Positions 1-64,000 of a stretch of DNA of 64,000 nt are shown piece by piece. The notes beneath the pieces were generated by a model that saw nothing but the letters and a program-made list of their open reading frames with translations, had not been told where the DNA came from and did not search any database. Position 1 is the stretch's first letter. Each line of letters begins with the position of its first letter. Origin of the DNA: Alloactinosynnema sp. L-07 (GTDB taxonomy: Bacteria; Actinomycetota; Actinomycetes; Mycobacteriales; Pseudonocardiaceae); the NCBI RefSeq assembly GCF_900070365.1, contig NZ_LN850107.1, positions 7,254,001-7,318,000 on the forward strand, read 5' to 3'. The translations under genes and the position numbers were made by a program.

Positions 1-363
1 TCTGCGGCGGCATCGAGATTCAGGCGTCATCACCACAATCAGTACACGAATGACTCCGTCTGAATTAGACAGTTCGTTGCGAACGGGCTGTTCGCCGGTT
101 GGTCACTTCGCATTGTCGATCACGAAATCTTCGCAACGATACTTCTCAATGTACGGCCGAAATTTCTTCGCTGAACCAGAAGCTTCGGACGGACACCGCA
201 GATGAGGGGGTGATGCGCCCGACTGGCCCGCGAACGGAGTTGCCGCTCCGGCCGCGAACCAGCCAGGTCATTCGCATCACGGTGTGGACCTTGCTCTCGC
301 CACATCGGACACGTGCCCGGACAACAGTCCAGAGCACATACTGCGTAGAAAAGGATACATGCA
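1..363. other. Region upstream of the surface locus, no gene seen
   Basis: I see no convincing coding sequence here; the short open frames lack ribosome binding sites and do not resemble proteins. The stretch is less GC-rich than the genes that follow and presumably holds the promoter of the surface locus. An AAAAGG sequence at 349-354 sits about nine bases before the GTG start at 364 and is the likely ribosome binding site. Confidence 0.4.
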
Positions 364-1347
364 GTGAGCAAGAAGCGTATGCTCGTCGCGGCTTCGGCCG
401 CTCTCGCGGCGCTGGCTCTCGCGTCTGGCTCGGCCCAGGCCGACCCGACCGGCGCCCCGACCTACCGTGAGCTCGTCGGCACCGGCTCCGACACCACCCA
501 GACCGTCATGAACGGCCTGGCCGACGCCATCACCATCAACGGCGTCAAGGTTCTTGGTTCGTACGACGCCCGTGGTTCGGTGCAGATCACCACCAAGGAC
601 GCCGCGACCAACCCGAACTGCACCGTGGCGCGCCCCGAGGGCTCGACCCCCGGTGTCAACCTGCTCAAGGCCAACATGGCCTCGGGCGACGGCTGTGTGC
701 AGTTCGCCCGTTCGTCGTCGAACAACGCGACGGCCAACCCGACCCTGCGCTACATCCCGTTCTCGGTCGACGCGCTGACCTACGCGGTCCGCGGCGACAG
801 CACGGTGCCGAAGAAGCTGACCAAGGCGCAGCTGACCTCGATCTACACCTGTGCGAGCACCACCTTCAAGCCGCTGGCCCCGCAGTTCGGCTCTGGCACG
901 CGTCAGTTCTTCGTCCGCCAGGTCATGCCCGCGGGCACCGTCGACTCGGCCACGCTGTTCGGCCCCGGCGGCACCTACCCGTGTGTCACCGACAAGGACG
1001 CCGCGAACGAGGGCATCCAGGAGCACGTCGGCACCTACCTGACCGACGTCAAGCACCTGCTGCCCTACTCGATCGCGGTCTACAACTCGCAGATCTACGG
1101 CCAGGCGCCTGCCGCGCAGGGCAAGGCCGTGCTGGGCGTGCTCGACAACATCCAGCCGAGCAACCTGAACACCTCGTCGACGATGAAGCGTGACGTCTAC
1201 AACGTGATCCCGGCCGACAAGATCGCCGAAGAGCCGTACGCGAGCGTCTTCGTCGGCTCGAACTCGCTCATCTGCGCCCGTCAGGACGTCATCACCCGCT
1301 ACGGCTTCGGTGTCGCCGCCAACTGTGGCCAGCCGCTCGTCCCGTAG
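364..1347 (+). CDS. Secreted PstS-like substrate-binding protein
   Basis: The 327-residue protein starts with a Sec signal peptide (MSKKR, an Ala/Leu-rich core, an AQA-D type cleavage site near residue 27) and is therefore exported. The mature part begins with a GTGSDTT motif and follows the pattern of the periplasmic phosphate-binding (PstS-like, PBP type 2) fold; four to five cysteines suggest disulfides. There is no lipobox cysteine, so it is not an obvious lipoprotein. It starts at a GTG preceded by AAAAGG. The locus also has a PstB-like ATPase at 7499-8308 but no PstC or PstA permease, so a role as phosphate importer is not supported by context; a surface or sensing role with the neighbouring exported proteins is inferred. 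Fold assignment is moderately sure, ligand unknown. Confidence 0.7.
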   Translation: MSKKRMLVAASAALAALALASGSAQADPTGAPTYRELVGTGSDTTQTVMNGLADAITINGVKVLGSYDARGSVQITTKDAATNPNCTVARPEGSTPGVNLLKANMASGDGCVQFARSSSNNATANPTLRYIPFSVDALTYAVRGDSTVPKKLTKAQLTSIYTCASTTFKPLAPQFGSGTRQFFVRQVMPAGTVDSATLFGPGGTYPCVTDKDAANEGIQEHVGTYLTDVKHLLPYSIAVYNSQIYGQAPAAQGKAVLGVLDNIQPSNLNTSSTMKRDVYNVIPADKIAEEPYASVFVGSNSLICARQDVITRYGFGVAANCGQPLVP

Positions 1348-1431
1348 TTCTTCCCCGCTCGCTTGAGCAGCTCGTCCAGTAGCTCTTCCACACCTTCACG
1401 AAAGGTCTGCACAACCGTGCGAGGAAACACC

Positions 1432-2982
1432 ATGGCCCGCCGGGCTGTCGGCTTCGCGGTCGCGTTCGCCGCCGCTGCCGCCGCCACCATCGGCGCCGCG
1501 GGCATCGCTGCCGCCGCCCCCGCCGTCAAGATCGGCAACCTGACCGCCAGCAAGGCGTCGGGCTCCGACATCGAAGCCCCCGGCTACACCACCAGCGGCG
1601 GCTGCCCGACCGACTCCGACGGCTACGAGGTCCGTATCTACGGTCCCGGCGCCTTCACCCCCGGGCTCGTCGCCACCACCGTGACCGACGTCAACTTCTC
1701 CACCACCAGCGCGTTCTCCGTGGTGCAGACGCTGTCGTTCAAGGACGTCGCGGTCGACAACAGCACCACCATCGTGCCGGGTCTCTACACCGTCGCGGTC
1801 AACTGCCTCGACCAGCTCGCGGCCGCGGAGAAGGGGTCGTTCACCGTCGACCTCAACTTCACCACCGCCACCGCGTGGACCGTCGTCGCGAACAAGGTCA
1901 ACACCACCACCGCCCTGTCGGCCGCCCCGGCCGCCCCGGTGACCGCGGGCTCCGCGGTGACCCTGACCGCGACGGTCTCCCCGTCGACCACCGGCCAGGT
2001 CCAGTTCCGTGACGGCGCCAACGCCCTCGGCGCCCCGGTCGCCGTGAACAACGGTGTCGCCACCCTCACCACCTCGGCTCTGGCCGTGGGCGCGCGTTCG
2101 CTGACCGCCGAGTTCCTGGGCAGCGCCACGCACAACGGGTCGACCTCCGCCGCGCTGGCCTACCAGGTCAACCCGGCTCCGGCGGGCGACACCACCACCG
2201 CCCTCGCGGTGACCCCGAGCGGCACCGCCGCGCAGTACAGCACCGTCACCCTCGCGGCGACCGTGGCCCCGGCCACCGCCGCAGGAACCGTGCAGTTCTT
2301 CGATGGCGCCAACGCCCTGGGCAACCCGGTCACCGTCGCCAACGGCTCCGCCTCGGTCAACAACGCCAACTTCGCCGTTGGCGCGCACAGCTTCACCGTG
2401 CGCTTCATCCCGGCCAACCCGGCCCTCTTCAACCCGTCGGTGTCCGCCGCCGTCGCGCTGGAGATCACCGCGTTCGCCGGTGTCACCACCTACGAGGACA
2501 TCACCACCACCGTTCTCGCCGGTGAGCTGACCATCTCGGTCGCGAACCAGAACGTCGTCCTGCCCTCGCCGGTCATGGCCGCCGACGGCTCGCTGCTGAC
2601 CACCGCTGGTTCGCTCAACCCGATCAAGGTAACCGACACCCGCGCGGGTAACCCGGGCTGGAACGTCTCGGGCCAGGTGACCGACTTCATCAACGGCGCC
2701 AACTCGATCAACGGTGCCAACCTGGGCTGGACCCCGAAGATCGTCGACAAGTCCCCGGTTCAGGTCATCACCGCCGGTGCCCTCGTCGACCCGGCCAACG
2801 CCATCGTTCCGGGCGCCACCGCCCCGAACGGCCTCGGCCTGGCCACCGCCCGTGTTCTGGCCTCCGCCGCCGCCCTCGGCGGCAACGGCACCGCGAACCT
2901 CACCGCGGACCTGGCCCTCAAGGTTCCCACCTCCACCGTGGCGGGCACCTACACGGCGCGGCTGACCCTCACCGCTATCTGA
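1432..2982 (+). CDS. Secreted Ig-like repeat protein
   Basis: This 516-residue protein has a long Ala-rich signal peptide ending near residue 30. Residues about 32-150 form a domain with two cysteines (in TTSGGC and AVNC) and the signature FKDVAVDNSTT. The same domain recurs in the products at 4128 and 4915. It is followed by two bacterial Ig-like repeats of about 85-90 residues (each TTALxxxP...VQFxDGANALG), then a further beta-rich region of about 180 residues ending in LTLTAI. The ATG at 1432 was chosen because GAGG lies just upstream and the signal peptide begins there. No anchor motif is visible, so it is secreted or non-covalently retained. Ig-like repeats commonly form rigid stalks in adhesins; the ligand is unknown. 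Confidence 0.75.
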   Translation: MARRAVGFAVAFAAAAAATIGAAGIAAAAPAVKIGNLTASKASGSDIEAPGYTTSGGCPTDSDGYEVRIYGPGAFTPGLVATTVTDVNFSTTSAFSVVQTLSFKDVAVDNSTTIVPGLYTVAVNCLDQLAAAEKGSFTVDLNFTTATAWTVVANKVNTTTALSAAPAAPVTAGSAVTLTATVSPSTTGQVQFRDGANALGAPVAVNNGVATLTTSALAVGARSLTAEFLGSATHNGSTSAALAYQVNPAPAGDTTTALAVTPSGTAAQYSTVTLAATVAPATAAGTVQFFDGANALGNPVTVANGSASVNNANFAVGAHSFTVRFIPANPALFNPSVSAAVALEITAFAGVTTYEDITTTVLAGELTISVANQNVVLPSPVMAADGSLLTTAGSLNPIKVTDTRAGNPGWNVSGQVTDFINGANSINGANLGWTPKIVDKSPVQVITAGALVDPANAIVPGATAPNGLGLATARVLASAAALGGNGTANLTADLALKVPTSTVAGTYTARLTLTAI

Positions 2983-3018
2983 TCTGTTCCTCGGATAGCC
3001 AGCTAGCACCACGCCAGT

Positions 3019-3055
3019 GGGGGCGGATCGGGACCAGGCATCCCGATCCGCCCCC
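3019..3055 (+). terminator. Perfect 15-bp stem hairpin
   Basis: A GC-rich inverted repeat (GGGGGCGGATCGGGA and its complement, 7-base loop) lies 36 bases after the stop of the Ig-like protein. There is no clear T-run. It is likely a terminator or an attenuating or stabilising hairpin separating that gene from the next one. Confidence 0.6.
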
Positions 3056-3106
3056 ACGCCCTGGATTTCAAGCTCCACAATGACCATGCTCTACAAAGGA
3101 CACGAC

Positions 3107-4141
3107 ATGACGCGGATCTGGCGCCGCACGATCCTCACCGGCCTGCTCGCCGCCGTCGCACTGGGAGCCTTCCCGGCCGTGGCCACGGCGCAGGACACGC
3201 CCGCGCAGGACAAGGGGCCCGCCACCTTCGGCGTGCGGCCCGCCACCGCGCAAGCGCCGGACAACCGCCCCAACTTCAGCTTCAGCGCGACGCCGGGCGC
3301 GGTGATCAAGGACCACCTCGCCGTCGCGAACATCTCCACCGGTCCGCTGTCGCTCAAGGTGTACGCCAGCGACGCTTTCAACACCCCTGACGGCGGTTTC
3401 GACCTGCTCGCCGCCGGGCACAAGCCGGTGGACATCGGCGCTTGGGCCAAGGTCGACGCCGAGACCGTCGAGGTTCCCGGCCGCACCACCAAGATCGTGC
3501 CGTTCACCATCACCATCCCGGCGGACGCGACGCCCGGCGACCACGTCGGCGGCATCGTCGCCGCGCTGGTCACCGAGGCCACCGGCAGCGACGGCCAGCG
3601 CGTCGCGGTCGAGCAGCGCGTCGGCTCCCGGTTCTATCTGCGGATCTCCGGCGACCTGAAGCCGCGGCTGTCGATCGAGGGCCTCACCGCGCAGTACAGC
3701 GGCGGGTGGTTCGGCAGCGGCGAGACGAAGATCAGCTACACCGTCCGCAACTCGGGCAACGTCCGCCTCGGCGGCAAGCAGAAGGTCACCGTCGAGACCC
3801 CGTGGGGCTCCGGGACCAGCGCCGAGAACCTGCCGGACCTGCCGGAACTGCTGCCGAACAACACTTTCGCCGTCACCACCACGGTCAAGGGCATTCTGCC
3901 CGCGGGCTGGCTCGACGGCCTGGTGCACATCGACCCCGTTGCCCCGCCCGGGCCGCAGCCCCAGGCCGAGGCGATCGACGCGAGCGTCACGGTCGTCGCG
4001 GTGCCGTGGCTGCTGGTCATCCTCCTCGCCGTGGTCCTGCTGCTGGTCCTGTTCCTGCGGTGGCGCAAGCGCAGGCGCAAGAACGCGCCCGGCCCGGCCG
4101 ACCCGGAGCCCGTCGTGGAGGTGCAGAGTGCGGTTGCGTAA
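3107..4141 (+). CDS. Exported DUF916-like membrane protein
   Basis: The 344-residue product has a signal peptide (MTRIWRRT, hydrophobic core, ATAQD cleavage site), an extracytoplasmic part of about 270 residues and one C-terminal membrane span (about 305-328) followed by the basic tail RWRKRRRKN. The extracytoplasmic part resembles the DUF916/WxL-associated peptidoglycan-binding architecture: an FGVRPA start, a cadherin-like beta sandwich, then a second beta domain. The ATG at 3107 has AAAGGA six bases upstream. Its 3' end overlaps the start of the next gene by 14 bases, so the two are co-translated. A scaffold that displays or holds the neighbouring surface proteins is a reasonable inference. 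Confidence 0.65.
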   Translation: MTRIWRRTILTGLLAAVALGAFPAVATAQDTPAQDKGPATFGVRPATAQAPDNRPNFSFSATPGAVIKDHLAVANISTGPLSLKVYASDAFNTPDGGFDLLAAGHKPVDIGAWAKVDAETVEVPGRTTKIVPFTITIPADATPGDHVGGIVAALVTEATGSDGQRVAVEQRVGSRFYLRISGDLKPRLSIEGLTAQYSGGWFGSGETKISYTVRNSGNVRLGGKQKVTVETPWGSGTSAENLPDLPELLPNNTFAVTTTVKGILPAGWLDGLVHIDPVAPPGPQPQAEAIDASVTVVAVPWLLVILLAVVLLLVLFLRWRKRRRKNAPGPADPEPVVEVQSAVA

Positions 4142-4871
4142 GCACTTCGCGGCTGCCCTGCTGGCGCTGACGGCTCTCGTCGGCCTGGCGGGGCATGCCG
4201 CTGCCCAGGCCCCCGGCGTGCTGGTCGTCACCCCCGGCGAGAGCGTCGACGCGGTTCCGGTGCGGCTCACCACCGAGAAGGGGTGCCCGCGCCCGGCGAC
4301 CGGCTACATGGCCACGATGAAGGGCCACGGCCTCGACAACGTCAACGTCGTCGCCACCTCGGATGTCGGCATCTCTTTCTCCGAGAGCTTCGAGGTGCAC
4401 CTGGCGTACACGTTCAAGGACTTCGCCGCGGACAACAACACCACGCTGCAAGGCAAGTACGACATCACCTTGACCTGTGTGGACATGTTCACCCAGCAGG
4501 CGTACGGCTCCTTCGTCGCCACGGTCGACTTCCCGCAGCAGGCGCGCTACGTCGCGCAGGGCAAGTCGAAGGGCCCGCAGCAGCACACCAAGCCCGCCGT
4601 GCCCGGCATGGAGGAGCAGTCAGTGCCCCAGCAGGGCGGCCAGCCGGGGCTGCCTGGCCAGCCGACCCAGCCAGGCCAGGCCGCGCCCGAAGCGCAGCCG
4701 TCCCCACAGGACCCAGATGCCGCGGCGCAGCCCGCGCCCGCGAGCGGCGACGGCACACAGCCGTTCCTGTACCTCGCGGGCGGCGTGCTCGCGTTGATCG
4801 CGGTGGCGTTCGCCGTGTCGTCGTTCCGCAAGCGCGCCAAGGCGCCCAGTTCCGAGTCCGCATCAGAGTGA
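4128..4871 (+). CDS. Exported single-span protein with the shared two-Cys domain
   Basis: A GTG start at 4128 is preceded by GGAGG at 4117-4121. The 247-residue protein has a signal peptide ending at AAAQA, then a domain (about 30-145) with the locus signature: a TEKGC cysteine, TFKDFAADNNTT and LTC. A Pro/Gln-rich linker (about 150-205) follows. A C-terminal membrane span (FLYLAGGVLALIAVAFAVSS) with a basic tail comes last, without an LPxTG-type motif, so the domain is held outside the cell by a transmembrane anchor. It overlaps the 3107 gene. Function is unknown; the domain is a divergent copy of those at 1432 and 4915. Confidence 0.65.
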   Translation: MRLRKHFAAALLALTALVGLAGHAAAQAPGVLVVTPGESVDAVPVRLTTEKGCPRPATGYMATMKGHGLDNVNVVATSDVGISFSESFEVHLAYTFKDFAADNNTTLQGKYDITLTCVDMFTQQAYGSFVATVDFPQQARYVAQGKSKGPQQHTKPAVPGMEEQSVPQQGGQPGLPGQPTQPGQAAPEAQPSPQDPDAAAQPAPASGDGTQPFLYLAGGVLALIAVAFAVSSFRKRAKAPSSESASE

Positions 4872-4914
4872 CGCCGAACCCGGCCGCTGCTCACCACATT
4901 GGAGGAAATCTTTC

Positions 4915-6438
4915 ATGCGTAAGCGCCATCTGATCGCGGCAGGCGCGGCGGTCCTCACCACGGCCGTGGCCGGTGTGATCATCGCCGCGGGCAGCTCCGC
5001 GGCGGCCCCGCCGGTCGGCGACCTGGGCACCCTGTCGGTCAGCAAGGACAAGGGCCTCGACATCGAGGCGCCGTCCTACACCACGTCGGCCCCGTGCACG
5101 GCCGACTCCGACGGCTACGACCTGCGCGTGTTCGGCCCGGGCAAGTGGGAGACCGGCCTGGTCGGCACCACCGTCACCGACGTGGGCTTCTCGTCGACCG
5201 ACCCGTTCCCGGTCACCCAGACGCTGACCTTCAAGGACATCGCGGTCGACAACAGCACCACGATCACCGCGGGCGTCTACACGGTCATGGTCAGCTGCAA
5301 GGACCAGCTCGCCGACGTCACCAAGGGCACCTTCACCCGGAACTTCTACTTCACCGACGCCACGCACTGGCAGCTGAAGGACCCGGCGGAGCCGACCACC
5401 ACCACCACGGCGACCACCACCACTACAACGACCACCACGACGGTGGAGCCGACCACCACGACGACGACCGTGGAGCCGACGACGACCACGACCGTCGAGC
5501 CGACCACCACCACCGTGGAGCCGACCACGACCACGGTCGAGCCCACCACGACCACCACCACGGTCGACCCCACGACCACGACGGTCGAGCCGACCACCAC
5601 GACGACGACCGTGGAGCCGACGACGACCACTACGACGGTCGAGCCGACGACGACCACCACGACCACCACGACCACGGTGGAGCCGACGACCACGACCACC
5701 ACCACGACGGTCGAGCCGACCACCACGACGACGACCTCGAGCACGACGACCACCACGACGCCCGGTGAGATCCCGCTGCTGGGCAAGCTGACCTCGTCGA
5801 AGCAGGCCGGTCTGGACACCGACGCGCCGATCTACACCACCTCGGCGGGCTGCCCCGACACCGCGGACAACTACCGCGCCGACCTGTTCGGCCCGGGTGC
5901 GTTCGAGAACGGTCGTGAGCTCGTCAGCCTCAGCGACGCGGGCATCTCCTTCACCGCGCCGTTCACCGCGCAGCAGAGCAACACCTTCCTCGACATCGCC
6001 AAGGACGCGAACCTGACGGCGATGCCGGTCGGCGACTACACGATCGTCCTGTCCTGCCACATCGGTGTGGAGGACGAGAGCGTCGGCATCTTCACCCTGG
6101 ACATCAAGTTCACCGACGCGAAGAACTGGAAGGTCATCACCGGCGGGCAGACCAGCACCACCACCGCGCCGACCTCGACCACGTCGGGCACCGCCACCAC
6201 CAGCACCACGGCGGGCACCACGACCTCGGGCACCACCACCACCGACGCCACCACCACCACGACGACGACCCCGGCGGCGTCGGGTAACGGCGACTCCGAC
6301 GACGACAGCGGCCTGGCCAGCACCGGCGCGTCGATCGGGCTCAGCGTCCTGGTCGGGTCCGTGCTGATCGGCGCGGGTGCGTTCGCGGTCGTCGCGGCGC
6401 GCAGGCGCCGGGCCGTGGGCACCTCGTCCGACAGCTGA
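4915..6438 (+). CDS. Cell-wall anchored Thr-rich surface protein with LAxTG signal
   Basis: The 507-residue protein has a signal peptide (residues 1-32), a first two-Cys domain (about 35-155, FKDIAVDNSTT), a long Thr-rich stalk built of VEPTTTT-type units (about 160-283), a second copy of the domain (about 285-405), another Thr-rich stretch, and a C-terminal sorting signal: LASTG, a hydrophobic span and ARRRR. LAxTG is the motif known for class E sortases of actinobacteria. The Thr-rich stalks are probably O-mannosylated, as is usual for such sequences in actinomycetes (inference). The next gene encodes a sortase-like protein that lacks catalytic residues, so the enzyme that anchors this protein must be encoded elsewhere. 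Confidence 0.8.
   Translation: MRKRHLIAAGAAVLTTAVAGVIIAAGSSAAAPPVGDLGTLSVSKDKGLDIEAPSYTTSAPCTADSDGYDLRVFGPGKWETGLVGTTVTDVGFSSTDPFPVTQTLTFKDIAVDNSTTITAGVYTVMVSCKDQLADVTKGTFTRNFYFTDATHWQLKDPAEPTTTTTATTTTTTTTTTVEPTTTTTTVEPTTTTTVEPTTTTVEPTTTTVEPTTTTTTVDPTTTTVEPTTTTTTVEPTTTTTTVEPTTTTTTTTTTVEPTTTTTTTTVEPTTTTTTSSTTTTTTPGEIPLLGKLTSSKQAGLDTDAPIYTTSAGCPDTADNYRADLFGPGAFENGRELVSLSDAGISFTAPFTAQQSNTFLDIAKDANLTAMPVGDYTIVLSCHIGVEDESVGIFTLDIKFTDAKNWKVITGGQTSTTTAPTSTTSGTATTSTTAGTTTSGTTTTDATTTTTTTPAASGNGDSDDDSGLASTGASIGLSVLVGSVLIGAGAFAVVAARRRRAVGTSSDS
5392..5760 (+). repeat. In-frame Thr-codon low-complexity repeat
   Basis: About 370 bases of ACC/ACG codons punctuated by GTGGAGCCG (Val-Glu-Pro) units encode the stalk of the surface protein. 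The units vary from four to ten threonines. Such a repeat is prone to length variation between strains. It is coding, not a CRISPR or satellite. Confidence 0.85.
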
Positions 6439-6518
6439 TCGACATGGTTGCCCTGAAGCCGCCCGGGTTCCGCTCATCGCGGGCCCGGCGGCCAGGGGCA
6501 CGTTCCAACCCGTTCGTG

Positions 6519-6546
6519 TGCGCCGGGGCCAGACAGCCCCGGCGCA
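6519..6546 (+). terminator. GC-rich hairpin after the surface-protein gene
   Basis: TGCGCCGGGGC and its exact complement with a 6-base loop form an 11-bp stem between the LAxTG protein gene and the sortase-like gene. There is no T-run; it may terminate or attenuate the upstream transcript. Confidence 0.5.
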
Positions 6547-6573
6547 TACGGGTGTGACCAGGAAGGACACAAG

Positions 6574-7482
6574 GTGACGGTGACCGACGAGACCGTGCGC
6601 CCGGCCGAACCCGCGCCCGCGCCCGTCGATGACAGACGCGTGTCGTGGCTGGTGTTCGCCGGGCAGATGTTCGCCATCCTGGGCGCGGTGCTGCTGTGCT
6701 TCGTCGCCCAGCTGGCGCTGATCGGCGCGGCCAAACACGCCCGCGACCAAGAGCGCGCGCTGGTCGACTTCCGGGTCGAACTCGCCAACGCGACGGCCCC
6801 GGTCTCGGCGCTGACCGACGAGGGCAGGCTGCTCGACGCGGGCACGTCGGTCGCCATCATCGAGATCCCCAGGCTGCGTCTGCGGGAAGTGGTCGCCGAA
6901 GGCACCTCGGCGCGCACGCTCAAGTCCGGGCCAGGGCACCTGCGCAACACCCCGCTGCCCGGCCAGGCCGGAATCAGCGTCATCCTCGGCCGCCGCGCCG
7001 CGTACGGCGGCCCGTTCAGCCTGCTCGACCGGCTGCAACAGGGCGACCAGATCATCGTGACCACCGGCCAGGGCGAGCACCGCTACATGGTGCAGGGCGT
7101 GCGACATGCTGGCGACAAGGAGCGGCCCGCGCCCAAGGCCAACGAGGGCAGGCTGCTGCTGGCCACCGCCGACGGCCCGATGTTCCTGCCCACCGACGTC
7201 ATGCGCGTCGACGCGCGGCTGACCTCCGAGGTGCAGACCACCTCCGGCGCGGTACCCGCGTTCGCGGTGCCCGACAGCGAGCGGCTCATGGTCGGCGACA
7301 ACAGCGCGTTGGTCCCCGTTGTGCTGTGGAGCCTGCTGCTCGCGGTGGCCGCCGTGCTGATCGTGTGGGTGCGTAAGCGGGTCGGCCGCTGGCACGCCTG
7401 GGTGATCGGCCTGCCCGTACTCGGCGTGCTGGGCGTGACCCTGGCCGACCAGGCCGCCGCGATGCTGCCGAACTTGTTGTGA
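6574..7482 (+). CDS. Sortase-fold protein lacking catalytic His and Cys
   Basis: The 302-residue product has one N-terminal membrane span (about 25-48), an extracellular sortase-like domain (about 70-220) and two C-terminal spans (about 246-264 and 272-296). The sortase landmarks [13 protein letters not shown] and [16 protein letters not shown] are clear. At the catalytic His position the expected GHR is GRR (Arg140), and at the catalytic Cys position the expected TLTTC is LLATA (Ala199); the only cysteine is in the first membrane span. The catalytic Arg also seems replaced. I infer a pseudo-enzyme that may bind the LAxTG substrate or act as assembly scaffold. The start GTG at 6574 follows AAGGA. 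The gene lies directly after an LAxTG protein. Confidence 0.75.
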
Positions 7483-7498
7483 CGCAAGGAGAATGACG

Positions 7499-8308
7499 AT
7501 GACTGTGACCCAACAGCTGCCCGCCCCCGGCGACCTCGCCGCCCTGGACGCGCGCTCGATCTCGGCTTGGTTCGGCGAGCGCAAAGTGCTCGACCGGGTG
7601 TCGCTGATGATGCCCGCCGGGTCGGTGACCGCGCTGATCGGCCCGTCGGGCTGCGGCAAGTCGACCTTCCTGCGCACGCTCAACCGGATGCACGAGCTGA
7701 TCCCCGGCGCGACTTTGGCGGGGGAGGTGCTGCTGTCGGGGGCCGACATCTACGACCCGAAGCGAAAGCTCACCGACGCGCGCAGGCAGATCGGGATGGT
7801 GTTCCAGAAGCCGAACCCGTTCCCGGCCATGTCGATCTACGACAACGTGGTCGCCGGGCTGAAGCTGACCGGGACCAAGGTGGCACGGTCCGAGCGCGAC
7901 GACCTGGTGGAGTCCTGCCTGGCCAAGGCAGGTCTGTGGAACGAGGTACGCGAGCGCCTGCGCCAGCCCGGTGGCGCGCTTTCCGGCGGACAGCAGCAGC
8001 GCCTGTGCATCGCACGGTCCCTGGCGGTCCGCCCCAAGGTGCTGCTCATGGACGAGCCATGCTCGGCGCTGGACCCAACCTCGACGCGTCGCATTGAGCA
8101 GACCATCGCGGAACTGTCACACGAGGTGACAATCGTGATCGTCACGCACAACATGCAGCAAGCGGCCCGCGTGTCCCAGCAGTGCGCGTTCTTCCTGGCC
8201 GAACAGGGCACGCCCGGCGTGATCGTCGAGGCAGGCCCAACAGAGATGATCTTCGGCTCGCCCCAGGACGAACGCACCTCCGACTACGTCCACGGCCGCT
8301 TCGGCTAA
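7499..8308 (+). CDS. PstB-type ABC transporter ATPase
   Basis: The 269-residue protein is a complete ABC ATPase of the phosphate (PstB) type: Walker [10 protein letters not shown] (about 48-56), Q-loop in [10 protein letters not shown], signature LSGGQQQR, Walker [14 protein letters not shown] and H-loop THNMQQ. I prefer the ATG at 7499 over 7493 because AAGGAG (7486-7491) is then seven bases away. All catalytic residues are present. No permease gene is nearby. The operon also contains a PstS-like protein, so either the permeases are elsewhere or the ATPase powers an unusual membrane partner such as the sortase-like protein. It is the last gene before the palindromic repeat. Confidence 0.85.
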
Positions 8309-8375
8309 GCGCGTCTTTGGCTTGTGGGGACCGAAGGTCCCTGCACTTTCCCCTGCACCCTCGTCCTGGCAATCC

Positions 8376-8463
8376 CTTATCCGGAAACAGGGATGTCAAG
8401 GGTCAGCTCGCTGATCGCGCAGCGACGCCGCAGGCGCCCTTGACATCCCTGTTTCCGGATAAG
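8376..8463. repeat. Hairpin element P1 with perfect 27-bp arms
   Basis: The left arm begins CTTATCCGGAAACAGGGATG at 8376 and the right arm ends at 8463 as its exact complement. The 34-base centre (8403-8436) itself folds (TCAGC/GCTGA). The same element recurs inverted in the copy at 34856-35273. Confidence 0.8.
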
Positions 8464-8578
8464 ACGCTGATTGACGAGGGAGCGGCTCGCCCTCCGAAGC
8501 CCGGACGAGTGCACTCGTTGGCGTACAACGAGTGCACTCGTCGTGGGGCAGGGCGGGGTCGCTCCCCTAGCCCGAGCG

Positions 8579-8668
8579 TTTAACATTCGATCGACGGCGT
8601 CAAGGGCGCCTGCGGCGTCGCTGCGCGATCGGCAAGCCGACCCTTGACACCGCCGATCGAATGTTAAA
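8579..8668. repeat. Hairpin element P2 with 28-bp arms
   Basis: The arms (TTTAACATTCGATCG at the left end) match with two mismatches over 28 bases. The inner 34 bases are the reverse complement of the P1 centre with a few changes, so P1 and P2 are members of one family with different outer arms. Confidence 0.75.
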
Positions 8669-8911
8669 GATGGCCAGGACGGGGTGCTGGGGGCAAAGCG
8701 GTCGGTTGGGTGGCTGATTTGCGTTGGTGCGTTGCGGTTGTAGAGATTAGTCCACTGTGTACTGATCGTAGATGATCCTGTCCAGGGAGGCTGTTGATTT
8801 GATCACGCCTGGGTAGCCTGAGACCAATGGCCTCAGCTGCGGTCGTGACTCGGCGGGAGTGCGGGTAACCTGGTCTTTCCGGGACTGGCTTGCGGCTGCT
8901 GGGGAGTGTGC

Positions 8912-9235
8912 GTGGATCTTCGGTTGGAGGATCCGCCTGCGCCTGGCGTTGTGCTGGTCGCGATCGGTGGGGAGGTCGACTTCGTGGCGGCGGGTGTTCT
9001 GGAGCGGTTTCTGCTTGGTGCTGTCGCTGAGCAGCGGCATCGCAAGCCTGGGCTGATCATCGACCTGTCCGATGCCGAGTTCTTCGGGTGTGCCGGGGTC
9101 AACGCGCTTATCGCGGCGCAGCGGCGGTTGGAGGCGAGTGGGGGGTGGCTGCGGTTGGTGGATCCGTCGCCCGCTGTGTCTCGGGTGTTGGATGCGGCGG
9201 GCATGAACACGTTGTTGCGGGTGGCGGAGTCGTGA
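8912..9235 (+). CDS. STAS-domain protein (anti-sigma factor antagonist-like)
   Basis: The 107-residue protein is a single STAS domain (VVLVAIGGEVD, LIIDLSDAEFFGCAGVNAL). In anti-anti-sigma factors the phospho-acceptor lies in a DSS/DST motif; here the position reads GCAG, so no serine or threonine is available and control by a switch kinase is unlikely. The GTG at 8912 is preferred to 8906 because GGGGAG (8901-8906) is then properly spaced. It is followed 35 bases later by an ankyrin protein gene. The partner is unknown. Confidence 0.7.
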   Translation: MDLRLEDPPAPGVVLVAIGGEVDFVAAGVLERFLLGAVAEQRHRKPGLIIDLSDAEFFGCAGVNALIAAQRRLEASGGWLRLVDPSPAVSRVLDAAGMNTLLRVAES

Positions 9236-9269
9236 CGCGCTCTCCGCACGAGGTTGGGGGGATGAACCT

Positions 9270-10478
9270 GTGACATTCGCGCGCTCGCCGCATCAGGTCA
9301 CCGCGTTCGACAGTGCCGTGGACGAGTTTCTCGCGCACGCCTGCCTGGTCTACGGCGGTGATGGGCCGCATCGGCTCGATCGGGCGCGGGCGATGCTGGC
9401 CGCCGATCCGAGTCTGGCCGCCGCCAACCTGCACACCATCGCCGCACTAGGGGACGTCGACGCGGCGCGTGGGTGGCTGGCCGATCATCCCGAGGCCGCG
9501 CGGGAGCAGGGGGGTCCGTTCGGCTGGGAGCCCTTGCTCTACCTCTCCTACTCGCGGTTGCCCGGTGGCGATCCGGTCGGGGTGGCTCGGCTGCTGCTCG
9601 ACGCGGGCGCTGATCCGAACGCGGGCTATCTGTGGGAGGGCCTCTGCCCGCCCTTCACGGCTCTCACCGGCGCGTTCGGCGAAGGCGAAGACACCGTCAA
9701 CGAGCCGCGGCACCAGGCTGAGCAGGCGCTGGCGCGGCTGCTGCTCGCCGCCGGGGCCGATCCGAACGACGGCCAAGCCCTCTACAACCGGATGTTCGGC
9801 GCCGACGACGGCCACCTGCGGCTGCTGTTCGAGTTCGGTCTCGGCCGCGGCGACGGCGGCCCGTGGAAGGCCAGGCTGGGCGCCAAGCAGGCGACCCCTG
9901 AACAAATGATCCACGACGTGCTTCTCTGGGCGGCGGGCCACGGCCAGCGTGATCGGGTCGCCCTGCTGCTCGACCACCGCGTCGCCCCCGAGTCCGAGTT
10001 CCGCGGACACCCGCTGCACCACGGTCGTTCGCCTTGGGAACTGGCGGTTCGGGCGGGGGAGTCCGAGATCGCCGACCTGCTGGTCGCCGCGGGTGCCCGG
10101 CCGGTGGACCTCGACGACGTGGACCAGTTCTTCGCCGCGGCGATGCGCGGCGACAGCGTGGCGGTGGCCGCCACCGCGCCCGAGGTCGTCCGGGCGGCGC
10201 GGGAGCGCGGGCCGACCGCGGTGGTGGACGCCGCTGAACTAGGCAAGGCGGTCTCGGTCCGGCTGCTCGTCGACGCAGGGTTCGACGTCAACGCAGCCGT
10301 CCGCGAGACCGCCTTGCACCAGGCCGCGTTCGCCGGTGACCTGCCGCTGGTGCGGCTGCTGCTCGACCTTGGCGCCGACCCGACCCGACAGGACACGGAA
10401 TTCGGGTCGACACCGCAGGGGTGGGCCGAGCACGCGGGCCACCACGACGTGGCGGAACACCTCCGGCAGCTTCCCTGA
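9270..10478 (+). CDS. Ankyrin repeat protein
   Basis: The 402-residue cytoplasmic protein contains several ankyrin-type units, recognisable by LLLDAGADPN (about residue 110), LLLAAGADPN (about 155), LLVAAGARP, LLVDAGFDVN and LLLDLGADP with TALHQAAFAG. These repeats mediate protein-protein contacts; no enzymatic domain is visible. It starts at GTG 9270 with GGGGG upstream. It may be co-transcribed with the STAS gene. Specific role unknown. Confidence 0.75.
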   Translation: MTFARSPHQVTAFDSAVDEFLAHACLVYGGDGPHRLDRARAMLAADPSLAAANLHTIAALGDVDAARGWLADHPEAAREQGGPFGWEPLLYLSYSRLPGGDPVGVARLLLDAGADPNAGYLWEGLCPPFTALTGAFGEGEDTVNEPRHQAEQALARLLLAAGADPNDGQALYNRMFGADDGHLRLLFEFGLGRGDGGPWKARLGAKQATPEQMIHDVLLWAAGHGQRDRVALLLDHRVAPESEFRGHPLHHGRSPWELAVRAGESEIADLLVAAGARPVDLDDVDQFFAAAMRGDSVAVAATAPEVVRAARERGPTAVVDAAELGKAVSVRLLVDAGFDVNAAVRETALHQAAFAGDLPLVRLLLDLGADPTRQDTEFGSTPQGWAEHAGHHDVAEHLRQLP

Positions 10479-10506
10479 CCCACCCCGAAAAATCCGGGGA
10501 GGCGGG

Positions 10507-11238
10507 CTAGTAGCCGAAGGCTTGGGTCCAGTAGATGCGGTAGCTGCCGCCCTTGGCCATGCCCACGCCCAGTTCCTTGAAGTCGCAGTTGAGGATGTTG
10601 GCGCGGTGGCCTGGGCTCTTCATCCACGACTCCATGACCGACTTGGGTGTGGCCTGACCGGCGGCGATGTTCTCGCCGCCGCCCTTGGTGTATCCCTCTG
10701 CCTTGATGCGGTCGAAGGGGGAGCGGCCGTCCTGCGAGTTGTGGTCGAAGTAGTTGTTCGCGGCCATGTCCGCGCTGTGCTTGCGGGCGGCCAGCGCCAG
10801 CGTGTCGTGCCAGCGCAGCGGTCCGCAGCCCGCCTTCGATCGTTCGGTGTTGACGATCGCCAAGACCTCGGACTCGGCCGGGTCCGCACCCGGCGGGACC
10901 GGCGCGGGCTTGGGCTTGGTGGTCGTCGGCTTGGGCTTGGTGGTGGTCGTGCTGGGTGGGGGCGGTGGGGGCGCCGTCGTGGTCGTGGTTGTCGGCGCGA
11001 TCGGCGCCGCGCCCGCGTCGGCCACAGTCGCCGACGCCGATCCGGTCGGGTCCGGTGCCGGGGTGGTGGCCGACTGGGCGTGCGACCTGGCGCCGCCCGA
11101 GTTGGAGTCGACGATGGCGACCTGGGCGGTGTCACGCCAGGTCGGCAGGGCTACCACGACCGCGATGGCGGCGACCGCGACGCCCACGGCGATCAGCAGG
11201 CCGCGTCGGCGGCGGTGCGACTTCGGCGTGTAGTGCAC
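10507..11238 (-). CDS. Membrane-anchored CAP (SCP/PR1) domain protein
   Basis: The 243-residue protein has a basic N-terminus, one membrane span (about 13-32), a Thr/Pro/Lys-rich linker (about 55-115) and a C-terminal CAP domain (about 120-243) with the recognisable EVLAIVNTERSKAGC start, HSADMAANNYFDH and PGHRANILNC motifs. The CAP domain is outside the cell; in bacteria such domains are secreted or wall-associated with mostly unknown ligands. It is divergent from a sigma factor that also carries a CAP domain, with 117 bases between the starts, which suggests a functional pair. Confidence 0.85.
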   Translation of the reverse strand: MHYTPKSHRRRRGLLIAVGVAVAAIAVVVALPTWRDTAQVAIVDSNSGGARSHAQSATTPAPDPTGSASATVADAGAAPIAPTTTTTTAPPPPPPSTTTTKPKPTTTKPKPAPVPPGADPAESEVLAIVNTERSKAGCGPLRWHDTLALAARKHSADMAANNYFDHNSQDGRSPFDRIKAEGYTKGGGENIAAGQATPKSVMESWMKSPGHRANILNCDFKELGVGMAKGGSYRIYWTQAFGY

Positions 11239-11355
11239 GGTTGATCCTTCTGGGGGAATTCGGGGAGTGGCTACGCCCGTTGGACGTCGGGGTTGCGCCA
11301 GGGATTACGGTCTGATGTCGAAAGCCGTCGAAAGTTTTCTGCGGAGGCGACACGG

Positions 11356-12726
11356 ATGCGGGTAGGCGAAGCGACCGACGCCGAACTCGTCGATGCCACC
11401 CTGGCAGGCGACGAGGACGCGTTCTCGCAGCTCTACCACCGGTATCGGACCCCGGTGACCAGGTTCGTCGCGCGCACGGTCGGCGACCCGCACCTGGCCG
11501 AGGACCTGGTCCAAGAAGCGTTCGTGCGGGCCCTGCGCCTGCTGGGGGACCTGCGTGATCCCCTCCGGTTCCGGCCGTGGCTGTTCAGCATCGCCCACCG
11601 CGCCGCGCTCGATCACGTCCGCCGGGGCGGTCCGGTGCTGCTGTGGGACCTGCCGGAGGTCGCCGGGGACGACTCGCCGCACGAGAACGCCGCGGCCCGC
11701 GAGGCCGTCGGGCTGGTTTGGGACGCCGCGGCGAGCCTGGAACCGCGGCAGCTGGCCATCCTGGAGCTGACGGTCCGCGACGAGGTGACCAACGCCGAAC
11801 TGGCCCAGGCACTGGATGTGCGCGCCTCCCACGCCGCCGTGCTCGCCCACCGGGCCCGCTCCGCGCTCGGCCACGCCGTGCGGCTGCTGTTGCTCGCCCG
11901 CAACCCTCGCCGCTGCTCCCGGTTGGCCGGGCTGGTGCCCGACCGGCCGCGCACCCTGTCGCGCGCCCAGCGCGCCAGTGTCGACCGGCACCTGCGGCGC
12001 TGCCCCGAGTGCCGCGACCTCGCGGGCAGGCTGACCACCCCGCTGGCCGCCTTCGGCGTGCTGCTGGTCGCCGCCGGGCGCACGTCGTCGGTCCCGGTCG
12101 ACCAGGCCGCCTGGGCGCTGGCCGACCCGTCGCGCCACCTGGTCCGCAAGAGTCTCGTCACGCTGGGACTGACCGTCGCGCTGACCGTCGGCTGGTGGTT
12201 CGTGCCGAGCCCGCAGGAACCGCCGCCGGTCGTCGCGCCGCCGCCGACCACCACCACGACGCGCGAACCAGTCCCGCCGCCCGTGGCGCCCGTCGCGAAT
12301 GTTCCGCCGCCCACGACCACAACCGTCGCCACCACCACGACCACTCCGCGTCCACCGTCCGAAGTGGACAAGCTGATCACCGCCCTGAACCAGCGCCGCT
12401 CGGCGGAGGGCTGCGGTCCGGTGCGGTCGATCCCGCAGCTGACCACCGCGGCCCGCGCGCACAGCACCGACATGATGAACGCGAGCCACATCGGCCTGAC
12501 CAGCCCCGACGGCACCTCCCTGGCCGACAGGGTCAAGGCGACCGGCTACCGCGGCATGCGCGGCGCATACGTCGCGGCCTACCGCGAGACCGGCGCCGAA
12601 CTGGCCAAGGAACTGGCGGCCGGGGACACGCCCGCGCTGTCCTGTGAGGTCGACACCATCGGCGTCGGCCGGGCTGTGGGCGGCGAGTGCGGCTACTACT
12701 GGGCGATCGTCTACGGCAAGGACTAA
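11356..12726 (+). CDS. Sigma factor fused to zinc anti-sigma motif, membrane span and extracellular CAP domain
   Basis: The 456-residue protein begins with ECF sigma region 2 (about 12-80: AFSQLYHRYRTPVTRFV, DLVQEAFVRAL) and region 4 (about 115-170). A zinc anti-sigma motif HxxxCxxC follows (His212, Cys216, Cys219). One membrane span is near 267-283, then a Thr/Pro-rich linker (about 290-330) and a degenerate CAP domain (about 336-456: LITALNQRRSAEGCG, ARAHSTDMM). Topology would put the sigma part inside and the CAP part outside, giving a one-protein signalling device. The ATG at 11356 has GGAGG about eight bases upstream. ECF factors with fused transmembrane extensions are known; a CAP sensor is unusual to me. 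The divergent CAP protein gene is a likely target or ligand partner. Confidence 0.8.
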   Translation: MRVGEATDAELVDATLAGDEDAFSQLYHRYRTPVTRFVARTVGDPHLAEDLVQEAFVRALRLLGDLRDPLRFRPWLFSIAHRAALDHVRRGGPVLLWDLPEVAGDDSPHENAAAREAVGLVWDAAASLEPRQLAILELTVRDEVTNAELAQALDVRASHAAVLAHRARSALGHAVRLLLLARNPRRCSRLAGLVPDRPRTLSRAQRASVDRHLRRCPECRDLAGRLTTPLAAFGVLLVAAGRTSSVPVDQAAWALADPSRHLVRKSLVTLGLTVALTVGWWFVPSPQEPPPVVAPPPTTTTTREPVPPPVAPVANVPPPTTTTVATTTTTPRPPSEVDKLITALNQRRSAEGCGPVRSIPQLTTAARAHSTDMMNASHIGLTSPDGTSLADRVKATGYRGMRGAYVAAYRETGAELAKELAAGDTPALSCEVDTIGVGRAVGGECGYYWAIVYGKD

Positions 12727-12799
12727 GTGAGACGTTCTGATATGCGCCTGAGCTTCTCGGCTATGGCTCGTCTAAGGCCGGGCCGGTGTACTTGTGTAC

Positions 12800-13633
12800 A
12801 TGGGAGAGACACAGGCAGAGAACCAGAACCCGATCTTGGTGACCGGCGGGACCGGTAAGACCGGCCGCAGGGTCGCCGAACGACTCGTCAACCGCGGGGA
12901 GTCGGTCCGCATCGGCTCTCGGACCGGCGCGATCCCCTTCGACTGGGAGGACACGGCCACTTACGAGCCCGCTCTCAGCGGTGCGCGGGCGGCGTACATC
13001 AGCTACTACCCCGACATGACCTTCCCCGGCGCCTACGAGTCGATCGACGCGTTCTCCAAGATCGCCGTCGAGAACGGCGTCAAGCGGCTCGTCGTGCTCT
13101 CGGGCCGCGGCGAGGCCGAGGCCATCCGGTGCGAGGACGTCGTGCGCGCCAACGGCGCCGACTGGACGATCCTGCGCGGCGCGTGGTTCGCCCAGAACTT
13201 CAGCGAGCACTTCCTGCTCGACTACGTTCTCGCAGGCGAGATCGCGCTGCCCGCGGGCGACGTGGCCGAGCCGTTCGTCGACCTTGACGACCTCGCCGAC
13301 GTCGCCGTCGAGGCACTCACCGACGAGGCCCACATCGGCCAGATCTACGAGATGACCGGCCCGCGGCTGCTCACCTTCGCCGAGGTCGCCACCGAGTTCA
13401 CCAAGGCACTCGGCCGCGAGGTCGTCTACCAGCCGATGTCGCATGAGGACTACGCCGCGGCGCTGGCGGAATACGGGATGCCGTCGCACTTCTCCGACCT
13501 CATGAAGGAGGTCCTCGACGGCCGCAACGCCCACACCAGCGACGACATCAGCAAGGTGTTGGGCCGCCCGGCCAAGGACTTCGCCGACTACATCAAGGAC
13601 GCCGCCGCGACGGGCGTCTGGAACGTGAGCTAG
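12800..13633 (+). CDS. NmrA-like NAD(P)-binding oxidoreductase
   Basis: The 277-residue protein has an N-terminal Rossmann motif (ILVTGGTGKTGRRVAE, about 13-28) and matches atypical short-chain dehydrogenases of the NmrA/YtfG type: VVLSGRGEA, TILRGAWFAQNF and a C-terminal substrate region. The classical Tyr-x3-Lys pair is not obvious. Such proteins are NAD(P)H sensors or reductases. A GTG at 12794 is an alternative start. A TGTAC-x4-GTACA palindrome overlaps the start region and could be an operator. Confidence 0.75.
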   Translation: MGETQAENQNPILVTGGTGKTGRRVAERLVNRGESVRIGSRTGAIPFDWEDTATYEPALSGARAAYISYYPDMTFPGAYESIDAFSKIAVENGVKRLVVLSGRGEAEAIRCEDVVRANGADWTILRGAWFAQNFSEHFLLDYVLAGEIALPAGDVAEPFVDLDDLADVAVEALTDEAHIGQIYEMTGPRLLTFAEVATEFTKALGREVVYQPMSHEDYAAALAEYGMPSHFSDLMKEVLDGRNAHTSDDISKVLGRPAKDFADYIKDAAATGVWNVS

Positions 13634-13672
13634 CAGTTCAACCGAACCGCTGGAACGCCACCGAGGAGGGCT

Positions 13673-14323
13673 GTGATCGTGCAGGCTCATCTGTCCACTG
13701 AGAACGGATTGGACTCGCTGCCCAAGCACGTGCATGGGTTCGCCCTGATGCACGTGGCGATGCGCCGCGACGCACGCAGGCTCCTCTCGGTGGCGCCCGT
13801 GCTGACCGAGGCCAAAGTCGGCAAAGTCGCCGACTGGTGGCGGCAGGTCCGGGCCGTCATCGACTGGCACCACCACACCGAGGACGACATCCTCTGGCCC
13901 GCGCTGCGCGAGCGGGTGCTGGCTTTCGCCGAGACCGAGAAGGCGATGCACGCCGACCACGCCGCGCTCGACGACGCGATGGACGCGGTGACCGCCGCGT
14001 TGCGGCCGGGTCGTCAGCGCGGCGAGGTCGAGGCCGCGGCCGCCGGGTTCGACACGATCATCCAGGACCACCTGCGCGCCGAGGAATCGGTGGTGTTCAA
14101 GGCGTTCTGCGTCGACCTGTCGGCGCGGGAGTACTCCGCCATCGAGCAACGCGTGATCACCAGCGCGCCGCTTCCCATCATGCAGTTCCTCGTCCCCTGG
14201 ATGCTCGACGGCGCCGACAGCGCGGGTGCGGCGGGGGCCGCCGCCGCGATGCCGCCGCCGGTACGACTGCTCGGCACCACGGTGCTGCGGTGGAACTACC
14301 ACCGCCAGTACCGCTGGTGGTGA
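13673..14323 (+). CDS. Hemerythrin-like HHE domain protein
   Basis: The 216-residue protein has the four-helix HHE pattern with metal-ligand candidates in HGFALMHVAMRRD, WHHHTEDDILWPAL, MHADHAALDD and DHLRAEESVVF. Such proteins bind a di-iron centre and handle oxygen, NO or redox signals in the cytoplasm. It starts at GTG 13673 after GAGGAGGG and follows the NmrA-like gene by about 40 bases, so the two are probably co-transcribed. Confidence 0.8.
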   Translation: MIVQAHLSTENGLDSLPKHVHGFALMHVAMRRDARRLLSVAPVLTEAKVGKVADWWRQVRAVIDWHHHTEDDILWPALRERVLAFAETEKAMHADHAALDDAMDAVTAALRPGRQRGEVEAAAAGFDTIIQDHLRAEESVVFKAFCVDLSAREYSAIEQRVITSAPLPIMQFLVPWMLDGADSAGAAGAAAAMPPPVRLLGTTVLRWNYHRQYRWW

Positions 14324-14425
14324 ACGCGACACGGTCGCTGACGGCGGCGTAGACCGGCCCGCGTCCACAGCGCGGGCGGGCCTTTGCGGGGAAGAGCAGG
14401 GCTTCTAGACACAAGGGGAATCGCC

Positions 14426-15208
14426 ATGGGATCGATCAACACCGCCGTCGACTTACCCACCTCGAGAGCGATAGGCCTGGCTGAGCGCACACTCCCGGCC
14501 CTGCGCACCGCACCGGTCCGACCAGGGCCATTGCTGTCGGTGCGCGGCCTGCGGGCGACCTACGGCGACCGGGTCGTGGTCGACGACGTGTCCTTCGACG
14601 TGCGGGCGGGCGAGGCGTACGGCCTCGTCGGCCCGGCGGGTGGGGGCAAGAGCACCACCGTGCGGATGGTGTGCGGTCTGCTCACCGCCGACGCGGGCAC
14701 GGTGATGGTCCGGCGCACCCCGATCGACAACATCGGCGGCCGTTCCCTGCGCGAGTCCGTCAGCTATGTGCCCCAGAGCGTGGTGATGATCCCGTCGGCC
14801 ACCATCGCCGAGACGGTCCGGTTCTGGGCCCGCTTCTTCGGCCTGCCCAGGGCCATGCGCCGCGACCGGGCCGCGGAGGTCCTCGCCGCGGTGGGCCTGC
14901 GCGACCGCGCGGGCGAGCGCGTCGACCGCTGCACCGGCGGGGTCCTGCGCGAACTGAGCCTGGCCGTGGCCCTGCTGCACCGGCCGCGCCTGCTGGTGCT
15001 CGACCAGCCGACCACGGGCATCGACCCCGACAGCAAGCAGCGCGTGCTGGGCACCCTCGCCCGGCTTCGCGACGAAGGTGTGGCGGTGCTGTACGCGTGC
15101 CGTGATCTTGGTGAGGTTCGGTGGCTGTGCGACCGTTTCGGCCTCCTGCACAAGGGGTCTATGGTCGCCGAGGGGTCGACGAGCAGTCTGTCGACGGTCC
15201 TCACCTGA
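14426..15208 (+). CDS. ABC ATPase with degenerate catalytic residues
   Basis: The 260-residue protein has an intact Walker A (GPAGGGKST) and overall similarity to antibiotic/export-type ABC ATPases. The Walker B catalytic glutamate is Gln194 (LDQP instead of LDEP), the H-loop histidine is Arg226 (YACRD), and the signature reads CTGG instead of LSGG. No permease gene is adjacent. I infer slow or no ATP hydrolysis and perhaps a regulatory role; a decaying gene is the alternative, although the frame is intact. The ATG at 14426 has AAGGGG upstream. Confidence 0.75.
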   Translation: MGSINTAVDLPTSRAIGLAERTLPALRTAPVRPGPLLSVRGLRATYGDRVVVDDVSFDVRAGEAYGLVGPAGGGKSTTVRMVCGLLTADAGTVMVRRTPIDNIGGRSLRESVSYVPQSVVMIPSATIAETVRFWARFFGLPRAMRRDRAAEVLAAVGLRDRAGERVDRCTGGVLRELSLAVALLHRPRLLVLDQPTTGIDPDSKQRVLGTLARLRDEGVAVLYACRDLGEVRWLCDRFGLLHKGSMVAEGSTSSLSTVLT

Positions 15209-15236
15209 GCCGACGGGCCCGCAACGAGGAGGAATC

Positions 15237-15791
15237 ATGACGAGTACGGGTGAGGTCGACCAGCGCGCCAAGGGAAAGCTGGCAGGCCCACTGCTGTGGC
15301 TGGCCACGGCGAGCGTCGGCGTGGTCGCGGGAGTGTTCTACGCGTTCGCCATCTCGGTGATGCCCGGTCTGGCCAAGACCGACGACAAGGCGTTCATCGA
15401 CAGCATGCAGAACATCAACCGCTCCATCGAGAACGGCGCCTTCGGCTCGGCGTTCCTCGGCTCCTTCATCTTCACCGGCGCCGCCGCGATCATCGAGAAC
15501 CGCATGGGCAGACGTGCCGCCGCCCGCTGGATCATCGCGTCGCTGCTGCTCTACGTGGTGGGTGTGGCCATCACCATGGGGATCAACATCCCGCTGAACC
15601 AGAAGCTGGAAGCCGCGGGCGCCCCGGCCAACATCGCCGACCTCGCCGCCGTCCGCGCCGCCTTCGAGGACCCATGGAACTCCGCCCACCTCGCCCGCAC
15701 GGTCGCCTGCGTCCTCGCACTCGGCTGCCTCGGCCGCGCCCTCTGGCTGCACGGCCGCGCTGAACGTGCCGACGGCCTGCTCCCCCGGTAG
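15237..15791 (+). CDS. DUF1772 (anthrone oxygenase-like) membrane protein
   Basis: The 184-residue protein has four predicted membrane spans and the DUF1772 hallmarks: GVFYAFAISVMPGL, INRSIENGAFG, NIPLNQKLEA and DPWNSAHLART. A few family members are linked to anthrone oxidation; most are uncharacterised. GAGGAGG precedes the ATG at 15237. A paralogue is found at 17954. Confidence 0.75.
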   Translation: MTSTGEVDQRAKGKLAGPLLWLATASVGVVAGVFYAFAISVMPGLAKTDDKAFIDSMQNINRSIENGAFGSAFLGSFIFTGAAAIIENRMGRRAAARWIIASLLLYVVGVAITMGINIPLNQKLEAAGAPANIADLAAVRAAFEDPWNSAHLARTVACVLALGCLGRALWLHGRAERADGLLPR

Positions 15792-15809
15792 GTCCCGACG
15801 CACAACCCT

Positions 15810-15847
15810 GGCCGCCGGTTTCGCTTCCTGGAGCGAAACCGGCGGCC
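15810..15847 (+). terminator. 16-bp stem hairpin after the DUF1772 gene
   Basis: GGCCGCCGGTTTCGCT and its exact complement with a 6-base loop lie 19 bases after the stop codon; this is a probable transcription terminator. Confidence 0.7.
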
Positions 15848-15937
15848 GCGTCCTGTCACCCCTCACGCCCGGGAAGCCGGTCGCGATCAACCAGCAGGCG
15901 GCCCGCGGCCCGCGGTCGCGCCAAGGGGAGGGATGTC

Positions 15938-16783
15938 ATGCGAAGAACGCGCGTTCTCTTACTGATCCTGTCAGCGGTCGCGTTGAGCCTGGTGGCTCCG
16001 GGGACCGCGGCGGCGGGCAATACCACGTTCTACGGCGATCTGAACGGCGACGGCAGGTCGGACCGGATCACGCTCGGGTCGACCGGATCCGCGCGCACCG
16101 ACTGCACGATCACCGTGTCCTACCGGATCGTCGGGAGCATATTCCGTGCGCCGGTGGTCTACCCGTTCACCTCACCCGCGCCGTACGCGCCGTTCTGCCC
16201 GAACAAGGGCGAGGCGGTGGACCTGGGTGGCGACGGTGTCGTGGAGTTGGTGACGACCCACTTCATCTGGACGGTGGCGGGCAAGCAGATCCTCGTGCTG
16301 CGCAACTTCGTGCCGTGGTACGAGACGACCGGGGTGAGTTTCCCGAGCACGATCAACCAGGTCGACTTCAACGGCGACGGACGCAAGGACATCTGGGAGT
16401 CCAGCGACCAGACCATGCAGGTCAGATCGTACCTCAACACGACATCGAGCACGCTGGTGCCCGGTCCGATCAGCGTCTGCAACTCGACGTCGCAGCCGCA
16501 GCACGTGTTCGCCGACTTCAACGGCGACGGCGGGCAGGACATGCTGATGTACCGGCGGTGCGAGTACTCCTACGCGGGCGCCGAACTGCACTTCGGCAAC
16601 GGCGGTACGCCGGTGGTCTTCGCGTCGACGACCACTGTGAGTACGAAGTATGAGGTGTACCGGGCGGACTTCGACTACGACGGGGTGGTTGACGTCGGCG
16701 TCATCACCCAGCCCAGCGGCGGTCCGGTCACGGTGCGGCACTTCCGCAACAACGGGGCCGGGGTCTTCACCGAGATCCTGTAG
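15938..16783 (+). CDS. Secreted FG-GAP/VCBS repeat protein
   Basis: The 281-residue product has a signal peptide (MRRTR, LLLILSAVALSLV, cleavage near AAAG) and at least four repeats with calcium-binding-like motifs (DLNGDGRSD, DFNGDGRKD, DFNGDGGQD, DFDYDGVVD) typical of integrin alpha-like FG-GAP/VCBS beta-propeller blades. There is no membrane span after the signal peptide, so it is secreted. Probably a binding protein; no catalytic domain is seen. Confidence 0.8.
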   Translation: MRRTRVLLLILSAVALSLVAPGTAAAGNTTFYGDLNGDGRSDRITLGSTGSARTDCTITVSYRIVGSIFRAPVVYPFTSPAPYAPFCPNKGEAVDLGGDGVVELVTTHFIWTVAGKQILVLRNFVPWYETTGVSFPSTINQVDFNGDGRKDIWESSDQTMQVRSYLNTTSSTLVPGPISVCNSTSQPQHVFADFNGDGGQDMLMYRRCEYSYAGAELHFGNGGTPVVFASTTTVSTKYEVYRADFDYDGVVDVGVITQPSGGPVTVRHFRNNGAGVFTEIL

Positions 16784-16790
16784 GTCGAGT

Positions 16791-16822
16791 GGATGGTGCG
16801 GGCCATCACGCCCGCACCATCC
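16791..16822. terminator. Bidirectional terminator between convergent genes
   Basis: GGATGGTGCGGGC pairs exactly with GCCCGCACCATCC and is followed by TTTT. It lies between the FG-GAP gene and the convergent AraC gene and can serve both. Confidence 0.8.
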
Positions 16823-16824
16823 TT

Positions 16825-17805
16825 TTAGGACACCGCGGCGATGGGGGAACCGGGGTTGGTGGCGGCCTGGCGGATGTACTCCTGCGGGGACATGCCCCGG
16901 ACTCGCTTGAAGGCGGTGCTCAGCGCGAAAGAGCTGCTGTAGCCGACTTTTCTGGCCACCGAGCCGATGGTCGCGTTGGACTCGCGCAGGAGGTCGGCGG
17001 CCAGGGCGAGCCGGAGGCTGGTGAGGTAGTTCATCGGGGGTTCGCCGACCAGGGCGGTGAAGCGGCGGGCGAGGGCGGCGCGGGAGACACCGGCGCGGGC
17101 GGCCAGGGTGGCCACGGTCCACGGGTGGGCCGGTTCGGTGTGCACCAGCTGGAGCGCGGCGCCGACCACCGGGTCGTGTTGGGCGCGGTACCAGGCGGGG
17201 GCGCCGACGCCGGGGGAGGCGAGCCAGGCGCGCAGGACGCTGACCAGGACGAGGTCGAGGATGCGGTCGAGCACGAGCTCCTGTCCGGGCTCCTGCTTGA
17301 GCATTTCCCCTTCCAGCAACGCCACCAGCGCGCTGTCGCCCGCGTCGATCGGGCGGACCAGGACCGGCGGGAGGGCGCCGAACAGGCGTTGGCCGATCTC
17401 GCGCTGCATCTGGTAGGTGCCGCTGAGCATGACCGCGGAGCCCTCGTTGTTGCCCCAGGTGCGCACGCCGAGGCTGCGGGACTCGCCGATGTCCTCGCCG
17501 TCGATGGTCACGCATCGCTGGCCGGGGTAAATGATCACCTGCGGCACGGTGGCCGGGTCGTCGGCGATCGTGTACGGCGTGGGGCCGCGCATGATCGCCA
17601 CCTCGCCGGGATGCAGCTGCACCGGGTCGCCGTGGTCGGGGACGATCCACGCGTCGCCCTGGGCCGGGATGACCAGGGACAGCGGCGCGCGGTCCTCGAT
17701 GCGGATCGACCAGGGTGGGTTCAGGATCGAGCGGAGCAGAAAGGCCCCGCGGGCTCTCGGTCCGTCCAGCAGACCGGTCAAGGTGTCGTCCGCTAGCGTG
17801 CTCAT
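16825..17805 (-). CDS. AraC family transcriptional regulator with cupin sensor
   Basis: The 326-residue protein has an N-terminal cupin-type ligand domain (about 1-200) and a C-terminal AraC DNA-binding domain (about 220-310: ATLAARAGVSRAALARRF, ATIGSVARKVGYSSSFALSTAFKR). It is divergent from the DUF1772 gene at 17954, which it probably controls; this arrangement (cupin-AraC regulator beside a small membrane protein or oxidoreductase) is common in actinomycetes. Confidence 0.85.
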   Translation of the reverse strand: MSTLADDTLTGLLDGPRARGAFLLRSILNPPWSIRIEDRAPLSLVIPAQGDAWIVPDHGDPVQLHPGEVAIMRGPTPYTIADDPATVPQVIIYPGQRCVTIDGEDIGESRSLGVRTWGNNEGSAVMLSGTYQMQREIGQRLFGALPPVLVRPIDAGDSALVALLEGEMLKQEPGQELVLDRILDLVLVSVLRAWLASPGVGAPAWYRAQHDPVVGAALQLVHTEPAHPWTVATLAARAGVSRAALARRFTALVGEPPMNYLTSLRLALAADLLRESNATIGSVARKVGYSSSFALSTAFKRVRGMSPQEYIRQAATNPGSPIAAVS

Positions 17806-17953
17806 ACCGCTAGTATAGACGAATGCACATGCAGATGGGTGAAAAACGCATGAATCGTCTATGTGATCTCAACCCATCGATCTTGTCCGCCGGCCCCAGT
17901 AGGTTGCGCTTGGCGGAGTCCGGGCAAACGTCGGTGTCGATGGAAGGTGTCGG

Positions 17954-18424
17954 ATGTTCGAGGTAGTGGTGCTGGTCGCGGCGATCGCGTCGGGGCTCAT
18001 CGCGGGAGTGTTCTTGGGGTTCTCGGTCGGGGTCATGCCCGCACTCAAGCAGGTGGACGACAAGGTGTTCATCGACGTGATGCAGCGGATCAACCGCGTG
18101 ATCGGGAACGGTCTGTTCGGCCTGACGTTCCTGGTGTCGATGCTGACGGCACTGGCGATCCCGGTGATCGACCTCGTCAACGGCGGCGGCGTGGACGCCG
18201 CGGCGGTGATCGGGGCGGTGCTCGTGGTGCTGTCCCATGGTTTCACCTTCGGCGGCAACTTTCCGCTGAACGCCCGGCTTGAGGCGGCCGGGCCGGTCGC
18301 GCGCCAGCAGAACTCCGCCGAGGTGCGGCAGACGTTCGAAGCGCCGTGGAACCGGTGGCACAATCTTCGCGGTCTCGCCGTGGCGGTGGGCTTCATCCTG
18401 CTCTGCGTTTCCGCCAGTTCGTGA
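17954..18424 (+). CDS. DUF1772 membrane protein (paralogue)
   Basis: The 156-residue protein has four membrane spans and the same hallmarks as the 15237 product (GVFLGFSVGVMPAL, INRVIGNGLFG, NFPLNARLEA, PWNRWHNLR). It is preceded by the divergent AraC regulator. The chemical role is unknown. Confidence 0.75.
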   Translation: MFEVVVLVAAIASGLIAGVFLGFSVGVMPALKQVDDKVFIDVMQRINRVIGNGLFGLTFLVSMLTALAIPVIDLVNGGGVDAAAVIGAVLVVLSHGFTFGGNFPLNARLEAAGPVARQQNSAEVRQTFEAPWNRWHNLRGLAVAVGFILLCVSASS

Positions 18425-18428
18425 AGTT

Positions 18429-18455
18429 AGGGGTCCGGTCGGCGACCGGACCCCT
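18429..18455. terminator. Terminator between convergent genes
   Basis: AGGGGTCCGGTC and its exact complement with a 3-base loop lie five bases after the DUF1772 stop and just before the 3' end of the convergent multicopper oxidase gene. Confidence 0.8.
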
Positions 18456-18459
18456 ACTC

Positions 18460-19884
18460 TCACGGCTCGATCTTGATCTGCGCCATCATCGCCGTCGACG
18501 AGTGGTCGATGAAGTGGCAGTGGAACGGGTAGATCCCCGTGTAGGGGCTGTCGAAGGTCGCCAGGATCCGCACGGTGGTGCCCGGCGGGACCGCCACGGT
18601 GTCCTTCGGATACGCCTCCCACTCCGCGGCCGGGATGCCGTCGCGGTCCAGGACGCGAAACTGGATCAGGTGCAGGTGCAGTGAATGCGGGATCTCGAAC
18701 TGGGTGTCGAGATTGGTGATCTCCCATAACTCGGTGGTGCCGCGCTTGACGGTGAAGTCCACCCGCTCGGGGTCGTAGGCCTTGCCGTTGATGAGGAAAG
18801 TGCCCGCGAGCGCGTCGAAGCTCAGCTCCACCTTGCGAGTCACGGTCGGCGGCTTGGGGATGGGCGCGGGAGCCAGCGTCGCGGGGACCGAGGACCCATC
18901 GGACTCGGGGCCGCCGGCGACGTCGAACCGCAGGATCCGCCTGCTCGCATCGGATTCGCCGTCGATGTTCTCCAGGAAGATCTGGGAACCGTCGGCCGCC
19001 CCGCTGAATTCGACTACCACGTCGGCCCGCTCGGCGGGCCACAGCGTGATCTCGCTTCGCCGGACGGGCCGGGGGAGCAGCCCGCCGTCGCTGCCGACCT
19101 GCACGAACTCGGCGCCGTTGCTCAGCTTCAGCCGGAACGTGCGCTCGTTGGCGCCGTTGACCAGCCGCAGCCGATACCGCCGCCGCCGCACCGCCAGCCG
19201 CGGCTGGGCCGCGCCGTTGACCAGCACCAGCGACCGGTTCGCCTGGCCGAACACCGCCCATTGCAACTCACCGTCGCGGGAAATGTCGGCGTCGCGCAGC
19301 AGCAGCGGGATGTCGTGGGCCCCACTGGGCAGCCGGTGCGTCGGCCGGGCGTCCTCGATGAGGTAGAGGCCGGACAGGCCGCGGTAGACCTGCTCGGCCT
19401 CCAGGTGGTGGGCGTGGTCGTGGTACCAGAGCGTGCCCGCGCGCTGGATGTTCGGGTAGGTGTACGTGCGGGAGCGGCCGGGCTCGATGACATGCATCGG
19501 ATGGCCATCGCTGTCGGCGGGCACGTTGCCGCCGTGCAGGTGCACCGCCGTCGCGCTCGCCAGGGTGTTGGTGACCACGACCTTGGCGGTGCGGCCCTGC
19601 CGGGCGAGGATCGTCGGCCCGGGGAACTGGCCGTTGTAGGTCAGGACGTTCGTGCGGACCCCGGGCACTATCTCCGCGGTGCCCTCGCCGACGGTCAGGC
19701 GGTAGACGTCGGTGTCGATCCGGGTGGCCGACGGCCGCAGCACCTGGGGGATGGGCAGCGCCCTGGTGAACGGCTCGACTGTCCATGATGGACCGAAGGC
19801 GAAGTCCATCAGGCTCTCGGTCGGAAGCGCGAGCCCGACCCCGCCCACCGCCCCGAGTGTGAGCGCGTTGCGACGGTTGATCAT
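18460..19884 (-). CDS. Multicopper oxidase
   Basis: The 474-residue protein contains all copper-binding motifs: HLHGGN and WYHDHAHH in the N-terminal cupredoxin domain, HSLHLH and HCHFIDHSSTAMM in the C-terminal one. The Cys for type 1 copper (HCH) and a Met ligand are present. The N-terminus (NRRNALTLGAVGGVGLALP) resembles a weak Tat-like export signal with only two arginines. The family (CotA/CueO/bilirubin-oxidase-like) oxidises phenols, metals or bilirubin with oxygen. It starts two bases after the stop of an upstream membrane-protein gene, so the two are translationally coupled and probably work together. Confidence 0.85.
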   Translation of the reverse strand: MINRRNALTLGAVGGVGLALPTESLMDFAFGPSWTVEPFTRALPIPQVLRPSATRIDTDVYRLTVGEGTAEIVPGVRTNVLTYNGQFPGPTILARQGRTAKVVVTNTLASATAVHLHGGNVPADSDGHPMHVIEPGRSRTYTYPNIQRAGTLWYHDHAHHLEAEQVYRGLSGLYLIEDARPTHRLPSGAHDIPLLLRDADISRDGELQWAVFGQANRSLVLVNGAAQPRLAVRRRRYRLRLVNGANERTFRLKLSNGAEFVQVGSDGGLLPRPVRRSEITLWPAERADVVVEFSGAADGSQIFLENIDGESDASRRILRFDVAGGPESDGSSVPATLAPAPIPKPPTVTRKVELSFDALAGTFLINGKAYDPERVDFTVKRGTTELWEITNLDTQFEIPHSLHLHLIQFRVLDRDGIPAAEWEAYPKDTVAVPPGTTVRILATFDSPYTGIYPFHCHFIDHSSTAMMAQIKIEP

Positions 19885-19886
19885 GT

Positions 19887-20534
19887 TCACCACACCTTTA
19901 CTTGTCGGGCGGGCACCTGCCGCCAGGGAACGCCTCCGACGGCACACACGCCGACGATGACCACGAACGTGTTCCGCAGCACGGAAACCGATGCCGCCAG
20001 AGACTCGGTGAACGACACCGCACCCGCCAGCGCGACAGCGGCCACGGCGACGGTCACCCCCGCTGCCACCACCCCGGCCGCCGCCGCGAACGCGGTGTGC
20101 CGAAGGACGCCGGAAGACGGGAAGACCCGCCGCACGAGAACCGCCGTCACGGCGATTCCCGCGGCGGCGGGAAGCAGGATGAGGAATGCCAGGCCGACGG
20201 TGTTGGCCAACGCGTCGCCGATGACCGGTGGCGGCAAGGTGATCCCGCCGCCATGGTGTCCCGCGCCGCTGAGGGCGTGTGCACGGGTCGCAGGGGTGGG
20301 CATGGGCCCGGCATGCGCGCGCAGAACCCACGCCGCCGAGACGGCCACCATGACGGCAGGCATCAAGATCGCGGTGGCCCGCAAACCATTGCCACCGCCG
20401 GAAACCTCACGAGCGCGGCCCCCACCCTTCCCCGGGGGGACGGCCCTTGGCCAGTCTATCGGGAGAGGGTGGTGGGTGGGAGGGGTGTGGGTCGGGCTGT
20501 GGACAAGTGCGCGGGCCTGTGGATGAGTGGTCAT
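19887..20534 (-). CDS. Small integral membrane protein coupled to the multicopper oxidase
   Basis: The protein has four hydrophobic segments and a GHHGGG motif between the first two; I do not recognise the family. The start is uncertain. The ATG at 20534 gives 215 residues and includes a 60-bp dispersed repeat (PIDWPRAVPPG) at residues about 25-45. An internal ATG at 20363 would begin directly at the first span and exclude the repeat. The stop is two bases before the oxidase start. A copper-handling or electron-transfer partner is plausible but unproven. Confidence 0.55.
   Translation of the reverse strand: MTTHPQARALVHSPTHTPPTHHPLPIDWPRAVPPGKGGGRAREVSGGGNGLRATAILMPAVMVAVSAAWVLRAHAGPMPTPATRAHALSGAGHHGGGITLPPPVIGDALANTVGLAFLILLPAAAGIAVTAVLVRRVFPSSGVLRHTAFAAAAGVVAAGVTVAVAAVALAGAVSFTESLAASVSVLRNTFVVIVGVCAVGGVPWRQVPARQVKVW
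20401..20460 (-). repeat. 60-bp dispersed repeat, copy 1
   Basis: On the minus strand this segment begins GATAGACTGGCCAAGGGCCG and matches 45477-45536 on the plus strand at 56 of 60 positions. Read in the frame of the overlapping gene it encodes PIDWPRAVPPGKGGGRA. Two DnaA-box-like sequences (20499-20507 TGTGGACAA and 20519-20527 TGTGGATGA, minus-strand boxes) precede it. Confidence 0.8.
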
Positions 20535-21160
20535 GCGCTCATGGCTTCGGAGTAGGATCTGTTGACCAGGCGGGTGATCAGCTGGTCGCGCACCCTGGCC
20601 GGGATCGCCGGGGCGAAGCGGCGCAGGTAGCTGTCGGCGTGGTCGAGGTCGTCGATCAGGAAGAGCAGGTCGAACACCAGCATCTGGCGGACCGCCAGCA
20701 ATGGCACCGGTGACCGCAGCGGCCGGAAGTCCGGGTTCCACAGGCCCGGTTCCGGGCAGGTCGGGTGGAACTGGCCGATCATCAGGCCGTCGGCGACGAA
20801 CTCGTCCTTCGCCTTGCGCTGCAACAGGTCCAGTTCGGTCGAGTCCGTGTGGTCCATGTCCGGCAGGACGAGCAGCAGGGTCAGCAGCTCACGGTCGGCA
20901 TCGTCCAAATCCGCCGACAGGCGGGTGTGCCACGACCGCAGGGCCGCGACGGCACCCGCGAGGTCGTCGGTGGTCGGGAGGGCCAGGTGGAAGAGGTTCT
21001 TGCGCAGCGACGGCTGGGTGTACGGGCAGACCGGGCCGGTTCGGCCGAGGTCGGCGTGCGGGGAGACCAAATAGTCCTGGCTCCACCGCAGCACCGACGA
21101 CAGCGCGGGTTGGTCACCGCGCTCCACCTCCGCGGCGGTCCAGACTCGTAGGTCGGTCAT
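20531..21160 (-). CDS. Uncharacterised protein with CPYTQPSL motif (DUF6875-like)
   Basis: The 209-residue soluble protein has no recognisable catalytic motif. Notable features are CPYTQPSLRKN (about 47), an acidic LLLVLPDMDHTDSTELD region and a C-terminal QMLVFDLLFLIDDLDH segment. It resembles the poorly known DUF6875 type seen near biosynthetic genes, but I am not sure. Its ATG overlaps the stop of the GNAT gene (ATGA), so it is translationally coupled in the decarboxylase operon. Confidence 0.5.
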   Translation of the reverse strand: MTDLRVWTAAEVERGDQPALSSVLRWSQDYLVSPHADLGRTGPVCPYTQPSLRKNLFHLALPTTDDLAGAVAALRSWHTRLSADLDDADRELLTLLLVLPDMDHTDSTELDLLQRKAKDEFVADGLMIGQFHPTCPEPGLWNPDFRPLRSPVPLLAVRQMLVFDLLFLIDDLDHADSYLRRFAPAIPARVRDQLITRLVNRSYSEAMSA

Positions 21161-21804
21161 CGCGGGTCCCTCCACAATGGACGCAACGCGGGTCCGTTCG
21201 GCAGCGTGATCACGCTGCCGATCGGGGTGAAGCCGAAGCGCAGGGCCGCCGCCGCGCCGCCCGCGGAGCTGGCCTCGGTGTAGATCGGGTAGCCCTGCCG
21301 GTCGGCGAGGTGCAGCAGCGGCGCGATCATCCCGGTCAGGATTCCGCGTCGCTGCCGGTCGGGGCGGACCCCGGCGAAGGAGATGTAGTAGTGGGCGCGG
21401 TCGGTCGGGTGGTGGGAGGCCTGCATGCCCAGAATGGTGAGCAGCATCGACGCGGCGCCGCCGCCGCCGACCGCGGCCGACAGGCGCCACTGGATCTCCT
21501 CGGCGCGCTCGTCGGCGAACTCGGTGGCGACCGGGGAGGTGAACAGCAGCGCGGTCTCGAAGTCGCCGCCGAGCAGGATGCCGCCGTGGGTCAGGGCGAG
21601 CTCGACGAACACCTCGAAGAAGCCCGGCAACGCGGCCCGGCGGGCGACCGGGTCGGGCAGGATCCACTTGGTCAGCGGGTCCTCTTGGAACGAGGCGCTC
21701 AGCAAGGTGATGAGCGCGGCCTCGTCGGCCGCGGTGGCCAGCCGGACACCGGTGGGCAGCTCATGCGGCTCCGGCAGGCTCGGTGCGCGGCCAGGTATGT
21801 CCAT
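21157..21804 (-). CDS. GNAT family N-acetyltransferase
   Basis: The 215-residue protein shows the acetyl-CoA binding motif region GVRPDRQRRGILTGMI (about 150-165, the Q/RxxGxG/A-type loop) and a C-terminal YTEASSAGGAAAALRFGF segment typical of GNATs. It acetylates an amine of unknown identity. It lies between a PLP decarboxylase and an uncharacterised gene, so an amine made by the decarboxylase is an obvious candidate substrate (inference). Confidence 0.75.
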   Translation of the reverse strand: MDIPGRAPSLPEPHELPTGVRLATAADEAALITLLSASFQEDPLTKWILPDPVARRAALPGFFEVFVELALTHGGILLGGDFETALLFTSPVATEFADERAEEIQWRLSAAVGGGGAASMLLTILGMQASHHPTDRAHYYISFAGVRPDRQRRGILTGMIAPLLHLADRQGYPIYTEASSAGGAAAALRFGFTPIGSVITLPNGPALRPLWRDPR

Positions 21805-21863
21805 GAAGGTCACCTCGGGTGACTCCTTCCGTGTGGGGCCCGCCGGGTCGGGTCGATCGGGCG

Positions 21864-23222
21864 TCACCGGGTCGCGGTGACGAGACGGCGCACCCGGTCG
21901 TGTGTGCGGTCGACGTGGTCCTCGGCCTCGGGCTTGATCAGCACGCTGCGGCAGATCCGCGCGGTCTCGGCGTCGGCGGCCACATCCGGGTGTCTGCGCC
22001 GCAGAGCAGCGGCTTCGACGCGCAGCAGGCTCACGTAGACCGGGTCGTCGTCGCGGGACATGCCGCCGCGCAGCAGCCGCTCGGAGGCGGTATCGATGGC
22101 GCTCAGCGTCGGCAAGCGCGCCGCATAGGTGACGATGTCGAGGTCCGGACGCTGGTAGAGGCGCAGCTCGGTGCTCGTCTCCAGCAGGTCGGCCCACCGC
22201 AGCGCCGCCCGGCGGCTGGCGGCCAGCACCGAGCCGAGACCGGTCGGGGTGAGTGGGAGCAACTGCGTAGTCAGCCACAGGGCCGCCGCCGCGGCACCGG
22301 CGCGCGAGCACTCCAGGCTGATCTCACCGAGGTGCAGGTCGGCGTCGGTGAAGTAGGTGTAGGGCGAGTCGTGCCCGAAGTGGCGCGCGTCGGCCGGGTC
22401 GGCGAACAGGACCGCGCCGCAGCCGTAGGGCTGCAGGCCGTGCTTGTGCGGGTCGACGACCACCGAGTCGCACCCGGCGATGGCCGCCCACGGCCGCGGG
22501 TCGATGGTCGGGTCGGACCCGGCGAGCAGCGCGTAGAACCCGCCGTACGCGGCATCGACGTGCACGCGGGCGCCGAACTGGCGGGCCAGTGGCAGCACCT
22601 CGTGCACGGGGTCGACCGCGCCGAGCCCGGTGGTGCCCGCGGTCACGACGACGGTGCCGATCCGGCCGGTGGCCAGCGCGTCGCGCAGGGCGTCGAGGTC
22701 CACTCTGCCCATGTCGTCGACCGGCAGCCGCACGCCGTCGATCCCCAGCACGTGACACATCCGCTCATGCGTGTAGTGGCACTCGGCGCTGTAGGCGACG
22801 GCCTTGCCTGGGTGCGCTTGCCTTGCCACGTAAAGGGCTTCGAGGTTGGCGATGGTGCCGCTGGTGGTCAGGTGGCCCGCGTGGCGGGGCAGGCCGAACA
22901 TGTCGGCCAGCCCGGCGACGGTCTCGCGCTCCATCTCCGTGGTGGCGGGGCCGCCCTCGGCGGCGTGGTTGTTCGGGTTGATCAGCATCGCGGTGACGTA
23001 GCCGACCACGGCCGCCGGGTGCGGCGGCTTGACCATCTGGCCGACGTAGCGCGGGTGGAAGAACGGGTAGTTGTCGTGCAGGCGCTTGGCGAAGCGCGCG
23101 TAGGCGGTGGCGAAAGTGGCGTCGTCGACCTGGTGGGACGGGTGCGGAGTGAACGGGCCGAACGCCGCGCCCCACTCCTCGACCACGTCGACCGCCCGCG
23201 GCAGCCAGCTGCGCAGATCCAC
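21864..23222 (-). CDS. PLP-dependent group II amino acid decarboxylase
   Basis: The 452-residue protein belongs to the glutamate/aromatic amino acid decarboxylase family: TTSGTIANLEAL (PLP phosphate loop), HVDAAYGG (Asp that contacts the pyridine nitrogen) and the lysine motif VVDPHKHGLQPYGC. Substrate is not certain from sequence; aromatic amino acids or glutamate-like acids are typical. It is the first gene of the decarboxylase-GNAT-unknown group, with an 18-bp palindrome about 270 bases upstream. Confidence 0.85.
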   Translation of the reverse strand: MDLRSWLPRAVDVVEEWGAAFGPFTPHPSHQVDDATFATAYARFAKRLHDNYPFFHPRYVGQMVKPPHPAAVVGYVTAMLINPNNHAAEGGPATTEMERETVAGLADMFGLPRHAGHLTTSGTIANLEALYVARQAHPGKAVAYSAECHYTHERMCHVLGIDGVRLPVDDMGRVDLDALRDALATGRIGTVVVTAGTTGLGAVDPVHEVLPLARQFGARVHVDAAYGGFYALLAGSDPTIDPRPWAAIAGCDSVVVDPHKHGLQPYGCGAVLFADPADARHFGHDSPYTYFTDADLHLGEISLECSRAGAAAAALWLTTQLLPLTPTGLGSVLAASRRAALRWADLLETSTELRLYQRPDLDIVTYAARLPTLSAIDTASERLLRGGMSRDDDPVYVSLLRVEAAALRRRHPDVAADAETARICRSVLIKPEAEDHVDRTHDRVRRLVTATR

Positions 23223-23490
23223 TTCGGCTCCTCTCTCGGCCAGGGTGGCCAGGCGAGTCGCTGATCACCAGCGACTCGTCGTGCCCGACCCGAGCAAGCG
23301 GCGTACGCCGTCGCCGTGCCGCGGAAATTGGAGGGACCGCGGCACGGCGACGACGAAAGGCACTCGGGGGGAGTGCCCTGCACCCGCGGTCCCGCCCGGG
23401 GTTAGTGGCGGGGCGGAGGGTGAACATGGGGCAGCGACGCTGCTGCCTGCGGATCACCGGGCTCCACGTGCCCGACCGCGGCTCCGACCC

Positions 23491-23535
23491 TTCGTAGAAT
23501 TGTTCAACAAGAGGACTGTTGAACAATTCTACGAA
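23491..23535. promoter_or_regulatory. AT-rich perfect 18-bp inverted repeat
   Basis: TTCGTAGAATTGTTCAAC and its exact complement flank a 9-base spacer. It stands out as AT-rich in a GC-rich genome and has no T-run. It lies between the hydrolase stop and the decarboxylase start on the minus strand. A repressor operator (GntR- or TetR-like) for the decarboxylase operon, or a terminator of the hydrolase transcript, are the options. The remaining 23223-23490 bases hold no convincing gene. Confidence 0.55.
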
Positions 23536-23554
23536 CCGGTCGGAGAGTGACTGG

Positions 23555-24391
23555 CTAGCGGGCCGCCATCTCCGTGACGGCCGCCGCCACCACGTCGGGA
23601 GCCTCCAGCGGCACCATGTGGCCGATGCCCTTGGCGATGCGGAACTCCGCGTCCGGCAGCGAGTCGGCCACGACCGCGCCGAGTTCCGGCCTGATCATCT
23701 TGTCCCGCGAGCCCGCGATCACCACGGCCGGAATGGACACCGTCGTCAGGTCCGCGCGCATGTCCATCTCGCCCATGCAGCCGAAGTAGGCCTGGCGCAC
23801 CTTGCGCGGGGTGCCCGCGAACATGCGCCGGTTGGACTCGGCCACGGCCGCGCTCGGGTTCTCGCCGAGGGTCTGGCGCAGCATCGCCCGGCCGACGGGG
23901 CCCCGGTTGAGCGCGAAGTGGAATACCGGGTTGCCCATCATCTTGACTTCGCCTGCGGGCTCCTTGCGGTCGTGCGCCGCGGTGGCCAACAGCACCATGG
24001 ACCGCACGCGGGCCTGGGCCTCGGTGCGATACGTGGTGGCATAGGACATCGCGGCGAACCCGCCGCCGGAGTGGCCGACGAGCACGGCCCCGGTGATGTC
24101 GAGCTGGGCGAGCACCGCGGCGAGGTCGGCGCCTAGCCGCTCGACGGTGATCCCGTCCTTGCCCACGGTCGACGCGCCGTGGCCGCGGTGGTCGTAGCGC
24201 ACGACGCGGTGGCCCGCGGTGAGCAGCCGCCCCGCCACGTGGTGCCACACGGCGCGGGCCGCGCCCCAGCCGTGGACCAGGACCACGGTGGGGCCCCGCT
24301 CGTCGCGCGGTTCCTCGACGGTGACCGCGAGCTCGGCCCCGTCGTCGGTGCGCACCACCAGGTCGGCCGCGGTCGAGATGCTGCGGGTCAC
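23555..24391 (-). CDS. Alpha/beta hydrolase
   Basis: The 278-residue protein has the oxyanion region VLVHGWGAARAVW, nucleophile elbow GHSGGG (Ser), acid residue in AGSRDKM and catalytic His in GIGHMVP. It is a serine hydrolase or esterase of unknown substrate, without signal peptide. Its GTG start overlaps the stop of the SRPBCC gene, so both belong to one operon. Confidence 0.85.
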   Translation of the reverse strand: MTRSISTAADLVVRTDDGAELAVTVEEPRDERGPTVVLVHGWGAARAVWHHVAGRLLTAGHRVVRYDHRGHGASTVGKDGITVERLGADLAAVLAQLDITGAVLVGHSGGGFAAMSYATTYRTEAQARVRSMVLLATAAHDRKEPAGEVKMMGNPVFHFALNRGPVGRAMLRQTLGENPSAAVAESNRRMFAGTPRKVRQAYFGCMGEMDMRADLTTVSIPAVVIAGSRDKMIRPELGAVVADSLPDAEFRIAKGIGHMVPLEAPDVVAAAVTEMAAR

Positions 24392-24858
24392 CGGGATCCC
24401 ACCAGCGCGTTGAGGTTGGCGAAGGCGCCCTGGGTGCCCTGCGAGTGCGCCTCGCCGAGGTCCTTGACCTTGGCCAGCATCTTGAGCATGCCCTGCGGTG
24501 CGCCCTTGAAGTGCATGGAGAGCTTGGTGCGCTTGCCGCCGTCGATCTCCTCGAGGAGGAAGTCGCCGGTGCCGCGGAAGGCGCCGTCGATGTACTCGGT
24601 GGTGAGGCTGCGGCCGGGCACGACCCCGGTGGTGCGGCTGGTGAACTTCAGCTTCGGGCCACCCTTGTCCACGCCCTTGGTGTGCACGGTGACGTGCACC
24701 TCCGCGCCGACCTTGTCGGCGGGGATGGCGCCCGCCTCGAAGGTGTTGGTCGGCACCCACCAGCGCCGCGCCCCACCGAGTTCGGCGATGAGGGCCTGCC
24801 ACACGACGTCGGGGGAGGTGTTGATGAACGCTTCGTCGATCAGGTCGTAGTCGGTCAT
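24388..24858 (-). CDS. SRPBCC (START-like) domain protein
   Basis: The 156-residue protein has the START/polyketide-cyclase-like pattern: IDEAFINTSPDVVWQAL at the N-terminus, GRSLTTEYID, FLLEEIDGGKRTKLSMHF and a C-terminal helix. It probably binds a hydrophobic ligand, such as a lipid or polyketide-like molecule, consistent with the oxidase and methyltransferase genes upstream in the operon. Confidence 0.75.
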   Translation of the reverse strand: MTDYDLIDEAFINTSPDVVWQALIAELGGARRWWVPTNTFEAGAIPADKVGAEVHVTVHTKGVDKGGPKLKFTSRTTGVVPGRSLTTEYIDGAFRGTGDFLLEEIDGGKRTKLSMHFKGAPQGMLKMLAKVKDLGEAHSQGTQGAFANLNALVGSR

Positions 24859-24937
24859 GGTGAGCCTCCAGGGAGAACCGGGAGCAGGTCCGCCGAACAA
24901 CCGCGTTGTCGACGAACCTGCTCCCGGGGAAGGGCGA

Positions 24938-26434
24938 TCAGGCGAAGAAGTGCTGCCCGGGGGTGAGCACGCGGTCCGGGTCGTAGCGCCGCTTGAGGTC
25001 GAGCAGGCGCGAGTACTGGCCGCCGAAGTGCGCCTTCCACTCGGCCGGGGTCATGCCAGGGATCGCGCCCACGGTGTAGCGCTTGCCGCCCATGGGCTTG
25101 CTCAGGTCGTAGAGCCTGCGGTTCTGGTCGAGCATGCGCTGCAGGTTCGGGTCGTTCGGGAACGGGAAGCGCAGCAGGTCGAACAGCCACAGCCGCTCGT
25201 CGCTGGTCTCCGGCAGCATGAAGAACGGGTGCGTCAGCTTCGACCGGTAGAACGGGTACAGACCGGAGAAGCCGACACCCATGTCCGACGGCTGCAGGTC
25301 CGCCACGACGTGCGGGATGTACTGCTGGATCGTCGAGGACGGCAGGACGATGCTCAGCCACGGCTTCGGCGCCTGCCAGAAGCCGTTCGCCTTGAGCCAG
25401 TCCTCGATCCCGTCGAGCCGGAAGTACCAGTCCGTGTAGGACATCTCGGAGATCTGGATGTCGGCGCGGGTGTCGCGCAGGTCGGCGAGGATCGCGGCCT
25501 GGTCCGGCGGGGTCGTGGTCCAGTAGACGGCGGCCTCGACCTTGTATCGCCAGCCCGAGTCGTCCGGCTTGCGGACGATCTCACCTGACTGGTGGGTCAG
25601 GCGGTTCTCGACCATGATCTTTTCCGAGTCGGCGTGGAACGTGGCCATGTCCTCGTAGAACAGGGTCATCACCAGCGCGTTGGTGTGCGCGGGCGCCAGC
25701 TTGATCAGCGCCTTGGTGATGATGCCGAACTGGCCCGCGCCCGCGACAGCCGCCGCGAACAGGTCCGACCGCGTCGTCTTCGAGACCCGCAGGATGTCGC
25801 CGGTGCCGGTGACGATCTCGATGGCCTCCACGGTGTCGGCGAACAGGCCGTGCTTCTGCACCTGGCCGCCGATGCCGCCGACGCTGATCACGCCGCCGAT
25901 CGACAGGTTCAGGTAGTCGGTGGTGCCGACCGGGGTCAGGCCCTGCGCGAGCGCGGCGTCGGTGAGCTGGCGGATGGTGACACCGCTGTCGACCCAGGCC
26001 CGCCCGTTGGAGATGTAGTGGATCTTGTTGAACTTGCGCTGGTCGATGGCGATGCCGCCGGGCACCAGCGCCTGGCCGTAGCTGGAGTGCGACTCGAGGT
26101 CGGGGCTGCGCCCGCTCTGGCCGTTCATCGCCACGGTCAGCCGGTTGCGCCGGGCCCAGGTGATGATCTTGCTGACGTCCTGAACCGACCCAGGGCGCAG
26201 CACCGCGCGCGGGGCACCGGTGATCAGCTCACCGAAGTCCTTGCTGAAGTTCCCCAGCGCCGGGCTGTAGGTCTCCAGCACGCCGTCGAGCGCGGGGACG
26301 GGGGTGACCCCGGGGGCCTGCGCCTGGGCGGCGGTGACGAACGCCGAGTTCGCCGCGCTCCACCCGACGATGGTGGCGGCCGTCGTCGCGGCGGCGCCCT
26401 TCAGGACGCCGCGACGCGATAATCCACTACTCAT
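24938..26434 (-). CDS. Tat-exported FAD-linked oxidase (cytokinin dehydrogenase-like)
   Basis: The 498-residue protein has a Tat signal (SRRGVLKGAAATTAATIVGW, AQA cleavage) and an FAD_binding_4 (PCMH-type) domain (about 70-240: LNLSIGGVISVGGIGGQ, EIVTGTGD) followed by a cytokinin-dehydrogenase-like substrate domain ending in YDPDRVLTPGQHFF. In the first FAD loop the His used for covalent FAD in many relatives (GHS) reads GRS, so FAD is probably not covalently bound at that site. It lies 14 bases after a monooxygenase gene in the same operon. Confidence 0.75.
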   Translation of the reverse strand: MSSGLSRRGVLKGAAATTAATIVGWSAANSAFVTAAQAQAPGVTPVPALDGVLETYSPALGNFSKDFGELITGAPRAVLRPGSVQDVSKIITWARRNRLTVAMNGQSGRSPDLESHSSYGQALVPGGIAIDQRKFNKIHYISNGRAWVDSGVTIRQLTDAALAQGLTPVGTTDYLNLSIGGVISVGGIGGQVQKHGLFADTVEAIEIVTGTGDILRVSKTTRSDLFAAAVAGAGQFGIITKALIKLAPAHTNALVMTLFYEDMATFHADSEKIMVENRLTHQSGEIVRKPDDSGWRYKVEAAVYWTTTPPDQAAILADLRDTRADIQISEMSYTDWYFRLDGIEDWLKANGFWQAPKPWLSIVLPSSTIQQYIPHVVADLQPSDMGVGFSGLYPFYRSKLTHPFFMLPETSDERLWLFDLLRFPFPNDPNLQRMLDQNRRLYDLSKPMGGKRYTVGAIPGMTPAEWKAHFGGQYSRLLDLKRRYDPDRVLTPGQHFFA

Positions 26435-26448
26435 TGCTCTCTCCACGT

Positions 26449-27984
26449 TCACTGTGATTTCACCGGAAGCCCGACGGTGGTGGCGATCCGGTACGCGCCG
26501 AGGTCGACCTTCTTGGTCGCTTTGCGGAACCGCCACGTGTAGGTCGGCCAGATAGAGGGGTTTCGGCCGGAGCCGTCCTGGTACCAGCTGACGCAGCCGC
26601 CCGCGGTCCACACCGTGCCTTCGAGCTTGGCGTCGAGCGCGGTGTTGTAGGCCTGCTGCGCCTCCGAGCGCACCTCGACGCTGGCCAGTTCGCGCTTGTC
26701 CATGACCTTCAGCGCGTCGACGACGTGCGCGATCTGCGCCTCGATCATCACCGTCTGGGAGGAGTGGCCCAGCGTGGTGTTGGGGCCGAGCAGCATGAAC
26801 AGGTTCGGGAATCCCGTGACCGTGGTGCCCGCGTAGGCGGACATGCCCGTGCTCCACGCGTCGGCGAGCTGGACGCCGTCGCGGCCCCAGATCCGGCGCG
26901 CGACCGGGCGGTCGGTGGCGGAGAAGCCCGTGCCCAGGATGATCGCGTCGACCTCACGCGAGGTGCCGTCGGCGGTGACGACCGAGCTGCCGTCGACGCG
27001 CACGATGGCGTCGGTGACAAGCTCCACATTGGGCTGCTGCAGCGCCGGGTACCAGGTGTTGGAGAACAGCAGGCGCTTGCAGCCCGCGGCGTAGTTCGGC
27101 GTGAGCTTCGCCCGCAACACCGGGTCCTTGACCTGCTTCTTGAGGTTCTTCTCGGCCATGCCGGTGATGGTCTTGGCCGCGATGTTGGGCCGCGCCAGCA
27201 TGAAGGCCAGGATCTCGCGGCCCCACATGTTGAAGTTGCGGCGGAAGCGCTGGTAGCCCGGCACGTTCTTGCGCAGCGCGAACTGCAGCTTGTTGGTGGT
27301 CTTGTCGGCCTTCGGGCCCACCCACGGCGCGGTGCGCTGGTGCACGAACAGCTGCCCGACCTCGGGCTGGATCTTCGGCACGAACTGGATCGCCGACGCG
27401 CCGGTGCCGATGACGGCGACCCGCTTGCCCTTGAGGTCGAAGTCGTGGTCCCACGTGGCCGAGTGGAACTTGGCGCCGGGGAAGGACTCCAGGCCCTCGA
27501 TGTCGGGCATCACCGGGTCGGACAGGTAGCCCGTGCCGGTGACCAGGACCTGCGCGGTGACGTCGCCGCCGCTGGTCTCGATGTGCCAGCGGCGCTCGGT
27601 GTCGTCCCAGCGCGCGCCGACCAGCTCGTGGCGGAAACGGATGTGCGGGCGGACGCCGAACTTCTCGGCGCACTCCTTGAGGTAGGCGAACACCTCGTCG
27701 CGCTTGCCGAAGGTGGTGGTCCAGTTCGGATTCCGCGCGAAGGAGAACGAGTACAGCAGCGACATCACGTCGCACGCGCAGCCAGGGTAGGAGTTGTCGC
27801 GCCAGGTGCCCCCGACCTCGTCGGCGCGCTCCAGCACCACGAAGTCGTCGATGCCCTGCTGCTTGAGCCGGATCGCCATGCCCAGCCCGGAGAACCCGGT
27901 GCCGATCACCGCGACACGGAAGTGGGGGACCCGGCTGCCCGAGCCCTCGGCCGGGGGTTCGACCCGGTTGATCGTCCTGGTCAT
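26449..27984 (-). CDS. Flavin monooxygenase of Baeyer-Villiger type
   Basis: The 511-residue protein has two Rossmann motifs (VIGTGFSGLG near residue 27 and VIGTGASAIQ near 192) that flank the Baeyer-Villiger fingerprint FPGAKFHSATWD (FxGxxxHxxxWD). It should use FAD and NADPH to insert oxygen next to a ketone or oxidise a heteroatom. It is co-transcribed with a CFA-type methyltransferase 10 bases upstream and the Tat-exported oxidase downstream. Substrate unknown. Confidence 0.85.
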   Translation of the reverse strand: MTRTINRVEPPAEGSGSRVPHFRVAVIGTGFSGLGMAIRLKQQGIDDFVVLERADEVGGTWRDNSYPGCACDVMSLLYSFSFARNPNWTTTFGKRDEVFAYLKECAEKFGVRPHIRFRHELVGARWDDTERRWHIETSGGDVTAQVLVTGTGYLSDPVMPDIEGLESFPGAKFHSATWDHDFDLKGKRVAVIGTGASAIQFVPKIQPEVGQLFVHQRTAPWVGPKADKTTNKLQFALRKNVPGYQRFRRNFNMWGREILAFMLARPNIAAKTITGMAEKNLKKQVKDPVLRAKLTPNYAAGCKRLLFSNTWYPALQQPNVELVTDAIVRVDGSSVVTADGTSREVDAIILGTGFSATDRPVARRIWGRDGVQLADAWSTGMSAYAGTTVTGFPNLFMLLGPNTTLGHSSQTVMIEAQIAHVVDALKVMDKRELASVEVRSEAQQAYNTALDAKLEGTVWTAGGCVSWYQDGSGRNPSIWPTYTWRFRKATKKVDLGAYRIATTVGLPVKSQ

Positions 27985-27994
27985 GTCGGTGCTC

Positions 27995-28891
27995 CTAGCC
28001 GCGCCGGGTGAGGGTGATGCGGAAGTTGTTGAAGATGCCGTCCTCGAGGGTGTAGGCGAAGATGTCCAGGTAGCGCTCGAAGCGCTGGACGATCTCCGCA
28101 CCCTCCATGGCGACGGCCTCGTCGCGGCGCTCGGCCAGCAACTCCAGCCAGACGCGGCACGCGCGGGCGAACGACAGTGGCTCGTTGACGATCTCGTCGA
28201 TCACGAACAGCGACTCCGCGCCCGCGGCCAGGTCCTGCAGCTTCGGGATGTAGCAGCCCTTGAACTCCTCGCGCTGCAAGAACTTCAGGTCGTCGATGAG
28301 CTCGCGCTTCAGCGGCGGGTTCTCGATGGTCATGATGTGCAGCACCAGCTTGCCGCCCGGCTTGAGCAGGGTGTGGCACTGCTGGAAGAACGCGCGGAAG
28401 CGGCGGGTGCGCTCCTTGGGCGGCAGGGTGGAGAGCACGAAGTGCTCCAGGGCGTTGATGCAGAACGCGGAGTCGTAGGGCTCGTCGGTCTTGTGGTCCT
28501 CCCACGACTCGACGTGCACGGTGACCTTGGCGTTGCCCAGGGAGTTGATGAACTCCTCCTGGGTGCGCGACAGCGTCACGCCGACGGCCTGCTCCGCGCC
28601 GTGGACGCGGGTGACCCGGTCGAGCATGGTGCCCCAGCCGCAGCCGATGTCGAGCACACGCTTGGCGCCCCCGGCGCCCGCCAGCTCGATGAACTTGTCG
28701 AGCTTGCGCTCCTGGGCGAGGTCGTGCAGGCCGTAGAGGTCTTCGCCCTCGTTCCAGTAGCCGCCCGAGTACATCATGGCCGGGCCGAGCAGCAGCCGGT
28801 AGAAGTCGTTGCTGACCTCGTAGTGGTGCCGGATCGCGTCGACCTCAGGGTTGATCACCTTGTTCTCTGCCCCACCTGTCACCGCAGTCAT
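27995..28891 (-). CDS. Cyclopropane-fatty-acid-synthase-type methyltransferase
   Basis: The 298-residue protein has the family pattern: HYEVSNDFYRLLLGPAMMYS, SAM motif VLDIGCGWGT (about 77-86), GVTLSRTQ and INALEHFV. It methylates or cyclopropanates lipids or a small molecule using SAM. It is about 90 residues shorter than CFA synthase proper, closer to small-molecule or mycolate-type members. First gene of the minus-strand operon; its promoter must lie in the 192 bases before the ACP gene at 29084. Confidence 0.8.
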   Translation of the reverse strand: MTAVTGGAENKVINPEVDAIRHHYEVSNDFYRLLLGPAMMYSGGYWNEGEDLYGLHDLAQERKLDKFIELAGAGGAKRVLDIGCGWGTMLDRVTRVHGAEQAVGVTLSRTQEEFINSLGNAKVTVHVESWEDHKTDEPYDSAFCINALEHFVLSTLPPKERTRRFRAFFQQCHTLLKPGGKLVLHIMTIENPPLKRELIDDLKFLQREEFKGCYIPKLQDLAAGAESLFVIDEIVNEPLSFARACRVWLELLAERRDEAVAMEGAEIVQRFERYLDIFAYTLEDGIFNNFRITLTRRG

Positions 28892-29083
28892 GCCAAAACC
28901 CCTTTTCCACGTTTCCTGGCCGTGTGACGCCTCTGCGGTCTGTAGGTAAGCGCGACCCGTGCAACAGCGGCGCAACACGCAGGGAGTTGCGGCTTCGTTG
29001 CGCTTGTGCCGGTTACATCCGTCAAGGACCTCGCCGCACCAGGAGGCGGCGCGAGACGAACGCGACTGTGAGGAGCGACGAAG

Positions 29084-29335
29084 ATGGAACTGCCCAACGT
29101 CGAAGAACTGGCCACCCAGCTGGCGGCCGTGTCGGGTGCCGAGAACGTCGATGTCGACGCCCCGCTGCTGCAGCTCGCCGATGTGGACTCGCTGGACCTC
29201 ATGGAGTGGCTCTACGGCTTCCAGAACAAGTACCCGCACATCCCGGCCGACGAGTCGCTGTTCAAGGACATCGACGACACCACCACCCTGCGCGCCGTCC
29301 ACGAGCGGCTGATGGCCCTCGTCCCCGCGAACTAA
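29084..29335 (+). CDS. Acyl carrier protein
   Basis: The 83-residue acidic protein carries the phosphopantetheine site DVDSLDLMEW with Ser36. It is the first gene of the biosynthetic cluster, ten bases ahead of the KAS III gene, so the two probably act together in starter-unit condensation, like the RedQ/RedP pair in prodiginine clusters (analogy). Confidence 0.85.
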   Translation: MELPNVEELATQLAAVSGAENVDVDAPLLQLADVDSLDLMEWLYGFQNKYPHIPADESLFKDIDDTTTLRAVHERLMALVPAN

Positions 29336-29345
29336 GGCGCGGGCC

Positions 29346-30335
29346 GTGAACGGCTTCGACATCGCCGGGTGGGGTGTCAGCGTCCCGGAAACCGTCCTGA
29401 CCAGCGTCGAGCTGGCCGACCGGCTGGGCGTCGACGAGGACTGGATCGTCAGCCGGTGCGGCATCCGGGAGCGGCGGATCGTCGGCCCCGGCCAGACCAC
29501 CGCGTCACTGGCCATCGAGGCGGGCCGCAGGGCACTGGAGAAGGCCGGGCTCACCGGCGCCGACATCGCCCACCTCATCGTGGCCACCGCGACGCCGGAG
29601 CAGCTCTCCCCGGCGACGTCGGCGTTCGTGCACCACGAGCTCGGGATCGCGGGCAGCGCGCACGACGTCAACGCCGAGTGCTCCGGTTTCGTGTACTCGC
29701 TGATGACGGCGGCGGGTTGGATGCTGATGGACCCGCGGCCGATCCTGATCATCGGGTCGGACACGCACTCGCTCACGGTCAATCCGGAGGACCGGGATCT
29801 GAGCATCCTGGTCGGCGACGGCGCTGGCGCGATCGTGCTGACCCCCAGCCCGGACACGTGGATCCGCGCGTGGAACCTGGGTGCCGACGGGTCCAAGCAC
29901 GACAGTCTCAAGGTGGTGGCGGGCGGGGCCAGGATGCCCACCACGGCCGAGACCGTCGAGCAGGGCCTGCACTACGCCAAGATCAACGGCAACGAGATCT
30001 ACCTCAACGCCGTCCGGTTCACCGTGCGTACCGTGCGGGCCACGTTGGAGCAGGCCAAGGTGGGGGTGGCCGACATCGACCACATCGTCCCGCACCAGGC
30101 CAACATCAGGATCATCAACTCGATCCTCAGCCACACCGGGCTCGATCCCGCGAAGCTGGTCACCAACCTCGACCGGTACGGCAACACCGCCTCCGCGTCG
30201 ATCCCGCTGGCCCTGGCCGAGGCACTGGACGCCGGTCGGATCAACAACGGCGACCTGGTGCTGCTCGCGGGCTTCGGCGCCGGGATGACGTGGGGTTCGG
30301 TGCTGCTGGAGTGGGGTGGGGTGCGCAATGGGTAA
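29346..30335 (+). CDS. 3-oxoacyl-ACP synthase III (KAS III, FabH family)
   Basis: The 329-residue protein has the complete KAS III triad: Cys112 (AECSGF), His250 (PHQAN) and Asn280 (YGNTAS). It condenses an acyl-CoA starter with malonyl-ACP. The GTG start lies ten bases after the ACP stop. Its C-terminus EWGGVRNG overlaps a micro-ORF that repeats the junction with the next gene. Confidence 0.9.
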   Translation: MNGFDIAGWGVSVPETVLTSVELADRLGVDEDWIVSRCGIRERRIVGPGQTTASLAIEAGRRALEKAGLTGADIAHLIVATATPEQLSPATSAFVHHELGIAGSAHDVNAECSGFVYSLMTAAGWMLMDPRPILIIGSDTHSLTVNPEDRDLSILVGDGAGAIVLTPSPDTWIRAWNLGADGSKHDSLKVVAGGARMPTTAETVEQGLHYAKINGNEIYLNAVRFTVRTVRATLEQAKVGVADIDHIVPHQANIRIINSILSHTGLDPAKLVTNLDRYGNTASASIPLALAEALDAGRINNGDLVLLAGFGAGMTWGSVLLEWGGVRNG

Positions 30336-30411
30336 GGCGGGAACGCGCGCTGTGATGGAGCGGGTGCTAGCCACTACCGACGCCGAGTGGGGTGGGGTGC
30401 GCAATGGGTAA
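30328..30411 (+). CDS. Hybrid micro-ORF at the KAS III/FabG junction
   Basis: An ATG at 30328 overlaps the KAS III stop exactly as the real FabG start overlaps the micro-ORF stop. The 27-codon frame begins MGKAG (like FabG, MGKAGSRPE) and ends EWGGVRNG (like the end of KAS III). It is a tandem duplication of the gene junction with about 76-bp period. Whether it is translated or only a scar is unknown. Confidence 0.6.
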   Translation: MGKAGTRAVMERVLATTDAEWGGVRNG

Positions 30412-31150
30412 GGCGGGATCGCGTCCGGAGCAGCCGGTGGCTCTGGTCACCGGGGCCTCCGGCGGCCTTGGTCAGTCGCTGGCGATGGAACTCGACGCCC
30501 TCGGCTGTCGGGTGGCGGTGCACTACAACAGCTCGCGCGACCGTGCTCTCGCGGTCGCCGAGAAGCTGGAGAACCCGTCGGTCGTCGTCGGCGGCTCGGT
30601 CGCGTCGTATGAGGCGGTCGTGGCCATGTACGCGGAGATCACCGAGGCGTTGGGCCCCGTGGACGTGCTGGTGAACAACGGCGCGATCCGCAAGGACGGC
30701 CTGATGGCGATGCAGTCCCCGGACGACTGGCGGGAGGTGATCGAGACGAACCTGATCGGCACGTTCCACACCGCGCGGGTCTGTGTCGGTCACATGCTCC
30801 GCCAGCGCTGGGGACGGGTGGTCAACATCGTGTCCCCGTCCGGCATCATCGCCACCGCGGGCCAAACGGCCTACGGCGCGTCGAAGTCGGGTGTCATCGG
30901 GTTCACCCGGACCCTGGCGGCCGAGTGCGGTCGTCGGGGCGTCACGGTGAACGCGCTGTCGCCGGGCTTCATGATCACGGAGATGACCAAGGACCTGTCG
31001 GACCAGGTGCAGAACGCGATCAAGGAGAAGTGCCCGGTCCCGCGCTTCGGCACGACCGAGGAGGTCGCCCGCAGCATGTCCCTGTTCCTGGACGCGGACT
31101 ACATGACGGGCCAGGTGGTGAGCATCGACGGTGGCGTGAGCGTCACCTGA
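30404..31150 (+). CDS. 3-oxoacyl-ACP reductase (FabG-like SDR)
   Basis: The 248-residue short-chain dehydrogenase has the cofactor motif TGASGGLGQ (about 16-24), NNGAIR, catalytic Ser in VSPSG and YGASKSG (Tyr-x3-Lys), and the C-terminal GQVVSIDGGVSVT. It should reduce 3-oxoacyl-ACP intermediates with NADPH. It is translationally coupled to the preceding frame through the duplicated junction and ends in a strong terminator hairpin. Confidence 0.85.
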   Translation: MGKAGSRPEQPVALVTGASGGLGQSLAMELDALGCRVAVHYNSSRDRALAVAEKLENPSVVVGGSVASYEAVVAMYAEITEALGPVDVLVNNGAIRKDGLMAMQSPDDWREVIETNLIGTFHTARVCVGHMLRQRWGRVVNIVSPSGIIATAGQTAYGASKSGVIGFTRTLAAECGRRGVTVNALSPGFMITEMTKDLSDQVQNAIKEKCPVPRFGTTEEVARSMSLFLDADYMTGQVVSIDGGVSVT

Positions 31151-31155
31151 GCAGT

Positions 31156-31192
31156 CCGTCCCGGGGGTTGAGCCGCTTCGCCCCCGGGACGG
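31156..31192 (+). terminator. Terminator after the FabG-like gene
   Basis: CCGTCCCGGGGG pairs exactly with CCCCCGGGACGG, followed by GCCTTC. It separates the ACP-KAS III-FabG unit from the carboxylase gene, which therefore needs its own promoter in 31193-31351. Confidence 0.7.
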
Positions 31193-31351
31193 GCCTTCAG
31201 TGTTTGAGGTCGGTGAGGAACGTCGACCAGGGGGCGTGGGTGATTCTCCCTCATTCCTTCCAGGGACAACCCCTGCTGTTGCGCCGTGCTTGCGCTGTCG
31301 AAGATTCAATGAAGGTCCTGCCCGCAGCCAAAAGCGAGGAAGTGAGCACTC

Positions 31352-32956
31352 GTGACAGCGCTTGCCGACCCGTCCGCCGAAGGCGAACTAGCCGCTCTGT
31401 CCACTGTGGACGACATGGCCGCCAGGGTGCGGGAGCTCCGTCTCAAACGGAGCAAGGCGTACGACGGGCCGAGCGTGGCGGCGACGGAGGCGCAGCACGC
31501 GCGGCGTAAGCTCACTGTTCGGGAGCGGCTCGACATTCTGCTCGATCCGGGTTCCTTCAACGAGATCGAGACTCTGCGCACGCACCGCGCGACCGGGTTC
31601 GGGATGGCTGACCGCAAGCCGCCCGGGGATGGGGTGGTCATCGGGTGGGGGACGATCGAGGGGCGGACGGTTTTCGTCCACGCGCACGACTTTCGGGTGT
31701 TCGGCGGTTCCCTCGGTGAGGCGCACGCGCAGAAGATTCACAAGATCATGGACTTGGCCGAGTCCACTGGGGCGCCGCTGATCGGGCTCAATGACGGGGC
31801 GGGCGCGCGCATCCAGGAAGGTGTGACCGCGCTGGCGGGGTACGGCGGGATCTTCCGGCGCAACGTGCGGATGTCCGGTGTGGTCCCGCAGATCAGCGTG
31901 ATGCTCGGCCCGTGCGCGGGCGGCGCGGCCTACTCGCCCGCGTTGACCGACTTCGTGTTCATGGTCCGCGATGTCGCCCAGATGTTCGTGACCGGGCCGG
32001 ACGTCGTCCACGCGGTCACCGGTGAGCAGGTCTCCCACGACGAACTCGGCGGCGCCGACGTTCATGGCGGCACCGGGGTCGCCACCTTCGTCCACGATGA
32101 CGAGGAGAGCTGCCTGCTCGACGTGCGCTACTTGGTCGGCCTGCTGCCGTCGAACAACCAGCAGCCGCCGCCGACGTTCGCGGCCACCGACCCGGCCGGC
32201 CGACGCACCGACGCCCTGGCCGACATCGTCCCTGTCGAGCCGGGCCGCGCGTATGACATGCGGGACGTGGTCGCCGAGCTGGTTGACGACGGCGAATACA
32301 TCGAACTGCACGAGACCTGGGCGACCAATGTCGTGTGCGCGCTGGCCCGTATCGATGGCACGACAGTAGGGGTTGTGGCGAATCAGCCGAGCTCGCTGGC
32401 GGGCGTGCTTGACATCGCCTCCGCGGAGAAGGCGGCCCGGTTCGTCCAAACCTGCGACGCGTTCAACATCGCGCTGGTGACGCTGGTGGACGTGCCCGGG
32501 TTCCTGCCCGGCACCGACCAGGAGCACAACGGGCTGATCAGGCACGGTGCCAAGCTGCTCTACGCCTACTGCGCCGCGACCGTGCCGCGGGTCCAGGTGA
32601 TCTTGCGCAAGGCCTACGGCGGCGCGTACATCGTCATGGACTCCCGCTCGATCGGGGCGGACCTGTCCTACGCGTGGCCGACGAACGAGATCGCCGTCAT
32701 GGGGGCCGAGGGCGCGGCCAATGTGGTCTTCCGCAAGGAGATCGCCGCGGCGGCCGACCCGGAGGCGACCCGCGCGCTGCGGATCGCCGAGTACCGGCAG
32801 CGACTTGTCCACCCCTATTTCGCGGCCGAGCACGGGCTCGTCGACGACGTCATCGACCCGGCCGAAACCCGCTCGACGGTCGCGCGGGCGCTGGCGATGC
32901 TGCGGACCAAGCGCGCGTCGCTGCCGCACACCAAGCACGGGAACCCGCCGCTGTGA
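31352..32956 (+). CDS. Acyl-CoA carboxylase beta (carboxyltransferase) subunit
   Basis: The 534-residue protein is a complete carboxyltransferase subunit of the actinobacterial AccB/PccB type (GARIQEGV, GPCAGGAAYSPALTDF, VPGFLPGTDQEHNG, KAYGGAY). The position known to set substrate preference (Asp in propionyl-, Ile in acetyl-CoA-preferring enzymes) follows GGAY and is Ile427 here, so malonyl-CoA formation from acetyl-CoA is predicted. The biotin-carrying alpha subunit is not in the window and is likely shared with primary metabolism. The GTG start is preceded by GAGG. Confidence 0.88.
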   Translation: MTALADPSAEGELAALSTVDDMAARVRELRLKRSKAYDGPSVAATEAQHARRKLTVRERLDILLDPGSFNEIETLRTHRATGFGMADRKPPGDGVVIGWGTIEGRTVFVHAHDFRVFGGSLGEAHAQKIHKIMDLAESTGAPLIGLNDGAGARIQEGVTALAGYGGIFRRNVRMSGVVPQISVMLGPCAGGAAYSPALTDFVFMVRDVAQMFVTGPDVVHAVTGEQVSHDELGGADVHGGTGVATFVHDDEESCLLDVRYLVGLLPSNNQQPPPTFAATDPAGRRTDALADIVPVEPGRAYDMRDVVAELVDDGEYIELHETWATNVVCALARIDGTTVGVVANQPSSLAGVLDIASAEKAARFVQTCDAFNIALVTLVDVPGFLPGTDQEHNGLIRHGAKLLYAYCAATVPRVQVILRKAYGGAYIVMDSRSIGADLSYAWPTNEIAVMGAEGAANVVFRKEIAAAADPEATRALRIAEYRQRLVHPYFAAEHGLVDDVIDPAETRSTVARALAMLRTKRASLPHTKHGNPPL

Positions 32957-33177
32957 GCACTGAACCGATCGTGACTCCGGACACCGAGCGCGGAGAGTCG
33001 GCCCTTATGGGCGCCGAGCCGATCTTGACCTCGCAGGCTTGCGACGAGGAGGTCGCCGCGCTCGTCGCCGCACTGGCCGCCGTCGCCCCGTCCACCGGGG
33101 ACCCGCCGTCCCCGGGTCCCCGATGGACGCTCCCGAAGGTGCTGTTCCGCGCGCCGACCGCGTGGGACGCGCCATGA
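32953..33177 (+). CDS. Acyl-CoA carboxylase epsilon subunit
   Basis: A 74-residue protein overlaps the beta-subunit stop by four bases (GTGA). It fits the small epsilon subunits of actinobacterial carboxylases in position, an EEVAALVAALAAV helix, a Pro-rich segment and conserved C-terminal Trp residues. Epsilon subunits stimulate and stabilise the alpha-beta complex. Confidence 0.7.
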   Translation: MSTEPIVTPDTERGESALMGAEPILTSQACDEEVAALVAALAAVAPSTGDPPSPGPRWTLPKVLFRAPTAWDAP

Positions 33178-33563
33178 CGCGAATCCCATTTCTGTTTGCC
33201 TGTTTCCGCAGGGTGTTGCCGGTTTGTGTGAACATTCGCGCAGTATTGAACCGAGACTTTTTATGCCGCGTATACGGTGTCCATCGATTGCTTTCGGCGG
33301 CGTGAACAGTTGATGAGTGCCTGCCAGAGCTGGGCTTGCGAATGGTGTCACGGGCGGATCCATCGCCAGGTCGGAGCACCCCCTATTGGTCCTGTAAGGA
33401 CTATCTCCATTGGTGTTGGAATATTTTGAGAGACCCGGTCCGCGTTGACGCTCGGCTGAGTTGATCTGTAGCATTCGTCCGGTTGCGGGCGTAATGACCG
33501 AGTACCGTGTGCCGCGGTGGTGGGCATTCGCCATTGTGGAGCGTGGTTCTCGGGAGGAGCCCC
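33178..33563 (+). other. Intergenic region before the regulator gene
   Basis: These 386 bases are more AT-rich than the flanks and hold no convincing gene. They presumably contain the promoter of the gene at 33564, which has GGGAGGAG just before its ATG. I could not assign a -35/-10 pair with confidence. Confidence 0.4.
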
Positions 33564-34850
33564 ATGTCCATATCAGGCCCCGCCTTATCAGGCGCTGAGT
33601 CCGGACCGCCCCTAGACCTGGCCCGCAGCCTGCGGCGCATTGTGGAAGCCCCCTGGCCGCACGAGGATACCGAGGACATGCCCGGAATGGTCACCGTCCT
33701 CACCGCCGCCTTCGACGCACGCGCGCACGACGTCACGGCGGGGGCCCACGACATCGCGCTGCGCTTCGGCGGCCACGAGATCACCGACGACGAACCCACC
33801 GAACCCCGCGTGGTCAGCGCCGTCTTCCACAGCGTCTGCGACGCGACCAGGGCGTCACTGGAGATCGCCAGCATGGTCGCGCTCGCGGAGTCGGACACCG
33901 GAGACCCCCTAGGCGGCCTACGCATCGTGCTGTGCGCCGCCGTCGACGCCCCCGAGTCCCCAATCGGCACCCAGGCGATGCGCCACGCGCGAACCCTGCT
34001 GGCCAAGGCCGCCCCCGGCCAGATCCTGGCGACCGCCCCCACCGCGGTTGTCGCTGGCCCGACCCTGCCCGCGGGCATCGAGCTCCTCGACCGTGGCTTC
34101 TGGACCCCCCTACCCGACGCCCCACCGGAACGCGTCTACGAGATGTGCGTGGGCGGCGCGACCCCCGAGGGCACCGGCACCTCCAACCTCGAATGGGCCA
34201 GACGAGCCCTGCACGACCCAGCCGCCACCGTCGTGGTCGACGTCGCCGAAGCACTCCGCACGGCCACGTCGGTCTGGCCTGAGGTTCAGTCCGGCAACGC
34301 CCGGATGGTGCTCGTCTACCGCGGTTCGGCCGCGGACCGGATGGCTGTCACGGCCGAACTCGTGCTGCGGTTGCACGCGGAAGGGGCGCTTGTCCTGTAC
34401 GGGCGTTGGACGGCCGGCACATATGAGACTTATCGGGCCTTCCGCGAGGCTCTCGGCTTCCACGCGGCGGCTTGCGCGACTGACCAGCTGGTCACCGACT
34501 TGCAAGGCTGGGCTGACGAGATCGCCCACCTGTTGCCTGATCTTGGTGCGAGGGTCGGCGGAACCATCCCGGGCCGAGGCGGTTCAACCTATGAACGTGC
34601 GGGAATGTTCGACGCAGTAGGCCATTGGGTCAGAGCGATCACCAGCAGAGTCCCCACGATCTTGGTCCTGGACGACGCCCATAGAGCGGACCCCACGTCC
34701 ATCTCACTGCTCTCACACCTGTGGCATTCGTGTAGATCATCGGGCTTGATGGTAGTAGCGACAGCAACCGAGACACCGGTAGCCGACCGCCTGGCGGACG
34801 TAGTCGTACACCCGGACCCATCAGCCCTAGTCCGAATCCCTTTGTCCTAG
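33564..34850 (+). CDS. Truncated regulator with degenerate cyclase-like and AAA ATPase domains
   Basis: The 428-residue product has an N-terminal part (about 35-190) like the degenerate nucleotide-cyclase domain of large ATPase regulators (LAKAAPGQILATAP, LLDRGFWTPLPDAP). The first half of an AAA/LuxR-type ATPase (about 235-428) follows, with Walker B ILVLDDAHRAD. The P-loop reads YRGSAADRM and lacks the GxxGxGK(T/S) pattern. The winged-helix or LuxR output domain and the tetratricopeptide part are missing. The stop is six bases before a 418-bp repeat, so truncation at the repeat boundary is likely. Function as activator is doubtful. Confidence 0.6.
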   Translation: MSISGPALSGAESGPPLDLARSLRRIVEAPWPHEDTEDMPGMVTVLTAAFDARAHDVTAGAHDIALRFGGHEITDDEPTEPRVVSAVFHSVCDATRASLEIASMVALAESDTGDPLGGLRIVLCAAVDAPESPIGTQAMRHARTLLAKAAPGQILATAPTAVVAGPTLPAGIELLDRGFWTPLPDAPPERVYEMCVGGATPEGTGTSNLEWARRALHDPAATVVVDVAEALRTATSVWPEVQSGNARMVLVYRGSAADRMAVTAELVLRLHAEGALVLYGRWTAGTYETYRAFREALGFHAAACATDQLVTDLQGWADEIAHLLPDLGARVGGTIPGRGGSTYERAGMFDAVGHWVRAITSRVPTILVLDDAHRADPTSISLLSHLWHSCRSSGLMVVATATETPVADRLADVVVHPDPSALVRIPLS

Positions 34851-34855
34851 ACCGA

Positions 34856-35273
34856 AACGCACCAACGCAAAGCAGCCACCCAACCGACCGCTTTGCCCCC
34901 AGCACCCCGTCCTGGCCATCTTTAACATTCGATCGGCGGTGTCAAGGGTCGGCTTGCCGATCGCGCAGCGACGCCGCAGGCGCCCTTGACGCCGTCGATC
35001 GAATGTTAAACGCTCGGGCTAGGGGAGCGACCCCGCGGTTGTGCGACGAACGAGTGCACTCGTTGGTGCACAACGATTGAGCGCACTCGTTCGGGCTTCG
35101 GAGGGCGAGTCGCTCCCTCGTCAATCAGCGTCTTATCCGGAAACAGGGATGTCAAGGGCGCCTGCGGCGTCGCTGCGCGATCAGCGAGCTGACCCTTGAC
35201 ATCCCTGTTTCCGGATAAGGGATTGCCAGGACGAGGGTGCTGGGGGAAGTGCAGGGACCTTCGGTCCCCACAA
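34856..35273 (-). repeat. 418-bp palindrome-rich repeat, copy B
   Basis: This is the inverted counterpart of 8322-8733. It contains the same P2 hairpin (34919-35009 region) and P1 hairpin (35133-35219 region), but its pair of GAGTGCACTC palindromes has partly degenerated. It separates two convergent regulator genes and can terminate both. Confidence 0.8.
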
Positions 35274-35357
35274 CCAGGGACCTTCGGTCCCCACAAGACA
35301 AGGCGAGGACCTGCGGTCCTCAAAGGACACGGACCAGGGCAAGGAGCTGCGGTCCTC
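35254..35357. repeat. Cluster of four short hairpins
   Basis: Two exact copies of GGGACCTTCGGTCCC (35254-35268, 35277-35291), then GAGGACCTGCGGTCCTC (35305-35321) and GGAGCTGCGGTCCTC (35343-35357), follow each other at about 20-40 base intervals between copy B and the SARP 3' end. A single similar hairpin lies at the edge of copy A. They may act as terminators of the SARP transcript or be expanding repeat units. Confidence 0.7.
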
Positions 35358-35387
35358 AAAAGACAAACTGGACCCGGCGGTTCCGTT

Positions 35388-38300
35388 CTATGCGGATCTG
35401 CGTAGGCCCAGGTTTGTGAGGGTCCAGGTGGCTTCTGCGCGAAGCGCCTGGGCGCAGCGGCGGTCGCCTACCTTGTTGCGGCTGTCCAAGGCCTTGGCCA
35501 GCGCCAGTTGGGCTAGGGCCATCCATGGTCTGGCTCGTCTTCCTGCCAGTTGTGACAGGGCCGCCGACAGGTGTCGTTCGGCGTCGTCCCAGTCTCCGAC
35601 GACTACTGCCAGTCGTCCTAAGTGGAATGCCGCTGTGCCGACGAAAGTGCGGTAGCCGACGCCGCAGGTCAGGTCTGGGTAGGGGGTCAGGAGGGCTCGT
35701 ACGGCTTCCGCTGTGGCCGCGTCGCCGAGTTCGACCGCTGACAATGCCAAGACGCCGACCGCGTGTGGCCATTCGTCGCCGGTGGGGAGGGGTTCGGCGT
35801 TGATGGCCAGGGCTCTCACTGTCAAGTGGGGGAGGCCTCGGTCGCCGCGCAGGATTGCTGCCAGGGCTCGTTCGGCGCCTTCGTGGGCGGTGGTCGGGTG
35901 GTCTGGGGCGACGGCGCCGCCGTAGCGGAGCCAGCGGGAGATGAGCATCTGACGTTGGGCGAGGCTGCCGGGGAGGGGGGCGATCGCGGTGGCGGACTGG
36001 ACGATCTCGACGTGGCGGGCGGTGGCGGCGGCGTCGGTGAGTCTGCCCTCGGTGACGGCTATGGCGACCGTGTGCTCGGCCAACAGTGCGTCGCCGATGG
36101 CTATCTCGTCGCCATCGCCGTCGTTGATCGCTTCCGCGAGGGATGCCAAAGCAGCGTCGCGGGACTCGATGTCGCCGGTGAGTTCGGCGGTGGCGGCGCG
36201 GTGGTGGGCGGCGGCGACGCGGCCCGCGGTGTCGCCGATGGCGCCCGCGACGGCGAGGGCCTCAGCGGCGAGGGTGGCGCGCCAGCGGACGTGGTCGGGG
36301 CCTTCCAGCAGTCGCAGCTCACCGGTCATCGCACGCAGGGAGCGGGTCACCGCCGGATCGGCCGAGACGGACGTCGACAGGTCGCATTGCCTTGCTATCA
36401 GCCTGCCCACCGTCACGTCGTCCACGGCGACCGAGCGGTTCGGGCGGGACTCGGCGACGGTGCGGAGCAGCAGGTCGATCATCGCGGTCGCCTCGCTGCG
36501 CAGGCGGGGGCGGGTGCCGACGGCGTCGGCCAGGCCGAGGGCGGCTTGGGCGGCGATGTTGAGGCGGTGGGTGTGCAGGGCCTGGATCGTGCCGTCGAGG
36601 AGGGTCTGGTCGCAGTCGCGGTGACCCGCGGCCAGCTGCGCCAGACCCAACCTGGTCAGGGCGTCGGCTCTGAGCTCGTTGTCGGACTCCGGGACATGCG
36701 TAAGCGCTTGCTCCAGCAGCCGGACCGCCTCGGACTGCGCGCCCTTGCGGGTGGCCCAGGCCGCGGCGTGCCAACTGGCCTGGACCGCGCGGGTGTCGCC
36801 ATCGGCCGCGGCGCCCGCCGAGCGGTGGTGGGCCAGGGCCCGGCTGTGGGTGGCGAGGTTGTCGGTGCGGTGATGTTCGATGGCGTCGGCGAGGCGCGCG
36901 TGCAGCCACCGCCGCCGGGTCTCGCTGAGCTGCTCATAGACCGCGCGCCGCACGACATCGTGGGTGTAGCGGTACTTCGGCACCGGGTTGGCCCCGAAAC
37001 CGGTGGCGATCACCTCGGTGACCAGGCCCGTCTCGACCAGCTCGTCGAGGCTGTCCAGTGCGTCGTCCGGGGTCAGGCCCGCGGCGTCGCCTGCCAGGTC
37101 GAGTTCGAAGGCGAAGCCCGCGACCGCCGCGGCCCGCAGCAGTCTGCGCGGCTCCGGGTCGAGCGCGGCGAGGTTCGCCTCGGCGTAGTCGTGGATGCCG
37201 TCCGGCAGCCGCCGCCCCGCCACCGCGGGCCCTTCGCGGTACCAGCGCAGCATCTCCACCGCGAGATAGGCGTTGCCCGCGGTGTCGGCGAGCAGCCGGT
37301 ACGGCGGTGGCACGTCGGCCGCGTGCGCGGTCGGCATGATCTGGCGCGACAGCGCGCGCATGTCGGACTCCTCGAGCCCGGGCACCGCGACCCGGCGCAG
37401 CAGGCCGAGCCGGTCCATGTCGTGCACGAAGTCGGTGTGCGGATCCGCCGGTTTGCGCGGCCCGCGGCCGTTCGCGGTGGCCACCAGCAGCAGCGAACAG
37501 TCGGTGCCGCCGAGCCGGAACACCCTGCGCAGCAACAGGAACGTGTCCTCGTCGGCCAGGTCCAGGTCGTCGAGCACCAGGCAGATCGACTGGTCGGCCA
37601 GCTCCGCGAGCAGCTTCGTCAGCGCGGCGAGGTCCGGTCGCGCGTCGTTTCCCGGCGCCAGCGCCCGAAGTGTCCTCAGTGGACCAAAACTGAGTGGCGG
37701 CAGGGACTCGGTCGGAGTGGCGGCGACGAAGTCGGCCAGCGCGGACACGATCGGCTGGGCGGGCACGGTCGACCCCGGTTCGCAGCGGCCGTAGACCACC
37801 AGCCCGCCCGCGCGCCCGATCCGCCGGGCCGCCTCGGTGACCAGCCGCGTCTTGCCGACCCCCGGTTCGCCGGTGACCAGCACCAGGTGGCCGACGCCCT
37901 GCTCGGTCTGCGCCCACGCCTTGGCGATCCCGGCCAGCTCGGTGCGCCTGCCGCTGAACGGGACCGCCGCCGCTGCCACTGTCCCGGCGCGCGGCTTGCC
38001 CCGGTGCGACGCCGGGCCGCCGAGCAGGTCGACGTAGGCGGCCTGGGTCTGCGGCGACGGGTCGATGCCCAGTTCCTCCGACAGCACCTGGCGCAGCCGC
38101 TGGTAGCTGCTCAGCGCCTCGGCCCGGTTGCCGCCCGCGGCGTGCGCGGTCATCAGACATCGGTGCGCGCTCTCGCTCAGCGGGGCCCGCCGCACGGCCT
38201 CCTCGGCGAAGCGCACCGCGTCGCGGTCCACGCCCAGCGCCGCCGCCGCGCCGCTGGCGGTCTCCAGCGCCGAGGACAGCAGCCCGTCGAGGTGCTCGCG

Positions 38301-38747
38301 CACGCCCGCTACCCACTCGCCCTCGTGATGGGGGAGAAATGGTTCGCGTAAATACGACAACGCGGTCATGGCGAATTTCTGCGCGTCGGCGTTGGCGCCC
38401 TCGGCCTGCGCGCGGATCGCGTCCCCAACCGCTCGCTCGGCGCATTCAAGATCGACGACGGCGTCTTGCGGCATCCGAAGCAGATAGCGCCTGCCTTGCG
38501 CGACGAGTTCGGCGTCGTCATGGGCGACGAAAGTGCGCACCCGACTGACTACGCTGCGTAACGCCGAAGCCCAGGTGTCGGGCAGCCCGTCGGGCCACAC
38601 GGTGTCGGCGAGTTGGTCGCGGTCGGTGCCGGTGGCCCGCTCCAGGATCAACCGGGCGAAGGCGACCTGGGTCTGGGCGCTGGACAGGTGTCGAGCCACG
38701 CCGCCCGGTTCCTCGACGGCGATCAGCCCGATGAGTCTGATCAGCAT
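35388..38747 (-). CDS. SARP family regulator with AAA ATPase and TPR domains (AfsR-like)
   Basis: The 1119-residue protein has an OmpR-type winged-helix DNA-binding domain (about 1-92), a bacterial transcriptional activation domain (about 98-243), an AAA ATPase (Walker A GEPGVGKT ending near residue 300, Walker B LVLDDLDLADED) and a long alpha-helical TPR-like C-terminus. This is the large AfsR type of SARP, typical pathway activators of actinomycete clusters. The ATG at 38747 was chosen because it begins the DNA-binding domain (MLIRLIGLIAV) and has GGGAG upstream. It is divergent from the oxoamine synthase gene and probably activates the cluster. Confidence 0.88.
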   Translation of the reverse strand: MLIRLIGLIAVEEPGGVARHLSSAQTQVAFARLILERATGTDRDQLADTVWPDGLPDTWASALRSVVSRVRTFVAHDDAELVAQGRRYLLRMPQDAVVDLECAERAVGDAIRAQAEGANADAQKFAMTALSYLREPFLPHHEGEWVAGVREHLDGLLSSALETASGAAAALGVDRDAVRFAEEAVRRAPLSESAHRCLMTAHAAGGNRAEALSSYQRLRQVLSEELGIDPSPQTQAAYVDLLGGPASHRGKPRAGTVAAAAVPFSGRRTELAGIAKAWAQTEQGVGHLVLVTGEPGVGKTRLVTEAARRIGRAGGLVVYGRCEPGSTVPAQPIVSALADFVAATPTESLPPLSFGPLRTLRALAPGNDARPDLAALTKLLAELADQSICLVLDDLDLADEDTFLLLRRVFRLGGTDCSLLLVATANGRGPRKPADPHTDFVHDMDRLGLLRRVAVPGLEESDMRALSRQIMPTAHAADVPPPYRLLADTAGNAYLAVEMLRWYREGPAVAGRRLPDGIHDYAEANLAALDPEPRRLLRAAAVAGFAFELDLAGDAAGLTPDDALDSLDELVETGLVTEVIATGFGANPVPKYRYTHDVVRRAVYEQLSETRRRWLHARLADAIEHHRTDNLATHSRALAHHRSAGAAADGDTRAVQASWHAAAWATRKGAQSEAVRLLEQALTHVPESDNELRADALTRLGLAQLAAGHRDCDQTLLDGTIQALHTHRLNIAAQAALGLADAVGTRPRLRSEATAMIDLLLRTVAESRPNRSVAVDDVTVGRLIARQCDLSTSVSADPAVTRSLRAMTGELRLLEGPDHVRWRATLAAEALAVAGAIGDTAGRVAAAHHRAATAELTGDIESRDAALASLAEAINDGDGDEIAIGDALLAEHTVAIAVTEGRLTDAAATARHVEIVQSATAIAPLPGSLAQRQMLISRWLRYGGAVAPDHPTTAHEGAERALAAILRGDRGLPHLTVRALAINAEPLPTGDEWPHAVGVLALSAVELGDAATAEAVRALLTPYPDLTCGVGYRTFVGTAAFHLGRLAVVVGDWDDAERHLSAALSQLAGRRARPWMALAQLALAKALDSRNKVGDRRCAQALRAEATWTLTNLGLRRSA

Positions 38748-39192
38748 GCGCGCAAACTCCCTGGACCCCCAGGGTGCGTGACGCCAGGCGCCAGCACCCG
38801 CTTCGGCGGCTCGGCACAATCCACTAAGCGATCTAAATTCAGAAAGCCCCGCTTGGACCACTCGCGTGGAAACTCTACCGGGGGACCGGATCAAGGTGTC
38901 AAGCCCAACAGGTAGTCGATGCGGACGTTTTTACGGAGTACTCGCGTACGCCTGAACAGCGCAACCCCATGTTCGTCCCGGTAGGAGTCCCGCCAGCCGT
39001 AACCTGCTGTGACAGACGGGATCCACGCCACGCAACCTCGGTGTTGCGCTCCGCTTGCGCGGCCTGCCGTAGAAATTGCGCCAGGCGGAAATTCGTACTT
39101 AGGGAAACGGCAGAAAAGGCGAACGGCCACCGGAGTCGGTGGGCGTATTCGACCGTGGAATTCGCCGAAACGCGGAAAGAGGAGACGCAACC
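38748..39192. promoter_or_regulatory. Divergent promoter region between SARP and oxoamine synthase genes
   Basis: These 445 bases hold no convincing gene and are less GC-rich than their flanks. They must contain the promoters of both divergent genes and are the most likely place for SARP binding repeats; I could not identify a clean direct heptamer pair by eye. GAGGAG just before 39193 is the ribosome binding site of the oxoamine synthase gene. Confidence 0.5.
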
Positions 39193-40410
39193 GTGAGCGC
39201 TTCTGCAGCATGGGAACGGCTGGAGCCGAAACTGACCGCGATTCGGCAGCGGCTCGGGCAATTGGAGTCCGAGCCGGACCGGCGCAACAGCTTCATGCCG
39301 TACACCCCCGAACGCGACAGCCCCTATGTCGACCTGCACGGCGAGCGCCTGCTGCAGATGTCGGGCTACAGCTACCTCGGACTGTCCGGTGACGAGCGAG
39401 TCGTGGCCGCGGCGAAGGCCGCCGTCGACACCTACGGCTCCGGCGCCCACGGTGTCCGGGCCCTGGCGGGCTCGACCCCGCTGCACGAAGAGCTGGAGGC
39501 GGAGGTCGCCCAGTTCCTCGGCCGCGACACCGCGCTGGTCTTCGGCTCGGGCTATGCCGCCAACGTCGGCACCATCGCCGCGCTGGTCGGCCCGGGTGAC
39601 ACGGTCTTCATCGACAAGTACGACCACGCCAGCATCGTCGACGGCTGCCAGCTCAGCGGCGCCACGGTGACCCGGTTCCGGCACAACGACGCCGACCACC
39701 TCAACCGCCGCCTGGCCGAGTCCCACCGCGAGGGCGTCAAGCTCGTCATCGTCGACTCGGTCTACTCGATGGACGGCGACATCGCCCCGCTGCCCGAACT
39801 GCGCGAGGTCTGCGACCGGCACGACGCGCTGCTGATGGTCGACGAGGCGCACGCGCTGGGCGTCATCGGCAAGACCGGCCGCGGCATCGAGGAGCACTTC
39901 GACTTCAAGGTCAAGGTCGACATCAAGGTCGGGACCCTGTCCAAGGGCATCCCGTCGACCGGCGGCTGGGTCGTCGGCTCCCCGGAGCTGGCGGTGTTCC
40001 TCAAGTACAACGCGCGGCCGTTCCTGTTCTCCGCGGCCCTGCCGCCCGCCCAGGCGGGTGCGGCGCTGGAGTCGCTGCGGATCCTGGACCAGGAGCCCTG
40101 GCGGGTCACCCACATCCAGAACGAGTCGGCGCGGCTGCGCAAGATCGTCACCGACGCGGGCATGCGGACGCTGTCGAGCGAGACCGCGGTGATCCCGCTG
40201 ATCGCCGGGTCCGACGAGCTCGCCTACGACTACGCCACCGCGTGCCGCAAGGCCGGGGTCGTCGGCCTGCCGGTCGTCTCGCCCGCGGTGCCGAACACCC
40301 TGGCCCGCCTGCGGATCGCCGTCACCGCCCGGCACTCGTCCGAGGACATCGACGTGGCGGCCGACGCCTTCCTGACCGCGGCCCGCCAGTGCGGGCTCAT
40401 CGCGGCCTGA
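39193..40410 (+). CDS. Alpha-oxoamine synthase (AONS/KBL-like PLP enzyme)
   Basis: The 405-residue PLP enzyme matches 8-amino-7-oxononanoate synthase and relatives: GYSYLGLS, YGSGAHGVR, DKYDHASI, DEAHALGVIGKTGRG and the lysine motif GTLSKG with Lys251. These enzymes condense an acyl thioester with an amino acid and lose CO2, giving an aminoketone. In prodiginine clusters a homologous domain (RedN/PigH) extends pyrrolyl-acyl-ACP with serine to form the second pyrrole. The other pyrrole genes nearby make such a role plausible here (inference). Not biotin-related by context. GTG start at 39193. Confidence 0.85.
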   Translation: MSASAAWERLEPKLTAIRQRLGQLESEPDRRNSFMPYTPERDSPYVDLHGERLLQMSGYSYLGLSGDERVVAAAKAAVDTYGSGAHGVRALAGSTPLHEELEAEVAQFLGRDTALVFGSGYAANVGTIAALVGPGDTVFIDKYDHASIVDGCQLSGATVTRFRHNDADHLNRRLAESHREGVKLVIVDSVYSMDGDIAPLPELREVCDRHDALLMVDEAHALGVIGKTGRGIEEHFDFKVKVDIKVGTLSKGIPSTGGWVVGSPELAVFLKYNARPFLFSAALPPAQAGAALESLRILDQEPWRVTHIQNESARLRKIVTDAGMRTLSSETAVIPLIAGSDELAYDYATACRKAGVVGLPVVSPAVPNTLARLRIAVTARHSSEDIDVAADAFLTAARQCGLIAA

Positions 40411-40421
40411 GGCGCGCGGAC

Positions 40422-41645
40422 ATGGCTCCCTCTCCTGAAGTCGTCGTCACCGGGATGGGCGTGGTCACCCCGGCCGGGTGCGACCTCGACCGGTTCTGGT
40501 CGGCGCTGCTGGCGGGCCGCTCCACGGCGGCGCCGCTGGACCACATCGACGTCAGCGGGCACGGCGTCCGGTTCGGCTGCCGGGTCTCCGGGCTCGACGA
40601 GGTCGGCCTGGTCACCGCCAAGGAAGCGCGCCGGATGGATCCGTTCGCCCGTTACGGTCTGGTCGCCGCGCTGTCGGCGCACCAGCACGCGGGCGGTCCG
40701 GCCCCGGATCCGGCGCGCACGGCGATCGTCGTCGGCACCGCGGTCGGCGGCCGGTGGACCAGCGACGAGGAGAGCCGCAACTACTACCTCAACGGGCCCC
40801 GCGCGGTGAACCCGCTGATGCCGCTGGTGACCATGCCGAACTCGGCGGCCGCGCTGATCGCGATGCGCCTCGGCTGGCACGGGCCGTCGCTGACCATCTC
40901 GACCACGTGCGCCAGCGGCGTCGACGCGGTCGGCCACGCGGCGGCGATGGTGCGCTCCGGCCAGGTCGACGTCGCCATCGCGGGTGGCTGCGAGTCGACG
41001 CTGACCCCGGTCAGCCTCGCCGGTTTCGCCAACCTGAACGCGATGTCGGCCCGCAACGACGAGCCCGAGCTGGCGTGCAGGCCGTTCGACGTTGACCGCG
41101 ACGGCTTCGTCATGGGCGAGGGCGCGGGCTTCGTGGTGCTGGAACGCCGGGCGGACGCGCTGGCCCGCGGCGCCACGGTGCACTCCCAGATCCTCGGCTA
41201 CGCCGCGACTTCCGACGCCCACCACCTCGCGATGCCGCTGCCCGACGGCGGCGGCGCGATCGCGGCGATGACCTCGGCCATCACCGCGTCCGGACTGTCG
41301 CCCGCGGACATCACCCACGTCAACGCGCACGGCACGTCCACACCGCACAACGACCGGGCCGAGGCCATCGCTCTGGCGAAGGTCTTCGGCCAGACCCCAC
41401 CGGTGACCGCGACCAAGGGCGTCACCGGCCACCTGATCGGCGCCGCCGGGACGGTCGAGCTGATCGCGACGATCCTCGCGACCGCCGCCGGAACCGTCCC
41501 GCCGACCGCCAACCACGACCGAATCGAGCCTGGTATGGACATCGACCTGGTGCACGGCCGACCGCGCCCGGTGGCCTCCGGCCCCGCGCTGTCGAACTCG
41601 TTCGGCTTCGGCGGCCACAACGCCTGCCTGGTGGTGGCCCCGTGA
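40422..41645 (+). CDS. 3-oxoacyl-ACP synthase II (KAS II)
   Basis: The 407-residue ketosynthase has the catalytic Cys163 (TTCASG), His303 (NAHGTSTPHND) and His337 (TGHLIG). It elongates ACP-bound acyl chains with malonyl-ACP, or extends the pyrrolyl thioester as RedX-like proteins do. The ATG at 40422 lies eleven bases after the oxoamine synthase stop; its own stop overlaps the MaoC start. Confidence 0.88.
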   Translation: MAPSPEVVVTGMGVVTPAGCDLDRFWSALLAGRSTAAPLDHIDVSGHGVRFGCRVSGLDEVGLVTAKEARRMDPFARYGLVAALSAHQHAGGPAPDPARTAIVVGTAVGGRWTSDEESRNYYLNGPRAVNPLMPLVTMPNSAAALIAMRLGWHGPSLTISTTCASGVDAVGHAAAMVRSGQVDVAIAGGCESTLTPVSLAGFANLNAMSARNDEPELACRPFDVDRDGFVMGEGAGFVVLERRADALARGATVHSQILGYAATSDAHHLAMPLPDGGGAIAAMTSAITASGLSPADITHVNAHGTSTPHNDRAEAIALAKVFGQTPPVTATKGVTGHLIGAAGTVELIATILATAAGTVPPTANHDRIEPGMDIDLVHGRPRPVASGPALSNSFGFGGHNACLVVAP

Positions 41646-42484
41646 GCGAAGCATCGACGTTCGCCGCCAGCGACATCCGCGCGGTCACCGCCGCCGAACT
41701 CGCCAACTACCGCGACGTGCTGCGCGGCGCCATCGGCGTGCGGCGGGTCGTCGGGGCCCCGCAGGCGTCGCCGGTCTATCCGTTCGTGCTCGCGATGGCC
41801 AGCTTCGATGAGATCGTCGACCAGCTCACCCCCGAGGGGCAGCCCCGTCCCGGCAATGTCCATCTGAGCCAGGAGATCCGGGTCCGCAGGCTGGTCGCGC
41901 CGGGGGAGCGGGTGGGCATCGACGTCGAGGTGCTCGCCGCCCGCCGCGAGGCCAAGGGCGTGCGCCTGGCGATCCGCTGTGTCGTGGTCGGCGACGACGG
42001 CGCCGTCGTGTCCGAGCTGCTCACCGGTGCCCTGCTGGTCGACGCGACCACGCCGGAGCCCTTCGGTGACATGCCCGCCGCCACCGAGCTCACCGCCGGT
42101 CCCGGCCCCGTCGAACGCACCGCCGTCACCGCGACGATCCCCGCCGAGACCGTGCTCGCCTACGCCGACGCCTCGGGCGACCACAACCCGATCCACCTCG
42201 ACGAGGTCGCCGCGATCGCCGCGGGCTTCCCCGGCGTGATCGCACACGGGATGAGCGTGCTCGCCCTGATCACCGAGGACGTGGTCGACCGCTACGCGGG
42301 CGGCGACGCCGCGCGGATCACCGGGATCGGGTGCCGCTTCTCCGCGCCGATCCTGCCCGCGGAGCCGCTGGAGATCACCTACGTCACCGACGGCGGCCCG
42401 GTCGTCAAGTTCACCTGCAAGACCCCGCGCGGCCTGGCGTTCAAAGGCGGCTGGGTCGAGATCGACGGGAGGCGCCATGGCTGA
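41642..42484 (+). CDS. MaoC-like dehydratase (double hotdog)
   Basis: The 280-residue protein has two hotdog halves; the C-terminal one carries the hydratase motif YADASGDHNPIHLDE (Asp and His catalytic). It should dehydrate 3-hydroxyacyl-thioesters after the FabG-like reductase. The GTG overlaps the KAS II stop. Its C-terminus DGRRHG is copied in two micro-ORFs that follow. Confidence 0.82.
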   Translation: MSEASTFAASDIRAVTAAELANYRDVLRGAIGVRRVVGAPQASPVYPFVLAMASFDEIVDQLTPEGQPRPGNVHLSQEIRVRRLVAPGERVGIDVEVLAARREAKGVRLAIRCVVVGDDGAVVSELLTGALLVDATTPEPFGDMPAATELTAGPGPVERTAVTATIPAETVLAYADASGDHNPIHLDEVAAIAAGFPGVIAHGMSVLALITEDVVDRYAGGDAARITGIGCRFSAPILPAEPLEITYVTDGGPVVKFTCKTPRGLAFKGGWVEIDGRRHG

Positions 42485-42557
42485 GGTGTTCCTGCGGGAC
42501 CTGGTGGGCAGTTCTCGCGTGGTTTGGCACGGCACCGACGGGAGGCGTCATGGCTGA
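42477..42557 (+). CDS. Hybrid micro-ORF 1 at the MaoC/adenylation junction
   Basis: The 26-codon frame starts MAEVFLRDLV (like the adenylation protein MAEPFLQDLV) and ends DGRRHG (like MaoC). Its ATG overlaps the MaoC stop in ATGGCTGA, with GGGAGG upstream. Confidence 0.6.
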   Translation: MAEVFLRDLVGSSRVVWHGTDGRRHG

Positions 42558-42669
42558 GCCGTTCCTGCAGGATCTGGTCGGCGGTTTCGGGTGGGGCTTC
42601 GGTAGGCACGTCGAGCATGTGGCGGCCGGTCTGGTCTGGCTGGGCATCGATGGGAGGCGTCATGGCTGA
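42550..42669 (+). CDS. Hybrid micro-ORF 2 at the MaoC/adenylation junction
   Basis: The 39-codon frame starts MAEPFLQDLV, identical to the real adenylation protein, and ends DGRRHG, identical to MaoC. It overlaps micro-ORF 1 upstream and the adenylation gene downstream, each through ATGGCTGA. Three consecutive copies of the ribosome binding site and start region thus precede one adenylation gene. Confidence 0.6.
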   Translation: MAEPFLQDLVGGFGWGFGRHVEHVAAGLVWLGIDGRRHG

Positions 42670-44137
42670 GCCGTTCCTGCAGGACCTCGTTGACAGCTTC
42701 GTGTGGCACGCCGAGCGCGCGCCCGACGCGGTCGCGCTGGTCTGGCACGACACCGAGATCGGCTACGGCGAGCTGCTCGACCTCGCCCACGTCGAACGCG
42801 ACAAGCTCGTCGGGCACGACCTGGCCACCGGCCTGCCCGTCGGCATCCTGGCGGAGAAGTCGCCGGAGGCCGTGGCGCTGGTGCTGGCCTGTCTGCTGGC
42901 CCGCCGCCCGTTCCTGCTGCCATCGCCCGCGCTTGGCGACGACATCCTCGCCACCCTGTTCGCGCAGGCGGGCTGCACCACGGTCCTGACCACGCCGGGC
43001 CAGGCCAGGCGGATGCTGCCGCCCACGCCGGTCTCCTCCCCGCCGTGGCCGCCCGCGAACACCGCGTTCATGCTCACCACGTCCGGCTCCACCGGGCAGC
43101 CCAAGATCGTCCCGCTGAGCGCGCAGGCGGTGGCCCGCTTCGCCGACTGGGCCGCGCCGACCTTCGGCATCGGCCCCGGCCGCACCGTGCTCAACGTGGC
43201 GCCGCTGAACTTCGACATCTGCCTGCTCGACGTGTGGACGACGCTGGCCGCGGGCGGGCGGGTGGTCATGGTCGACCCGGCCTACGCCGCCAACGGCCGC
43301 CACCTCGCCGAAGTACTGCGCGCCAACGAGATCCACGTCGTGCAGGCCGTGCCAATGTTCTTCGGACTGCTGCTGGCCGCGGGCGCGGAGGGCTTCGACA
43401 GCGTCGAGCACGTCATGGTCACCGGCGACGCCACCCCCGACCACGTGCTCGCCGGGATCCCGCTGCTGTTCCCCAAGGCGCGGCTGCGCAACATCTACGG
43501 CTGCACCGAGACCAACGACAGCTTCATCGCCGACGTCGACGGCTTGCCGATGGCGATCGGCGATCCGCTGCCCGGGGTGCGCGCCATCCTGGTCGACGAG
43601 GGCCGCGTGATCACCGGGCCGGGTACAGGCGAGCTGTATGTGTCCACGCCGTTCCAGACCGAGGGCTACCTCGACGCGTCCCGCAACGTCGGCAAGTTCA
43701 CCGACCACCCGACCGGCGCCGACGACCTGCGCTACTTCCGCACCGGCGACCTGGTCCGGCGCGGCGGCGACGGCAGGCTGATGCTGGTCGGCCGCGCCGA
43801 CTTCCAGGTCAAGGTGCGCGGCGTCGCGGTCAACACCGCCGAGATCGAGGCGGCGCTGCTGGAGCACCCCAACGTGCTGGAGGCCGCCGTGGCCGCCCTG
43901 CCCGACCCGGTCGCGGGGGCCGTGCTGGCCGCTGCCATCCACCGGGCGCCGGGCAGCGGCCTGGACAGCCTCGCGCTGCGGGAGCACTGCGTGCGGCGGC
44001 TTCCGCGCGCCGCCATCCCTTCACGTATGCGGATCACCGACGAGCCGCTGCCCAAGACCGCCACCGGGAAGGTCGACCGCGCCGCGGTGGGCCGGACCGG
44101 GACCGGGTCGTCTCAAGCCGAAAGAAGGGTGTCATGA
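42662..44137 (+). CDS. Stand-alone amino acid adenylation protein (probable prolyl-carrier ligase)
   Basis: The 491-residue protein is a single adenylation domain: A3 core TTSGSTGQPK, A4 with Asp185 (FDIC, the Asp that binds an alpha-amino group), GCTETNDSF, A7 YFRTGDL, A8 GRADFQVKVRGV and A10 with Lys470 (PKTATGK). No condensation domain. It overlaps a carrier protein gene by four bases, and a PltE-like prolyl dehydrogenase lies downstream, so proline is the favoured substrate, as for RedM/PltF. The specificity code is not a clean proline match by eye, so another amino acid remains possible. Confidence 0.78.
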   Translation: MAEPFLQDLVDSFVWHAERAPDAVALVWHDTEIGYGELLDLAHVERDKLVGHDLATGLPVGILAEKSPEAVALVLACLLARRPFLLPSPALGDDILATLFAQAGCTTVLTTPGQARRMLPPTPVSSPPWPPANTAFMLTTSGSTGQPKIVPLSAQAVARFADWAAPTFGIGPGRTVLNVAPLNFDICLLDVWTTLAAGGRVVMVDPAYAANGRHLAEVLRANEIHVVQAVPMFFGLLLAAGAEGFDSVEHVMVTGDATPDHVLAGIPLLFPKARLRNIYGCTETNDSFIADVDGLPMAIGDPLPGVRAILVDEGRVITGPGTGELYVSTPFQTEGYLDASRNVGKFTDHPTGADDLRYFRTGDLVRRGGDGRLMLVGRADFQVKVRGVAVNTAEIEAALLEHPNVLEAAVAALPDPVAGAVLAAAIHRAPGSGLDSLALREHCVRRLPRAAIPSRMRITDEPLPKTATGKVDRAAVGRTGTGSSQAERRVS

Positions 44138-44397
44138 GCAACGTCTCCACGATCAAGGCGTTCATCATCGATGAATTCCTCCCCGATGTCGCCGCCGACG
44201 GGTTGGCCGTCGATTACGACCTGCTGGCCAACGGTGTGGTCGACAGCCTCGGCCTGCTGAAGATGATCGCGTGGATCGAGGACCGCTTCGGCGTCCCGAT
44301 CGGCGACGACGACCTTGACCCGGACAACTTCCGCAGCGTCGCCGCGGTCGACCGGTTCATCGATGCCGCGCGCATCGGCCCCGTGGTGGGTGCCTGA
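44134..44397 (+). CDS. Peptidyl/acyl carrier protein
   Basis: The 87-residue protein carries the phosphopantetheine site NGVVDSLGL with Ser38. ATGA overlap with the adenylation gene makes it the obvious acceptor of the activated amino acid. The dehydrogenase at 46818 would then oxidise the tethered proline to pyrrole. Confidence 0.85.
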   Translation: MSNVSTIKAFIIDEFLPDVAADGLAVDYDLLANGVVDSLGLLKMIAWIEDRFGVPIGDDDLDPDNFRSVAAVDRFIDAARIGPVVGA

Positions 44398-44399
44398 CC

Positions 44400-45401
44400 A
44401 TGCACGAGGTGATCGCGGCCCTGGTCCAGGGGCGAGGTGAGATCGACGAGCCCGCGTGGCGCTCGCTGTGGGACGGGATCGAGTCGAGCGCCGTCGACCG
44501 GGCCGAGATCGCCGCATTGCTGGCGTCGCTGTCCACGAAGCTGCCCGACCCGGAGTCCTTACGCGCACTGGTGAGGTCATTGCGCGTGGAAGCGGCGCCG
44601 TGGCCGGGCACGGTGAACATCGTCGGCACCGGCGGCGGACCGCGCACGTTCAACATCTCCACCGCCGCGGCCTTCGTGGCCGCGGCGATGGGGGTGCCGG
44701 TCGTCAAGTCCGGCTCGCGCGCCTACACCGGTAGCGCGGGCTCGATCGACCTGCTGGAGCGGCTGGGCGTCGGCCTGACCAAGTCGCTCGACGAGACGGC
44801 GTCGACGCTGGCCAAGCAGGGCGTCGCGTTCACCGGCCCGTTCGTCTACCCGTCGGTGCTGACGCGGATGGCGCGAACCCTGGTGCCCCTTGGCATGCGG
44901 CGCTTCGGCCGGTTCCTCAACGCGCTGGGCCCGTTCATCGCCACGGTCCCGGTCGCCGCCCAGGTGACTGGCGTGTCGGCCGCGGTCTCCCTGGCCGACC
45001 TGCGCGAGCTGGCCTCGGCGCAGGACCGCCGGATCTGGCTGTGCGCCAACGACTTCGGCGCCGACGAGCTGCTCGGGTTCGCCCACAACGTGATCCACAC
45101 AAACGACGGCGGCCCGATCCGGCTCTCGCCGGGCGTGCTGGCCCGCGGCGACGGCGGTCTCGCCGATCTCGCGGAGCACCCGGGATCGCTGGTCGACCAC
45201 TTCCTCGACGTGCTCGCGGGCAAGGCCCACCGCACCGCCCTCGAAGCCGTCGCCCTCAACGCCGCGGCGCTGGCTGTGGCCAGTGGACACACGCCCGCGT
45301 GGCCCGACGCGTACGAGGCGGCCGAGTCCGCCCTCCGCGACGGCGCCGCCCGCTCGTTGGTGGACCGCTTGCGCAAGCCAACGGCGGTGCTCCATGCCTG
45401 A
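44400..45401 (+). CDS. Anthranilate phosphoribosyltransferase homologue (TrpD-like)
   Basis: The 333-residue protein follows the TrpD fold, with the PRPP loop GTGGGPRTFNIST (about 79-91) and the KSGSRAYTGSAGS segment. It would join anthranilate to PRPP. Its start lies two bases after the carrier protein stop. The canonical GTGGDG loop reads GTGGGP, a modest divergence. No TrpE/TrpG anthranilate synthase is in the window. Confidence 0.8.
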   Translation: MHEVIAALVQGRGEIDEPAWRSLWDGIESSAVDRAEIAALLASLSTKLPDPESLRALVRSLRVEAAPWPGTVNIVGTGGGPRTFNISTAAAFVAAAMGVPVVKSGSRAYTGSAGSIDLLERLGVGLTKSLDETASTLAKQGVAFTGPFVYPSVLTRMARTLVPLGMRRFGRFLNALGPFIATVPVAAQVTGVSAAVSLADLRELASAQDRRIWLCANDFGADELLGFAHNVIHTNDGGPIRLSPGVLARGDGGLADLAEHPGSLVDHFLDVLAGKAHRTALEAVALNAAALAVASGHTPAWPDAYEAAESALRDGAARSLVDRLRKPTAVLHA

Positions 45402-46356
45402 GCGGCCCGAGTTGTCCACAGTGGCGCCGATCCATCCACAGGCACATCCCGATCACCCCGAAACCCGCCAGACCCCGATAGACTGGCCAAGGGCCGTCCC
45501 CCCGGGACAGGGTGGGGGCCGCGCGCGTGGGGTTTCGGGAGGTTTCTTCGAGCAGCGGCCGGTGGGCGAGTCGGGGTTGGCGTTGTTCCTCAACGCCGGT
45601 GACCCGCCGCTCGACGTGTTGGCCGATCTCGTCGCGATGCTGGACGAGTCCGGTGTGGACTGTCTGGAGCTGGCTGTCCCGTTCCCGGGGTCGGTGACTG
45701 ACGGCCTCACGGTGCGGCAGTCCGCAAACCGGGCACTGGCCCAAGGTGTCGACCTCGACGCCACGCTCGACTTCATCGCCAAGACCCGGCCCGGCCTGCG
45801 CAGGCTCAAGATCGCGCTGCTGGTCGACTGGAGTCACTCCCTCAAGCGCCGGTCACTGTCCACAGTGGCCGACGAGGTCGCCGCCGCCGGGGTCGACGGC
45901 CTGCTCGTGCACGGCCTGCCGCCGCGGCTCAAGGCCGACTACTACCTGGCCACGGATGCGGCGGCGCTGCCCATCGTGACCACCTGCTACCACCGGAAGT
46001 CCCCTCCGGAGGTGCTGGCCGAGACCGCCGCGAAGGCGTCGGCCTACGTCTACCTGGTGGCTCACTACGGGCGCAGCGGTTCCGCGCCCGCGGCGGGCTA
46101 CGCCGATCTGGCGGGCACGGTCGCCCGCCTGCGCGAGACGGCCACCGCGCCGATCGCGGTCGGCTTCGGCGTTCGCACGCGGCGCGACGTCGAGGCGATC
46201 CACGGGGTCGGGGCCGACGCGGTCATCGTCGGGTCCGCCGGGGTCGCCGTGGTGGAGCACGCCCTGACGCGAGACCGGGACGTGGTCGCGGACTTCCACG
46301 ACTTCGTCCGGTCACTCCACCCCCACCACCCACTGCACACAGGGAGAACACGATGA
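45394..46356 (+). CDS. Tryptophan synthase alpha-chain homologue (indole-glycerol-phosphate lyase, TrpA-like)
   Basis: The ATG overlaps the TrpD stop. The 320-residue product has an N-terminal extension of about 43 residues and then a TrpA barrel. Glu92 (LELAVPFPG) and Asp103 (TDGL) are spaced like the catalytic Glu49/Asp60 of TrpA, and HYGRSGSAP replaces the usual phosphate-binding segment. It should release indole from indole-glycerol phosphate. No TrpB gene is present, so indole itself is probably the product, as with plant indole-glycerol-phosphate lyases. The extension contains the 60-bp dispersed repeat (PIDWPRAVPPG). Confidence 0.78.
   Translation: MPERPELSTVAPIHPQAHPDHPETRQTPIDWPRAVPPGQGGGRARGVSGGFFEQRPVGESGLALFLNAGDPPLDVLADLVAMLDESGVDCLELAVPFPGSVTDGLTVRQSANRALAQGVDLDATLDFIAKTRPGLRRLKIALLVDWSHSLKRRSLSTVADEVAAAGVDGLLVHGLPPRLKADYYLATDAAALPIVTTCYHRKSPPEVLAETAAKASAYVYLVAHYGRSGSAPAAGYADLAGTVARLRETATAPIAVGFGVRTRRDVEAIHGVGADAVIVGSAGVAVVEHALTRDRDVVADFHDFVRSLHPHHPLHTGRTR
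45477..45536 (+). repeat. 60-bp dispersed repeat, copy 2
   Basis: This copy begins GATAGACTGGCCAAGGGCCG and lies inside the TrpA-like coding sequence, encoding PIDWPRAVPPGQGGGRA in the same frame as copy 1. A TTGTCCACA at 45412-45420 matches the actinobacterial DnaA-box consensus, and CCATCCACA at 45432-45440 resembles it. Confidence 0.8.
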
Positions 46357-46727
46357 TCATCCGTGAGCTTTCCGGCGTCCGCACCGTCGAGTGGGGCAAC
46401 GGCCTCAGCAGGCGATTCCTCGTCGAGTCCGACGGCATGGGGTACAGCCTGACCGACACGACCGTCCGCGCGGGCACCAAGTCGCTGCTGGAGTACCGCA
46501 ACCACCTTGAGGCGTGCTACTGCATCGAGGGGTCCGGCGAGGTCGTCGACATGGACGGCAACTCCTTCCCGATCACCGCGGGCGTGATGTACGCGCTGGA
46601 CAAGAACGACGCGCACTTCCTGATCGCCAGCCCGGACGAGGACCTGCGCCTGGTGTGCGTGTTCTCCCCGGCGCTGCGCGGCGACGAGGTGCACAGCCTC
46701 GACGAGTCCGGTTCCTCGCACTACTAA
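46353..46727 (+). CDS. Ectoine-synthase-like cupin (EctC homologue)
   Basis: The 124-residue protein is very close in pattern to ectoine synthase: MIIRELSGVRTVEWG, GMGYSLTDTTVRAGT, LEACYCIEGSGEV and MYALDKNDAH. Residues that bind metal and substrate in EctC (Glu of the HLEA segment, Tyr and His of MYALDKNDAH) are kept. No EctA, EctB or EctD is nearby, so it probably catalyses a ring-closing dehydration on another amine in this cluster. ATG overlaps the TrpA stop. Confidence 0.82.
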   Translation: MIIRELSGVRTVEWGNGLSRRFLVESDGMGYSLTDTTVRAGTKSLLEYRNHLEACYCIEGSGEVVDMDGNSFPITAGVMYALDKNDAHFLIASPDEDLRLVCVFSPALRGDEVHSLDESGSSHY

Positions 46728-46817
46728 CTCGCACTTGTTGAACGGTGTTGTCAGCAGGTTCTGGCGGCTGATCAGGCCGCTGTCGGCGTGTTGCTGATCG
46801 AATAGGGCGGTGTCGCG

Positions 46818-47957
46818 GTGATCGAGTGGAACGCCGATCAGATCGACCTGCGCGCGGGAATCGCGCAGTGGTGCGAGGCGCTCAGCGCCGACCACGTGGA
46901 GCGGGACGAGGAAGGTACTTTCTCCTGGGACAAATGGAAACTGGTGCGCCAGTCGGGCATCCTGGGCCTGCCGTTCGACGAACGGTTCGGCGGATTGGGC
47001 CTGGACCTGGTCACCACGATGGGCGTGCTGGAGGCCCTTGGCGAGGGCAACCGCGACGGCGGCCTGAGCTTCTCGGTCACCACCAGCATGTGCAGCACCG
47101 GTGTCCCACTGGAGGCTTTCGGCTCCGCTGAGCTGAAGCAGCGCTACCTGCCGCGGATCTGTTCCGGCGAGCTGATCGGCGCCCACGCGATCACCGAGTC
47201 CGAGGGCGGCTCCGACGCCCTGCGGATGCTCACCACCGCCGAGCGCGACGGCGACGAGTTCGTCCTGCGCGGCAGCAAGACCTTCGTCAGCAACGCCCCG
47301 ATCGCCGACGTGTTCGTCGTCTACGCCAAGACCCGCCCAGAGGGCGGTGCGCTCGGGGTCACGGCGCTGCTGGTCGAGCGGGACACCCCCGGCCTGACCG
47401 TGGGCAAGTCCATGAAGAAGATGGGCCTGCGCACGTCACCGCTCAGCGAGCTGTTCTTCGACGACTGCCGGGTCCCCGCCACCCAGGTCATCGGCCGGGT
47501 GGGTGGCGGGTTCCTGGTCCTCGACCACGTGATGAAGCGGGAGATCCTGTTCTCCTTCATCATCAATGTCGGCGAGATGCAGCACCGGCTCGACCGCTGC
47601 CTGGCCTACGCCAAGCAGCGCACCCAGTTCGGCAAGCCGATCGGCCACTACCAGTCCATCGCGAACAAGCTCGTGGACATGCGCATCGGCGTGGAGAACT
47701 CCCGCCGCTGGCTCTACGACACCGCCGAGCGGTTGGCCAAGGGCTACAACGTCACCACCGAGATGGCCATCGCCAAGCTGCTGACCAGCGAGGCCAACCT
47801 CGCCTCCGGCCTGGCCGCGGTGCAGATCTTCGGCGGCCACGGCTACATGGCCGAGACCGGACTGGAGAAGGACCTCCGCAACGCCGTCGCGGGCACCATC
47901 TACTCGGGCACGACCGAGATCCAGTACAACCGAATCGCATCGATGATGGGGTTATGA
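46818..47957 (+). CDS. Acyl-CoA dehydrogenase-like prolyl-carrier dehydrogenase (PltE/RedW type)
   Basis: The 379-residue flavoprotein has acyl-CoA dehydrogenase signatures (AHAITESEGGSDA, QIFGGHGYM, IYSGTTEIQ). In the middle region SNAPIADVFVVYAKT...GALGV and the FFDDCRVP segment it resembles the proline-specific members of pyoluteorin and prodiginine pathways, which oxidise prolyl-carrier to pyrrolyl-carrier. The adenylation and carrier genes upstream support this. The start GTG follows AGGGCGG. 46728-46817 upstream holds no gene. Confidence 0.8.
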   Translation: MIEWNADQIDLRAGIAQWCEALSADHVERDEEGTFSWDKWKLVRQSGILGLPFDERFGGLGLDLVTTMGVLEALGEGNRDGGLSFSVTTSMCSTGVPLEAFGSAELKQRYLPRICSGELIGAHAITESEGGSDALRMLTTAERDGDEFVLRGSKTFVSNAPIADVFVVYAKTRPEGGALGVTALLVERDTPGLTVGKSMKKMGLRTSPLSELFFDDCRVPATQVIGRVGGGFLVLDHVMKREILFSFIINVGEMQHRLDRCLAYAKQRTQFGKPIGHYQSIANKLVDMRIGVENSRRWLYDTAERLAKGYNVTTEMAIAKLLTSEANLASGLAAVQIFGGHGYMAETGLEKDLRNAVAGTIYSGTTEIQYNRIASMMGL

Positions 47958-48670
47958 CCAGCCCCGCGGGCAGGCAGGAGATCCTGCTCAAGACGTGCGG
48001 CGCGACTTCGGCCGCCGACATGGACGTGCTCGCCGCCGCCGGTGCCGACCTCGTCGGGCTCTGGCACGGCATCCCGGGCGGTCCGGCCGAACTCGACGTC
48101 GACACGCTCGTGGAGTTGGCCGCCGCGGCGCGGGCGACCGGCGTGCTGGAACCGGTCCTGGTGACGTTCCTAAGCGACGTCGACCGGCTCGGCGATGTGC
48201 TCGCCCGCAGCGGGATCGACTGGGTGCAGCTGCACGCCTATCAGTCGCCGCTGGTGGTCAAGGGCCTACGCCAGAAAGGCCACAGTGGACTGAAGGTGGT
48301 CAAGGTGCTGCACGTCGACGACGGCGGCTGCGTCGAGCGCAGGCTGGTCCCGGCCTACGAACGCGCGGGCACCGACGTGTTCCTGCTCGACCGGGTCGGC
48401 GACAACGGCCAGGTCGGCAGCACCGGGCAGCAACTGCGGGAGTCCGCGGTGGCAGACCTGGTGCCCAGTCTCACCCTGCCTTTCCTTCTCGCGGGCGGGA
48501 TCAGCGCCGACAACCGTGCCGACTACCCGTGGCTGGCCACACACCCCGGCTACCTCGGCATCGACGTGGACACCGCCGCCCGTGACCACAGTGGACGCTT
48601 CTCCGGAAGTAATGTGGCGGCTATCGCCTTGGAGTGGAGCACGGCTCGATCGCGAGAGGTCGTCGGATGA
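47954..48670 (+). CDS. Phosphoribosylanthranilate isomerase homologue (TrpF-like)
   Basis: The 238-residue barrel protein keeps TrpF landmarks: KTCG with the catalytic Cys15, WVQLH, DVFLLD with the catalytic Asp, GSTGQQL and LAGGIS with N following. It isomerises phosphoribosyl anthranilate. ATGA overlap with the dehydrogenase gene. Its stop overlaps the start of a 25-codon micro-ORF. Confidence 0.8.
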   Translation: MTSPAGRQEILLKTCGATSAADMDVLAAAGADLVGLWHGIPGGPAELDVDTLVELAAAARATGVLEPVLVTFLSDVDRLGDVLARSGIDWVQLHAYQSPLVVKGLRQKGHSGLKVVKVLHVDDGGCVERRLVPAYERAGTDVFLLDRVGDNGQVGSTGQQLRESAVADLVPSLTLPFLLAGGISADNRADYPWLATHPGYLGIDVDTAARDHSGRFSGSNVAAIALEWSTARSREVVG

Positions 48671-48744
48671 GCGAGCTTGCGAGCGAATCATTGACACAGG
48701 GCGACCGCGAGCGGCGGCCCGGAGCCTGCGAGGGGCCGTCGTGA
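48667..48744 (+). CDS. MIRU-like micro-ORF between TrpF and TrpC homologues
   Basis: The 25-codon frame (MSELASESLTQG to EGPS) starts in ATGA over the TrpF stop and ends in GTGA over the TrpC start. The sequences at its two ends (GCGAGAGGTCGTCGG and GCGAGGGGCCGTCG) are similar. This is the architecture known for mycobacterial MIRU elements, which sit at overlapping stop/start sites and keep translation coupled. Confidence 0.55.
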   Translation: MSELASESLTQGDRERRPGACEGPS

Positions 48745-49451
48745 GTGTTTTCATTGAGGCTTTGCTGGAAGCGCGGCGCCCGTTGATCATGGAGGTCAAG
48801 CGGCGCGACCCGCACGGCAACGACCTGATGGGCGGTCGGACCGTCGCCGAGGTCGTCGCCCACTACGAGACCGCGGGCGCCGCGTGCGTCTCAGTGGTGA
48901 CCGGCCGCTGGTTCGGCGGCACCCCCGAGTTGCTGCGTGAGGTCGTCGACCGCACCGGGAAACCGGTGCTGCAGAAGGACTTCATCACCCGCCGCGACCA
49001 CATCCAGCAAGCCCGCCGCTGCGGCGCGGCCGCGGTCCTGCTCACCGCCGGGCTGCTGACCCGCTCCAGCCTGGCCAACCTGATCGACGCGGCCCTGTCG
49101 CTGGAACTGACCCCGTTCGTCGAGATCACCTCCGAGGACGAGATCACCGGCATCACGTCGGCCTCGCAGTGCGTCATCGCGGTCAACAACAAGGACATCA
49201 AGACCGGCGAGCGCGACACGGGTGACCTGACCAGGAGCGAACGGATGCTTCCGTTCCTGCGCGCGTCGGGAACCCGGGCGCCGGTCAGCGCCAGCGGGAT
49301 CGACACCCCTGAGACCGCCGCCCGGCTCGCCGACCTCGGCTACGCGGGCCTGCTGGTCGGCACCGCCCTACTCCGCGCGCCGAGCGTGGGGGACTGGCTC
49401 GACGCGTTCGACAACTCCAGGACCACCGAATTCGCCCGGAAAGGGGCCTGA
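48741..49451 (+). CDS. Indole-3-glycerol phosphate synthase homologue (TrpC-like)
   Basis: The 236-residue protein keeps IGPS landmarks: IMEVKRRDP (catalytic Lys), VLQKDFI (catalytic Lys), TPFVEI, VNNKDIKT and SASGIDTPE. It closes the indole ring. It is slightly shorter than typical TrpC at the N-terminus. The GTG at 48741 follows GAGGGG. Confidence 0.82.
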   Translation: MSVFIEALLEARRPLIMEVKRRDPHGNDLMGGRTVAEVVAHYETAGAACVSVVTGRWFGGTPELLREVVDRTGKPVLQKDFITRRDHIQQARRCGAAAVLLTAGLLTRSSLANLIDAALSLELTPFVEITSEDEITGITSASQCVIAVNNKDIKTGERDTGDLTRSERMLPFLRASGTRAPVSASGIDTPETAARLADLGYAGLLVGTALLRAPSVGDWLDAFDNSRTTEFARKGA

Positions 49452-49454
49452 TCC

Positions 49455-50654
49455 ATGAACAGCCGCCTGTTCACCTCCGAGTCGGTCACCGAGGGACACC
49501 CGGACAAGATCTGCGACGCGATCAGCGACTCGATCCTCGACGCGCTGCTCGCCAAGGACCCGCGCTCGCGCGTCGCCGTCGAGACGATGGTGACCACCGG
49601 CCAGGTGCACGTCGCGGGCGAGGTCACCACCGAGGCGTACGCCGACATCCCCGGCATCGTCCGCGACCGCGTGGTGGAGATCGGCTACGACTCGTCGGCC
49701 AAGGGCTTCGACGGCCGCTCCTGCGGGGTCAACATCGCCATCGGGTCGCAGTCCCCGGACATCGCCCAGGGCGTCGACACCGCCCACGAGGTGCGCGTCG
49801 ACGACAGCGACGGCGAGGACGAGATCGCCCGCCAGGGCGCAGGTGACCAGGGCCTGATGTTCGGCTACGCGTGCAGCGACACCCCCGAGCTGATGCCGCT
49901 GCCGATCGCCCTGGCTCACCGCCTTGCCCTGCGGCTGACCGCGGTCCGCAAGTCCGGCGTGATGCCGTACCTGCGGCCCGACGGCAAGACCCAGGTCACC
50001 ATCGAGTACGCCGGAGACCAGCCGGTCCGGCTCGACACCGTCGTCGTGTCGTCGCAGCACGCCGAGGGCGTGAGCCTGGACAGCCTGCTCGCCCCGGACG
50101 TCAGCGAGTACGTCGTGGCCCCGGAACTGGAGGCGCTCGGCCTGGAGAGCTCGGGCGCTCGCCTGCTGGTGAACCCGACCGGCCGCTTCGTCGTCGGCGG
50201 CCCGATGGGCGACGCGGGCCTGACCGGCCGCAAGATCATCGTCGACACCTACGGCGGCATGGCCCGCCACGGCGGCGGCGCGTTCTCGGGCAAGGACCCG
50301 TCGAAGGTCGACCGCTCGGCCGCGTACGCGATGCGCTGGGTGGCGAAGAACGCGGTGGCCGCCGGTCTGGCCACGCGCATCGAGGTGCAGGTCGCCTACG
50401 CCATCGGCAAGGCGGCCCCGGTCGGCCTGTTCGTGGAGACCTTCGGCACCGAGACGGTCGACCCGACCAAGATCCAGGAGGCCGTCCGCGCGGTGTTCGA
50501 CCTGCGCCCGGGCGCGATCATCCGTGATCTCGATCTCCTGCGCCCGATCTACGCCCCGACCGCGGCCTACGGTCACTTCGGCAGGCCCGACCTCGACCTG
50601 CCCTGGGAGCGCACCAACCGCGTCGACGCCCTGCGCGGGTTTCTCGACATCTGA
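49455..50654 (+). CDS. metK: S-adenosylmethionine synthetase
   Basis: The 399-residue protein is a full-length Met[14 protein letters not shown] at the start, the hexapeptide-like [22 protein letters not shown] and the C-terminal AYGHFGR. It makes SAM from methionine and ATP. Its place in the cluster, three bases after TrpC, suggests a dedicated second copy supplying SAM for a methylation step; the housekeeping copy should be elsewhere. Its C-terminus RGFLDI is copied in the following micro-ORF. Confidence 0.92.
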
Positions 50655-50679
50655 TCCATGCGGAAGGCGGCCCGGACCC

Positions 50680-50733
50680 ATGACACCCGACCGGGTTCGA
50701 GTTGGCGAGCCGCGCGGGTTTCTCGACATCTGA
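50680..50733 (+). CDS. Hybrid micro-ORF at the MetK/thioesterase junction
   Basis: The 17-codon frame reads MTPDRVRVGEPRGFLDI: it starts like the thioesterase (MTPDPIRL) and ends like MetK (RGFLDI). The distance from the MetK stop to this ATG (25 bases) is the same as from its own stop to the thioesterase ATG, so the whole junction is duplicated with a 79-bp period. Confidence 0.6.
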   Translation: MTPDRVRVGEPRGFLDI

Positions 50734-50758
50734 TCCATGCGGAAGGCGGCCCGGACCC

Positions 50759-51475
50759 ATGACACCCGACCCGATCCGACTGGTGTGCCTCGCCCCCGCG
50801 GGCGGCTCGTCGGCGATGTTCAAGTCATGGGTCTCGGGCCTGCCCGCGGAGTTCACCGTCGCGGCGGTGGACCTCCCCGGCCGGGGGGCCCGCCGCCGCG
50901 AGCCACCCGCGACGTCCCTGGTGGATCTCGCCGGTGAGCTGGCGTCCACTGTGTCCGGTCCGGGTCGGTACGCGCTGTTCGGCCACAGCCTCGGCGGCCT
51001 GCTCGCCTTCGAGACCGGCAAGCGGATCGTCGCGGATGGACTGCCGCGCCCGGAGTTCGTGGTGCTGGCCGGTTCCCGGCCGCCGCACCAGTCGTCGGCC
51101 CGGCTGTTCGCGCCCCTGCTGGACATGGACGACGACGCGCTGATCGACGCCCTGGCCGAGATGGGCGCGGTCAACCCGATCCTGCGCACCTCACCGCTTC
51201 GAGCGCTGTTTCTGCCCGCGCTGCGCTCCGACCTCGCGCTGATCGTGGGCTACCACCCCGACGCCACCCCGATGGCGCTGGACCTGATGGCCTGGCACGC
51301 CGACGACGACCCGCTGGCCACCCCCGCCCTCGGCCTCGAATGGTCCCGCTACACCACGGCCGCGTTCACCCACACCGCCCTGCGCGGCGACCACTACTTC
51401 CCATACGACCGGCTCCCCGTCATCACCGAACTCCTCCGCGCCGCGGCGAGTCGGAAGGTGCGCGAGCCCGCCTAG
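50759..51475 (+). CDS. Type II thioesterase
   Basis: The 238-residue alpha/beta hydrolase has GHSLGG (nucleophile Ser), an Asp in the lid-following region and GDHYFP (catalytic His), plus the N-terminal LVCLAPAGGS typical of type II thioesterases of secondary metabolism. It hydrolyses misprimed or finished acyl groups from carrier proteins. It is the last gene of the plus-strand cluster. Confidence 0.87.
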   Translation: MTPDPIRLVCLAPAGGSSAMFKSWVSGLPAEFTVAAVDLPGRGARRREPPATSLVDLAGELASTVSGPGRYALFGHSLGGLLAFETGKRIVADGLPRPEFVVLAGSRPPHQSSARLFAPLLDMDDDALIDALAEMGAVNPILRTSPLRALFLPALRSDLALIVGYHPDATPMALDLMAWHADDDPLATPALGLEWSRYTTAAFTHTALRGDHYFPYDRLPVITELLRAAASRKVREPA

Positions 51476-51479
51476 ATCT

Positions 51480-51576
51480 CCCGGCGGCGAGGCCTCGGTT
51501 CAGACCGACTAGCCACTGGTCCCTAGGAGTTCCCCAAAGCGGAACTCACGGTCTGATTCGGGGCCTCGCCGCCGGG
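51480..51576. terminator. Large imperfect palindrome at the end of the cluster
   Basis: Two 28-base arms (CCCGGCGGCGAGGCC at the outer end, 3-4 mismatches) flank a centre that contains GAGTTCC/GGAACTC. It starts four bases after the thioesterase stop. A transcription terminator for the cluster is likely; the 51577-51710 remainder holds no gene. Confidence 0.65.
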
Positions 51577-51710
51577 CTCGACGCACAGGCGAGGACAGCT
51601 GGCAACTCCTCCCGTGCCGGATGGCGCGCACCGGATCGCGCCGACTACGGTGTCGACCGTGGCGGTCCGCTGTTCGTCGCGGGACGGACGCTGATGTCGA
51701 GGAGACCCTG

Positions 51711-52052
51711 ATGCCCCAGTACGCGGTCCTGATCTACTCGCCCGCGCCCGCCGACCCGATGGCGCTCACGCCCGACTACGTGGCGCTGCTCGACCAGTAC
51801 CAGGGTCAGGTCAAGGAACTCGGCGGGGAGATCGTCACCGGGTTCGCGCTGGCCCCGAGTCCCACCGCCACCGCCATCCGCGGCGACGTCGTGACCGACG
51901 GGCCGTTCGTCGAGGCCAAGGAGGTCGTCGCCGGTTTCTTCATCCTGGACGCGCCCGACGCCGACACCGCGGTGGCGATCGCCAAGCTCAACCCGGCCAC
52001 CCGTGCGGGCGGCGTCGAGGTCCGACCGCTATTCGTCCCGCCCGCCGACTGA
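51711..52052 (+). CDS. YCII-related domain protein
   Basis: The 113-residue protein matches the small YCII/DGPF family (YAVLIYSP, VTDGPFVEAKEVVAGFFILD, VEVRPL). Members are often next to ECF sigma factor genes and their biochemical role is mostly unknown. GAGGAG lies just before the ATG. The 3' end is duplicated just downstream. Confidence 0.8.
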   Translation: MPQYAVLIYSPAPADPMALTPDYVALLDQYQGQVKELGGEIVTGFALAPSPTATAIRGDVVTDGPFVEAKEVVAGFFILDAPDADTAVAIAKLNPATRAGGVEVRPLFVPPAD

Positions 52053-52070
52053 CCTGATCACTCCGCGGCG

Positions 52071-52132
52071 GAGATCGCCAAGCTCAACCCGGCCACGAGG
52101 TGCGGCCGCTGTTCGTCCCGCTCGCCGAGTAA
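52071..52132 (+). pseudogene. Duplicated 3' end of the YCII gene
   Basis: GAGATCGCCAAGCTCAACCC to the TAA at 52132 repeats the last 75 bases of the YCII gene (AIAKLNPAT...VRPLFVP) with a 12-base internal deletion and several substitutions. It has no start and is a remnant of a tandem duplication. Confidence 0.75.
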
Positions 52133-52180
52133 GAACCTCGGCCCGTTGTTCTGCAGCGGACCTGCGCTGGCCGTTCGTGA

Positions 52181-52867
52181 TCACCCCGCGGGTTCGATGC
52201 GGACGCAGCAGAACCCCGGCGCCGGGTCGAGCGTGGCGCGCAGCCCGGTGGCGCTGAGTCCGGTCAGGAAGCCGTTGAGCAGACCCAGGTTCATGCCGCA
52301 CACCATCTCGGTGTGCGCCCGCGCGAGCGTGTGGAACGGGCAGTTGCCCAACACGATCCCGGTGTCCGTCGCCCGGGGTTCGAACCCGTAGTCGTCCAAG
52401 GCCCGCATCGTGGCCTCGGTCTGATCGAGGTCCGCCGCGGTGCGCGCGGCCTCGCCGAGTCGTTCGCCCGCTTCGCGCGCGTGCCGGTCCAAGGCCGCGC
52501 GCGGGGTGTCGCCGGTGCGCTCCACGTCTTCGATCGCCGCGGCCAGGAGTCGGCTGGCGAACTCGTACTGGCGCTCGGGAAGCGACACCGCGACCTGGCG
52601 GCCGGAGCGCTGATACAGCTTGGAGGGGCGGCCCGCGCCCGGTCCGGACCGGCCGCTGCGCCGTTCGTAGACGACGTCTAGCAGCCCCTCGTCGGCGAGT
52701 CGGTCGAGGTGGAACGCGGCGGTCGCCCGGGGCAGCCCGCACGCCGTGGCGGCGTCGTCCCGGGTCACCGGGTTCGGCTGGCGCACCACGTGGTCGTACA
52801 GCCTGCGCCGCGTCGGCTCCTCCAGCGCGGCCACGGCCGAGACCGAGTCCTCCCGTGCGTCGTCCAC
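52181..52867 (-). CDS. ArsR-like helix-turn-helix regulator with Cys motifs (COG2345/SufR-like)
   Basis: The 228-residue protein has an N-terminal winged helix (about 10-75: RRRLYDHVVRQPNPVTRDDAA) and a C-terminal sensor part with NCPFH, MVCGMN and FCCVR, a cysteine pattern seen in iron-sulfur-binding SufR-type regulators. It is divergent from a DoxX-like gene. Repeated TTCTAAAG half-sites in the intergenic region are probable operator elements. Confidence 0.75.
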   Translation of the reverse strand: MDDAREDSVSAVAALEEPTRRRLYDHVVRQPNPVTRDDAATACGLPRATAAFHLDRLADEGLLDVVYERRSGRSGPGAGRPSKLYQRSGRQVAVSLPERQYEFASRLLAAAIEDVERTGDTPRAALDRHAREAGERLGEAARTAADLDQTEATMRALDDYGFEPRATDTGIVLGNCPFHTLARAHTEMVCGMNLGLLNGFLTGLSATGLRATLDPAPGFCCVRIEPAG

Positions 52868-52874
52868 GGCACCA

Positions 52875-52943
52875 TTCTAAAGCCAACTTCTGTTGACGAA
52901 ACAACCTGGACGCTTCTAAAGTCAAGACACATTGATTTTAGAA
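52875..52943. promoter_or_regulatory. Three TTCTAAAG-type half-sites
   Basis: TTCTAAAG occurs at 52875-52882 and 52914-52921 and, inverted, as TTTTAGAA at 52936-52943. They lie between the divergent regulator and the DoxX gene, the last one overlapping the ribosome binding site region (AGAAGGAGG). A binding site of the adjacent regulator is likely. Confidence 0.6.
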
Positions 52944-52953
52944 GGAGGATGCC

Positions 52954-53379
52954 ATGTCGTCCGATGTGTCCACCCGGTCCGCGCTGGCGGATCCGGCGTA
53001 TCAGGCCTTCCTTGCCCTGCGGACGGTGTTCACCGTGGCGCCGGTGCTGTTCGGGCTGGACAAGTTCGCCAACCTGCTCGTCGAGTGGCCCATCTACCTG
53101 GCGCCGTGGATCGACAGCCTGGTCCCGGGCACCGCCCAGCAGGCGATGTACGCCGTGGGCGTGATCGAGATCGTCGCAGGCGTCGCGGTGGCGCTGGTGC
53201 CCCGCTACGGCGCCCTGCTGGTCGCCGCCTGGCTGGCGGGGATCATCGTGAACCTGCTGACGATTCCCGGCTTCTACGACGTCGCCCTGCGCGACTTCGG
53301 CCTGCTCGTCGCCGTCCTGGCCCTGTCTCGCCTCGCCGTCCGGTTCACCCCAGCGCGGCGCTTGCCTTGGCAAGGGTGA
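52954..53379 (+). CDS. DoxX-like membrane protein
   Basis: The 141-residue protein has four membrane spans with the DoxX-type pattern (VLFGLDKFANLL, AMYAVGVIEIVAGVAVAL, RDFGLLVAVLALSRL). Related proteins take part in redox or thiol homeostasis at the membrane. AAGGAGG precedes the ATG. Probably controlled by the divergent regulator. Confidence 0.78.
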   Translation: MSSDVSTRSALADPAYQAFLALRTVFTVAPVLFGLDKFANLLVEWPIYLAPWIDSLVPGTAQQAMYAVGVIEIVAGVAVALVPRYGALLVAAWLAGIIVNLLTIPGFYDVALRDFGLLVAVLALSRLAVRFTPARRLPWQG

Positions 53380-53524
53380 TGGTCGCGTAGCGCCGCCAGA
53401 GCGGCACCACCACCAGGCGGATCAGGAACCCTCGGCGCGGGCGGGCGAAGAACGAGTAGGTCCACCGGACCAGCGTGCCCGCGCCGTCAGGTGTGAAGGT
53501 CCACTCGCCGCGCACGCGGGTCAC
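53345..53524 (-). pseudogene. 3' remnant of an SRPBCC/polyketide-cyclase-like gene
   Basis: A minus-strand frame from a GTG at 53524 encodes about 59 residues (VRGEWTFTPDGAGTLVRWTY, ending TLAKASAALG) that look like the C-terminal half of an SRPBCC protein. The N-terminal half is not found in frame upstream. It overlaps the DoxX 3' end. I read it as a decayed gene; a short real protein is less likely. 53525-53811 holds no gene I can support. Confidence 0.45.
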
Positions 53525-53811
53525 CAGGCCACGATCACCGCGAACGTGTGCGCAGGGCGATGTCGAGAGGGCAGTTTCACGGTGGGTCGATCTCGCCCAT
53601 GATTCGTCGTGGTCCAGCCGGGCGGCGGCGAACCCCCGCGACCGTCGAGTCGACTTCGACCACCCAGACCCGGAATCCGTCCGCGCCGCAGGTGGTTTCG
53701 ACGGCCTTCTGTTGGTCGACGCGCCGGTCCGGGTGCATCTCGCTCGAAGCGATCGATTTGGCAGCGTCGGTCCTGGGCGTGCTGCCGGAAAGCACGCCCA
53801 GCAACCGGGTG

Positions 53812-56172
53812 TCAGCCCTGGTAGCCCGCCTTTCGCAAGGCGTCGGCCAGGGAACCGGACGCGGGGGTGTCCTGGCGGCCTCGGCGTTGGTCGCCGCCGC
53901 GTTGGTCGGTGGTGGAGCGGTGTTGCTGCGGCCTGCCGCCCTTGGGGCGGCCGGTGGCGGGTTGGCCTGGGGTGGGGAGTTCGTCGTCCAGGCGCAGGGT
54001 CAGGGAGATGCGTTTGCGGGGGATGTCGACCTCAAGCACCTTGACCTTCACCACGTCGCCGGACTTCACCACGTCGCGGGGGTCCTTGACGAAGGTCTTC
54101 GACAGGGCCGAGACGTGGACCAGGCCGTCCTGGTGGACGCCGATGTCGACGAAGGCGCCGAAGGCGGCGACGTTGGTGACGACGCCTTCCAGGGTCATGC
54201 CCGGCTTGAGGTCGGCGAGCTTCTCGACGCCCTCGGCGAAGGTGGCCGTCTTGAAGGCGGGTCGCGGGTCGCGGCCGGGCTTCTCCAGTTCGGCGAGGAT
54301 GTCGGTGACCGTGGGCAGGCCGAACGTCTCGTCGACGAACTTCTCCGGGCGCAGGGCGCGCAGGGTGGTGGTGTTGCCAATCAGGGACGGCAGTGCGACC
54401 CCGGCCGCGGTGAGGATGCGCCGGACCACCGGGTAGGCCTCGGGGTGCACGCTGGAAGCGTCGAGCGGGTCGTCGCCCGCGGGGATGCGGAGGAAGCCCG
54501 CGCACTGTTCGAACGCCTTGGCACCCAGGCGCGGGACGTCCTTGAGGCCCTTGCGGGAGCGGAACGGGCCGTGGGTGTCGCGGTGGGCGACGATGTTCTC
54601 GGCCAGGCCCGCGCCGATGCCGGACACCCTGGTCAGCAGGGGGGCGGACGCGGTGTTGACGTCCACGCCGACGCCGTTCACGCAGTCCTCGACCACCGCG
54701 TCGAGCGAGCGCGACAGCTTCACCTCGGACAGGTCGTGCTGGTACTGGCCGACCCCGATCGACTTCGGGTCGATCTTGACCAGCTCGGCCAGCGGGTCCT
54801 GCAGGCGGCGGGCGATCGACACGGCGCCGCGGATCGACACGTCCAGGCCGGGGAGTTCCTGCGAGGCGTAGGCCGAGGCCGAGTACACCGAGGCGCCCGC
54901 CTCGGAGACCATGACCTTGGTCAGCTTCAGCGCCGGGAACTTGGCGATCAGGTCGGTGGCCAGCTTGTCGGTCTCCCGCGACGCGGTGCCGTTGCCGATC
55001 GCCACCAACTCGACGTTGTGCGCGGCGGCCAGCTTCCCGAGTGTGGCCAGGGAGTCGTCCCACCGCTGTTGCGGCACGTGCGGGTAGATCGTGTCGGTGG
55101 CGACGACCTTGCCGGTCGCGTCGACCACCGCGACCTTGACGCCGGTCCGGAAACCGGGGTCGAGGCCCATCGTGGCGCGGGACCCGGCGGGCGCGGCGAG
55201 CAGCAGGTCGCGCAGGTTCGCGGCGAACACGCGCACCGCCTCGTCCTCGGCGGCCTGGCGCAGCCTGCCCCGCAGGTCGATGCCCAAGTGGACCAGGATG
55301 CGCGTGCGCCAGGCCCAGCGGACCGTGTCCGACAGCCACTTGTCGGCGGCGCGGCCTTCGGAACTGACTCCGAAACGCTGGGCGATGCGCACCTCATAGT
55401 CGGTGCGGACCGGGGGGACCACCGTCTGGTCGACCTCCGGACTGGCCTCCATGGCCAGCTCCAGGACCTCTTCCTTCTCGCCCCGGAACATCGCCAGGAT
55501 GCGGTGCGACGGCAGCTTGGCGAACGGCTCGGAGAAGTCGAAGTAGTCGGCGAACTTGGCGCCGTCGGTCTCCTTGCCGTCGCGGACCTTTGAGGCCAGC
55601 ACGCCGCGCCCCCACATGCGCTCGCGCAGCTCGCCGATCAGGTCGGCGTCCTCGGCGAACCGTTCGACCAGGATCGACCGGGCACCGTCGAGCGCGGCCT
55701 TGACGTCGGCCACGCCCTTGTCCACGTCGACATAGGCGGCAGCGGTGGCCTCCGGGGCCAGCGTGGGATCACCGATCAGGCTGTCGGCCAGCGGTTCGAG
55801 CCCGGCCTCGCGGGCGATCTGGGCCTTGGTCCGCCGCTTGGGCTTGAACGGCAGGTAGATGTCCTCCAGGCGGGCCTTGGAGTCCGCGCCCATGATCTGC
55901 GCGGTCAGCGCGTCGTCCAGCTTGCCCTGCTCGCGGATCGAGTCGAGGATCGCCGACCGGCGTTCCTCCAGCTCACGCAGGTAGCGCAGGCGCTCGTCGA
56001 GGGTGCGCAGCTGCGCGTCGTCGAGGGTGCCGGTGACCTCTTTGCGGTAGCGCGCGATGAACGGGACCGTCGCCCCGCCATCGAGCAGCTCGACGGCAGC
56101 GGCCACCTGCCGTTCGCGCACGCCCAGTTCCTCGGCGATGCGCTGATGGATCCCGTGCGCCAGGTCGGTCAT
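53812..56172 (-). CDS. tex: Tex-like RNA-binding transcription accessory protein
   Basis: The 786-residue protein is a full-length Tex: N-terminal helical domain with [17 protein letters not shown], YqgF-like RNase H fold ([16 protein letters not shown]), helix-hairpin-helix segment ([16 protein letters not shown]) and a C-terminal S1 RNA-binding domain ([26 protein letters not shown]), then a Gly/Arg/Gln-rich tail. Tex is a widely conserved nucleic-acid-binding protein affecting transcription. Start at ATG 56172. Housekeeping gene that marks ordinary chromosome. Confidence 0.93.
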
Positions 56173-56286
56173 CACTCCTGCTTCCTCGTCCGGGGTGGAA
56201 AGTCCATTCTGTCGGACCCGGTGGTTCGGCGGGAGCGGGGGCACAAGACCTGTGGACAACTACGTCCACTGTGGACACTGAGACAG

Positions 56287-56324
56287 GAGAAGAGCCCCGC
56301 TTCGGCACAAGCGGGGCTCTTCTC
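56287..56324. terminator. Terminator between cspA and tex
   Basis: GAGAAGAGCCCCGCTT pairs exactly with its complement around a 6-base loop. It lies downstream of the cold-shock gene on the minus strand. A DnaA-box-like TGTGGACAA lies nearby at 56251-56259. Confidence 0.8.
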
Positions 56325-56372
56325 CGTGAAGGTCTCGGGAACGCGACGTCAGCCGCGAGGTTGAGACGAGTG

Positions 56373-56576
56373 TCAGACGATGGTCACACCGGTCGCCTGG
56401 GGGCCCTTGGCGCCCTGGCCGACCTCGTAGCGCACCTTCTGGTTCTCCTCGAGGGTGCGGAACCCGTTCGACTGGATCTCCGAGTAGTGCACGAACACAT
56501 CGGAGGAGCCGTCATCGGGGGCGATGAATCCGAAGCCCTTTTCCGAGTTGAACCACTTGACGGTGCCCTGGGCCAT
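56373..56576 (-). CDS. Cold-shock protein (CspA family)
   Basis: The 67-residue protein is a single cold-shock domain with RNP1 KGFGFI and RNP2 VFVHY motifs. It binds single-stranded RNA/DNA as an RNA chaperone. The minus-strand leader to about 56690 is long and could carry a cold-shock-type 5' UTR, but no specific structure was identified. Confidence 0.95.
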
Positions 56577-56742
56577 GCTTGTCTCCTAGCTTTCTTACTT
56601 GTGACCGCATCGTGCGGACACGTGTCATCTCGCAGCCGACCGGGCCAACGTTACGTTGGCGGAGCGATCGACCACAGTCAGTCAACCACAACCGGAACCG
56701 CCCGGCGAGCATGTTCACGCTGGGCGGTGAACCGAACCCGGG

Positions 56743-57174
56743 TCAGTCGTGACGAATGCCCGCCATCGTCCGCTCCAGTTCCCAGAACGCCCGGACAGAC
56801 CGGATGAGACCGTCATCCCCGACCCGGTAGACGAACACGCCCTCGGTGTCCACGCGGGCCCCGCCGGGCAGAAAAGCGCTGATGGTGCCCACATTGGCCA
56901 CCTCGGCACCGCAGGCGAACGAGTCGACGATCCGGAACTCGAACCGCTCCACGCCCGCGATCGCCATGTCCCAGAACGCGGCAATCCCGGAGTGCCCGTG
57001 GTGCCCCTTGCCTTCGGGGTCGAACGGCGACTTTCCGACCGGATCCTCGACCACCCCATCGGGGGCGAACAGGCCGATCCACTCGTCGCGCGCCTTGCGG
57101 CTGACCGCGTCCATCGACGCCAGCGCCGCGGTGCGCGCGGGATGATCGGTGGTGGCTGCCGTCCAGGTGATCAC
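56743..57174 (-). CDS. SnoaL-like/NTF2 fold protein
   Basis: The 143-residue protein has the NTF2-like pattern (WIGLFAPDGVVEDPVG, GIAAFWDMAIAG, VFVYRVGDDGLIRSVRAFWE). Such proteins are ketosteroid-isomerase-like enzymes or binding proteins. Its GTG overlaps the stop of a micro-ORF that copies the end of the upstream LLM gene, so the two genes are coupled. Confidence 0.75.
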   Translation of the reverse strand: MITWTAATTDHPARTAALASMDAVSRKARDEWIGLFAPDGVVEDPVGKSPFDPEGKGHHGHSGIAAFWDMAIAGVERFEFRIVDSFACGAEVANVGTISAFLPGGARVDTEGVFVYRVGDDGLIRSVRAFWELERTMAGIRHD

Positions 57175-57227
57175 GCGTCTCCCTCGAACCGGTGGATGAT
57201 GTCGTCGGCCCTGTCGAATCGGTGCAT
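57171..57227 (-). CDS. Micro-ORF duplicating the end of the LLM gene
   Basis: The 18-codon frame reads MHRFDRADDIIHRFEGDA and copies the LLM C-terminus ADDIIHRFEGD, itself containing an internal repeat of HRF(D/E). It begins six bases after the LLM stop and ends in GTGA over the next start. Probably a duplication scar. Confidence 0.55.
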   Translation of the reverse strand: MHRFDRADDIIHRFEGDA

Positions 57228-57233
57228 GACGTT

Positions 57234-58112
57234 CTAGTCCCCCTCGAATCGGTGGATGATGTCGTCGGCGAAGCGCCGGATACCGTCCTGTTTGTCCCGC
57301 AGCGGCGCGTCGAAGCCCGCGCCGTAGAACATCCACGGCACGGTGACCGCGTCGGTCACGCCGATCTCGGCCTGCGCGCGGAACCCGTCGAGGCCGAACC
57401 GGTCGACGCACACCGCCTGGATCTCGAAGGGCTCGCCGTCGCGGCCGTACTCCGCACGCAGGTCGCGCAGGGTCTTGACGGTGTCGCGCAGCTCGGTGAA
57501 CCGCATCATCGCCGAGGTCCAGCCGTCGCCCAGGCGCGCGGCGCGGCGCAGTCCGGCGGGGGAGTGGCCGCCGACGTAGATCGGCACCGGAGCGGCGGGC
57601 GCGGGGCTCATGCGCAGCTTGCCGAAGCCGTAGAACCGGCCGCTGTGCTCGACCATGCCGCCGCCGAGGATCAGCCGCAGCACCTCGATGGCCTCGTCGG
57701 CGCGGGCCCCGCGGTCGGCGAACGGGGCGCCGCACCACTCGGATTCCTCCGGCGACCAGCCGAGCCCGACGCCAAGGCCGAACCGGTCGCCGGTCAGCAC
57801 GGCGACGCTGCCGACCTGGCGGGCGAGCAGCAGCGGGTTGCGCGGGCCGAGTTTGAGGACCTGCGGGTAGAACCTGATCCTGCTGGTGACCGCGCCCATC
57901 GCGGCGGCCGCGGCGAACGGGTCGGGCCACGGTGTGTCCTCGGTCCAGAACCGGCTGCCGTCGTCGGTATAGGGGTACTTCGCGGCCACTGACTCGGCAT
58001 AGAACAGCGAGTCAGGCAGGGCGATCGAGGTGAAGCCGCACTCCTCGGCGGTGCGCGCCAGCTCGGTGAGTTGGTCCAGCGGACTCATCGCCACGCTCAT
58101 CGTGAACTTCAT
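57234..58112 (-). CDS. LLM-class (F420-type) oxidoreductase
   Basis: The 292-residue protein is a luciferase-like monooxygenase-fold enzyme (LARTAEECGFTSIALPD, GRFGLGVG-like GDRFGLGVGLGWSPEE, VPIYVGG). In actinomycetes this class mostly uses F420. Substrate unknown; coupling with the SnoaL-like gene suggests a shared small-molecule substrate. Confidence 0.85.
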   Translation of the reverse strand: MKFTMSVAMSPLDQLTELARTAEECGFTSIALPDSLFYAESVAAKYPYTDDGSRFWTEDTPWPDPFAAAAAMGAVTSRIRFYPQVLKLGPRNPLLLARQVGSVAVLTGDRFGLGVGLGWSPEESEWCGAPFADRGARADEAIEVLRLILGGGMVEHSGRFYGFGKLRMSPAPAAPVPIYVGGHSPAGLRRAARLGDGWTSAMMRFTELRDTVKTLRDLRAEYGRDGEPFEIQAVCVDRFGLDGFRAQAEIGVTDAVTVPWMFYGAGFDAPLRDKQDGIRRFADDIIHRFEGD

Positions 58113-58150
58113 TCCCGCACCCTTCGTCCGTGCGAGAACTGTAACGTGTT

Positions 58151-58738
58151 CTAGTCGGGTGATCCAGAGATCATCGCGGCGAGCACCTCGCCGAACGAGC
58201 GGCGCACGGCGGCGCGGTCGAACTCCCGGGCGCCCGCCCCCGCGATGCTGTCGAACATCAGACCGTCCAGGTAGGCGACGAGATCAGGCCCCTGCCGGTC
58301 GGGGTTCGCGGCCCCGGCGGCGGTGAGCAGCGCGGTCGCGAGTTCCCGATAGCGCTTGCCCACCTCAAGGAGCGTGGCCCGCAGTTCGGGGCGGCGGGTC
58401 GCCTCCAGGGACAGCTCGTATCGCGCCAGGTGGCGGTCCCGCTGGTCGGTCGCGGCCAGCTCGACGGCCCCGGTCAACAGGTCGGCCAGGTCGTTCACGC
58501 TCAGGTGCGCGGGCAGTCCCGCGATCGGCGCGACCAGGTCCTCGTCGAGCGTGGCCAGACGCCGGACGGTCGCCTCCAGCAGCGCCTGGCGGGTGCGGAA
58601 GTAGTAGGAGCACGACCCCTCCGGCAGCCCGGCGGTCTTGTCGACCGCGCGATGGGTCAGCCCGCGCATCCCGTCACGGGCGAGGGTGGCGATGGCGGCG
58701 TCGGCGATGGCGTCGCGGCGGCCCGTAGCGGTCGTCAT
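58151..58738 (-). CDS. TetR family regulator
   Basis: The 195-residue protein has a TetR N-terminal helix-turn-helix (AIADAAIATLARDGMRGLTHRAVDKTAGLPEG shortened here to its key part GLTHRAVDKTAG) and an alpha-helical ligand domain. It is divergent from a FAD monooxygenase gene, and two near-identical 12-bp palindromes lie between them. Confidence 0.88.
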   Translation of the reverse strand: MTTATGRRDAIADAAIATLARDGMRGLTHRAVDKTAGLPEGSCSYYFRTRQALLEATVRRLATLDEDLVAPIAGLPAHLSVNDLADLLTGAVELAATDQRDRHLARYELSLEATRRPELRATLLEVGKRYRELATALLTAAGAANPDRQGPDLVAYLDGLMFDSIAGAGAREFDRAAVRRSFGEVLAAMISGSPD

Positions 58739-58740
58739 CT

Positions 58741-58770
58741 CTACAAGTGTAGTGTCTTCTACAGATGTAG
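58741..58770. promoter_or_regulatory. TetR operator: two CTACA-x2-TGTAG palindromes
   Basis: CTACAAGTGTAG (58741-58752) and CTACAGATGTAG (58759-58770) are spaced 18 bases centre to centre, immediately before the TetR gene start and just upstream of the monooxygenase ribosome binding site (AGGAGG). This is the expected place for autoregulation by the TetR protein. Confidence 0.8.
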
Positions 58771-58780
58771 AGGAGGCGAC

Positions 58781-59857
58781 ATGCGCACAGCGGCGGTGAT
58801 CGGCGGGGGAATCGGTGGGCTGGCCACGGCGGCCGGGCTCGCCCAGCGTGGGTGGGATGTCCGGGTGCACGAGCAGGCCCCGGCATTCGACGAGGTCGGG
58901 GCCGGTATCTCGATCTGGGGCAACGCTTTGCGTGCACTGGACGCCCTCGGCATCGGGGACGCGGTGCGCGCGGCGGGCGCGCACCCCGGCCGCGGCGGAT
59001 TCCGGGACAAGCGGGGCCGCTGGATCATGCGCGGCACCGGCGAGCCGGGCGAACTGCTGATGCTGCGCCGCGCCGATCTGCTCAAGATCCTGGTCGACGC
59101 CGTTCCCGCCGGTGCCCTGCGGCCGGGGCAGCGGGTGGACCGGTTCGACCCGACGACGGTCGACCTGCTCGTCGGCGCCGACGGAGCCCGCAGCGCGGTG
59201 CGGCGGACCTACTGGTCTGACGCCCCGGGTCCGCGCTTCATCGGCAGCACCGCGTGGCGCATGACCGTGCCCGCCGCGGGCATCCCGGCCTTCGACGGCA
59301 ACGAGACCTGGGGCGACGGCGCCGTCTTCGGCGCGTTCCCGATGGGCGACCGGCTCTACTGCTACGCGGGTGCGCGGGCCCCGGAGGGCGAGCGCGCCGA
59401 CGAACTTCCTGAGCTGCGCCGCCGCTTCGCGGGCTGGCCGGAGCCCATCCCGTCGATCCTCGCCGCCGCGGACCCAGCCGCGGTCATGCGCCACGACGTC
59501 TACTCCCAACCGCCCCTGGACACCTTTGTCCGCGACAACGTCGTCTTGGTCGGCGACGCCGCCCACGCCATGGCCCCCTACCTGGGGCAAGGCGGCTGCC
59601 AGGCGATCGAGGACGCCGTGAGCCTGGCGATCCTGGCCTCCCGCGACGACTTGGCCGCGGGCCTGCGTGAATACGACCGAATCCGCAGGCCGCGCGCGCA
59701 GAAGATCGTCAAGCGGTCCTTGGCGGTGGTGAAGATGGTGCACCTGCCGTACAAGCCCGCCGCGGTGGTCCGGAACGCCGGTCTGCGGATGATCCCGGCC
59801 GCGGTCCTGCGGCGGTCCGTGACCGGCATGCTGGACTGGACGCCGCCCACCCCATAG
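58781..59857 (+). CDS. FAD-dependent monooxygenase (aromatic hydroxylase type)
   Basis: The 358-residue protein has the Rossmann motif GGGIGGLATA at the N-terminus, the DG-type motif LLVGADGARSAVR and GDAAHAMAPYLGQGG near the C-terminus, as in PHBH-type hydroxylases. It probably hydroxylates or epoxidises an aromatic or planar compound, perhaps in detoxification, and is controlled by the divergent TetR. Confidence 0.87.
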   Translation: MRTAAVIGGGIGGLATAAGLAQRGWDVRVHEQAPAFDEVGAGISIWGNALRALDALGIGDAVRAAGAHPGRGGFRDKRGRWIMRGTGEPGELLMLRRADLLKILVDAVPAGALRPGQRVDRFDPTTVDLLVGADGARSAVRRTYWSDAPGPRFIGSTAWRMTVPAAGIPAFDGNETWGDGAVFGAFPMGDRLYCYAGARAPEGERADELPELRRRFAGWPEPIPSILAAADPAAVMRHDVYSQPPLDTFVRDNVVLVGDAAHAMAPYLGQGGCQAIEDAVSLAILASRDDLAAGLREYDRIRRPRAQKIVKRSLAVVKMVHLPYKPAAVVRNAGLRMIPAAVLRRSVTGMLDWTPPTP

Positions 59858-59890
59858 CTCCCTCACAGGTGGCTGCGGGAAGATCGACGG

Positions 59891-60598
59891 GTGCAGTCAG
59901 TTCCGGATCTTTGGCAGCAGCTCTTCGGCGACCAGTCCCGCCCGCCCGAGCCGGTCATCCTGGTGACCCTGGCCGTGGCGGCCGTCGTGGTGGTGGTCAA
60001 CGCCCTGTGGCGGCCCGCCCGCAACGTGATCACGATCGTCCACGAGGCGGGCCACGCGCTGGTCGCGGTGCTGGTCGGCCGCAGACTCTCGGGCATCCGG
60101 CTGCACTCCGACACCTCCGGCGTCACCGTCTCGCGCGGCAGGCCCGACGGCCCGGGGATGGTCTGCACGGCCCTGGCGGGCTACGTCGCGCCGTCGCTGC
60201 TCGGGCTCGGCTTCGCCGCGTTCCTCCAGACCGAGCGGGTGTCGGCCCTGCTGATGAGCTGCGCGGTGCTGCTGTTCGGCGTCCTGATCATGATCCGCAA
60301 CCTCTACGGCGCGCTGACCCTGATCGCCACCGGCGCGGTCCTGTTCGCGGTGTCCTGGTTCGCCACCGACACCGTCCAGGCCGCCTTCGCCTACCTCATC
60401 ACCTGGTTCCTCCTGCTCGGCGGCCTCCGCCCGGTCGGCGAGCTGCAGACCAAGCGCAGGCGCGGACAGGCCCGCGACTCCGACGCCGACCAGCTGGCCC
60501 GGCTGACCGGCGCGCCCGGATTCTTCTGGGTCGGCTCGTTCGGGCTCGTCAACCTCGGGGCGCTGGTCATCGCCGCTGGATGGCTGCTCCTAGGCTGA
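59891..60598 (+). CDS. M50-family metallopeptidase-like membrane protein
   Basis: The 235-residue protein has about six membrane spans and the zinc motif HEAGH (VHEAGHALVAVLVG, about residue 50). A second metal ligand motif typical of site-2 proteases is not obvious, so it belongs to the shorter M50B-like group. The GTG start lacks a strong ribosome binding site. Confidence 0.75.
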   Translation: MQSVPDLWQQLFGDQSRPPEPVILVTLAVAAVVVVVNALWRPARNVITIVHEAGHALVAVLVGRRLSGIRLHSDTSGVTVSRGRPDGPGMVCTALAGYVAPSLLGLGFAAFLQTERVSALLMSCAVLLFGVLIMIRNLYGALTLIATGAVLFAVSWFATDTVQAAFAYLITWFLLLGGLRPVGELQTKRRRGQARDSDADQLARLTGAPGFFWVGSFGLVNLGALVIAAGWLLLG

Positions 60599-60602
60599 CG
60601 GC

Positions 60603-61169
60603 ATGCCGAGACTGACCAGGGCGGAGAGCCAGGCGCGCACCCGCGAGCAGCTCCTCGCCACCGCGCGGGAGCTGTTCCTGCGCGACGGGTACCACCCGAC
60701 CTCGCTGGAGAAGGTGGCCGAGGCCGCCGGGTTCTCCAAGGGGGCGGTGTACTCCAACTTCCGCAACAAGGACGAGCTGTGCCTGGCCGTGCTCGACGAG
60801 ATCCACGCCGAGCACCTGGTCACCGTCGCGGGCCTGATCGCGGGCAAGTCCTTCGACGACGCCCTCACCGGGTTCGCCGAGTGGGCCGAACGAATGGTCG
60901 GCGACGAGGGCTGGACGATGCTGGAGGTCGAGTTCGCCGCGCACGCCCGCCGCGACCCCGCGCTCCGCGAGCAGCTCGCCCTGCGTGACCGCGCCGTCCG
61001 GGACGCCATCGCCATGGTCGCCGAGCCGTGGGACAGCGCGCTGCCCGCCGCCGACCTGGCCGTCGCGCTGCTCAGCCTGGGCATCGGCCTCGGCATCCAG
61101 CGCGTCATCGACCCCGACATTCCGGTCCGCGTCCTGGCCGACACGCTTCGCGCGCTGGTCAAGGCATAA
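60603..61169 (+). CDS. TetR family regulator
   Basis: The 188-residue protein has an N-terminal helix-turn-helix (TSLEKVAEAAGFSKGAVYSNF) and a TetR C-terminal domain. It starts four bases after the metalloprotease stop, so the two genes are co-transcribed. Target unknown. Confidence 0.88.
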   Translation: MPRLTRAESQARTREQLLATARELFLRDGYHPTSLEKVAEAAGFSKGAVYSNFRNKDELCLAVLDEIHAEHLVTVAGLIAGKSFDDALTGFAEWAERMVGDEGWTMLEVEFAAHARRDPALREQLALRDRAVRDAIAMVAEPWDSALPAADLAVALLSLGIGLGIQRVIDPDIPVRVLADTLRALVKA

Positions 61170-61252
61170 GGCAGACTCGACAACCACGAACCGGTCGCAG
61201 GGATGTCGAGGACGGGCCGGTCTTCCAGATCACCCCGAGGAAGGGACACACC

Positions 61253-62503
61253 GTGAGCGACGAGCAGACCCCCGAAGCCATCGGCGAGATCGTCGCCGCG
61301 TGCGCGTCGAAGGCCAAGCTCGCCGCGCCGGACCTCGCGGGCGCCTCCGACGAGGCCGTCGACGCCGCGATCGGCGAGATGGCCGCCCGCCTGCACTCCA
61401 GCCGGGCCAAGATCCTCGCCGCCAACGCCGAGGACGTCGCCGCCGCCGAGGCCGCCGGGATGAGCGGCGGCCTACTCGACCGCCTGCGCATCACCGAGCA
61501 GCGCCTGGAGGAGATGGCCGAACAGCTGCGCCTGTTGGCCTCCGTCCCGCACCCGCCCGCCCAGACTCCCGTCCGTGACCTCGACGGCGGCCTGCGCCTG
61601 GTCGAGCTGCGCAAGCCGGTAGGGGTCATCGGGGCCAACTACGAGGCCCGCCCCAACGTGACCGTCGACGTGGCCTCCCAACTGGTCAAATCCCGCAACG
61701 CGGGCGTCCTGCGCACCGGCTCGGCCGCGCTCAAGTCGGCCACCGCGCTGGTCGACCAGGTCATCGCCCCCAGCCTGTCCGACGCGGGCATCGACCCCGA
61801 CGTCATCCAACTCGTGCCCACCCCCGACCGCGCCGCAGCAGGCGCGCTGGTCGAACTTCCCGACCTGATCCCCCTGGTCATCGTGCGCGGCAGCGGCCAG
61901 ACCACCCGCGACCTGGACCGCCGCGCCGCCAAGCACGGCGTACGCACCCTGGCCCACGCCGACGGCGGCGGCGTCCTCTACTACGACGCCAAGGCCGACC
62001 CCGCCCGCGCCGAGGACCTCATCACCCGCAGCCTCGACCGCCTAGGGGTCTGCAACCGCCTCAACCTCCTATTGGTCCACCGCGACATCTACGACGCGGC
62101 GCTGCCGGGCATCCAAGAAGCCCTGGCCAAGGCAGGGGTCACCCCGTCATTGCCGCCCCACGAGCACCCCCTCGGCTACGAGTGGGCACTAGACGGAGAC
62201 CACGAGGCCACCGTCACCATCGCCCCGGTCGACGGCCTGGACCAGGCAGTCCGCATCGCCAACCAGGACACCTCCGGCCTGGCCGCAGCCATCGTCACCG
62301 AAGACAAGACCGCCGCCAACCGCTTCATCACCACCTACACCGGCACCGGCGTCTTCTGGAACGCCCCCACCCGCCTACTGGACGGCTTCAAGCTGCGCGG
62401 AGTCCCCGAGACAGGCATCAACCTCGACCGAGTCCCCGGCCCCCGAGGCCCGGTCACCTTCACCGACCTGTCACTACGCCAGTACGCAGTGCTGCCCGCC
62501 TAA
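61253..62503 (+). CDS. proA: Gamma-glutamyl phosphate reductase
   Basis: The 416-residue protein is full-length ProA: PVGVIGANYEARPNVTVDVA, the active-site Cys in LGVCNRLN and a C-terminal GPVTFTDLSLRQY. It reduces gamma-glutamyl phosphate to glutamate semialdehyde in proline synthesis with NADPH. The GTG at 61253 follows GAGGAAGG. Housekeeping gene. Confidence 0.92.
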   Translation: MSDEQTPEAIGEIVAACASKAKLAAPDLAGASDEAVDAAIGEMAARLHSSRAKILAANAEDVAAAEAAGMSGGLLDRLRITEQRLEEMAEQLRLLASVPHPPAQTPVRDLDGGLRLVELRKPVGVIGANYEARPNVTVDVASQLVKSRNAGVLRTGSAALKSATALVDQVIAPSLSDAGIDPDVIQLVPTPDRAAAGALVELPDLIPLVIVRGSGQTTRDLDRRAAKHGVRTLAHADGGGVLYYDAKADPARAEDLITRSLDRLGVCNRLNLLLVHRDIYDAALPGIQEALAKAGVTPSLPPHEHPLGYEWALDGDHEATVTIAPVDGLDQAVRIANQDTSGLAAAIVTEDKTAANRFITTYTGTGVFWNAPTRLLDGFKLRGVPETGINLDRVPGPRGPVTFTDLSLRQYAVLPA

Positions 62504-62528
62504 GCAGCGCAACAGGCCAAGACCAACG

Positions 62529-62666
62529 GCCTGATTGGGTGGTTCGCCTTGATTTGGGGTGAATGGGCCTAAACTCGCGGTGCGGGTGAGGCTCCTTGAC
62601 CTCGCCTTTTGACCCGCACAGGCCCATTCGAGGGGCCCCAAATCAAGGCGAACCACCCAATCAGGC
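62529..62666. repeat. Long hairpin with perfect 31-bp arms
   Basis: The left arm (62529-62559) begins GCCTGATTGGGTGGTTCGCC and the right arm (62636-62666) is its exact complement. Inside, GAATGGGCCT pairs with AGGCCCATTC and GTGCGGGT with ACCCGCAC, so almost the whole 138 bases fold. It lies 26 bases after proA and may terminate it. It differs in sequence from P1/P2. The rest of 62667-62855 holds no gene I can support. Confidence 0.8.
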
Positions 62667-62855
62667 ACCCACGGATCAGCCCGCAGGCGCCCACGGTGCC
62701 AGTAGGCCCTGTGACGGCCGCCACCCGTGGCGAGGCCCACGTCAAACGGTGTCAACCCAGCCGAGCCACCCCCACCAGACGGGGCTAGGATTCCCCCGAG
62801 CCAGTGAGCCAGCGGCTCGACCATGTCCACCACCAGGCATATGCAGGAGGCAGGA

Positions 62856-64000
62856 GTGACTGCAGTAGCCCCGCAGCCGATCGCGACGCGGCCGTATCCG
62901 GCGCGCGAGACGCTCAAGGGTTCGTACCTGCTGCGGTTGTTCAGCACGACGGACCACAAGCAAATCGGCATCATGTACTTGGTCACCTCGTTCGCCTTCT
63001 TCATGGTGGGCGGCGCGATGGCCATGCTGATCCGCAGTGAGCTCGCCGTGCCGGGACAGCAGTTCCTGTCGCAGGAGCAGTACAACCAGCTGTTCACCAT
63101 GCACGGCACGATCATGCTGCTGCTGTACGCGACCCCGATCCTCTTCGGCTTCGCGAACTTCATCCTGCCGCTGCAGATCGGCTCGCCCGACGTGGCGTTC
63201 CCGAGGCTCAACGCGTTCTCGTACTGGCTGTACCTGTTCGGCGGCCTGATCGTGATGGCGGGCTTCCTGACCCCGGGTGGCGCCGCCGACTTCGGCTGGT
63301 TCGCCTACACCCCGCTGTCGGACAAGATCCACTCTCCGGGTGTCGGCGCGGACCTCTGGATCACCGGCCTGGTGGTCGCCGGTCTCGGCACCATCCTCGG
63401 CGCGGTCAACATGCTGACCACCGTGGTCTGCCTGCGCGCGCCCGGCATGACGATGTTCCGGATGCCCATTTTCGTGTGGAACATCCTGATCACCAGCATC
63501 CTCGTGCTGCTGGCCTTCCCGATCCTGACCGCCGCGCTGCTCGGCCTGCTGGCCGACCGGCAGATCGGCGCGCACGTGTTCGACCCGGCCAACGGCGGCG
63601 TGATCCTCTGGCAGCACCTGTTCTGGTTCTTCGGCCACCCCGAGGTCTACATCGTCGCGCTGCCGTTCTTCGGCATCGTGTCCGAGATCTTCCCGGTGTT
63701 CAGCCGCAAGCCGCTGTTCGGCTACCGCACCCTTATTTACGCGACCCTGGGTATCGCGGCGCTGTCGATGACGGTGTGGGCGCACCACATGTACGCGACC
63801 GGCGCGGTCCTGCTGCCGTTCTTCTCGTTCATGACGTTCCTCATCGCGGTCCCGACCGGGGTGAAGTTCTTCAACTGGATCGGCACGATGTGGAAGGGGC
63901 AACTCACCTTCGAGACACCGATGCTGTTCAGCGTCGGCTTCCTGGTGACGTTCCTCTTCGGTGGTCTGACGGGTGTCCTGCTGGCCGCCCCGGCGATCGA
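62856..64000 (+). CDS. ctaD: Cytochrome c oxidase subunit I (partial, continues past the window)
   Basis: About 381 residues are present. Haem a and Cu-B ligands are visible in [10 protein letters not shown], the FFGHPEVYI helix and the HH pair in WAHHMYATG. It is the catalytic subunit of the aa3 oxidase in the cytoplasmic membrane. GTG 62856 is preferred because AGGAGG is six bases upstream; in-frame ATGs at 62823 and 62841 are alternatives. The 3' end is cut by the window edge. Confidence 0.92.

Follow-up and report, generated by a model that had tools for sequence, protein, structure and literature searches.

A sortase homologue lacking catalytic residues in a Pst-type ABC transporter locus of Actinomycetota

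What does a sortase homologue do once its catalytic residues are gone, in a neighbourhood of PstS- and PstB-type genes and surface proteins? The question is raised by seven consecutive plus-strand genes (364..8308) in a 64,000-nucleotide stretch of the Alloactinosynnema sp. L-07 genome (the window; contig NZ_LN850107.1, positions 7,254,001 to 7,318,000). A first-pass annotation of the window took them for a dedicated envelope gene set in which the pseudo-sortase could hold LAxTG proteins and an ATPase could drive an unusual membrane partner, no permease being present. We find that these genes make up the downstream half of a locus that occurs in many Actinomycetota and encodes a complete Pst-type ABC transporter, and that the pseudo-sortase most likely serves an importer with tethered receptors as a membrane subunit or scaffold without catalytic function.

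The seven genes and the upstream half of the locus

The gene-by-gene description in the first-pass annotation holds throughout the block; all features given here lie on the plus strand. The first gene, g1 (364..1347), encodes a secreted PstS-like protein with a signal peptide (PBP_like_2; Pfam PF12849, 28.8 bits, cut-off 27). It keeps the GSDTT and GSGTR loops and has no C-terminal transmembrane (TM) helix, a feature found in 2 of 107 relatives; in a profile comparison it matches the tethered PstS family described below (probability 95.3%). Three exported proteins have a domain in common, with one copy in g2, one in g4, and two in g5 (alignment of the four copies). In g2 (1432..2982) the shared domain (1528-1863) is accompanied by two Big_3_5 Ig-like repeats (Pfam, 7e-28) and, at the C-terminus (about 2614-2967), by a WxL-like domain in which W motifs start at 2656 and 2725; its match to PF13731 is weak (E = 7.9e-5), the 23.2 bits falling short of the cut-off of 25. 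The protein encoded by g4 (4128..4871) comprises the shared domain (4218-4532), a Pro/Gln-rich linker, and a C-terminal TM helix; it has no Pfam match, and no sorting motif was seen in it. The LAxTG protein is g5 (4915..6438), with shared domains at 5020-5355 and 5776-6114, Thr-rich linkers, and a C-terminal end made up of a LASTG sorting signal (6313-6327), a TM helix, and RRRR; it reaches 26.3 bits against NCBIfam LAXTG_small_WW, under the cut-off of 65. Between g2 and g4 lies g3 (3107..4141), a WxLIP (DUF916) membrane protein (PF06030, 34.6 bits, cut-off 27.3) with a C-terminal TM helix by hydropathy. The block closes with the pseudo-sortase, g6 (6574..7482), and a PstB-type ATPase, g7 (7493..8308), which scores 341.6 bits against TIGR00972, just under the cut-off of 343.2. 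Its Walker A (7640-7666), signature (7979-8002), and Walker B (8042-8059) motifs are intact, and the PstB motif residues are kept in 98-100% of 114 relatives.

The locus is cut by the window edge. An intergenic stretch (1..363) separates the window genes from the remainder, which lies in the 6.5 kb upstream on the same strand (here in the coordinates of L103). The upstream half begins with a PstC (u1; 3509-4531; TIGR02138, 224.2 bits, cut-off 196.45) and a PstA (u2; 4531-5784), for which TIGR00974 is the best model at 189.2 bits, just under the cut-off of 193.45. Then come a membrane-tethered PstS (u3; 5781-7424; TIGR00975, 203.5 bits, cut-off 205) and a larger tethered PstS-fold protein (u4, or PBP2; 7474-9936), which ends 64 bases before the window. 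Given this PstC/PstA pair, the PstB has its permease and the locus is a complete Pst-type ABC system. The first-pass annotation was wrong on the absence of a permease and on the orphan status of PstS and PstB: directly upstream, outside the window, are both permeases and a further two PstS-type proteins, and these ordinary permeases rule out an orphan PstB with an unusual partner, since none is needed for the ATPase. A scan of eleven locus proteins (the seven of the block and the four upstream) revealed no small WxL protein.

The two upstream receptor-fold proteins are tethered by a C-terminal TM helix (in 108 of 111 u3 and 107 of 110 u4 sequences), and a lipobox is absent from both g1 and u3 (sequences read by eye). 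The oxyanion loops of PstS are mostly kept in u3, and the phosphate-binding loops are lost in u4, which nevertheless models as a PstS fold (pLDDT 81.9; Foldseek TM score, by target, of 0.75 to PstS 8ods). At the column of E. coli PstS Asp56, which we take to be the reference residue, u3 sequences have Glu in 71/111 and Asp in 31/111; the ligand could therefore be something other than free phosphate. By eye, no sorting motif was seen at the C-terminus of u4 in this genome. A scan of L103 alone for PHO-box-like sites turned up no clear box: it gave three weak matches at three mismatches against 1.16 expected.

A sortase family without its catalytic residues

The g6 protein consists of an N-terminal TM helix, a sortase barrel, and two C-terminal TM helices ending in LPNLL. 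It scores 62.6 bits against PF04203 (cut-off 26.6) and 76 bits against the NCBIfam class E model NF033747, below the cut-off of 160. Its structural model (pLDDT 92.9) has as top Foldseek matches sortases of several classes (E from 4e-11 to 1e-9), among them 4d70 of class D (3.8e-11) and 5go5 of class E (9.9e-10). As first noted, Arg140 (6991..6993) occupies the position of the catalytic His and Ala199 (7168..7170) that of the catalytic Cys; the catalytic Arg is lost as well (Val209, 7198..7200).

We compared g6 with homologues from four samples: a first set of 40 places picked by score and coverage; a named set, for which dead sequences seeded a pattern scan and the best 80 of the 400 relatives it gave were taken; a phylum set of 20 places, mostly near full length (G729:C23, G687:C199, and G381:C84 were left out); and, as controls, 20 sortase places from the next-best matches. 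Some contigs are common to the first and named sets. We call a sequence dead if the Cys is lost, as in 129 of the 160 sequences (123 after merging identical ones for residue counts). The Cys-lessness of these 129 is true by definition, and the unselected figure is that of the first and named sets, both chosen regardless of active site, in which the Cys is absent from 120/120 homologues. It is present in all 11 active phylum-set sortases and, judged by the TLTTC motif (the Cys column being unaligned in 18), in 20/20 controls. The His column of the 123 distinct Cys-less relatives holds Arg in 116, Lys in three, and His in four; the catalytic His is present in 31/31 active sortases. The catalytic Arg remains in one of the 123, against 11 of 11 active phylum-set sortases.

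Class E sortases recognise LAXTG via a Tyr in the beta3/beta4 loop, according to the excerpted text of the SrtE1 study (PMC5148588). The corresponding residue in g6 is probably Leu123, whose column we equate with SrtE1 Tyr229 because CpSrtD has Phe there. This column holds Tyr in 29 and Phe in two of the 31 active sortases, and Tyr or Phe in 0/129 dead sequences, 80 of which were selected with a seed pattern in which Arg is fixed at this very column; as the named set was seeded with dead sequences, counts at columns 121-126 are biased.

Non-catalytic residues are near-invariant among the pseudo-sortase relatives, and in the tree 127 of the 129 dead sequences group in a single clade that contains no active sortase (support 0.808). 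L211 and L214 are placed beside active sortases, and both are without u4. Clade-wide loss together with conserved surrounding residues rules out the decay of one sortase gene, and judged by their sequences the pseudo-sortases are a conserved family, probably inactive. The first-pass statement that no active sortase is present is right for the locus only; two class E-type sortases that retain His and Cys are encoded elsewhere in the genome.

Linkage to the transporter genes

Pst-type genes, scored as present by thresholds of our own choosing, are closely tied to the dead sortases. Where at least 8.5 kb was available on both sides, one or more of PstC, PstA, and the TM-tethered PstS lies near 77 of 79 dead sortases and near none of 26 active ones; no Pst-type gene passes the thresholds at the 20 control loci or the 11 active phylum-set loci. 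Several PstC genes absent from first-set spans are located just outside those spans. The link to u4 is closer still: among 298 genomes of the order, strong matches to u4 and the pseudo-sortase occur together in 27, u4 alone in one, and the pseudo-sortase alone in none. This count uses cut-offs chosen after seeing the lists (E <= 1e-38 for the pseudo-sortase, keeping 27 of 52 listed genomes and leaving out 25 weaker ones; E <= 1e-100 for u4, keeping 28 of 30 and leaving out G150 and G228), and takes both searches to cover the same 298 genomes, the comparable rows of which agree. Weaker dead sortases without PBP2 do exist: L070 (G085), L071 (G008), and L093 (G353) are in genomes with no u4 match, a Pst set lying near L070 and L093 and none near L071. 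The link to u4 thus holds for the close pseudo-sortase family only. The active-sortase controls and the co-occurrence with u4 rule out a chance neighbourhood; two Fisher values, which take no account of relatedness, serve here as description alone.

The locus is a Pst-type ABC system separate from the canonical PstSCAB of the same genome (L102). All 26 locus-bearing genomes tested have a PstC beside the pseudo-sortase (for G135 this takes the contig as circular, the PstC lying beyond its start), and 24 of them have another PstC-type match of >200 bits elsewhere. In a PstC tree, 82 locus PstCs are split from 24 canonical and two canonical-type copies, with support of 0.986 on the canonical side and 0.574 on the locus side (the canonical PstC of G135 was left out). 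That the dead sortase usually accompanies a second Pst-type cluster suggests that a dead enzyme became a structural part of a pump.

Across relatives, the locus is made up of PstC, PstA, u3, u4, g6, and g7, to which g1 is usually added and, in some genomes, wall proteins of the WxL, WxLIP, or LAxTG type. Over 129 loci, neighbours that overlap or lie within 150 bp of each other are most often u3-u4 (99), followed by u2-u3 (91), u1-u2 (77), g6-g7 (61), and u4-g6 (53). The core of Pst genes and pseudo-sortase is far more widely conserved than the exact order of the seven genes, which recurs in only six of the 40 first-set loci, all in the window's family. Within that family the locus is patchy: 16 of 120 genomes have a match that extends at least to residue 291. 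Among other conserved families at 73 full-span loci, a surface-protein family is found at 31, and the next at 12 (opposite strand) and eight. Retained active sites in relatives or a scattering of the genes, either of which the first-pass annotation would have read as a decayed sortase in a chance neighbourhood, are not what we found: loss of His and Cys is common to a whole clade, and the relatives' loci support a gene set conserved together.

A proposed scaffold in a probable importer, and what it resembles

The subunit role of the pseudo-sortase is well supported, and the protein may be part of a physical complex with the transporter. We propose that u3, and perhaps g1, captures an oxyanion ligand at the cell surface, probably phosphate or a phosphate-bearing group, which would be handed to PstCA and moved, presumably inward, by the action of PstB. 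The pseudo-sortase, tightly linked to u4, would take part without cutting or joining peptides, its barrel and extra membrane helices providing a fixed scaffold by which u4 and u3 are kept in place above the permease, and the surface proteins might extend the receptor array into the wall. To this reading as a whole, a Pst-type importer with the pseudo-sortase as scaffold for u4 and u3, we give a probability of roughly 60%.

The first-pass idea that the pseudo-sortase holds LAxTG proteins amounts to a docking role, in which a retained peptide cleft would bind sorting-signal proteins such as g5 non-covalently and tie the wall layer to the transporter. The kept sortase barrel and the LASTG of g5 would suit such a role, as would the presence of a sorting signal beside 24 of 129 dead sortases (9/40 first, 14/80 named, and 1/9 phylum) against 0/20 control loci, in an ad hoc scan whose strict criteria passed over one or more such proteins, the g5 homologue of L057 among them. 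However, the same scan leaves 105 of the 129 loci without such a protein, the LAXTG-selecting Tyr is missing from every dead sequence (80 of the 129 being pattern-selected), and the closest genetic partner is u4, with no sorting motif at its C-terminus by eye in the window's genome. We regard docking as unlikely and disfavour it as the main job of g6. We would set at about the same low level the view that the ATPase imports no solute and instead drives cycles that assemble, sort, or sense surface proteins. Tethered receptors, one with lost binding loops, together with a pseudo-enzyme and surface proteins in one locus would fit this view; nonetheless, by their scores PstC and PstA look like ordinary Pst permeases (PstA falling slightly short of the cut-off), most residues of the ligand loops are retained in u3, and of 53 full-span named loci no more than 26 have a WxLIP protein.

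Much less probable than either is a plain second phosphate importer whose neighbours are there by chance or decayed. In its favour are the sequence similarity of PstC, PstA, PstB, and PstS and the dead sortases that lack u4 or Pst genes (L071); against it stand the 77/79 against 0/26 linkage, the 27/1/0 co-occurrence with u4, and the near-invariant residues of the pseudo-sortases. Returning to the importer with a pseudo-sortase scaffold, its extension to a phylum-wide transporter class, in which a dead sortase and a loop-less PstS fold would scaffold the import of phosphate-bearing ligands via a wall-anchored receptor array, is more tentative, and we place it somewhat short of even odds.

The excerpted text of a review of phosphate transport in Actinomycetota (PMC7866108) gives only PstSCAB and Pit systems as universally conserved, and that text has no mention of 'orphan', 'paralog', 'PstS-like', or 'second pst'. 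We found no paper under the term 'pseudosortase', and the locus is undescribed in the titles and abstract openings of the papers listed on inactive or Cys-less sortases, on sortases with Pst, and on WxL with sortase, DUF916, or actinobacteria. If our reading is true, this would be, as far as we have searched, the first instance of a transporter subunit derived from a sortase without catalytic function; no earlier one is known to us. The locus also gives Actinomycetota a second, distinct Pst-type ABC system, and it offers a clear example of an enzyme fold put to new use next to a transporter, a question made testable by the tight genetic partner u4. Close homologues are labelled 'sortase', 'LPXTG-site transpeptidase', 'class D sortase', or 'class E sortase' in databases, and surveys of genomes may therefore include proteins as enzymes although they are probably unable to work as such. 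One homologue, with 60% identity, is found in Amycolatopsis mediterranei S699 (P0024).

Three known systems invite comparison. Like the PstSCAB importer, the locus has PstC and PstA permeases, a PstB with intact motifs, and a PstS-fold receptor with mostly conserved oxyanion loops; unlike it, the receptors are tethered by a C-terminal TM helix (the canonical PstS of the same genome is lipid-anchored) and are joined by a second receptor-fold protein without the loops, a pseudo-sortase, and surface proteins. With the class E sortase SrtE1 of Streptomyces coelicolor, as far as the excerpts of its description go (PMC5148588), g6 shares the fold, the N-terminal TM helix, and the PGH...PGQ.G motif, but all three catalytic residues (His, Cys, and Arg) are gone from it, as is the Tyr that selects LAXTG, and its C-terminus adds two TM helices with LPNL at the end. 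The Csc/WxL clusters of Bacilli, on the excerpts of two accounts (PMC1534035, PMC9772566), likewise combine DUF916/WxLIP, large WxL-like (for g2, a match under the cut-off), and sorting-signal proteins; here such proteins are found, with no small WxL protein among those scanned, in an actinobacterial host, inside a Pst-type locus with a pseudo-sortase.

Gene content of the locus and its surroundings

The window (G000:C1:7254001-7318000) is part of a 7.4 Mb genome. The seven plus-strand genes that the first-pass annotation placed at 364-8308 are real, as are the residues it read in the sortase-like protein. In order, they encode a PstS-like protein (g1) in which GSD and GSGT are kept by profile comparison; a protein carrying one copy of the shared domain plus a pair of Ig-like repeats and a weak WxL domain (g2); a DUF916/WxLIP protein with a C-terminal transmembrane segment (TM; g3); a shared-domain protein also ending in a TM (g4); a protein with two shared domains and LASTG (g5); a sortase-fold protein, here called the pseudo-sortase (g6), whose closest named homologues are from Actinokineospora; and PstB (g7).

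Four further plus-strand genes lie in the 10 kb upstream of the window (L103): PstC (TIGR02138, 224.2 bits; cut-off 196.45), PstA (TIGR00974, 189.2 bits, under the cut-off of 193.45), a PstS-type protein of 547 residues tethered by a C-terminal TM (tethered PstS; TIGR00975, 203.5 bits, under the cut-off of 205), and an 820-residue protein, PBP2, whose C-terminal part is PstS-type and which also has a C-terminal TM. PstC and PstA, and PstA and tethered PstS, overlap by a few bases; about 430 bases separate the end of PBP2 from g1. The reported lack of a permease was thus an artefact of the window edge, and the PstS and PstB proteins described as orphans are not so: since L103 holds permeases and two further PstS-type proteins, and the canonical PstSCAB of the host genome (L102) lies ~1.7 Mb away, they belong, judged by gene content, to a second Pst-type system that is complete. 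In the canonical operon (G000:C1:5563000-5572000) the order is lipoprotein PstS-PstC-PstA-PstB.

Several other features adjoin the locus. A compound element of inverted repeats lies 3' of g7 at 8376-8668, with arms of 27 nt (100% identity), 28 nt (93%), 51 nt (94%, nested) and 17 nt (100%). These repeats are members of a palindromic family dispersed through the genome, and 8376-8463 recurs without change at 35132-35219; a 71-base piece has 43 matches in its own genome, counting the query itself and partial matches. An ankyrin-repeat protein (9270-10478, plus strand) and a separate CAP protein (10507-11238, minus strand) precede a gene (11293-12726, plus strand) that combines an ECF-type sigma factor (Sigma70_r2) with a CAP/SCP domain. 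The latter also has a zinc-finger-like stretch, below cut-off, and, by eye, a membrane helix and Thr/Pro linker; helix, linker and CAP/SCP domain in one protein give it the look of a membrane-tethered sigma factor with an extracellular domain.

The pseudo-sortase family

We examined 160 sortase-like proteins drawn from 120 family genomes, 298 order genomes, 396 phylum genomes and a named genome collection. The catalytic Cys is lost in 40/40 of the first set, 80/80 of the named set (the best 80 of 400), 9/20 of the phylum set and 0/20 controls. The His/Cys loss first noticed in one protein is therefore clade-wide: Cys is absent from all 120 first-set and named sequences, and in a tree 127 of the 129 Cys-less (dead) sequences group together with no active sortase among them (support 0.808), the two deep sequences L211 and L214 being placed beside the 31 active sortases. 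Among the 123 distinct Cys-less sequences, the His column holds Arg (116), Lys (3) or His (4), the Cys column Ala (95), Ser (19), Thr (5), Gly (3) or Val (1), and the catalytic Arg is kept in one. The four that retain the catalytic His are Dactylosporangium pseudo-sortases (L128, L130, L141 and L151), with Ala replacing the Cys. Active sortases have His in 31/31, Cys and Arg in 11/11 of the phylum set and the TLTTC motif in 20/20 controls. Residues outside the catalytic set are near-invariant in the family (Arg140 itself, Arg177, Trp276 and a C-terminal LPN motif), and their conservation points to a retained function.

Seven sortases with His, Cys and Arg (L212, L213, L215-L218 and L223) give profile matches reaching the C-terminal TM part of the pseudo-sortase; several of their tails read LLPA, and no Pst genes are nearby. 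They may be sister to the dead sortases.

The predicted pseudo-sortase structure (pLDDT 92.9, pTM 0.86) comprises a long N-terminal helix (25-71), a sortase barrel (92-216) and C-terminal helices (243-270 and 272-296); its top Foldseek matches are sortases throughout, with classes C, D and E among those represented (E 4e-11 to 1e-9 in the leading rows). The PBP2 model, from an Actinocrispum relative (L140; pLDDT 81.9, pTM 0.81), matches PstS structures (8ods; TM-score 0.75 when normalised to the target length and 0.33 to that of the query). Profile alignment of PBP2 to PstS (probability 98.2%) shows that the GSGS and DGSGT loop residues are not kept. In the tethered PstS these loops are mostly kept, with the acidic position Glu in 71/111 and Asp in 31/111.

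Linkage to a separate Pst lineage

At loci with at least 8.5 kb of DNA on both sides, PstC, PstA or tethered PstS lies near 77 of 79 dead sortases vs 0 of 26 active ones. One exception (L057) has PBP2 and PstB inside the fetched span and PstC just beyond it; at the true one (L071), the surrounding 8.5-9 kb or so are free of Pst-type genes. Among the named loci, 53 have full span; these carry tethered PstS (53), PBP2 (53), PstB (51), PstA (50) and PstC (42). Gene order, too, supports a putative single unit. Of the 298 order genomes, 28 have PBP2 (E <= 1e-100) and 27 a pseudo-sortase (E <= 1e-38, match reaching the C-terminal helices), with both found in 27; two copies of each are present in G078, G119, G120 and G184. 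Speaking against this pairing, source genomes of the distant dead sequences L070, L071 and L093 lack a PBP2 match. L070 and L093, of a more distant dead-sortase group including L071, have a Pst set on the opposite strand, without PBP2.

Co-occurrence of the dead sortase with Pst genes is widely conserved. The exact seven-gene block of the window is found at 6/40 first-set loci (L074, from another family, lacks g4 only); on this distribution, the block is younger than the linkage. WxLIP is found at 21/40 first-set, 32/80 named and 4/9 phylum-set dead loci; these counts take in spans truncated at the end of a contig.

Canonical PstC was used to search 28 genomes. Of these, 26 have the locus, all 26 with PstC at it; 24 of the 26 have a further PstC-type match >200 bits elsewhere, G558 having the locus copy only and G376 weak further matches only. 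In the PstC tree, the 82 PstCs from the locus (weak support, 0.574) stand apart from 24 canonical ones, and two copies from L156 and L174 fall on the canonical side of the split (support 0.986). The locus Pst is, by these sequences, a lineage separate from canonical Pst.

Proposed mechanism and known systems

The comparative evidence for the locus is strong. The locus probably encodes a Pst-type importer that holds its receptors by membrane helices rather than lipid; the tethered PstS, perhaps also secreted g1, would bind an oxyanion ligand, PBP2 and the pseudo-sortase, each having lost its ancestral motifs, would form a fixed exoplasmic frame over PstCA, and PstB would power the cycle. In the window's lineage, this frame would be extended by WxLIP, WxL-like and LAxTG proteins that attach to the wall; one of the host genome's two active class E-type sortases possibly carries out the attachment. 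Complex formation, loss of sortase activity, ligand and transport direction are what we infer. The dedicated envelope complex first suggested is partly supported: linkage and clade-wide active-site loss stand; the premise of a missing permease does not.

Our literature search, with most subscription papers outside its reach, found no description of the locus. In passages of a review of actinobacterial phosphate transport (PMC7866108), only PstSCAB and Pit are given as universally conserved, and a term search of it for a second Pst system gave no match. No small WxL protein was seen at the locus. Passages of a study of class E sortases (PMC5148588) give the catalytic residues of SrtE1 as His251, Cys320 and Arg329, with a Tyr selecting LAXTG; in contrast to these enzymes, the pseudo-sortase of the window has none of the four.
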